Of a stretch of DNA of 36,758 nt, positions 1-36,758 are shown piece by piece (position 1 is the first letter of the stretch; each line of letters begins with the position of its first letter). The stretch comes from Desulfobacterales bacterium (GTDB lineage: Bacteria > Desulfobacterota > Syntrophobacteria > B119-G9). The position numbers were made by a program, and so were the translations under genes. The notes below the pieces were generated by a model. It had not been told where the DNA came from, searched no databases, and saw nothing but the letters and a program-made list of their open reading frames with translations. Location of the stretch: positions 1 through 36,758 of the forward strand of contig JALSTM010000227.1 of the NCBI GenBank assembly GCA_026983715.1, read 5' to 3'.

Positions 1-94
1 GCTTTCACTTTTGAAATCCGTTTCACCTAAGAGTTTTCTAAGGAGCACTCTCGGTATACCTCATGCACAACTGTTTATCGTAAGATATTATTTT

Positions 95-124
95 GCCCGG
101 ATCAATATGTCCGGGCTTCTTGTC
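95..124 (+). terminator. candidate intrinsic terminator
   Basis: GCCCGGA-tcaatatg-TCCGGGC 7-bp perfect stem followed by TTCTTGTC; lies downstream of anything entering from the left edge on + strand. Confidence 0.45.
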
Positions 125-169
125 AATTAATGCCCTTCAACGGGGCGGGATCTTTGAAAAGAACCGTGT

Positions 170-775
170 TTACTGTGTGAACCTGGGTGTAATATCTCTT
201 ATGGGCTCTATGCCCTTTTCCTTTAGCAGCTTTCTGTCTCTCTTGCTATGGGTTCTTAACCAACGCTCATAAATTCTCAGAAGGTCAGACGATCCGCTCA
301 GGTGGGTTTTTTCACCAATTTCGGCAATTACGTCAATAAGGTCAAGAAACTTGTTTACAAGTTCCGCAAACACCTCAGGCACACCTATCCGCATCTTAAT
401 ATATTCGGAAACTTCCACCAGGTGAGAGTAAGAAGCCCTTCCGAGGGTTGCATAGTAATCAATGTCTACAAGTTTTCTTTTGAAACTTTCCGAAAAGAAT
501 CCGCACAGGAAAAGCGTGGTATCACCGATATATTTGAGTACCTTTGACCTTTCAGATGGGCTCAAGTGATAACTTTCCAGGTATAGCTCCCCGTACGTTT
601 TTTCCTCCTGTTCGTACGAAGGTTGAATAAGGCTTTCGGCCTTGGAGTACCTTGAAAGGAGATCCACAAGATAATACTCGGTTGCCTGTCCAAGTTTTAT
701 TTTTTGCTCGGCTAAAGCACGCTGGAGACTTTCGTAGAAAAATTCCATCAAGGTGTTCATCACTAGCTGGCTCAT
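170..775 (-). CDS. conserved-looking helical protein of unknown function
   Basis: 201-aa ORF, highly charged, predominantly helical composition, no recognised motif. Confidence 0.7.
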   Translation of the reverse strand: MSQLVMNTLMEFFYESLQRALAEQKIKLGQATEYYLVDLLSRYSKAESLIQPSYEQEEKTYGELYLESYHLSPSERSKVLKYIGDTTLFLCGFFSESFKRKLVDIDYYATLGRASYSHLVEVSEYIKMRIGVPEVFAELVNKFLDLIDVIAEIGEKTHLSGSSDLLRIYERWLRTHSKRDRKLLKEKGIEPIRDITPRFTQ

Positions 776-912
776 ATCTTACTCCTTCAACCTATTGTCT
801 GCTCTATTTTTCTACGAGAGCAAAATACATTCCAGCTTTGCGTTAGCTTCATCTATATTTTATCAAAATATAAGTTACTTTTTTACCCTCCCGCTGCTCC
901 TAGATTCATTTT

Positions 913-1109
913 GGGAAACTCTGATTAATTACTTAGTTTGGCAATGGCCTCTTGCACGTCATGCCAGACTTGATCCGGTATCCGGATAGAGAATCCTGGA
1001 TACCGGCTCTACGCTTCGCTCCGGCCAGAATGACGGTTTGTGTGTTGTGCTTGTCATACTTCTTTAATTGATTGAGAGTCCTACAAATCGGAATTAATCA
1101 GAGTTTCCC
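913..1109. mobile_element. MITE-like element with 18-bp perfect terminal inverted repeats
   Basis: gggaaactctgattaatt (913-930) and its exact reverse complement aattaatcagagtttccc (1092-1109); no coding capacity; internal REP-like sequence. Confidence 0.6.
954..1036. repeat. REP-like palindromic repeat nested in the TIR element
   Basis: gtcatgccagacttgatccggtatccgg...cctggataccgg...cttcgctccggccagaatgac; related sequence recurs at 1352-1390. Confidence 0.55.
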
Positions 1110-1179
1110 TACGTTCATATGGGATTTCCCGGTACTGTGTATGAATCATTTTTTTAGCCGGTTAAACATCGATAAGTTA

Positions 1180-1199
1180 AAAACCGATGAATCGGTTTT
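1180..1199. repeat. palindrome
   Basis: aaaaccgat-ga-atcggtttt, perfect 9-bp arms. Confidence 0.6.
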
Positions 1200-1218
1200 A
1201 GCGTAAATTTGCTTCCCA

Positions 1219-1242
1219 AACCCACGGTTGAAACCGTGGGTT
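1219..1242. repeat. palindrome
   Basis: aacccacggtt-ga-aaccgtgggtt, perfect 11-bp arms. Confidence 0.65.
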
Positions 1243-1351
1243 AAAGAAACCTCTGGTAATTACTCAAGTAGCCAAGTACCGTTTGAATGTCTTGCCTGTC
1301 CCTTGATCTAATCAGGGGAGCTTTAATCCGGAAGCTGTCATAAGTGGTGAT

Positions 1352-1390
1352 AGATTCCGGATGTATACTTCGCTCCGGCGGGAATGACGA
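1352..1390. repeat. diverged REP-like fragment
   Basis: gattccggatgtatacttcgctccggcgggaatgacg resembles 991-1036 (cctggataccggctctacgcttcgctccggccagaatgacg). Confidence 0.45.
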
Positions 1391-1525
1391 ATCTTTGTAT
1401 TCTCTTGCCATATTCGTTCAACTAATTCATGAATCTAGCGATCAGACCTTATCAAAGTTTCTTAAATGCTTCCCGGCCAATGGGGAATATCTCATGGTCG
1501 TGGATTAGGGCTAACTGGATGAATC

Positions 1526-2803
1526 CTAAAGTACAAAGGGATTTTCAAAGATTCCCGCATCCCCGAGTTCCATCTCTATTTCAAGCAATCGGTTATACTT
1601 GGCGATTCGCTCACTTCTGCAAAGCGACCCTGTTTTTATCTGCCCGCCGCACATGGCAACGGCAAAATCTGCCATGAAGGTGTCTTCGGTTTCTCCGCTT
1701 CTGTGGGAAATCACGTATCCCCAACCGGCTTTTCTGCAAAGATTTATCGCTTCAATGGTTTCAGTTAACGTTCCAATTTGGTTAAGTTTAATTAATACGG
1801 CGTTGGTTGACTTTTCTTCTATACCTCTTTTTATAAACTTTGTATTCGTAACGTATATGTCGTCACCAACAATCTGTATTTTGTCTCCAAGCACCTGGGT
1901 ATGTTCTCGAAATCCTTCCCAGTCGTTCTCCGCAAGGCCGTCCTCTATTGATACTATCGGGTATTTGTCAACCCATTCGGCGTATAATTTTGTCATCTCC
2001 GAGCTTGTTTTTGTTCCCGCCCCCGACTTGGAGAGGTTGTATACGCCGTTCTCGTAAAAAGAACTGGCAGCGGGATCGAGGGTTATCGCGATGTCTTTTC
2101 CTGGTATGTACCCGGCCTTGTCGATGGCTTCGAGTATGGTTTCGCAGGCCTCCTCGTTACTTTTGAGATCGGGGGCAAAACCACCCTCATCTCCGACGTT
2201 TGTGGAATAACCTTTTTTCTTAAGGATAGATTTTAGGGTGTGGAAGGTTTCAGCGCCATAGCGAAGAGCCTCTGCAAAGTTGGGAGCCCCTATTGGCATA
2301 ATCATAAATTCCTGAAAATCCACACTATTGTCTGCGTGTTTTCCGCCATTTATGATATTCATCATGGGAACCGGAAGCCGTAGCGCTCCTGTTCCTCCCA
2401 GGTACTCATAGAGGGGAAGCCCTGCGGCTTTGGCCCCTGCCTTTGCGACTGCCAGGGATATTCCCAAAATCGCATTGGCCCCAAACCTGCTTTTGTTGGG
2501 AGTGCCATCCATTTCTATCATGATTCGGTCGATTTTACCCTGCTCGAAAGGGTCCATACCAACAACCTGTGGGCCTATTTGCTCGTTTACGTTTGCGACC
2601 GCTCGCAAAACTCCCTTTCCCCCGTAACGTTTTCTGTCAGGATCTCTTAGTTCTATTGCTTCGTTTTCACCGGTGGACGCTCCCGAAGGAATCGAAGCAG
2701 ATGTTTTGATCCCGTTTTCAAGCTCAACAAATACTCGTACCGTGGGGTTTCCTCGAGAATCCAAAATTTCCATGGCCTTGACCAACTTGATATTTCTACC
2801 CAT
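1526..2803 (-). CDS. eno: enolase (phosphopyruvate hydratase)
   Basis: full-length 425 aa; [56 protein letters not shown] motifs. Confidence 0.98.
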
Positions 2804-3400
2804 CTTTGTCCTCCTTCCCGCATTTTGCGGATATCAGTTAAAATGAGAAACAGGGTTAAAAAGATCTGAAATCAACATAATAACTCACCTTACAAAAAAT
2901 ACTTCTAAAACCAGAACATGGCAAGCCCTGATTGCGATAAACCAGAACACATCAGTATTTCATTTTGAAGCATTGGTGAATGTATATAGCCTCTGCGAGT
3001 CATATATATAAATATATGCTTGTATATACAATAGATTAGAATGCTATGGAAAAAACAACTTGCATGTTTCCCTTTTACACTGTATAAAATAGACCGGTTC
3101 TTTGAGTCTTGAGTTTCATAATGCTCAGTTTCTCATTTCTCTAAGGCTGTCTCTACATCGTCTGCTTGTGGGAACGCAACTGGATCTGCCGCAGAACCTC
3201 GACTCCTTCTGGTCAAAAACACGCGCAAGACATTTCCAAAAAAATAACTTCGTTTCATCTTTAAAAAGGGAAGGTAAATGATAGTAAGCATTACACATGT
3301 TTTCTTGGGTAGTCATCCTCCGTAACGATGTGTCTGCGGCTTACTATTATATTATTATGAACTTTTAAATCATTAATATTTTGTGTGGAGGAGGAGCAGC

Positions 3401-3985
3401 ATGGCAGAAGCAAAATTAGGAAACCCTGCAGTGGTAGGACTGGGTGGATTCGGTATGACCACCCTTCTTTTACAGTTTCATAATCTTGGCTGGATCGGCA
3501 TAGGGCCGGTTTTGTGGTTGGGATTAGTTTTTGGTGGTACTGCCCAGTTAATTGCGGGTCTGCTGGAGTTCAGGACTGGAAACAACTTCGGTTTCTGTGC
3601 ATTTAGTGGTTACGGTGCGTTCTGGATCGCGCTTTGTTTTTATGTGATTTTCGGGACTAATGCAGAGCTTGTCAAGGCTTACCCAGTACTAAAACTAACC
3701 GGTCATGATCTGGGCTTCTTCCTGCTCGGGTGGACGTTCTTTACATTTATCTTGTTCATTGCATCCCTGAAACATCATAGTTGCCTCGTGTGGATTTTCT
3801 TAACACTTCTTCTTGGCTTCATCGGACTGGATATAAAAGAATTGGCCGGAAACAAGGCTATTGGAACCCTGGCTGCTTATGACCTGATCGTGTGCGCCCT
3901 CTTGGCATGGTACCTCATGGCTCACGTAGTCTTTGCGGAGGTTAACATTAATCTGCCGGTTGGAAAGCCATGGATAAAGGACTAG
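3401..3985 (+). CDS. acetate uptake transporter, GPR1/FUN34/YaaH (SatP) family
   Basis: Polytopic protein; LGNPAVVGLGGFGMTTLLLQFHN...GGTAQLIAGLLEFRTGNNFG...SGYGAFWIAL family signature; ATG at 3401 preceded by ggaggagg RBS. Confidence 0.9.
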   Translation: MAEAKLGNPAVVGLGGFGMTTLLLQFHNLGWIGIGPVLWLGLVFGGTAQLIAGLLEFRTGNNFGFCAFSGYGAFWIALCFYVIFGTNAELVKAYPVLKLTGHDLGFFLLGWTFFTFILFIASLKHHSCLVWIFLTLLLGFIGLDIKELAGNKAIGTLAAYDLIVCALLAWYLMAHVVFAEVNINLPVGKPWIKD

Positions 3986-4028
3986 ATTCCTAGAATTACT
4001 AACGTTATATCTTTATCTAAATTATCCT

Positions 4029-4058
4029 CCCCCCTTTGCCATGCGAGGGAAAGGGGGG
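4029..4058. terminator. intrinsic terminator between convergent genes
   Basis: CCCCCCTTT-gccatgcgaggg-AAAGGGGGG stem followed by attttatgttt. Confidence 0.7.
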
Positions 4059-4061
4059 ATT

Positions 4062-5075
4062 TTATGTTTGCTTCGTTGTGGAAACAATCTCCTTAGAATG
4101 ATGTTCCAGAAACAACCTCGCCTTCTCCAGTGATTCTTCGACGGAAGAAGCATTTTGGACAGATCTCCACAGCGTGTGTCCGAACTTGAAGTTTTGCGCA
4201 AAATAGGCGGTAAATTCCTTTAATCTTCCAAGCTGGCGTTCTTCGGGTAAGTATTTTTTAATCAGTTTGACATATCTTTCATATATGTCTCGATATGAAA
4301 CTGTCTCTTTATGCGGGAATATTTCGGGCCAGATTTCAGATGCGATTTCACGGAATATCCAGGGCTTCGTGACGGCTGCTCGACCTATCATTACTGCCTC
4401 GCACCCGGTTTCCTTGAACATCATCCTGGCAGATTGACTATCTGTAACATCACCGTTTCCGATCACTGGGACAGAAACCATTTGCTTGACTTTTTCTATA
4501 AAATCCCACTTTGCTGGTCTTTTGAAACGATCTGCCTTGAGCCGCCCGTGAACGGTAATGGCATCCACACCCCGATCTTCAAGCATTCTACAAAGTTTTC
4601 CGAGATAATCCCAATCCGCCCTGTCACCGAGCCTGAGCTTTACTGTCAATGGCAATTCCGTAAGAGATCTCAACTCGCGGATCGTTTTTGAACATCTTTC
4701 GAAATCAAGCATAAGCGCCAGTCCTCCCCCTTTTTTCATGATTGGTGGCGCGGTGCAGCCTAGGTTTACATCAATTCCCTGGCAGTTACACTTGACAAGC
4801 TTTTCCAGGGCCGGAGCCACTTGCGATGGTTCGTATACCAGAAGCTGGTAAAAAAGCGGCGTGTGCTTGAGATGATTCTGCAAGTAAAAAGATCGTCCTG
4901 GAGATTCGTTGGCCACGGCCGCGGCGCTCAACATCTCGGTGTAAAACAGGCCACATCCACCAATTTCCTCAACGAGAACCCTGAACGGGTTGTGAGTTAT
5001 CCCGGCCATGGGGGCCATAACCAGTGGAGGTACAATTGTCGTGGTTCTGATTTCCAGTGAATTAGGTACTGGCAT
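4062..5075 (-). CDS. dus: tRNA-dihydrouridine synthase
   Basis: LVMAPMAGITHNPFR, GIDVNLGC, TVKLRLG, AITVHGRLKADRF, VIGNGDV, VMIGRAA motifs. Confidence 0.93.
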   Translation of the reverse strand: MPVPNSLEIRTTTIVPPLVMAPMAGITHNPFRVLVEEIGGCGLFYTEMLSAAAVANESPGRSFYLQNHLKHTPLFYQLLVYEPSQVAPALEKLVKCNCQGIDVNLGCTAPPIMKKGGGLALMLDFERCSKTIRELRSLTELPLTVKLRLGDRADWDYLGKLCRMLEDRGVDAITVHGRLKADRFKRPAKWDFIEKVKQMVSVPVIGNGDVTDSQSARMMFKETGCEAVMIGRAAVTKPWIFREIASEIWPEIFPHKETVSYRDIYERYVKLIKKYLPEERQLGRLKEFTAYFAQNFKFGHTLWRSVQNASSVEESLEKARLFLEHHSKEIVSTTKQT

Positions 5076-6879
5076 TAGAAAACTTCTTTAACTGCTTCAG
5101 GTAGTAGGATCTGTTTTCGGGTTTCAAAGCTATCGCCCTTTTGGTTATCTCAATTGCCTTCCTAGCATTTCCATTAACAAAGTAAGCTTCAGCAAGGGTG
5201 TCTAGGGTATATGGAGCTTCCTTTAATAATACCGCCTTCCTTGCCAGTTCAAGGCCCAGTTTTGGACGAAAGAACCTCCTATCTTTTGAAGTAACGTAAA
5301 GCCACGCTAGGTTGTTCAATGCGTCAGGATTTGCGGGATCAAGTTCTACGGCCTTTTTTAAAAATTCGTAAGCAAGGTCGATCTTTCCCTGTTGAAGCAT
5401 AAGAGAGCCCACTGCCAGGCTAAATTGTGCCTCGTTCAGGGCTGTTTTGGCCCTTTCGCTTTGTAACCAGTGGAGTTCAACCCGTGCTCTTAGTTGTTTT
5501 TCAAGTGAGCTTCCCTTGAACTCAATACCACCCCAGCAAAGTATTGAAAACGTGAGGAAGAATAGAATGAAAGATAGATATAACTTCTTGTCATGTCTCT
5601 CGATGTAGGAAGGATCCGCCTCGCTTTTAACCAGGTATTCAACCCGTTCTTTTATGCTAAAATGGTGCCAACTCGGAATATCTCTGGTATTTCCTGATAG
5701 AATGCCTATTTTTTCAAGGGCACTCACCAGCGGTTCTGCTTTTCCAAGGGCTTTTAACGCGTACAAATCGGCCTGGCGTTCGCAATTCCTCATGAAATAG
5801 CCAAAAATGTACCGGAAGTAAAAAATCAACAACACGATTAAGGGAAGCGAGGTTACAAGTGCGATTACGTCGGGGTTCCTAGATGCTTCCATGATAAGTT
5901 CGGCAAGGGGTCTAATCTGGAGAAATAAAAGAAATACAGCGTCCCAGAGGGTGTACATCAATACTGCATATGCTATCAGCAGGAAGAGGTAGAGAGGCAA
6001 ATGATAACGTCTCACGTGACCCATTTCATGTGCAACCACCCCCCGGATTTCTTCAGGCGTGAGTACGTTCAAAAGGGCTTCTGTAATGAGTAAGTATCGC
6101 CACCTGGGCAAGAATCCGATGACACCCGCGGTGAGAACCCTACCGAAAAAGATCGGCCAGAGACAAATCTCCTTGAACTGGAAATTATGCCTGCGACAAA
6201 AATTGACAATATTTTCCCTGTAAAAGCCTGGTGGAAGAGGGCGGCATTTCCAGAAACGGATTATCAATACCGGTCCGAAACAGGCGAAAACCACCAGGAG
6301 TGTAAGGATCAAGACAAGGTTCCCCATATCAGTGGAAAGAAAGGGGATCTGGACGGCCTTAAGGATCAATTGAACGAGGTCTACTGCAAAGGAAATGATA
6401 AACCAAGGTGCAAGAATTCCAAGGTTAAAATTGATATTAGCTTTTATAAAGGCAGTTCGACCCAGTACGGTATCGCCCGGAAATTGCTGGTATTTGTAGC
6501 CAAAAAACCAAATAATAACCTGATGTAACCACAGGAGCAGAAGAGCCATAACGCCTGAAAAAGTTATTAGGTCTTCTGCAAATGGTATCAGGTCAATGTA
6601 ATACTTTATTCCAATCACATAAATGTGAATTCCCATGAACCCAAGAGCGAGAGTGGTAAGGCGAAACTCCACACCCTGGTATTCCCTCACGGAGGCAATG
6701 CCTAGCTTGATCCTTTTCCCGAGTACTGAAAAAGAATAGGCTGCAACAAGCGTAAAACCGAGTAGAAGCGTCATGCATAGGATCAGCGTCACAAACCCCG
6801 AATAAGGTGGGCTTTTCTCGGGGTGTTGGAGAGAGTAAAGTGTTAAAGCTACCAGAAAGTAGATAAACTGGGAATACAT
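5062..6879 (-). CDS. M48-family zinc metallopeptidase with C-terminal TPR region
   Basis: multiple TM segments, HEMGH (HExxH) motif, FMRNCERQADLYAL, then TPR-like IDLAYEFLKKAVELDPANPDALNNLAWLY. Confidence 0.9.
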   Translation of the reverse strand: MYSQFIYFLVALTLYSLQHPEKSPPYSGFVTLILCMTLLLGFTLVAAYSFSVLGKRIKLGIASVREYQGVEFRLTTLALGFMGIHIYVIGIKYYIDLIPFAEDLITFSGVMALLLLWLHQVIIWFFGYKYQQFPGDTVLGRTAFIKANINFNLGILAPWFIISFAVDLVQLILKAVQIPFLSTDMGNLVLILTLLVVFACFGPVLIIRFWKCRPLPPGFYRENIVNFCRRHNFQFKEICLWPIFFGRVLTAGVIGFLPRWRYLLITEALLNVLTPEEIRGVVAHEMGHVRRYHLPLYLFLLIAYAVLMYTLWDAVFLLFLQIRPLAELIMEASRNPDVIALVTSLPLIVLLIFYFRYIFGYFMRNCERQADLYALKALGKAEPLVSALEKIGILSGNTRDIPSWHHFSIKERVEYLVKSEADPSYIERHDKKLYLSFILFFLTFSILCWGGIEFKGSSLEKQLRARVELHWLQSERAKTALNEAQFSLAVGSLMLQQGKIDLAYEFLKKAVELDPANPDALNNLAWLYVTSKDRRFFRPKLGLELARKAVLLKEAPYTLDTLAEAYFVNGNARKAIEITKRAIALKPENRSYYLKQLKKFSNAST

Positions 6880-6893
6880 AGACTTTCACTGTA

Positions 6894-7841
6894 TTAAAGA
6901 GGATGAATTTTATCAGGCTCTGGGTGATTTCTTACAAAATGTAGTGCCTGAGTTTCAAAGTGGTTGTTAGGATAAGAACGGGGTGGGTCCTGGAAAATAC
7001 CCCAGTAATTGAGGACATACCTTATAAAAATTGGTGCATGGGCCTCTATTTCTCTTGCTATTTCCTGGAGAAAGCGTCCGACGTACCATCTTTCTTTCAC
7101 CTGATCCGGAAAACATGTTAAGTCTTCTGTGCCCAGTGACGAGTCGATAACTAGCCGCCAGCTTGAGGGAAAAAGGTTAGCGGTGATAGAAACAAGTCCG
7201 CTTTTGCTTGGATTCTCCAGGAAGAAACTTTCCTTTCCATCATAAATTCTAAACTCCATTTGATCTCTCATAATCCACGAATAGCTCAGACTTCTCTTAA
7301 GATCAGAAGAATTTATCAGTCCACGAATGTTTGGAACGTCAGCAAGTTTTCTGAGAACACTGGGAATAATATTTTTCCTTTTAAAAAAATGTTTTGGGTG
7401 AAAAATTCCTTCTGGATCATTTATTATTACCAGGGACACATCCGTGCCAGAAAGTAATTCCCTGTAGTAGTCCGGAAGCCCCCTATTGCTGTGATAAGCG
7501 AGGGGCAAGTCGGCAAGATAGATAGGTCTTTCTTCACTTAACCCTTTTATCTTTCTATTAAGGCACAAGAAATTTTCCCTGGTTTCATCTTCGTTGTGAC
7601 CGGTCATTACGATGAATAAGGCTAACTCCGGGGGGATAATTTCTAGGCATCTTTCCAGAAACAGGCACTGGTACTTTAAAATTTCCATGGTTGGAGCCCA
7701 GTATAGAGGATCAATGAGAATTCCGCTAACCTTGCCGGATACCATGTTTATGAGGCGGAGGAAATCTCCGGCAACCGGTTCCTCTCCGGCTGGTAAAGCC
7801 AAGTTTACAATTAGTCCTCTCGGGGGGCTGAAATTTTTCAT
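6894..7841 (-). CDS. divergent DHDPS/N-acetylneuraminate lyase superfamily (DapA-like) protein, putatively catalytically inactive
   Basis: VSGILIDPLYW..., LVIINDPEGIF (cf. LYNxP), NIRGLINSSDL (cf. GiKdSs), FRIYDGKESFFLE, GLVSITANLFP align by eye with DHDPS/NAL barrel motifs; start overlaps kdsD stop. Confidence 0.65.
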   Translation of the reverse strand: MKNFSPPRGLIVNLALPAGEEPVAGDFLRLINMVSGKVSGILIDPLYWAPTMEILKYQCLFLERCLEIIPPELALFIVMTGHNEDETRENFLCLNRKIKGLSEERPIYLADLPLAYHSNRGLPDYYRELLSGTDVSLVIINDPEGIFHPKHFFKRKNIIPSVLRKLADVPNIRGLINSSDLKRSLSYSWIMRDQMEFRIYDGKESFFLENPSKSGLVSITANLFPSSWRLVIDSSLGTEDLTCFPDQVKERWYVGRFLQEIAREIEAHAPIFIRYVLNYWGIFQDPPRSYPNNHFETQALHFVRNHPEPDKIHPL

Positions 7842-8872
7842 TGCGAAAATCTTATCTTTCCCTGACCAAGCAGGTCATGTAAATGAAGTACTCCTAAAAG
7901 CTCTTCTTCATCGTCTACTATGGGTAAAACGGTTATAAGGTGCCTTTCCATCATTTCCAGAGCTTCTGCCACGGACCGTCCTGCTTTTATTCTTTTCGGG
8001 TTTTTCGTCATAATTTGATCCACTAGGATGCCATTGAGGTCATTGTGACTCAAGAGCACCCTCCTCAAGTCTCCGTCTGTAACTATTCCTTTGAGGTCTT
8101 TGCTTTCATCAACCACAAGGGTGGCACCCAGTTGCTTCCTGTCCATTTCCTTTATGGCATCCAGTAGCAGCGTCCCCGTTTTGACCAGGGGCACCTGGTC
8201 ACCGGTGCGCATCACTCGATTAAGAGATACCTTTAGCCGCTCTCCCAGGTGTCCCCCCGGGTGAAATCTCTGGAAATCGCAAATTTTAAAGTCTCTCATC
8301 TTAACCAGTACAACCGCAAGTGCGTCCCCAAGTGCTAGCATCGCGGTCGTACTAGCGGTTGGGGCAAGACCCAGTGGGCAGGCTTCCCGTTCTACTCCCG
8401 AATAAATAACAAGATCTGCCTGTCTTGCCAAAGTAGATTCGAGGTTCCCGGTGAGAGCGATTATCTTGACTCCTAACTCTTTTAAGGTTGGCAAAATAGC
8501 ATTCAACTCTTCGGTCTCCCCGCTGTTGGAAAGAGCGAGTACAAGGTCCGTGGGCAAAACCATTCCCAGATCACCGTGTTGAGCTTCCACCGGGTGGAGG
8601 AAAAGCGCAGGGGTACCTGTACTGCAAAAAGTTGCCACGATTTTACGCCCCACGATTCCTGATTTACCTATACCGGTTATGATTATTCTTCCCTTATTCT
8701 CAAGGATCCATCTCGCTGCCTGGTAGAAATTTTGGTCAATACTTCCCACGAGCCCCTGGATTCCGGCAGCTTCTATTTCAAGTACCTTCCTGGCTTCGGA
8801 AATAATTTCGTTCATTCGTAAATTTCTGTTCACCCCTATAGTCTTGTTGACCTGATCTCGTGCAATTTTCAT
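7838..8872 (-). CDS. kdsD: KpsF/GutQ family D-arabinose-5-phosphate isomerase
   Basis: SIS domain (TGIGKSGIVGRKI, STGTPALFLHPVEAQHGDLG, SNSGETEE) plus two CBS domains. Confidence 0.95.
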   Translation of the reverse strand: MKIARDQVNKTIGVNRNLRMNEIISEARKVLEIEAAGIQGLVGSIDQNFYQAARWILENKGRIIITGIGKSGIVGRKIVATFCSTGTPALFLHPVEAQHGDLGMVLPTDLVLALSNSGETEELNAILPTLKELGVKIIALTGNLESTLARQADLVIYSGVEREACPLGLAPTASTTAMLALGDALAVVLVKMRDFKICDFQRFHPGGHLGERLKVSLNRVMRTGDQVPLVKTGTLLLDAIKEMDRKQLGATLVVDESKDLKGIVTDGDLRRVLLSHNDLNGILVDQIMTKNPKRIKAGRSVAEALEMMERHLITVLPIVDDEEELLGVLHLHDLLGQGKIRFSQ

Positions 8873-10272
8873 CGTTCAAAACAGTACTTGGACAAACTCG
8901 GATCGTATTTCACCGGATAATCTCCCGTGAAACAGGCTAGGCAAAAATTATTGCCGTCGGTTCCCGTTCCTTCTATTAGCCCGTCAACGCTCAAATACCC
9001 AAGGGAATCGAGCCCGATGAACCTCCTTATTTCTTCGACGCTATGCGTGGCAGCAATCAGTTCGCCCCTGGTGGAAAAATCAATTCCATAGGGGCAGGGG
9101 TACCGATGAGGGGGGCAGCTAACAAGCATGTGAATTTCCCGAGCCCCTGCTTCTCTAAGAGTCTTTATCCTGGTTTTGCTTGTAGTGCCTCTAATAATTG
9201 AGTCCTCGATTATAATTATCCTTTTCCCCTTTAACAACTCCTTTACGGGGTTAAGTTTTACCTTTACGGCAAAATCTCTCATTGCCTGGGTAGGTTGTAT
9301 GAACGTACGTCCCACGTAATGATTCCTTATTACGCCCATTTCAAGGGGGAGACCGGATTTTTCGGTATATCCCAGAGCCGCATAATTGCCGGAATCCGGA
9401 AAAGGCATTACCAGGTCTGCGTCAATCGGGTATTCCCTGGCAAGAATATGTCCAAGGCGTTTTCTGCAAAGGTAGACATTCTGACCAAAAATGTTACTGT
9501 CCGGTCTCGCAAAATATATGAATTCGAATATGCAATAGGCGGGACGAACCGCCGCGAAAGGCTTTATTGATTTTAGACCTTTTTCGTCTATAAACACCAT
9601 CTCTCCCGGCTCCACGTCCCTGAGGTAGCTGGCACCGATTAAATCAAGTGCACATGTCTCGGATGCCAGGATATATGCGCCATCTAGTTTCCCGATACAT
9701 AGAGGGCGGAAACCATGGGGGTCTCGAATTCCGATTAGTTTTTTTCTGGTACCGATTAGTATCGAATAGGCCCCTTTCACCTCGGAAAACGTTTTTATAA
9801 GGGATTGTTCCAGACCGTCGCTCATAAAATGTGCCATAAGGTGAACAACTACTTCTGAATCCATTGTCGACTGGAAAATGGACCCTTTTTTTTCCAGGGA
9901 TCTTCTAATGGCCTCGGCATTTACTATGTTTCCGTTGTGTGCTATGGCATAGTACTCACCGGCGTAATTGACCAGGAATGGTTGAGCATTGGCGATGATG
10001 GAAGAGCCGGTCGTGGAATACCTCACGTGCCCGACAGCCAGGCTTCCAACAAGTTTTTGAAGTGTATTTTCATCGAAAATTTCTGATACAAGCCCCATGC
10101 TCTTGTGTTCAACAATGTTACAACCGTCCGAAGCTACAATACCTGCACTTTCCTGGCCTCTGTGCTGGAGGGCATAAAGTCCGAAATAGGTCAGCTTGGC
10201 AGCATCAGGATGTCCGTAAACTCCGAAAAGACCACATTCCTCTTTTCTGGAAGGTCGAAATGATGGCATCAA
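8869..10272 (-). CDS. purF: amidophosphoribosyltransferase
   Basis: ECGLFGVYGH, LQHRGQESAGI, IIIIEDSIIRGTTSK (PRPP loop), full length. Confidence 0.97.
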   Translation of the reverse strand: MMPSFRPSRKEECGLFGVYGHPDAAKLTYFGLYALQHRGQESAGIVASDGCNIVEHKSMGLVSEIFDENTLQKLVGSLAVGHVRYSTTGSSIIANAQPFLVNYAGEYYAIAHNGNIVNAEAIRRSLEKKGSIFQSTMDSEVVVHLMAHFMSDGLEQSLIKTFSEVKGAYSILIGTRKKLIGIRDPHGFRPLCIGKLDGAYILASETCALDLIGASYLRDVEPGEMVFIDEKGLKSIKPFAAVRPAYCIFEFIYFARPDSNIFGQNVYLCRKRLGHILAREYPIDADLVMPFPDSGNYAALGYTEKSGLPLEMGVIRNHYVGRTFIQPTQAMRDFAVKVKLNPVKELLKGKRIIIIEDSIIRGTTSKTRIKTLREAGAREIHMLVSCPPHRYPCPYGIDFSTRGELIAATHSVEEIRRFIGLDSLGYLSVDGLIEGTGTDGNNFCLACFTGDYPVKYDPSLSKYCFER

Positions 10273-10290
10273 GTTTCTCTCCCCCTTTTG

Positions 10291-13200
10291 CTATCTTGCA
10301 ACCGCTTCACGTTGTTCCACCTCGGCTACGCTCAGTTTTACCTTGCTCGCAGAATGATAATCTTGAATGTGTTTGACTCCCCAATTGCCTCCTTTTATTG
10401 CTGCAATTCCGTCCACAAGGGCATTTGCACCGGAGATGGTTGTTGCGTAAGGTATATTATAGACAAGGGTTGCTCGCCGTATTTGATACGAATCCGATAC
10501 AGTCTTTTTCCCCATGCTTGTATTTATCACCAGTTGTATCTCACCGTTTTTGATATAATCGACCACGTGTGGACGACCTTCCCTGATCTTGTTTACCTTC
10601 TTGTTTTTAATTCCCTCTGCTGCGAGGTACCTGGAAGTTCCCCTGGTGGCCAGAATCTTGAAGCCCATTTGTACGAGTTTTCTAGCCACGGGTACTAGCG
10701 CCCGCTTATCTTTATCCCGGACACTTAAAAACACGTTCCCTTCTGTTGGCAGGGTAAATCCAACTCCAAACTGTGCCTTGGCAAAAGCCAGGCCAAAGTT
10801 ACTATCGATTCCCATAACCTCACCGGTGGATTTCATTTCAGGGCCAAGCAACGTATCTACCCTAGGGAATCTGTTAAAGGGGAACACCGCTTCCTTGACA
10901 GAAATGTAACCTGGGGTTGTTTCTTCCGTAAACCCGAGTTCTTCAAGGCTTTTCCCTATCATAACTTTTGTAGCGAGCTTGGCCAGGGGAATACCTATGG
11001 CTTTGCTGACGAAAGGAATAGTCCTTGAAGCCCTCGGATTGACCTCAAGAACGTAGATTTTACCGTCCTTGATTGCATACTGGATGTTCATCAACCCTAT
11101 TACGCCCAGTTCTGATGATATTAACTTGGTTTGCCTTTTGATTTCATCCACTATTTTTTTCTCAAGAGAAATGGGTGGTAAGGCGCATGCGCTATCACCG
11201 GAGTGTATACCGGCTTCTTCAATGTGTTCCATAATACCGCCGATTACCGTAATTTTACCATCGCTGATTGCGTCAACGTCAACTTCTGTAGCATCCTCAA
11301 GGAATTTATCTATAAGGATTGGGTGACCTGGGGAAACATGAACCGCTTCTTTCATGAAGGCAAGCAACTCGCTTTCGCTGTAAACAATTTCCATTGCTCG
11401 ACCACCCAGAACGTACGATGGACGTACCAGCACGGGAAATCCGATTTCTCTGGCCGCGGCAATAGCTTCTTCGCCCGTAAATGCAATGGCATTGTCGGGC
11501 TGGCGTAAACCGAGTTTTAGTAACAATTCCTGGAACCTTTTCCTATCTTCTGCCCTGTCTATGGCTTCTGGTGGGGTTCCTATGATAGGAACACCGGCCT
11601 TTGCAAGGTCAAGGGAGAGGTTAAGCGGAGTTTGCCCTCCAAACTGGACTATAACACCGTTTGGTTTTTCAGTTTCTATTATGTGGAGTACATCTTCAAG
11701 GGTGAGAGGTTCAAAGTAGAGCTTGTCAGATGTATCGTAATCGGTGCTCACGGTCTCGGGGTTCGAGTTAACCATTATGCTTTCCCAGCCTTCTTCTCTC
11801 AAGGCAAAGGAAGCATGAACACAACAGTAGTCAAATTCTATACCCTGGCCAATTCTGTTGGGGCCACCGCCAAGGATGACAACCTTTCTTCTATTTGATG
11901 GTCTCGCCTCGTTTTCTTCCTCGTAGGTTGAATAGTAGTAAGGAGTATATGCTTCGAATTCGGCGGCACAGGTGTCAACCAGTTTATATACTGGCTTAAC
12001 GTCAAGCTGCTTTCTTCTTTCCCGAACTTCAGTTTCGCTCAACCCTATCAATTCTCCAAGCCTTCGATCAGAAAAACCGCATTCCTTGGCTTTTCTCAGT
12101 GTGTCAACATCTATGGAATATTTCCCCTTTTTCAGGTCTTCTTCTATCTGTAGAATCTGTTTTATGTTGTAAAGAAACCAGGGATCGATGCCAGTTGCAT
12201 TATAAATTTCTTTAAGCGACATTCCGAACCGGATAGCATGGGCCAACAGAAACAACCTCTTCGAACTGGGTCTTCTAAGCTCCGCCTTCAGGCGTTCTAT
12301 GTAATCCGAAGTATCACCACCATTTTCGTCATTCGATCCGATTGAAATGTTATCAGGGAAGCCAAACATGTTGATTTCCAGTGACCTGATTCCTTTCTGA
12401 AGCGCCTCCTTGAAGGTTCTTCCGATGGCCATTATTTCTCCGACTGACTTCATAGACGTGGCGAGAATGTCTTCTGCCTTGGGAAATTTTTCAAAAGTCC
12501 ACCTTGGTATCTTAACAACACAGTAATCAATGGTGGGTTCAAAGGAAGCCATGGTCTCGCGAGTAATATCGTTTGGTATTTCATCGAGGGAGTATCCCAC
12601 GGCGAGCTTGGCGGCGATCTTTGCTATGGGAAAGCCAGTTGCCTTGGAAGCCAGTGCCGAAGATCGTGAAACCCGGGGGTTCATTTCGATGACAACGAGC
12701 TCTCCGTCTCTTGGATTGATGGCAAATTGTACGTTTGATCCCCCTGTTTCTACGCCAATTTCCCTCATGATAGCGATGGCCGCATCTCTCATTTTCTGGT
12801 ATTCCCTGTCGGTGAGGGTTTGGGCGGGGGCAACGGTGATCGAATCGCCAGTATGAACTCCCATGGGATCAAAGTTTTCTATGGAACAAATGATGACAAC
12901 GTTGTCCATTCGGTCTCTCATTACTTCCAGTTCGAACTCTTTCCAGCCCAAAACAGACTCTTCTAGCATTACCTGGTTAATGAGGCTCAAGCTAAGGCCG
13001 GATTTTGCCAGAGTCTCGAGGTCCTCCTTGTTAAAGGCAACTCCACCGCCGGTACCACCCAGTGTAAAAGATGGCCTAACAATGATGGGAAAGCCGATAA
13101 TTTCTGCTATCTGTCGAACTTCTTCCATGTTCCGAGCTATGCCACTTTTTGGGACTCTAAGCCCTATATTTGTCATGGCATCACGGAACAATTGCCTGTC

Positions 13201-13581
13201 TTCGGCTTTCTTTATTACGTCTAGAGATGCCCCAATCATTTCAACCCCGTGCTGTTCCAAGATGCCCATTTCAGCCACTTCAACTGCCACGTTCAGGCCT
13301 GTTTGGCCACCCAGCGTTGGCAGGAGAGCATCAGGGCGCTCTTTTTCTATTATCTTAGCTACCACTTCCGGCGTTATGGGCTCAATATACGTGCGGTGAG
13401 CCATGTCCGGATCGGTCATGATGGTGGCAGGATTGCTGTTAACAAGAACGATCTCGTAGCCTTCCTCTCTCAGCGCCTTACAAGCCTGTGTGCCGGAATA
13501 ATCGAATTCACATGCTTGGCTTATAATAATTGGTCCGGAACCTATAATGAGTATTTTTTCGATATCAGTTCGCTTTGGCAT
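10291..13581 (-). CDS. carB: carbamoyl-phosphate synthase large subunit
   Basis: 1096 aa; [21 protein letters not shown], duplicated ATP-grasp halves, C-terminal MGS domain. Confidence 0.99.
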
Positions 13582-13625
13582 CGATGTCTCTGTTCTCCCT
13601 CCTTAAAGCAACTGGTAACAAGATT

Positions 13626-14771
13626 TCATATTGGTACAGGTCTGGATCGCCACTGGTCGATTAATTTCTTGAATTCTTCGAACAAATATAGAGCGTCATG
13701 AGGTCCCGGGGCAGCTTCGGGGTGGTACTGTACGCTAAAGGCTGGAACATCCTTTAACTTCATTCCCTCAGAAGTTCTATCGTTTAGATTTACGTGGGTT
13801 GTTTCAGCCTTTTCGGAAGGAAGCGATTCCACATCAACACAGAATCCATGGTTTTGGGACGTTATTTCAATCCTTCCTGTTGACAGATTCAATACCGGCT
13901 GGTTAGAACCTCGATGACCAAATTTCAGCTTGAATGTCCTGGCACCAACGGCCAGTCCTAGCAATTGATGCCCTAGGCATATCCCAAAGATAGGCACCTT
14001 TCCGAGTAAGTCTCTTACCACAGAAATGCCGTATGTTACAGGAGCAGGATCGCCGGGACCGTTAGATAAAAACACTCCATCGGGTTGAAGAGCAAGGATG
14101 TCTCGTGCGGGCGTTGAGCCGGGCATCACAATAACCTGGCATCCTGCCTTGGTTAGCTCTCTCACGATATTATACTTTATGCCAAAGTCCAAGGCTACAA
14201 CCTTATACGGATGAGTAGCATCCTGCCACGTGTTTGAAGGAAGCGGGCCGTCGTCCTGCCACAAGTAAGGAGAATTGCAGGCAACCTCTCTCGTTATATC
14301 CCTTCCAACCAGACCGGGGTATTCTTTTACCTTTTCAAGAAGTTTCTTTACATTGTCGGTTTCGGTAGAGATGATGCCTTTCATGGCACCGGCGACTCTG
14401 ATGTGTCTGGTCAGTGCTCTGGTGTCAATTCCTTCGATCCCTATAACCCCGTGTTCTTCAAGGAACGTTTTTAGCGTTTTCTTACTCCTCCAGTTACTGG
14501 GCACAGGTTGGTACTCTTTGACAATAAAGCCGGCAACTTGCACGCGGCTAGATTCATTATCTTCGTCGTTTATACCGTAGGTCCCTATGAGAGGGTAAGT
14601 CATGGTTAGAATTTGTTCATGATAGGAGGGATCGGTGAGGGCCTCTTGATAACCTGTCATGCTCGTGTTGAATACTACCTCACCAAGAGTTTCGCCTTCC
14701 GAGGCAAAGGCTCTTCCCTTGAAAACCCTTCCATCTTCCAGTACCAGCGTTGCTCTAATCGCAGAGTTCAT
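13626..14771 (-). CDS. carA: carbamoyl-phosphate synthase small subunit
   Basis: [16 protein letters not shown]; class I amidotransferase [15 protein letters not shown] and [10 protein letters not shown]. Confidence 0.99.
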
Positions 14772-15060
14772 CCTGTCTGTGAAACCTCCGAGAAGTGTTC
14801 TTATTTTATACCAGTCCCAGACCTGTGCAAGATCTTTTAGTTCTTGTTTTCCGGGTAATTCTCTGTTACTTTAATGGGCAATTCCAGCGGAATATCACCG
14901 CTTATATAATAGCTTTCACGCAAATACTTGCCAAGACCGGCTACTGTTTTCTAAAGGAAAAATTATCACTTATTTGTTTCTCGTGCGGACTGAGTTAATC
15001 TTTAATCCAAAACGTTAGCTTTTATTAACTTTAAATTGGACTAAAAGTCACCAAATTTTT

Positions 15061-16461
15061 TTGCCTTTGACAAAAATAGGAAGGGAAAAGATGGAATGCA
15101 TCCCGGAATGCCGTCCAGAGCTCGTTACCGATCTTTACCAGTTGACCATGGCAGCCAGTTACCTGGAACAAAATATGAGTGCTCCCGCAACGTTCAGTCT
15201 TTTTATTCGGGCATATCCCAGTAATAGAAACTTTTTTGTGGCAGCCGGAGTAGAGGAGCTTCTTGGGTTCTTAGAAAATTTTCGTTTTCAGAAGGAAGAT
15301 CTCGATTATTTGGACACTCTTGGCATCTTTAAGCCGGAATTCCTAGACTATCTTGGAAATATGAAGTTCACTGGCCAGGTCAGGGCCATGCCGGAGGGGA
15401 CTATTTTTTTTAAAGACGAACCCGTTCTCGAAGTTACTGCACCAATAATCGAGGCCCAACTCGTCGAGACCCTGGTGATAAACATGATAAATCTTTCGAC
15501 AATGGTAGCCACTAAGGCTGCCAGATGTGTGAATGCTGCCCGGGGTCGTCGGTTGGTTGATTTCGCCTTAAGGCGAACACAAGGTATTGATGCAGGGCTA
15601 AAAGTGGCCCGATCCAGTTTTCTAGCGGGTTTCATAGGTACAAGTAATGTCCTTGCCGGTAAAATTTATGGTATTCCGGTATTTGGTACCATGGCTCATT
15701 CCTACATCACGAGCTTCCCGTCTGAAATTGAAGCCTTTAGAGCCTTTGCTGAGACTTTCCCTCAGAATACCGTGTTACTTGTAGATACTTTTGACCCGAT
15801 AGCTGGTACTAAACACGCGGTAAAAGTGGCAAAAGAATTAGCCGAAAAAGGCAACCAGTTGCGCGGGGTGAGACTTGATAGTGGAGACCTGGTAGAGTTG
15901 AGTATTAAAGTTAGAGAAATTCTCGACGAAAATGGGTTGAGGGATGTCCAGATTTTTGCCAGTGGCGGTTTCGATGAATTCAAGATAGCTGATGTGTTGA
16001 ATAGAGGTGCTAAGATTGATGCCTTCGGGGTTGGAACCAAAATGGGAGTCTCCGCTGACGCCCCTTATTTTGATATGGCTTACAAGTTGGTGCAGTATGA
16101 CGGAAGACCAGTGATGAAGTTAAGCACTGGGAAAGTTACCTACGTAGGGGCAAAGCAGGTTTTCAGGTTTTTTGATCCTGATGGTTTCATTGACCATGAT
16201 ACCCTGGGACTTAAAGGTGAGAACTATCCCAGTGCTCAGACTTTGCTTCAAACCTTTATGGTTTCGGGGAAAAGGGTGAGAGAACCAGATGACCTGCAAG
16301 CCGTAAAGATGAGGTTTGAAAAGGAATTCAAGAGGTTACCGCAGCAACTCAAAACCTTGGATGCCGAAAAGAAGCTCAGGGTTGAAATAAGCGAGGAGCT
16401 GGAAAAACTTCAGCAGGAAGTAAAACAGCAAATAATTGAGAAAGAACTTGGTGAAGGTTAA
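15061..16461 (+). CDS. pncB: nicotinate phosphoribosyltransferase
   Basis: ELVTDLYQLTMAASY, DFALRRTQGIDAGL, GTMAHSYI, GVRLDSGDL motifs; precise start uncertain (TTG 15061 or ATG 15091). Confidence 0.95.
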   Translation: MPLTKIGREKMECIPECRPELVTDLYQLTMAASYLEQNMSAPATFSLFIRAYPSNRNFFVAAGVEELLGFLENFRFQKEDLDYLDTLGIFKPEFLDYLGNMKFTGQVRAMPEGTIFFKDEPVLEVTAPIIEAQLVETLVINMINLSTMVATKAARCVNAARGRRLVDFALRRTQGIDAGLKVARSSFLAGFIGTSNVLAGKIYGIPVFGTMAHSYITSFPSEIEAFRAFAETFPQNTVLLVDTFDPIAGTKHAVKVAKELAEKGNQLRGVRLDSGDLVELSIKVREILDENGLRDVQIFASGGFDEFKIADVLNRGAKIDAFGVGTKMGVSADAPYFDMAYKLVQYDGRPVMKLSTGKVTYVGAKQVFRFFDPDGFIDHDTLGLKGENYPSAQTLLQTFMVSGKRVREPDDLQAVKMRFEKEFKRLPQQLKTLDAEKKLRVEISEELEKLQQEVKQQIIEKELGEG

Positions 16462-16647
16462 TGACTCTTTCTTGATCGTGGAAACCCCTCGTCTTTAGGC
16501 TAAGAAAAGTTTTTATTGTCGCAAAGTGACTTGTCACATCTATGGAACCGTGAATCCATCGATTGCTCTCCTTGCAATTTTTGTAAGCCGGATCAAAGCT
16601 TACCCTTGACTAGCATGCCGATTCCCAAAAAACATTTGCAACATTCT

Positions 16648-16790
16648 GTCATTGCGAGGATCCCGCACCCACTTTATGATGATGTTTTCGAGTTAATATC
16701 GAGATGTAGGCTTAAAATGGGTGGGGGAGACGAAGCAATCTCCTTGGAATATCCAAATATTGGAGATTGCTTCGCTGCACTCGCAATGAC
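16648..16790. repeat. nested palindromic REP/MITE-like element
   Basis: outer arms gtcattgcgag (16648-16658)/ctcgcaatgac (16780-16790); inner arms gaagcaatctcc (16732-16743)/ggagattgcttc (16762-16773); also cacccacttta/taaaatgggtg. Confidence 0.7.
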
Positions 16791-16886
16791 TGTACTCTAG
16801 CTTTTCCCTGAGTCCGTGACGGAGCTTCATGGCTGATTTGTCTAATATGTCTAACATGCTGATTACAAGCAATAAAGTCGGCATTC

Positions 16887-17026
16887 ATTATACTTCACTT
16901 TGTCTAACGCTCTTTTTACGCCCTACCGGTCGTCCACCTGCACCGCATCTTCGGCGTCATCGCCCGCCAGGCTCTTCCTTACATCTGCGGCCTAAGTGAA
17001 CGATCACGGATTCAGGTTTTTGTTTA
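16887..17026. repeat. dispersed intergenic repeat, copy A
   Basis: Aligns almost end-to-end with 34592-34754; 25-nt identity ggtcgtccacctgcaccgcatcttc and 16-nt identity gtgaacgatcacggat. Confidence 0.8.
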
Positions 17027-17043
17027 GCACAATAATTAGGAAG

Positions 17044-17062
17044 CTCCTGACTAGATCAGGAG
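17044..17062. repeat. small palindrome (REP-like)
   Basis: ctcctga-ctaga-tcaggag, followed by ggtcggcatgac. Confidence 0.5.
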
Positions 17063-17147
17063 GTCGGCATGACAACCGGCGTAGTCTGGCACCAAGAAGT
17101 GATTTTAATCACCTCTGATGCCCCCCTTGTCTATAGACGATGGTTGT

Positions 17148-17825
17148 TTAGTTAAGGCGTTGTAAGAGCACATTGACACGGAATCCGGCTTTTTCCGTTA
17201 ATGTCACTTTCTGGCATGCCGTTATGCGTAAAAGGGATTTTCTAGAGACGGAAGCAAGATTCGCCAGCTCTTCCTTATACCGTGAACCAAGCATAACTAT
17301 TATTCCAGAGCGTTTCCTGATGAGCCTGGATCCCAGAATGGATACAACTTCGCCTGGTTTTTTCCATGCTCTGGAAATAAAAAATAGTGACTCACTTTTC
17401 CAGACGTTTTCAAAATCGCAGAACCACTTTTCGATGCTACCTTTATGAATGTCTAAGCCTTCAAGTTTTAGTAGCCTTTTTAAATGACACAAGAAATTAT
17501 ACCTGTGATTGCTCGGTTCTATCAGATGGAAATGAAATTGAGGCTTTACAATTTTCAGTACAAAACCAGGGAATCCTGCACCGGAGCCGATATCAACCAC
17601 GGAAACGTTTTTTGTAGAAATGAGCTTCGACACGGCCATGGAGTCCTGGAAATTCTTTATCTGGATTCTACGGGGGTCTTTTATTCCAGTGAGATTGAAC
17701 CTTCTATTCCATTTGAGCAGTTCTGCTAGATAAAGGTCAAATATTTCAACGGCTTGAGTGCTAAGCTTTACGTCTACGTCCGCAGCTAACTTGTGCCAAT
17801 CTATTAATTTCCCAGAATATTCCAC
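17148..17825 (-). CDS. rsmG: 16S rRNA (guanine527-N7)-methyltransferase
   Basis: WNRRFNLTGIKDPRRI, VVDIGSGAGFPGFVLKI, position directly after mnmE. Confidence 0.93.
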   Translation of the reverse strand: MEYSGKLIDWHKLAADVDVKLSTQAVEIFDLYLAELLKWNRRFNLTGIKDPRRIQIKNFQDSMAVSKLISTKNVSVVDIGSGAGFPGFVLKIVKPQFHFHLIEPSNHRYNFLCHLKRLLKLEGLDIHKGSIEKWFCDFENVWKSESLFFISRAWKKPGEVVSILGSRLIRKRSGIIVMLGSRYKEELANLASVSRKSLLRITACQKVTLTEKAGFRVNVLLQRLN

Positions 17826-19220
17826 TTATTTCCCAATGCAAAACTGGCTGAATATGTGATCCAGAATATCTTCTCCTACGTTTTCACCGACTATTTCAGA
17901 TAGTTTGTCCATTGCCTGGTGAAGTTCAAAAGCGATTAATTCAGGGCTATCTCCGCGTCTTAGCAAAGTGATGGCATTGTTGATATATTCTGCTGTTTGT
18001 TCCAGGCATTTCTTGTGTCTCAGGTTTGGAGCAAGCAATGATCTATCGTAGTCTATTCGGGCTTTTATTACTTGTTCGAAGATTTGTTCTTCAAGGTTAC
18101 CGAGGCCGGTTCCTTCTCGAACCGAAACAGGTACAACAGGAAAGGAGTGAAATGCTTTTTCCACCTCTGCCTTGTTAACTTTTTCAGGGAGATCGATTTT
18201 ATTTAAAACGATAAGTCCTTCCTTGTCCTTCACTTCCTCATAAATTTCAAAGTCTTCTTTTTCGAGTGGCATACTGCCATCGATTACAAACAATACAAAA
18301 TCAGCCTCGGCAAGCCTACCCCTTGCCCTTGTAATGCCCAGGGCTTCCACCTTGTCTCCTGGTGCCCTTAAGCCGGCAGTATCGATAATGTGAATTGGTA
18401 TACCTTTTAGCGAGAAGGATTCTTCTATGGTGTCTCGTGTTGTGCCAGGTATCTCGGACACAATGGCCCTGTCTTCTCGAAGTAGGGCATTCAATAAGGA
18501 AGATTTGCCAACGTTGGGCTTGCCCACGATCACCATTTTTAGTCCTTCGCGAAGGATGCGCCCGCTGTCATAGTTAGAAAGAGTTTCTTTTATTGGGTTG
18601 AGAATTTTATGTTGGAGATCTCTTACAAGTCTGTCAGTTTCTGTTTCTTCTTCTATGTCTTCCGGGAAATCGATACATGCTTCAATATAAACCAGCACGT
18701 TTGTTAATGCAGATCGCCATTTGTCGATTTGATCATGGAATTTTCCCCGGAGGTATTGGGCAGCTAGTTCTATGCCACGTTCAGATTTTGTCTTGATAAG
18801 ATCGATGATGGCTTCTGCTTGGGTGAGATCGATTCTTCCGTTAAGAAAGGCTCTCCTGGTAAACTCTCCTGGTTCGGCCATCCTGGCTCCGCTTTCTAGA
18901 ACGAGATCAAGAATTCGCTTGTAAACCATGGGGCCGCCGTGGCAGTTTATCTCCACTACATCTTCTCTTGTGTAGGTCCTGGGAGCCCGCATGTAGGAAA
19001 GGAGAACCTCATCAAGTACGGCACCACTTCTAGGGTCTACGATTGTTCCGTAATAGAGACGGTGAGATTCAAAGGAATCTACTGGTGGACTGCGCTTGAA
19101 CAGTCTTCTTGCTATTTGGAGAGCATCGGAACCGCTGATCTTTATGATCCCGATGCCTCCTTCTCCAACCGGGGTTGCCAGCGCACAAATGGTATCATCG
19201 AAAGAGTGTACGCTACTCAT
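17826..19220 (-). CDS. mnmE: tRNA uridine-5-carboxymethylaminomethyl modification GTPase
   Basis: TICALATPVGEGGIGIIKISG, GKPNVGKSSLLNAL, EIPGTTRDTIEE, C-terminal FCIGK; start set at MSSVHSFDD to avoid a 119-nt overlap with jag. Confidence 0.97.
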   Translation of the reverse strand: MSSVHSFDDTICALATPVGEGGIGIIKISGSDALQIARRLFKRSPPVDSFESHRLYYGTIVDPRSGAVLDEVLLSYMRAPRTYTREDVVEINCHGGPMVYKRILDLVLESGARMAEPGEFTRRAFLNGRIDLTQAEAIIDLIKTKSERGIELAAQYLRGKFHDQIDKWRSALTNVLVYIEACIDFPEDIEEETETDRLVRDLQHKILNPIKETLSNYDSGRILREGLKMVIVGKPNVGKSSLLNALLREDRAIVSEIPGTTRDTIEESFSLKGIPIHIIDTAGLRAPGDKVEALGITRARGRLAEADFVLFVIDGSMPLEKEDFEIYEEVKDKEGLIVLNKIDLPEKVNKAEVEKAFHSFPVVPVSVREGTGLGNLEEQIFEQVIKARIDYDRSLLAPNLRHKKCLEQTAEYINNAITLLRRGDSPELIAFELHQAMDKLSEIVGENVGEDILDHIFSQFCIGK

Positions 19221-19923
19221 CTCTTCCCGCTTGAGGCGGATCTTTTCGGGAACTGGAACCCTGTGCTCCGCCTCTGGTTGAGTTTCCCTTTCTAACGGGG
19301 AAAACCACAACTTTCCGAAAAGCCCCTTCACCCTTGCTCTTTGTTCTAACTCCTTTTTCCTTTTTAAGCGTCAGGTGAATAATCCTCCTGTCGTGAGCAT
19401 TCATGGGGCTGCTTGCAACGGGTTTACTCGACTTTCTTGCTTTCCGTCCCAATTGCTTGGCCAGGTCAACAAGGGACTTCTTACGCCTTTCTCGGTAGTT
19501 TTCTGAATCAACCACGATGGGCAGGCACCGTGATATTTCTTTTTTGACAATCTTGTTAACTATGTACTGCAGAGCGTCCAAGGTTTGGCCACGACGCCCA
19601 ATGAAGAGCCCTGAGCCATTACTAATGATGTCAAGGTAAATCTGGTCATTTTTTACGCTACCTTCCACCACTACTGGGACGTCGAAGGTATTCAAAATGT
19701 TTTCCAAAACTTCCTTGGCCAGTTTTACCTGGTCATCGGGCAACATTTCCTTTGGACTGACCCTTATTCTTGCCTTCCTCGTGCCAACAATACCGAAAAT
19801 CCCGCTTGACCCTGATGTGATTACGTCGATTTGAAGTTGCTCTCTTTTAAGGTTGAGTTCTCTGCACGCTTTATCTATAGCTTCTTCAACCGTCTTACCC
19901 TCAAATTCCCTGGATTCAACCAT
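19213..19923 (-). CDS. jag: Jag/KhpB RNA-binding protein (Jag_N, KH, R3H)
   Basis: EFEGKTVEEAIDKACRELN, LFIGRRGQTLDALQYIVNKI (KH), R3H-like C-terminus; located between yidC and mnmE. Confidence 0.93.
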   Translation of the reverse strand: MVESREFEGKTVEEAIDKACRELNLKREQLQIDVITSGSSGIFGIVGTRKARIRVSPKEMLPDDQVKLAKEVLENILNTFDVPVVVEGSVKNDQIYLDIISNGSGLFIGRRGQTLDALQYIVNKIVKKEISRCLPIVVDSENYRERRKKSLVDLAKQLGRKARKSSKPVASSPMNAHDRRIIHLTLKKEKGVRTKSKGEGAFRKVVVFPVRKGNSTRGGAQGSSSRKDPPQAGRDE

Positions 19924-20053
19924 CTTGTTCCTCCGTCTTAGAAACCTTCCCACACCCTTGCATATCAGCAGCTTAACGTATTGGTTTCTTCATGTTTTCC
20001 ACAACAATCACATTCCCGTACCGTTTCGTGAAAGATTCTCTGTCTTTTTGTCT

Positions 20054-21721
20054 CTACGCTTTTTTGTTAATCAAATACTGCTGACCAATCGATAGAATGT
20101 TATTTACCAGCCAGTAAAGTACTAGGCCGGAAGGGAAGTTTACAAAAAATACTGTGAACACAACTGGCATCAGTAGCATCATTTTTTCTTGCCGTGGATC
20201 GCCACCCGTGGGAGTCATTTTTTGCTGGATGAACATGGAAACGCCCATAAGGATCGTAAGAACCGGCAATCCCCCGAGATAGGGGATGTTAAAACCGATA
20301 TTGAGGCGATCCGGGGCTGAGAGATCATTGATCCACAGACAAAAGGGAGCATGCCTCAGTTCTATTGCTCCGTACAGCATCCTGTAGAGGGCAAAAAACA
20401 CGGGGATTTGTAAAATCATCGGTAAACATCCCCCTACAGGGTTGACTTTGTAGGTACGATAGAGATTCATTAGCTCCTGGTTCATCTTTTCTCTATCGTT
20501 TTTATACTTCTCTCTAATGGCAGCCATCTTCGGCTGCAGCTTCTTCATGGTCTTCATCGACTCGTAACTCTTATGAGTCAATGGCCAGAACAAAATCTTA
20601 ATAACGACCGTTACAATAATAATTGCTATGCCGTAGTTGTGAACATACTTGTAAATATAGTCCATAAACCACAAGAGCGGTTTCGCAATTATATCGAACC
20701 ACCCAAAGTTGACCGATTTTGCCAGATCGTAGTTTGCTTCCTTTAGAACAGTTAGATCCTTGGGACCGATAAAAAATCTCAGGTCGAAATCTTTCTTATC
20801 ACCGGGTTTAACGAAGAATCGAGGTGTAAAAAACACGGTCCTAACGAGATGTGTGTTTTCATCTACCATTACCAAGGATACACTGTATCCGTTCTCCGAA
20901 CGGGGAATCATCGCACTTATAAAATAGTTGTTTTCGTAACCTATCCACTTGAAAGGGCCTGGAATCTTCGGTGCCGATTTGCGTATTTTCTTTTCATTGT
21001 ATTCGTGGAGGCCTTTCTTGGACAAAACGGCTACTCTGTTGGCATTCAGCCGGCTTTGCTTCTTTTCGTACGGTGTGTTGAACATGTTTATCGTGAGAGT
21101 ATCCGATAGTGCTTTGGTCCCCGTATTTTCTAGGGTTACATCCATGTCGAACAGATAGTTGTCAGGGTAAAAAGTAAAAGTTTTGATAACTTTTATTCCC
21201 TTCGGTGACTCAGCACTAAGCACGAGTTTTGCCTCTTTGGTGCCAGGATCTACCACCAGTTTGTCTGTGCTAGCCTTGTATTCGGTGTACCCTATCGCTG
21301 CATCAGAATCATTAAGCAATTCCGTAAAAAAAGGATAGTATCCTACGTCTTTTATCGTAACTAGCTCCTTGGGAGGAGAATCCTTTTCAATGTTTTCCCT
21401 GTATTTTTTTAGTTTAAAACTCTTAAGTAACCCACCCTTTGTGGAAAAAACAGCCCTGAAGTTTGGGGTTTCCACAACCACTGTCTTTCCGGTAATCTTT
21501 TGAGGAGGAGTTATAGGGGCAGGATTGATAGTTTTCTCCTTCTCCGTGGGAGCCTTTTTTGCGGTTTCCTTTACCTCTCTTTTTTGTTTCTTTTTAACCT
21601 TTTGGGTAGCTTCTGTTTTTTGCTTTGTTTTAGCCTTTTGTGGTGGCTTGTAAAACATAGATTGCCAGACCAGCAATACCAACAAACTGAGGGCAAAAGC
21701 CAATAGAGTTCTTTTCTCCAT
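20054..21721 (-). CDS. yidC: membrane protein insertase YidC
   Basis: N-terminal TM, periplasmic domain, GCLPMILQIPVFFALYRML, FPSGLVLYWLVNNILSIGQQY. Confidence 0.98.
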   Translation of the reverse strand: MEKRTLLAFALSLLVLLVWQSMFYKPPQKAKTKQKTEATQKVKKKQKREVKETAKKAPTEKEKTINPAPITPPQKITGKTVVVETPNFRAVFSTKGGLLKSFKLKKYRENIEKDSPPKELVTIKDVGYYPFFTELLNDSDAAIGYTEYKASTDKLVVDPGTKEAKLVLSAESPKGIKVIKTFTFYPDNYLFDMDVTLENTGTKALSDTLTINMFNTPYEKKQSRLNANRVAVLSKKGLHEYNEKKIRKSAPKIPGPFKWIGYENNYFISAMIPRSENGYSVSLVMVDENTHLVRTVFFTPRFFVKPGDKKDFDLRFFIGPKDLTVLKEANYDLAKSVNFGWFDIIAKPLLWFMDYIYKYVHNYGIAIIIVTVVIKILFWPLTHKSYESMKTMKKLQPKMAAIREKYKNDREKMNQELMNLYRTYKVNPVGGCLPMILQIPVFFALYRMLYGAIELRHAPFCLWINDLSAPDRLNIGFNIPYLGGLPVLTILMGVSMFIQQKMTPTGGDPRQEKMMLLMPVVFTVFFVNFPSGLVLYWLVNNILSIGQQYLINKKA

Positions 21722-21754
21722 GATCTGGAAATTCCTCCGGTTTTTCCATACAAG

Positions 21755-21988
21755 TTATTTGCAGTATTTCTCAACGGGATCATATCCACCGGGATGGAAG
21801 GGATGGCAACGCAAGATACGCCAGAGGGCTAGAATCGTCCCTTTTGCCACGCCGAACGTTGCAATGGCTTCGCAGGCAAACTGGGAACAGGTAGGCTCAA
21901 ATCTACAGCACGGTTGCTTCAATGGCGACACAAATCTCTGATAAAAGCGAATTGTATTGATCAAGAGTGATTTTATCATGTTCTGCAT
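21755..21988 (-). CDS. yidD: membrane protein insertion efficiency factor YidD
   Basis: IRFYQRFVSPLKQPCCRFEPTCSQFACEAI. Confidence 0.96.
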   Translation of the reverse strand: MQNMIKSLLINTIRFYQRFVSPLKQPCCRFEPTCSQFACEAIATFGVAKGTILALWRILRCHPFHPGGYDPVEKYCK

Positions 21989-22356
21989 AAATCCGGCTTG
22001 GTTAAAATCGGCAGAAGCTCTTTTGTTATGCTACTGGTATCAAGCCGGTTCGCCCCTTTCTTGGCTATGATCAAAATGTCTTTCGGGGGAGGTGCAAACT
22101 TTGCCTTGTTCAACCTGAAAAATTCTCGAACACATCTTTTTATGCGGTTGCGGCGAACCGCATTGCCTATTTTCCTGCTCGCAATTATCCCCAACCGGTT
22201 ATGGTGCAAGCCATTGGGTTTCACAAGCAGAATAAAATTTCTCGTAGATATCCGTTTACCCTCTTTCTTGACAGCGAGAAAATCTCTTTGACTCCGAATT
22301 CGTTCATTCTTTTTAAAAGAAAATTCCCCCACGAGATCATGCGCGACTGCGTGCAC
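21976..22356 (-). CDS. rnpA: ribonuclease P protein component
   Basis: GIIASRKIGNAVRRNRIKRCVREFFR motif; synteny. Confidence 0.94.
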   Translation of the reverse strand: MHAVAHDLVGEFSFKKNERIRSQRDFLAVKKEGKRISTRNFILLVKPNGLHHNRLGIIASRKIGNAVRRNRIKRCVREFFRLNKAKFAPPPKDILIIAKKGANRLDTSSITKELLPILTKPDLCRT

Positions 22357-22421
22357 CTTTAATAGATTTCTTGCGTAAGCTCATCCGACCATCCCTTGTC
22401 GTTTTATCCTTTTTTATCCAA

Positions 22422-22556
22422 TTACACAGATAATCGGTGCCTCCCTTTAGCTCTTCGCCGCTTTATTACCTTTTGACCTCCCTTTGTTGACATTCTCACG
22501 CGAAACCCGTGTGTCCTTTTACGTCTCAAGTTGTTCGGCTGATACGTCCTTTTCAT
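22422..22556 (-). CDS. rpmH: 50S ribosomal protein L34 (not in supplied ORF track)
   Basis: Direct translation: [44 protein letters not shown]. Confidence 0.98.
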
Positions 22557-22661
22557 GAATCTCTCTTCCTTCTAGCTACTTAGTTAAATACCCGCATCGA
22601 TATATTGAATCCCGTACTTCTCATGGCCGGAAAATATGGCTGAGAATCATAAATTGGTTTT

Positions 22662-22689
22662 TCTATCGGATTTTGTCCGAATTTGTCAA
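22662..22689 (-). promoter_or_regulatory. candidate sigma70-type promoter for rpmH operon
   Basis: minus strand TTGACA (22689-22684), 16-nt spacer, GATAGA (22667-22662). Confidence 0.45.
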
Positions 22690-22796
22690 GAACTAAAAAT
22701 TGTTGTAACTGGCTAAGCGCAATAATTAAAAAACATTATCATATAAAGTACAATTTTGCCAATCTAATGAAATAATTTCACCGGTCACAGAAGAAC

Positions 22797-22835
22797 AAAA
22801 AAAGAGCCCTCACCATGACGGCTAATGATGAGGGC
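22797..22835 (-). terminator. intrinsic terminator on minus strand
   Basis: minus strand GCCCTCAtcattagccgtcatggTGAGGGC followed by TCTTTTTTTG. Confidence 0.7.
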
Positions 22836-22874
22836 CTGGATAGGGGATGGGAGGGTGCCAATGTCACCACTGTG
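22798..22874 (-). ncRNA. candidate short non-coding RNA
   Basis: Intergenic segment between a sigma54-like site (22886-22900) and an intrinsic terminator; no convincing ORF. Confidence 0.4.
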
Positions 22875-22885
22875 TATTGGAGAGA

Positions 22886-22900
22886 GCAAAGAAAGTGCCA
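22886..22900 (-). promoter_or_regulatory. candidate sigma54 (RpoN) -24/-12 promoter
   Basis: minus strand TGGCAC-TTTCT-TTGC-T; overlapping upstream TATAAT at 22908-22913 on the same strand. Confidence 0.45.
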
Positions 22901-22988
22901 AAAGTTTATTATAGCCAAAGAATTTGCGCGGCGGATCTACCCACAACGTATTGTCATAACGTAATGATATTATGGTTATTATTTCTCT

Positions 22989-23017
22989 TTGACTATTTTA
23001 GAGGTGTACATTAAGAT
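22989..23017 (+). promoter_or_regulatory. candidate sigma70-type promoter for nrdJ
   Basis: TTGACT (22989-22994), 17-nt spacer, TAAGAT (23012-23017). Confidence 0.45.
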
Positions 23018-23092
23018 TACGGTGCCAATCTGGAAGCCGGTCTTGTTAAAAATTTATTGACATATATTGACCATTTTTTGACTAGTGGTAAG

Positions 23093-25330
23093 ATGGATAG
23101 AATACCCCCGACAGTTAAGCCTTTGGAAATATCTTCAAATGCACTTGTTGTCTTAAAAAAACGCTATCTTAAGAAGAATGAAAAGGGAGAACCCGCTGAA
23201 ACTCCAGAGGAGCTTTTCTGGAGAGTGGCGAGGGCAGTAGCTTCTGCCGATGAGAAATTTGACCCCTCCGCGGACCTCGTTGAAATCGCTACCAGGTTTT
23301 ACAATCTTATGGTAACACTAAAATTCCTCCCCAATTCCCCGACATTGATGAATGCAGGACGGAGACTTGGGCAATTATCGGCCTGTTTTGTTCTTCCCGT
23401 TGAGGACTCAATAGAAAGTATCTTCGAAGCAGTTAAAAATACAGCAATAATTCATAAGAGCGGAGGAGGAACGGGGTTTTCTTTTTCGAAGATAAGACCG
23501 GAAAACGACCAGGTCCTATCCACTCAAGGAATTTCAAGTGGTCCTGTATCCTTTATGGCGATATTTGACGTCGCCACCGAGACCATAAAGCAGGGTGGCA
23601 CCCGCAGAGGCGCAAATATGGGGATACTGAGAGTTGATCATCCTGATATCGAGAAATTTGTTACCTGTAAGCGGGATCCGAACAAATTTAATAATTTTAA
23701 TCTATCGGTTGCAGTAACGGACAGTTTCATGGAAGCTGTTGATAGAGACATAGAGTGGGGACTGGTTAATCCCAGGACCGGGGATCAGGTAAGGCGCGTT
23801 TCTGCTAAAGCGTTGTTCGATACAATTGTAGAAAGTGCTTGGGAAAGTGGTGAGCCAGGTCTTATTTTCCTGGATGCGATCAACCGCGCTAACCCTACGC
23901 CCCACGTGGGAGAAATAGAGGCGACGAACCCTTGTGGGGAGCAACCATTACTTCCCTATGAATCCTGTAACCTCGGTTCTATCAACGTTTCCAGGGTAGT
24001 TAGAGACCGCTTCCCTGCTCTGGAAGAATTTTCGGACGTGCGTGAATTTCTCAGTAAGGCCATAGATTTTTCTGAATTGAAGCAAATCATCTGGGATGCA
24101 GTTCATTTCCTCGACAACGTTATAGAGATAAACAGGTATCCGCTTCCCGAGATCGAAGCCAAAACCAGGGGAAACCGGAAAATTGGCCTCGGAATCATGG
24201 GCTTTGCGGACATGTTGATAAAGCTAAATGTTCGCTACGATTCTGAGATGGCTGAGAAGATAGCCAGGGAAATAATGTCTTTCGTCCAGGAAGAATCAAA
24301 GGCTGCATCAGCGAGCCTGGGGGAAAAAAGGGGGAACTTCCCCAATTACCATGGTTCTGTTTACGACAACCCCGAAACTCCTTACATGCGAAATGCAACC
24401 ACCACGACTATTGCTCCCACAGGTACCATAAGCATTATAGCTGGGTGCTCAAGCGGGATTGAACCTATATTTGCAGTATCCTTTGTCCGGAAGGTTTTAG
24501 ATGGCCAGGAACTGGTAGAAATCAATCCGCTGTTTGAAAAAGCAGCAAAAGAGATGGGGTTTTATAGTCAAGAACTTTTTAAGAAGGTTTCGGAAAAAGG
24601 TAGCATAAAGGAGATGGAGGAAGTCCCTCGCAGCGTGAGGGATGTCTTCGTTACGGCCAGGGATATTAGTCCTGGTTGGCATCTCAGAATACAGGCGGCC
24701 TTTCAAAGATATACAGATAACGCTGTTAGCAAGACCATTAATTTTCCGTTTAAAGCCAGTGTGGAAGATGTTCGGAAGGCATATCTGCTGGCTTATGAAC
24801 TTGGATGCAAGGGGATAACGATTTATAGGGACAGATCAAGGGCAGATCAGGTTTTGAGCACACCTGTGCATCCAAAGTACCCCCAGGTGGAACCTCGTCC
24901 GAGACCGGACAGGACGGTAGGAGTAACAGAGCGAATATCTACGGGATGCGGCAAACTTTACGTTACGATAAACAGTGATGAATATGGAATATGTGAAGTG
25001 TTTGCCCAGATGGGAAAAGCTGGTGGGTGTGCTTATTCACAGATCGAAGCTACGAGCCGGCTTATCTCTCTTGCACTCAGGTCAGGGGTAAAGGTTGAGT
25101 ACATCGTTAAACAGCTTATGGGTATCCGATGTCCCTCCCCAGTATGGCACAATGGACAACTTGTGGTTTCTTGCTCCGATGCAATTGCAAAGGTGATAAA
25201 TAACTATGCCAAGACGGGGATTACATCTGCTCTGTCAGAGATGGGAGCGTGCCCGGAATGCGGATCGGCAATAGAGCATGAAGGTGGATGTATTGTGTGT
25301 AGGTCGTGTGGATTTACAAGGTGCGGATGA
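23093..25330 (+). CDS. nrdJ: adenosylcobalamin-dependent (class II) ribonucleoside-diphosphate reductase
   Basis: [85 protein letters not shown]-terminal Cys-rich CPECG...CRSCG; ATG 23093 preferred over TTG 23057. Confidence 0.95.
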
Positions 25331-26049
25331 TGAAAAAAGGTAACGTAGAGTATTCTTATTTCGAAGTTGGAGAAAACAGCCTCGCCAAGTGGAATGTATC
25401 ACCGGCTGATGCTATCTCTATTCAGAAAAAACTTGCATCGAGGGTAAAGATATGCCCTCTCCCCCATCGAACTCAATGGATTGCGGCAGCGGATGTTTCC
25501 TATTCCAAGGGAAATGACAAGCTTTTCGCAGCGGTGGTCTTGTGTCATCTTCCTGACTTAACGGTACATGAGCGGCTTGCTGCATCCGCCAGGGTCACCT
25601 TTCCCTACATTCCCGGGTTGCTTTCTTTCAGGGAGACCCCTCTCATCATAGAACTGTGCGAACGTCTTGGGCAGAAACCGGAAATTATTCTTTGCGACGG
25701 ACAGGGGATTGCGCATACGCGTCGTTTTGGACTTGCCTGCCATATAGGGTTGATACTGGATACTCCAAGCATAGGATGTGCAAAAACGAAGCTTGTAGGG
25801 GTTCACAAAGATGTTGGTCCAAGAAAGGGGCAATATCAGTCTCTCTACTACAAAAAAGAAAGGGTCGGGGTTGCTCTAAGAACCCGCACGGGTGTAAAGC
25901 CGATTTACGTTTCTCCCGGACACCTCTCTGACATACCGTCAAGCATCAGGCTGGTGCTCCGGTGCTGTAACTCCTACCGAATCCCAGAACCCATCAGACA
26001 GGCGCATTTGTTGGCAAATAGGGTAAGGACAGACGTGGAAAGCACTTAG
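25327..26049 (+). CDS. nfi: endonuclease V (deoxyinosine 3' endonuclease)
   Basis: [50 protein letters not shown] overlap with nrdJ stop. Confidence 0.95.
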
Positions 26050-26843
26050 AAAAGGTACTTCAAGAACCACCTGCAAGTCAAATCCACGGCAAGTTGCCTG
26101 GCATTTTCGTCAGTGAACCTGTGATCAGCATCGTTCAAAATATGTAATTCTTTCGGTAGTCTGGCACCATTAAAAATTTTGCAGGCATCTAGGGGATCCA
26201 CCAATTCGTCTCTACTTCCGTGTAAGACAAGAATCTGCTCAATATCGTGGAGATGTTCCTCTGGACTATATTTTTCCAAGTCTTCGATAAATTTATCTGA
26301 CGGGATAAAGGGGAGGATAGAACTTTTTCTGATGCGAGAAGCCAGCGGTTTTAAAGAAACAGGGGTTGCCCAGGTAACAAGGGGAAACTTCTTACCGGTT
26401 CTCAAGGCAGCAAGTATTGAAATAAAACCCCCAAGACTTGACCCTACAAGTCCAAACTTGCCGTTGAAATGATCTATTTGTTCCACTGTTTCAATGATGC
26501 TCATAAGATCGTCCAATCGGGCACTCACGTTACTTTCGTGTAATTCTCCCTCGCTATTTCCACACCCTCTGAAATCAAACCTGATGACTCCAATTCCGTG
26601 AGCGACCAGGGCTGAGGCAATAGTCCTATACTTGGTGCTATTTTTATGGCTTAATAAACCGTGACAGCAGATCACTATCGGAAAAGCTGTGATCCCTGGT
26701 CTGTGTAAAACCGCAAATATCTTGTATCCTGAGGAGTTTACCTGGAAGTGATCTGTCATACAGCCATTTCCTAGGTTCATTTCGCAATCTCCCTGCACTT
26801 CACCTGTGCCAGGCGCTGTAAATCGAAATCCGGTAACGTTCAT
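26046..26843 (-). CDS. alpha/beta hydrolase
   Basis: CCHGLLSHKNSTKY, FDFRGCGNSEGE, GSSLGGFISI, LHGSRDELVD, DADHRF; start may instead be ATG at 26780. Confidence 0.85.
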   Translation of the reverse strand: MNVTGFRFTAPGTGEVQGDCEMNLGNGCMTDHFQVNSSGYKIFAVLHRPGITAFPIVICCHGLLSHKNSTKYRTIASALVAHGIGVIRFDFRGCGNSEGELHESNVSARLDDLMSIIETVEQIDHFNGKFGLVGSSLGGFISILAALRTGKKFPLVTWATPVSLKPLASRIRKSSILPFIPSDKFIEDLEKYSPEEHLHDIEQILVLHGSRDELVDPLDACKIFNGARLPKELHILNDADHRFTDENARQLAVDLTCRWFLKYLF

Positions 26844-27501
26844 CGCCGCTATGCATCACCAGGTTTCGTCTTTCGTACCTGAAGTATTTCTCCATTAGGG
26901 GAAAAAAGGTGCTTTGACGTGCCCGCCGACCTTCTGCAAGGAACAAGGTACCGGTGGGTTTCAGGTACTTTCGTAACAAATCAAGAAGGTACGGGAAGCT
27001 GCTTCTGTCGTATACGATTTCGGATCCAACTATGTAGTCAAACTGCCGGTTTAGCCTGGGTTTCATCCAGTCCAATTTTTTCACCACCACTCTCTCCTCC
27101 AAATCATTTAAGTATACGTTTGCTCTGGCGAAGAGTAGGGCATTTTCGTTAATGTCAGTCATGAGAACACGGTTTCCCCATGCAGCCATAAAGAGTCCCG
27201 TTACACCCATTCCTGCACCCAGTTCCAGCACGGATGCCTTACTTTTCAGCTTTTGTTCTCCGATAAAACTTGCCAGTACGATACTTGCCTCCCAGATTTT
27301 GGCCCAGTAAGGCAGACGCTGGGTAGACTCAACAGATTTTTCAATAATCTCGTCCAGGTTCCTAATAGTTAGAATACGCAACTGAGCAGAACCGATACCT
27401 ATGGGAACAAGCTCGGTATCGTATCTTTCCTTTATGCTGTTTAAAATACCCTGCAGCTCTTTTTCTTTTAATGGTCTATCCTGCTTTTCTCTCGTAGTCA
27501 T
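26800..27501 (-). CDS. class I SAM-dependent methyltransferase (Methyltransf_16-like)
   Basis: VLELGAGMGVTGLFMA, VLMTDINENALLFARANV, YIVGSEIVYD. Confidence 0.85.
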   Translation of the reverse strand: MTTREKQDRPLKEKELQGILNSIKERYDTELVPIGIGSAQLRILTIRNLDEIIEKSVESTQRLPYWAKIWEASIVLASFIGEQKLKSKASVLELGAGMGVTGLFMAAWGNRVLMTDINENALLFARANVYLNDLEERVVVKKLDWMKPRLNRQFDYIVGSEIVYDRSSFPYLLDLLRKYLKPTGTLFLAEGRRARQSTFFPLMEKYFRYERRNLVMHSGDERYRISIYSAWHR

Positions 27502-27504
27502 GTC

Positions 27505-27663
27505 CTACCTGTCCCCTTTACTGTTCCCCTTCTTCTTTTCTTTCTCGATCTCAAGCTGTATCTCGCGAACTTCACACGCGCCTGGTTCCCTGCCGTATTT
27601 CTTGATAAACTCATCAATTTTTTCTTCTATCATGTTTCTAAGTTTCTTATCGCCCTTTCCCAT
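27505..27663 (-). CDS. 52-aa charged small protein of unknown function (not in supplied ORF track)
   Basis: Translation MGKGDKKLRNMIEEKIDEFIKKYGREPGACEVREIQLEIEKEKKKGNSKGDR*; AAGGTGA RBS at proper spacing; fits between gltX and the methyltransferase. Confidence 0.65.
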   Translation of the reverse strand: MGKGDKKLRNMIEEKIDEFIKKYGREPGACEVREIQLEIEKEKKKGNSKGDR

Positions 27664-27674
27664 GGTACTCACCT

Positions 27675-29093
27675 TCACGGAGCCTGTTTTTCCTTTCTGT
27701 TTCTCATAAATTCCAACGCTCTTTCGAGCCGGCGAATAGTCTTATCTTTTCCGAGTATATCTATTATTTCGAAAAGCCCCGGGCTGGCTGTTCGCCCGGT
27801 TAGGGCGACCCTTACCGGTTGAGCTATCTTGCCCAGTTTCACATTGAGTTCAGCACTGGTGTTTCGGAAAACTTTTTCCAGTTTCTCTTCTGTAAATTCA
27901 TCCAGCGCCCTTAATTTCTCAATAAGATCTTCAAAAACTGGAATCATTGTGGGTTTTAGAAATTTTCTGGCCGCCTTGGAATCGTACTCGATGTTTTCCA
28001 GCAAGTAAAAATCCATCATGTCGGCCATCTCAGTCAGGGTTTTTGCCCTGGGTTGCAAAGTGATAATTGCTCTTTCCAGGTAGTTTCTATCGGAAATCGG
28101 GTATTTCTTCCTTTCAAGGAAAGGCAAAAGAAGATCTGCGAGCTTGTCGGGATCTGATTCCTTTATGTAGTAGCTGTTTAGCCATAAGAGCTTCTCAGGA
28201 TCAAAAATGCTGGCGGATTTGCCTATGTTTTCGAGGGTGAACTTTTCTATCAATTCTTCCTTGCTAAAAATTTCCTGGTCCCCGTAAGACCATCCTAGGC
28301 GAACCAGGTAATTTACCATTGCCTCTGGTAAATATCCCGCATCCCTGTATGCAAGGACCGAAGTAGCACCGTGTCGTTTACTCAAGCGAGTGCGATCCTG
28401 CCCGAGAATCATAGGAACATGAGCAAAGACAGGTGGTGTGGCTCCAAGAGCTTCATAGATGAGTATTTGTCGTGGAGTATTGTTCACGTGGTCATCGCCT
28501 CTGATCACGTGAGTTATTCCCATGGTCAAGTCATCCACAACCACGGCAAAGTTGTAAGTAGGCATACCGTCACTTCTCTGTATCACCAGGTCATCCAATT
28601 CGCTGTTGTCGAACGAGATAGAACCCTTTATAACATCCTGCACCAGGGTGGTACCGAAGTCAGGAGCCCTGAACCTAACCACTCTGCCTTGTCCGGGTCC
28701 CAGGTTTCTCGTTCTGCACCTCCCATCATACTTGGGTTTCTTGCCGGCGGCCATGGCTTCTTTTCTTTTCCGCTCCACTTCTTCAGGAGAACAGTCGCAG
28801 TAATATGCTCTACCTTTTTCAAGAAGAATCGATATGTATTTCCTGTAGATATCAAGTCTTTTACTTTGAAAGTAAGGCCCTTCATCCCAATCCATCCCCA
28901 GCCACTGCAGGCTCTCTATGATAACCTGTGTATATTCTTCTGCGGATCTCACCACGTCGGTGTCTTCGATCCTCAGGATAAATTTACCATTGTTGTGGCG
29001 CGCAAAAAGCCAGTTAAAGAGTGCCGTTCTTGCACCGCCAATGTGAAGAGTACCAGTAGGACTTGGTGAAAATCGAGTAACAACATTTTCCAT
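27675..29093 (-). CDS. gltX: glutamyl-tRNA synthetase
   Basis: RFSPSPTGTLHIGGARTALFNWLFAR, LSKRHGATSV (KMSKS-equivalent). Confidence 0.98.
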   Translation of the reverse strand: MENVVTRFSPSPTGTLHIGGARTALFNWLFARHNNGKFILRIEDTDVVRSAEEYTQVIIESLQWLGMDWDEGPYFQSKRLDIYRKYISILLEKGRAYYCDCSPEEVERKRKEAMAAGKKPKYDGRCRTRNLGPGQGRVVRFRAPDFGTTLVQDVIKGSISFDNSELDDLVIQRSDGMPTYNFAVVVDDLTMGITHVIRGDDHVNNTPRQILIYEALGATPPVFAHVPMILGQDRTRLSKRHGATSVLAYRDAGYLPEAMVNYLVRLGWSYGDQEIFSKEELIEKFTLENIGKSASIFDPEKLLWLNSYYIKESDPDKLADLLLPFLERKKYPISDRNYLERAIITLQPRAKTLTEMADMMDFYLLENIEYDSKAARKFLKPTMIPVFEDLIEKLRALDEFTEEKLEKVFRNTSAELNVKLGKIAQPVRVALTGRTASPGLFEIIDILGKDKTIRRLERALEFMRNRKEKQAP

Positions 29094-29285
29094 ATTGAGT
29101 TTTTTCTACCTCCTCTTGTATAGTGTAAATTCACATAACACAACAACTTGCAGGAAACAAGGGATTAAGGGTAACTGGGAAAACTTATCACGATTGACAA
29201 AATAGAGCATCCGTGAGAAGCTTTATTAAAACAGTAGTGTTTTAAGGGGAGTAAAGATTAAAGGGTTGGAAAAGGAGTCACGACG

Positions 29286-30353
29286 ATGAATTTAACACCT
29301 CGGGGTGCTGCCACATTGATTGGTAGCTTACCACACACCAACAGGGCCCATGCTCTTGATCTGGTTTTCAAATTTTGCCCGGAGATACCTTCGTGGCCTC
29401 AACTGGTTAAATACAGGCCGGAACAGATGATTCACCAATTTTGTCACGATCTTCCAGGGCTGAAAGAAATCGAAGGGACCCTTGTAATTGATTCTCAGGA
29501 TCCTGGTTTTGAGGAGGAGTTTTTGGCCTTCTTTGAAGAGTACCTAATGGTAACGGAAGGAGGTTTGTCCCTTGGTGAAAGCCGCTTTGTGTTGCCGGAG
29601 GAGAGCGGGAAAACTTTCAGGGAATTCGTAGATCGGCTCAAGAAAACCCCGTTATTATCGATGATTGCAGTAAAGGGCCAAATCACGGGACCGTTCACCA
29701 TGCTAACCAGCATCGTGGATCAGAACAAAAGGTATGTTCTTTACGATGACAGGGTTAGTGACATGGTGGTTAAAAGTCTCAGTCTCCAGGCGAGGTGGCA
29801 GGTGGAGACCTTGAACGAACTAGGGGTCCCCGTCATAATTTTTCTCGATGAACCGGCCCTTTCCGGCTTTGGTTCTTCCGCATTTATCAGCGTTTCTGCG
29901 TCCCGAATTCATGAAATAATAAACGAGGTGGCGGAACAGGTGCATGGCGCCGGAGGAATCGTGGGAACACACGTGTGTGCAAACACTGACTGGAATCTTA
30001 TTTTTGATTCCGATGTTGATGTGCTCAACTTTGATGCGTATGGTTATTTCGAAAGGTTTGCCCTGTACAAGGAGAGGTACCACGAGTTCGTGAGAAGTGG
30101 AAAAACTGTGGCGTGGGGTATTGTGCCTACCATGAACCCGTCTGATATCAGGAAAGAATCCGTTGATTCATTGACCGGTAAATGGTTTGCAGAAATCAAT
30201 AAGATGCTAGACTCGAAATTGGATATCTCAGAAGTGCTTGAACATTCCATAATTACCCCTAGCTGTGGTTGTGGTTCACTTACGGAAGAACTTGCTGAGA
30301 AGGTCCTGGAGCTAAACCTCGAAGTTTCAGAACGAGTGAAAAGGGCACTTTAA
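29286..30353 (+). CDS. UROD/MetE-like (cobalamin-independent methionine synthase catalytic core) family protein
   Basis: GSLPHTN, IPSWPQLVKYRPEQM, FLDEPALSGFG, GTHVCANTDW and TPSCGCGSL (His-x-Cys and Cys, Zn-ligand-like). Confidence 0.75.
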   Translation: MNLTPRGAATLIGSLPHTNRAHALDLVFKFCPEIPSWPQLVKYRPEQMIHQFCHDLPGLKEIEGTLVIDSQDPGFEEEFLAFFEEYLMVTEGGLSLGESRFVLPEESGKTFREFVDRLKKTPLLSMIAVKGQITGPFTMLTSIVDQNKRYVLYDDRVSDMVVKSLSLQARWQVETLNELGVPVIIFLDEPALSGFGSSAFISVSASRIHEIINEVAEQVHGAGGIVGTHVCANTDWNLIFDSDVDVLNFDAYGYFERFALYKERYHEFVRSGKTVAWGIVPTMNPSDIRKESVDSLTGKWFAEINKMLDSKLDISEVLEHSIITPSCGCGSLTEELAEKVLELNLEVSERVKRAL

Positions 30354-30501
30354 TATCACTGTCTTTCCCTATTGTAACGTTGGTTTTAGTGGATGGAGAA
30401 AACTGTCGTTGAAAGTAAATTTGACAAAACCCTCTTAATCACGTTAGAAGTTTAGTATGCATATTTAACAGACTGTTTTTATTCGAGAAAGGTGAGTCTA
30501 A

Positions 30502-32157
30502 ATGCCCGGTCAGAGCGAGGTTAATGGTCATTTTAGTCCCCCGGCTTTTGTCCTAATTAAAGGTGAGGCACCGGTAGAGTGGTTCTTGTTTGGCGGAAAA
30601 GAAATCAGCCTCGGGCGCGATCCTACAAACGATATCCAGATCGACAGTGTTACCTGTTCTCGCGTTCATGCCAAGATATACTCGGAAAATGGGAAGCCGA
30701 TCATAGAAGACTGTAATAGTACCAACGGTGTTTACGTAAACAAGAGGAAGATCAAAAAGGCCACCCCCCTTGAACATCTTGATCGTGTCCACCTGGGGGG
30801 GACGGAGTGGTTGGTATACATTGACAAAGAATCGATGGAACCAAACCCTTTTTTGCTAATTGAAAGTGTCCAGAATAAGTTTTCCCCTGGCTTTGTGGCT
30901 GTCGTTGAGCGATTACAAAGGGAAATAGAGGAGGAAGTAAAAAAAGGGACCAGGGATATTAATAAATTCAAGGTTAGGCGTATTACGAGACACCTCGGCA
31001 AATTCGTGGACCCCGAGGAACTGTACGATTTCCTCATGGAGGTTATATTCCGCGAGTATGAGTTCGACAGGGGAGTAGTACTACTACAGAACGAGGAAAC
31101 AGGGGAACTCGTTCCAGCGGTAACCAGGACTACCTATGGCCAAAAAGCGATCGCCAGAATAGCAATATGCAGAAAAGCCCTGGAAAGGGTATTGGTTACC
31201 GGTGAGAACCTCATCGTGGTTGACGCTTCCCAGGACCAGAGGTTTGCGGGAGATTTCGCAGTTAAAGTCCAAGGAATACGCACTATTGGATGTGTTCCCC
31301 TTCGAAGGAGAGATAAGGTATACGGTGTCATTTACCTTGATACTCGCAAGAGAGAAGAAGCTCTCGAGATTGGTGATATCAAGGATGTGATTACCATATG
31401 TGAACAGGCAAGTGTGGTTACCGAGAACGCACCATTATTCAAGCATCTTGGAGAACCCGACGTCTCAATCTCTGACCAAGAAACCATACCTCTTTCCAGC
31501 TTCCAGACTCGTAGCAGATTCGACGATTATATCCCCTTTGATGAGATAGTACACAATGAACTTAAAACTTCATTCGTGAAAGTTGAAACTCTCGTTGAAG
31601 AACTTCTTGAAAAAAGATTTGCCGGAAGCCTTGTTCTAAGTAACGAAAAAAAGTTGTGTAGGGGATTCTGTCTTTTTTACGATGGGAGGATCGTTGGTTG
31701 TTACATTAACGGAATTCACTTTGAGAAACCCCTTTCCGGGGTAGATGCAATGAATGTACTGTGGGATATAGCTCACCAGCCAGACGGGATCATGACAGTC
31801 AAATCTTTTCGTCCCGAAGCTGTGGCGACTATTCTGCCTCTCGTTCTCGACCAGAAAATATATTCGAGTCTACTAAGCGAATTCATTTACGTGGATAAAC
31901 TCCTTAGCCTTTTCAGGGAAAACAAGTACACCGGTTGCATTACCGGGGAAATTCAGTTGAGAAGGGTAAATGGGATCGTGCATATTTATGACGGGGAAGT
32001 GTTGAGCTCCATCGTGGGAGGAGAAATTTTCCGCGGGGAGAGCAAACCGTTTTCTGATGTTATGAATACTGAGGCAGCGGTGATTAACGTTTATGTCCTG
32101 GAATCACGGAGGTTCCTTGAAGAAGATCTCCTATCCCAGTTACCACTTCCGGGGTAG
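30502..32157 (+). CDS. FHA-GAF multidomain signalling protein with two DUF4388-like C-terminal modules
   Basis: FHA: ISLGRDPTNDIQIDSVTCSRVHAKI...DCNSTNGVYVN; GAF: ALERVLVTGENLIVVDASQDQRF...GCVPLRRRDKVYGVIYLD; C-terminal repeats by eye. Confidence 0.8.
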   Translation: MPGQSEVNGHFSPPAFVLIKGEAPVEWFLFGGKEISLGRDPTNDIQIDSVTCSRVHAKIYSENGKPIIEDCNSTNGVYVNKRKIKKATPLEHLDRVHLGGTEWLVYIDKESMEPNPFLLIESVQNKFSPGFVAVVERLQREIEEEVKKGTRDINKFKVRRITRHLGKFVDPEELYDFLMEVIFREYEFDRGVVLLQNEETGELVPAVTRTTYGQKAIARIAICRKALERVLVTGENLIVVDASQDQRFAGDFAVKVQGIRTIGCVPLRRRDKVYGVIYLDTRKREEALEIGDIKDVITICEQASVVTENAPLFKHLGEPDVSISDQETIPLSSFQTRSRFDDYIPFDEIVHNELKTSFVKVETLVEELLEKRFAGSLVLSNEKKLCRGFCLFYDGRIVGCYINGIHFEKPLSGVDAMNVLWDIAHQPDGIMTVKSFRPEAVATILPLVLDQKIYSSLLSEFIYVDKLLSLFRENKYTGCITGEIQLRRVNGIVHIYDGEVLSSIVGGEIFRGESKPFSDVMNTEAAVINVYVLESRRFLEEDLLSQLPLPG

Positions 32158-32171
32158 AAAGGAAGTGCTGG

Positions 32172-32435
32172 ATGAATTGCCTGGGAGCAGGGGGCAAAAT
32201 CAAACCTGTGCTCACTCTGATCGCATCTCCTGACAAGAATGTCCCCGTTCTGGGTTGTAAGTTTTATGGAAACTTTGACAAATTCGAATTTCCGGAATTC
32301 TTTAACAATAAAAGGTGGTTAACAAGAACAATCCAAGATCGTTATTCCAGCCGAGGCGAAGAGCCTGAATCCATCACCGTTAATCAGGAAGAACGGTATG
32401 ACCTGCAAGTGGTCCTGCGTTATTTGGGTAATTAA
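32172..32435 (+). CDS. small protein of unknown function
   Basis: 87-aa ORF 14 nt after the FHA/GAF stop with AGGAAG Shine-Dalgarno at 6-nt spacing. Confidence 0.45.
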   Translation: MNCLGAGGKIKPVLTLIASPDKNVPVLGCKFYGNFDKFEFPEFFNNKRWLTRTIQDRYSSRGEEPESITVNQEERYDLQVVLRYLGN

Positions 32436-32527
32436 TTAGATGTTCCTTAGGTGATATCAAGATATTATCTTTAATGCTTTCGTTTTTCACATGCGGTTGG
32501 TGATCAAAGCATCCTCTGGTTGTTTTG

Positions 32528-33631
32528 TCAAAGGGATTTGCCTTGCAGTTTTTCTATGGCATTTTTAATCTCCCCTCGTGTAATTCCTGTTACCACTTCT
32601 ACTGAGCCTATTTTCCGCGGGAGCACCCAGTGAAGCACACCTTTCCGTCTTTTTTTGTCAAACGATAGTCCATTTATTATTAGTTCGCTGCTAAGGTTCT
32701 CAGGTAAACTAACTGGGAGCCCAAACCGCCCGATCAAGGTTTCAATTCTTCTTGCATCATCAGGTTCTATTATTTCCCTGCCAACTGCAATTAAAGTTGC
32801 TGCGACCATTCCCACTGCAACTGCCCAACCATGCTTTACCCGATAGTTGCTTGCCGATTCCACCGAATGTGCTATCGTGTGACCGAAATTCAAAATGCGC
32901 CTCAACCCCGATTCTTTCTCGTCGTCTTCCACAACGTTTCTTTTGAGTTTACAGCAGTGGGATACGGTTTTAACGAGAACGTCAGGGTCACGGCCAAGGA
33001 TTTTTTCAACGTTTGCTTCCAGGAATTCAAAAAAGTCATAATCCATTATTATTCCGTACTTAATAACCTCTGCCATGCCGTTTAGAAACTCCTCCCGCGG
33101 AAGGGTGGAAAGAAAATCGACGTCGGTAAAAACAAGTCTTGGCTGGTAAAAAGTTCCCACGAGGTTTTTACCCTCGACCAGGTCTACACCTGTTTTTCCA
33201 CCTACGCTGCTATCCACCTGTGCCAGAAGAGTTGTCGGGATGTTTATGAAGGCTACTCCCCTAAGAAAAATTGATGCCAGAAACCCGGTTATATCTCCAA
33301 TCACTCCTCCTCCCACCGCAACCAGCGTGGAAGTTCTGTCAGCTTCCATGTTGATCAGTTTGCGGGCAAGTTTCTCTATCGTCCGAAGGCTTTTTTGCTC
33401 TTCACCGGGAGGTATAGAGATCGTTTTCACACATTCTGAAATGTGCTCCAGGTGTTTTTTGATTTTTCGTGCCCATAGCTCGTTGGTGTTATCGTCGGTG
33501 ACTATAAAAACGGAGCCTTTTAACTCTAATTCAGATAGTATTCGCTCCAGTTCAGCCAAGCATCTGTGCCCCACGAATATTGAATAGGACCGATCTTCAA
33601 GCTTTTTAAGGGATACTTCAATTCGTGTCAT
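32528..33631 (-). CDS. aroB: 3-dehydroquinate synthase
   Basis: VGGGVIGDITGFLASIFLRG, PTTLLAQVDSSVGGKTGVD, LNFGHTIAHSVE. Confidence 0.98.
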   Translation of the reverse strand: MTRIEVSLKKLEDRSYSIFVGHRCLAELERILSELELKGSVFIVTDDNTNELWARKIKKHLEHISECVKTISIPPGEEQKSLRTIEKLARKLINMEADRTSTLVAVGGGVIGDITGFLASIFLRGVAFINIPTTLLAQVDSSVGGKTGVDLVEGKNLVGTFYQPRLVFTDVDFLSTLPREEFLNGMAEVIKYGIIMDYDFFEFLEANVEKILGRDPDVLVKTVSHCCKLKRNVVEDDEKESGLRRILNFGHTIAHSVESASNYRVKHGWAVAVGMVAATLIAVGREIIEPDDARRIETLIGRFGLPVSLPENLSSELIINGLSFDKKRRKGVLHWVLPRKIGSVEVVTGITRGEIKNAIEKLQGKSL

Positions 33632-34497
33632 TCCGATTCCTTGTTATTTTTACCGTTGACCAGGAAGTCGAGTATTGCACCGCTTTCCTTCATCGCCTGG
33701 GGACTGTAAGGCCCAAAAAAGTTGGCAGTTTTATTGAAGTCGTCTATAAATTCGTCGAGATTCTTGCTTTTTATTATATCCATGTAATTTATAAAAGATT
33801 CGTGCAGCTTGTTGAGAACTTCCTCGCTGTGAGGGTTCAACATTCCAATGGCGCCGTATAGCGCCGGATCCTGGGCAAAAAGTCTTCCGATAAAATTCAT
33901 CTCAAGCCTGTAGATCGGACTCGTGTAATCGAGGCTTTTCTCGATGCTGACACCCATTTCTCTCAATGTTCGTCCCATGACGATAGTGGAAAAATGTATC
34001 AGCACCTGGATTATGCTCATCATCCTGTCGTGTTCTTCAGGAGTTGTTTCTTTTATTCTTGCTCCCGAAGATTCAAATATTTCGTAAATTGTTTGTTTAT
34101 TTTTCTTATCGATCCTGGCGGGGCAGGCAATAATCGTCTGCCCTCTAATGGAGGATACCTGCGGTCCGAACATTGGGTGAAGCCCGATAACGGATGCCTC
34201 GGAGCGGAGCATTGCCTCAACAGGTTTTGTTTTTAGCGAAGAAACGTCCATAAGTAGCTGGTCAGCCCTTGTATGCGGAACTACTTGCTTGATTATCGTT
34301 TCGGTAAGGTGGAGAGGTACAGAAAACATGACAATCTCCGACCTTTTTACAAGTTCTTCATTGGTACGCTCTGTGCCAATATCGGATATTTCTACTTCAA
34401 AACCCTTGGCCCGGAAGAAACGGGTGAAAAATCGCCCCATTTCTCCCTTACCGCCAATGATACCAATTTTTGACAACCGCTGGCCGGTCATATTCAT
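33628..34497 (-). CDS. tyrA: prephenate dehydrogenase
   Basis: IGIIGGKGEMGRFFTRFF, LMDVSSLKTKPVEAM, GLHPMFGP; start trimmed from ORF start to MNMTGQRLSKIG; overlaps aroB start. Confidence 0.9.
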   Translation of the reverse strand: MNMTGQRLSKIGIIGGKGEMGRFFTRFFRAKGFEVEISDIGTERTNEELVKRSEIVMFSVPLHLTETIIKQVVPHTRADQLLMDVSSLKTKPVEAMLRSEASVIGLHPMFGPQVSSIRGQTIIACPARIDKKNKQTIYEIFESSGARIKETTPEEHDRMMSIIQVLIHFSTIVMGRTLREMGVSIEKSLDYTSPIYRLEMNFIGRLFAQDPALYGAIGMLNPHSEEVLNKLHESFINYMDIIKSKNLDEFIDDFNKTANFFGPYSPQAMKESGAILDFLVNGKNNKESE

Positions 34498-34591
34498 AGT
34501 TCTCCTTTTTTCCTGAATCCGTGATGAAACTTTATATCTAACTTGTATAACACGTTTAGATTGCTCTTTATTGGTCATATGGCCAGGGTGG

Positions 34592-34754
34592 ATTATTCTC
34601 CACCTTGTCAAGCAACCTTATTACGCCCTGAGGGTCGTCCACCTGCACCGCATCTTCTACGTGATCGCCCGGCGGACATAGCGTACTATGGTCCACCGGG
34701 CTCTTTCTTGAATCTTCGGCCAAGGTGAACGATCACGGATACAGGTGTTTGTTA
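34592..34754. repeat. dispersed intergenic repeat, copy B (with palindromic insertion)
   Basis: Homologous to 16887-17026; carries extra CCCGGcGGACATAG...CTATgGTCCaCCGGG hairpin (34668-34700). Confidence 0.8.
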
Positions 34755-35765
34755 AATTTCCCTTCCTACTGCCTGTGCAACAAGCCTAAGTTCTTCTATC
34801 AATTCCTTGAACGCATTTGGTCTCAATGACTGTGCCCCATCACTCAAAGCTTCTTCCGGCTTCGTATGTACTTCGATCAGCAGGCCGTCAGCACCGGCAG
34901 CAATGGCGGCCTTGGCAACTGGGCCAACTAAATCAACGCGCCCCACCGCATGACTCGGATCCACGATTATAGGCAAGTGTGTCAGCTTTTTCAGAAGGGG
35001 GATGGCACTTATGTCAAGAGTATTTCGAGTCTCCGTTTCAAACGTCCGTATACCTCGCTCGCACAGTATAACCTTTTCGTTCCCTTCTGACACTATGTAT
35101 TCTGCTGACATGAGAAACTCCTTTATTGTAGCGCTGAATCCTCTTTTAAGAATTACAGGCTTGTCGATGTTTCCCACTTCGGTCAGAAGCCTGAAGTTCT
35201 GCATGTTTCTTGTCCCGATCTGTATAATGTCTGCGTATTTTGCAACGAGAACCGCATCTCTGGGGTCCATGAGTTCGGTCACAACCATCATTCCGGTCTT
35301 TTCCCGTACTTTCGCTAAGTATTTCAGAGCCTTTTCTCCCAGCCCCTGGAAACTGTACGGGGATGTTCTTGGTTTAAACGCGCCACCGCGAATAAAGGGG
35401 ACTCCAAGGGTGCTGAGTTCCTCTGCTATTTCTTCGAGGATTTCTCTTCCTTCGACAGCGCATGGGCCTGCGATAATCTGGATTTTCTTGTTTCCGAATA
35501 CGTTCCCGTTGAGATTTATCTGAGTATTTTCGTTTTTAAACTCGCGGCTTACCAGCTTATAAGGTTTAAGTATCGGATGAACTTCCTCAACACCGGGAAA
35601 TGACAGGAATGGTACTTCCTGCAAGCGTCGTTCATCGCCAATTGCCCCTATTATTGTTCGGTGTTCACCTTCTGATAAATGGGCTCTCAAACCGAAATCC
35701 TCCAACTTATTGATTATGTTAAGTACATCTTCTTTAGTGTGGTCAGGTTTCATTACAATAATCAT
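34752..35765 (-). CDS. aroF: 3-deoxy-7-phosphoheptulonate synthase (DAHP synthase, type I-beta)
   Basis: MIIVMKPDHTKEDV...HRTIIGAIGD N-terminal domain; IIAGPCAVEG, RGGAFKPRTSPYSFQGLG, DPSHAVGR; GGAGG RBS before ATG 35765. Confidence 0.96.
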   Translation of the reverse strand: MIIVMKPDHTKEDVLNIINKLEDFGLRAHLSEGEHRTIIGAIGDERRLQEVPFLSFPGVEEVHPILKPYKLVSREFKNENTQINLNGNVFGNKKIQIIAGPCAVEGREILEEIAEELSTLGVPFIRGGAFKPRTSPYSFQGLGEKALKYLAKVREKTGMMVVTELMDPRDAVLVAKYADIIQIGTRNMQNFRLLTEVGNIDKPVILKRGFSATIKEFLMSAEYIVSEGNEKVILCERGIRTFETETRNTLDISAIPLLKKLTHLPIIVDPSHAVGRVDLVGPVAKAAIAAGADGLLIEVHTKPEEALSDGAQSLRPNAFKELIEELRLVAQAVGREI

Positions 35766-35829
35766 TTTAATTTCCTCCCAGGCCACCACACCTTTATCAC
35801 TCGGGGAAGTTCCAAGCTGTTTGGCTAAC

Positions 35830-36666
35830 CTAGGAAACGGTTGTTTCAGCTTGTGAACCGCGCCAGCGGTGAGAAAGATATGTGGCCTTTTTTAGCTTTC
35901 TAATCATGGTTTCTACTTCAGGTACAACATTATTAGTATCAGTTGCCTGTATTTTTCTTATTATTGCGCTTCCGATTATAATTCCGTCTGCGTGAGGTGC
36001 CAGCATAGCCACCTGTTGTGGGGTGGAAATCCCGAATCCGACTCCTACCGGCCACCTCGATAATTTCCGGACTTCTTCAAGTTTCCGGACAAGTTCTTCG
36101 GGTAACTCACCGGTGGAACCGGTGACACCGGTTGTTGAAACGTAATATATGAATCCACTGGTATAACCGTTTATCAGTGGAAACCTCTCCTTGTTCGTGG
36201 TGGGTGCCATGAGAAATATCGTATCTATCCCGTGCTCAGTTGCTATCTCTTTCCATTCCGATGCTTCCTCCGGGGGCAAGTCGGGTATAATTACCCCGTT
36301 TACGCCGACTTGATTGCATGCCTTGCTGAAGTTTTTCAGTCCGTAGGCCAGAACGGGATTTATGTACGTCATCAATATCAGCGGTTTATTCGTTTCTCTT
36401 CTAAGAGCAGTACAGAGTTCAAAAGTTTTCTCCACGTTCATTCCGTTAGCCAGAGCAACCTGAGAAGAGGCCTGGATCGTCGGACCGTCTGCAAGGGGAT
36501 CCGAGAAAGGGATGCCTATTTCGAGTAAATCCCCGCCTGATTCCAGGATTGCCAGTGAAAGCTGCAAGAAAAGGGAAGAATCGGGGAAACCAGCAGTAAG
36601 GAAAGGTATTAATGCCGATTCGTTCCTTCCGTTTATGGAATCTATGGTATCTTTAATGTGGCTCAT
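35830..36666 (-). CDS. trpA: tryptophan synthase alpha subunit
   Basis: IPFLTAGFPD, LLEIGIPFSDPLADGPTIQ, GVNGVIIPDLPPEE, YYVSTTGVTG; start at MSHIKDTIDS overlapping trpB stop. Confidence 0.97.
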   Translation of the reverse strand: MSHIKDTIDSINGRNESALIPFLTAGFPDSSLFLQLSLAILESGGDLLEIGIPFSDPLADGPTIQASSQVALANGMNVEKTFELCTALRRETNKPLILMTYINPVLAYGLKNFSKACNQVGVNGVIIPDLPPEEASEWKEIATEHGIDTIFLMAPTTNKERFPLINGYTSGFIYYVSTTGVTGSTGELPEELVRKLEEVRKLSRWPVGVGFGISTPQQVAMLAPHADGIIIGSAIIRKIQATDTNNVVPEVETMIRKLKKATYLSHRWRGSQAETTVS

Positions 36667-36758
36667 AATGAAACCTCCATTTTTTCTGCGAGTGTATGCA
36701 CATCCTTGTCTCCTCTGCCGGATAAGTTCAATACCACCAGCCATTTACCACCGGGCTG
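36663..36758 (-). CDS. trpB: tryptophan synthase beta subunit, C-terminal fragment (truncated by window edge; not in ORF track)
   Basis: Translation ...PGGKWLVVLNLSGRGDKDVHTLAEKMEVSL*; NLSGRGDKD signature; ATGA overlap with trpA. Confidence 0.9.
   Translation of the reverse strand, partial: QPGGKWLVVLNLSGRGDKDVHTLAEKMEVSL

Follow-up and report, generated by a model that had tools for sequence, protein, structure and literature searches.

The intergenic region between rpmH and nrdJ

The stretch of DNA analyzed here, from now on called the window, comprises 36,758 nucleotides from a Desulfobacterales bacterium (NCBI GenBank assembly GCA_026983715.1, contig JALSTM010000227.1). It harbors on the plus strand the gene nrdJ for a ribonucleotide reductase (23093..25330; Pfam Ribonuc_red_lgC, 1.9e-138), in front of which a promoter scan revealed a likely sigma70 promoter (TTGACT-17-TAAGAT, 22989..23017, plus strand), and on the minus strand the gene rpmH for ribosomal protein L34 (22422..22556; Pfam Ribosomal_L34). 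Between them lies, on the minus strand at 22798..22873, the predicted gene of a small RNA of about 75 nt, here named sRNA-A, with nrdJ as divergent neighbor and rpmH as the next downstream gene on the same strand. The gene order yidC-yidD-rnpA-rpmH / sRNA / nrdJ / nfi is the same in the sister genome G002 (Desulfobacterales MAG JALXAI010000174.1, loci L017 and L077), the sole sister in which the sRNA-A locus is assembled, and the ATG of nrdJ at 23093 and its sigma70 promoter are also found in L017. The gap between sRNA-A and rpmH is about 240 nt in the window and about 840 nt in L077; a sigma70-like site follows the sRNA terminator (promoter scan).

At the same place in the two species, in the interval separating the promoters of the sRNA and of nrdJ, there are inverted repeats that differ in sequence, CATAA...TTATG in the window (about 22955-22975) and CCCTGT...ACAGGG in L017 (about 2868-2887), which perhaps are an activator site or an NrdR-like site. 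The sister genome G001 contains a second, divergent nrdJ (L346, identical with L019); the region upstream of it has the look of a cobalamin riboswitch (GCAAACCGGTGAAACTCCGGTGCG) and is a candidate for one.

The initial annotation of this region had reported a minus-strand -24/-12 match at 22900-22885, and it was right to do so: TGGCACTTTCTTTGCT (22885..22900) matches the sigma54 consensus, of which the window contains no other match (0.03 expected), and is kept in L017 as TGGCATCTACTTTGCT, with 13 of 16 positions identical. A count over the whole genome gave 15 occurrences of the consensus, most of them ahead of genes, and one of the reversed control, from which we conclude that this type of promoter is in use in the source genome. 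A gene for RpoN (Sigma54_DBD, 1.7e-65) is present in each of the three sister genomes. The same annotation had envisaged a second start site from a TATAAT (22908..22913, minus strand), which would yield a longer RNA with a CCAAT/ATTGG hairpin. For the TATAAT the promoter scan revealed no matching -35 element, and it is absent in L017; it was therefore judged to lie outside the gene; the CCAAT is not conserved in L017 either, which makes the longer form unlikely. The failure of both to be conserved speaks for one start instead of two, the sigma54 start being the one supported. In both species conservation sets in 12-13 nt past the C of the -12 element, which fits a sigma54 start at 22873 or 22874.

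From its 5' end the RNA is predicted to consist of a weak hairpin (ACAG[U/C]GGUGACAUUGG), the linker CACCCUCCCAUCCCCUAUCC and a terminator hairpin whose loop has 8 nt; the 80-nt form folds with -24.3 kcal/mol (z -1.9). The stem-loop and terminator previously seen downstream of the sigma54 site were recovered as an intrinsic terminator (22805..22836, minus strand) of 12 pairs, 6 of them G-C, followed by CTTTTTTT and identical in L017. Likewise identical in L017 is the C-rich linker CACCCTCCCATCCCCTATCC (22838..22857, minus strand), which is predicted to be mostly unpaired and is complementary to Shine-Dalgarno sequences. For the CCUCC in its CCCUCCC the partition function gave a mean unpaired probability of 0.54-0.63. 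A second copy of the linker was not found in the genome with up to 3 mismatches allowed, nor was one found in an exact scan of viral contigs. This invariant linker, to which the initial annotation had paid no attention, is the most telling part of sRNA-A.

Conservation and identity of the RNA

Over positions 22804-22875 the predicted transcript and L017 are identical at 70 of 72 positions. Identity in the flanks is 57% upstream and 45% downstream of sRNA-A, and the fourfold sites of nrdJ are identical at 56 of 211 positions (27%, essentially random). The conserved block begins at the expected sigma54 start (22873-22874) and stops at the T run of the terminator. These limits, together with the degree of identity, favor a start from the sigma54 promoter over one from TATAAT and speak against both the long form and a protein-coding gene. 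The initial annotation had suggested looking for promoter and stem in closely related genomes as a check of the sRNA reading; both are kept in L017, which, together with the encoded RpoN, supports that reading.

Among the nrdJ loci of 59 genomes, promoter and RNA are carried by L017 alone. A covariance model (R1) run on 56 genomes of the class yielded, outside the genus, matches of 14-24 bits without the promoter, which look like chance. In G001 the locus is unassembled, the true nrdJ orthologue (L018) beginning inside nrdJ at a contig end, so that absence there says nothing. A loss of sRNA-A in G001 had been considered and was discarded, since the nrdJ match in that genome is the second nrdJ mentioned above and not the orthologue. 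With sRNA-A present in just two species, there is no covariation to back its structure.

The locus is very probably a sigma54-dependent sRNA gene. Promoter, terminator, exceptional conservation, an encoded RpoN and the finding of no Hfq gene are what the sequence supports; Hfq was not found in any of the three sister genomes, two of which are incomplete. We regard sRNA-A as a stand-alone, trans-type sRNA, ordinary in kind, strongly supported as a gene by its sequence features, and unlisted. No family in Rfam matches it, RyhB (RF00057) reaching 15.6 bits (E about 1) as compared to a gathering score of 55.

Since sRNA-A is adjacent to the rpmH-rnpA-yidD-yidC operon on the same strand and its terminator could be read through, it might be the leader or attenuator of this operon. 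The unequal distances to rpmH, in a gap that is not conserved, argue against a leader, as does the sigma70-like site after the terminator, and we consider this highly improbable. That promoter and terminator are chance matches at which transcription does not start is hardly credible, since the predicted RNA is 70/72 identical with the promoter kept. A small protein gene can practically be dismissed, for although open reading frames of 46-53 codons overlap sRNA-A, coding potential is absent: they have no Pfam match, their starts are not common to the two species, and the conserved block shows no synonymous change, whereas the fourfold sites of nrdJ are randomized.

RNAs of the same layout in the genus and the phylum

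Two more genes, both with a terminator and conserved in sister species, came from scans of the sister genomes for sigma54 sites with ACAG or CCTCC behind them. One encodes the sigma54-driven, C-rich sRNA-B (L128:1501-1611, that is G000:C216:20617 on the plus strand; L127; L135), which is identical over about 60 nt in G000, G001 and G002, contains the tract CCCUGACCCCUCCUCCCUCCUUCCC and has a histidine-kinase-type gene on one side and an epimerase gene on the other. As in sRNA-A, the conserved part opens with ACAG, 11-12 nt behind TTGCT. Within the sRNA-B tract there is also CCUCCUU, the anti-Shine-Dalgarno sequence of 16S rRNA. The other gene, for sRNA-C, has a sigma54 site, a C-rich sequence and a terminator (L194, G000:C247:4588, minus strand; L206, G001:C24:6500, plus strand) and is positioned directly behind the gene of a PAS-type enhancer-binding protein, the placement known from Pxr (see below). 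At L134 (G002:C383:418, minus strand) a pyrimidine-rich stretch and a strong terminator come after a sigma54 site (TAGCTGACTGGATATGGCCCCATCCAGTTAGCTTTTTTTTT); this is possibly a further sRNA.

In 395 genomes of the phylum the pattern TGGCAYN5TTGCW-N20-50-CCCTCC was matched about 77 times and the reversed pattern, an approximate control, 13 times. A terminator shortly downstream was present at 34 of the 77 scored sites, among which a few loci of this genus are counted twice, and in 101 of 1450 control windows (7%); with a stricter terminator detector the numbers were 27 of 75 and 18 of 431. Directly downstream of, and in line with, the gene of an enhancer-binding protein were 15 of the 34 terminator-bearing sites, nine of these proteins having been covered by a Pfam check.

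Part of the excess is accounted for by one homologous family with invariant AACCCTCCTCTCC, which spans five taxonomic families (G316, G254, G354, G335, G406, G424, G296, G154, G276 and G181, with three copies in G371). Its terminator hairpin is variable: for four predicted pairs, one sequence or more differs at both paired positions. The loci of this family (L180, L182-L188, L190, L191, L178, L179) are mostly found behind an NtrC-type response regulator. Further candidates with sigma54 site, CCCTCC and terminator are L160 and L161 (G244, G287), L147 and L148 (G257, G299), L163 (G092) and L195 (G004), of which several are conserved in genome pairs and some lie behind the gene of an enhancer-binding protein. 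None of the phylum-wide candidates is in Rfam. As judged from their sequences they and sRNA-A appear alike in design, homology not being demonstrable beyond promoter and C-rich tract.

We therefore lean towards the view, at somewhat better than even chances, that there exists in the Desulfobacterota an unlisted class of anti-Shine-Dalgarno sRNAs, several per genome, which act independently of Hfq and are transcribed by sigma54 polymerase, often behind the gene of their own enhancer-binding protein. Each activator would turn its signal into the selective blocking of ribosome-binding sites; sRNA-A would be a detached member of the class and Pxr an outlying example. A description of such a class was not found in the open-access papers searched, which is not proof of its absence. 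Regulatory RNAs have been little explored in the Desulfobacterota, a phylum of sulfate reducers and their relatives, and the sRNA-A locus is an entry point to a design of activator, sigma54 and C-rich sRNA that Rfam does not contain and that recurs in many of the phylum's families. The design also offers a hypothesis for how sRNAs act without Hfq, in parallel to Pxr.

Proposed mode of action and comparison with known systems

We infer expression, action in trans, repression and targets of sRNA-A from the above features and propose that it probably acts by blocking Shine-Dalgarno sequences in trans, independent of Hfq. Sigma54 RNA polymerase, opened by some enhancer-binding protein, would start on the minus strand at about 22873 and produce the RNA of about 75 nt, which ends near 22798 at the intrinsic terminator. 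The linker CACCCUCCCAUCCCCUAUCC would then, most likely, pair without Hfq to purine-rich Shine-Dalgarno regions of target mRNAs, which would be translated less under the condition sensed by the activator. The RNAs of like layout in the genus and the phylum-wide excess speak in favor of this; the moderate exposure of the CCUCC (54-63% unpaired) and the finding of no enhancer-binding protein encoded in the window speak against it.

Targets were searched for by listing TGGGAGG-N3-13-ATG sites in G000 and G002 and comparing orthologues, with one seed. In both genomes CCCUCCCAUC of sRNA-A is the perfect 10-nt complement of the Shine-Dalgarno region of ftsZ (GATGGGAGGG; identified by Pfam Tubulin/FtsZ), whose leader is conserved as a whole; ftsZ may thus be a target, this being a weak lead only. 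Another conserved start, with a 9-nt complement in both genomes, belongs to an unnamed gene without a Pfam match, and a third, with 7 nt, to what we take to be a phosphofructokinase-like gene.

Alternatively, the sigma54-driven RNA could be a decoy that titrates a protein binding C-rich single-stranded RNA and does not pair with mRNAs. What otherwise dissimilar RNAs have in common here is their repeated C-rich tracts, invariance of the whole transcript would fit protein binding too, and no Hfq was found that could aid pairing. However, tracts and structures differ among sRNA-A, sRNA-B and sRNA-C, the tracts match Shine-Dalgarno complements and a C-rich-binding protein was not identified; we consider a decoy unlikely. 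Much less probable is that sRNA-A mainly tunes its divergent neighbor by pairing with the nrdJ leader. With the gene order kept, AUUGGCACC of the sRNA is a perfect 9-nt complement of GGUGCCAAU in this leader (about 23022-23030; duplex -19.6 kcal/mol), but in L017 just 6 nt are left (-13.5 kcal/mol) despite the invariant sRNA, and the pairing site is about 65 nt ahead of the start codon.

For the proposed blocking of Shine-Dalgarno sequences there are several systems to compare. C-rich motifs of RsaE/RoxS from Firmicutes pair with Shine-Dalgarno regions; these RNAs differ from sRNA-A in being Gram-positive and not sigma54-dependent, and their Rfam model (RF01820) gave sRNA-A 11.8 bits as compared to the gathering score of 79. 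CrcZ/CrcY, Qrr and GlmY/GlmZ depend on Hfq, Crc or RapZ, CrcZ being a decoy for Crc/Hfq. They owe their transcription to sigma54 polymerase and an enhancer-binding protein (PMC6292655, PMC10162802), have no sequence match to sRNA-A in Rfam, and Hfq was not found in the host of sRNA-A.

The Pxr sRNA of Myxococcus xanthus and relatives has a predicted sigma54 promoter, a length of about 100 nt and a terminator hairpin, in a host without Hfq; its gene is directly behind that of its activator, nla19/pxrR, and a C-rich stretch, CCCCCCACCCC, can be deduced from the published probe (PMC5568312, PMC5684412). Direct targets of Pxr are still unconfirmed (PMC11928866). By this published description Pxr resembles sRNA-A in promoter, terminator hairpin, C-rich stretch and a host in which no Hfq was found, but it has three stem-loops and an adjacent activator gene. 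No gene for an enhancer-binding protein was found within the window, so that sRNA-A does not have the placement of Pxr, the layout of which is better matched by sRNA-C and f82-type RNAs. In Desulfovibrio vulgaris, of the same phylum, Dv_sRNA2 is directly downstream of the response regulator DVU0679, which has its binding site there (PMC3333781); the likeness again is one of description, with no regulator adjoining sRNA-A. The alpha-r14 and NfeR1 sRNAs of Rhizobiales have CCUCCUCCC-type motifs that are unpaired and for which pairing with Shine-Dalgarno sequences has been predicted, the NfeR1 promoter being without a sigma54 signature (PMC10746234). They share with sRNA-A the anti-Shine-Dalgarno motif, which they carry in each of three hairpins, without being homologous. 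Thus sRNA-A combines the promoter logic of Pxr and Dv_sRNA2 with the motif of alpha-r14/NfeR1.
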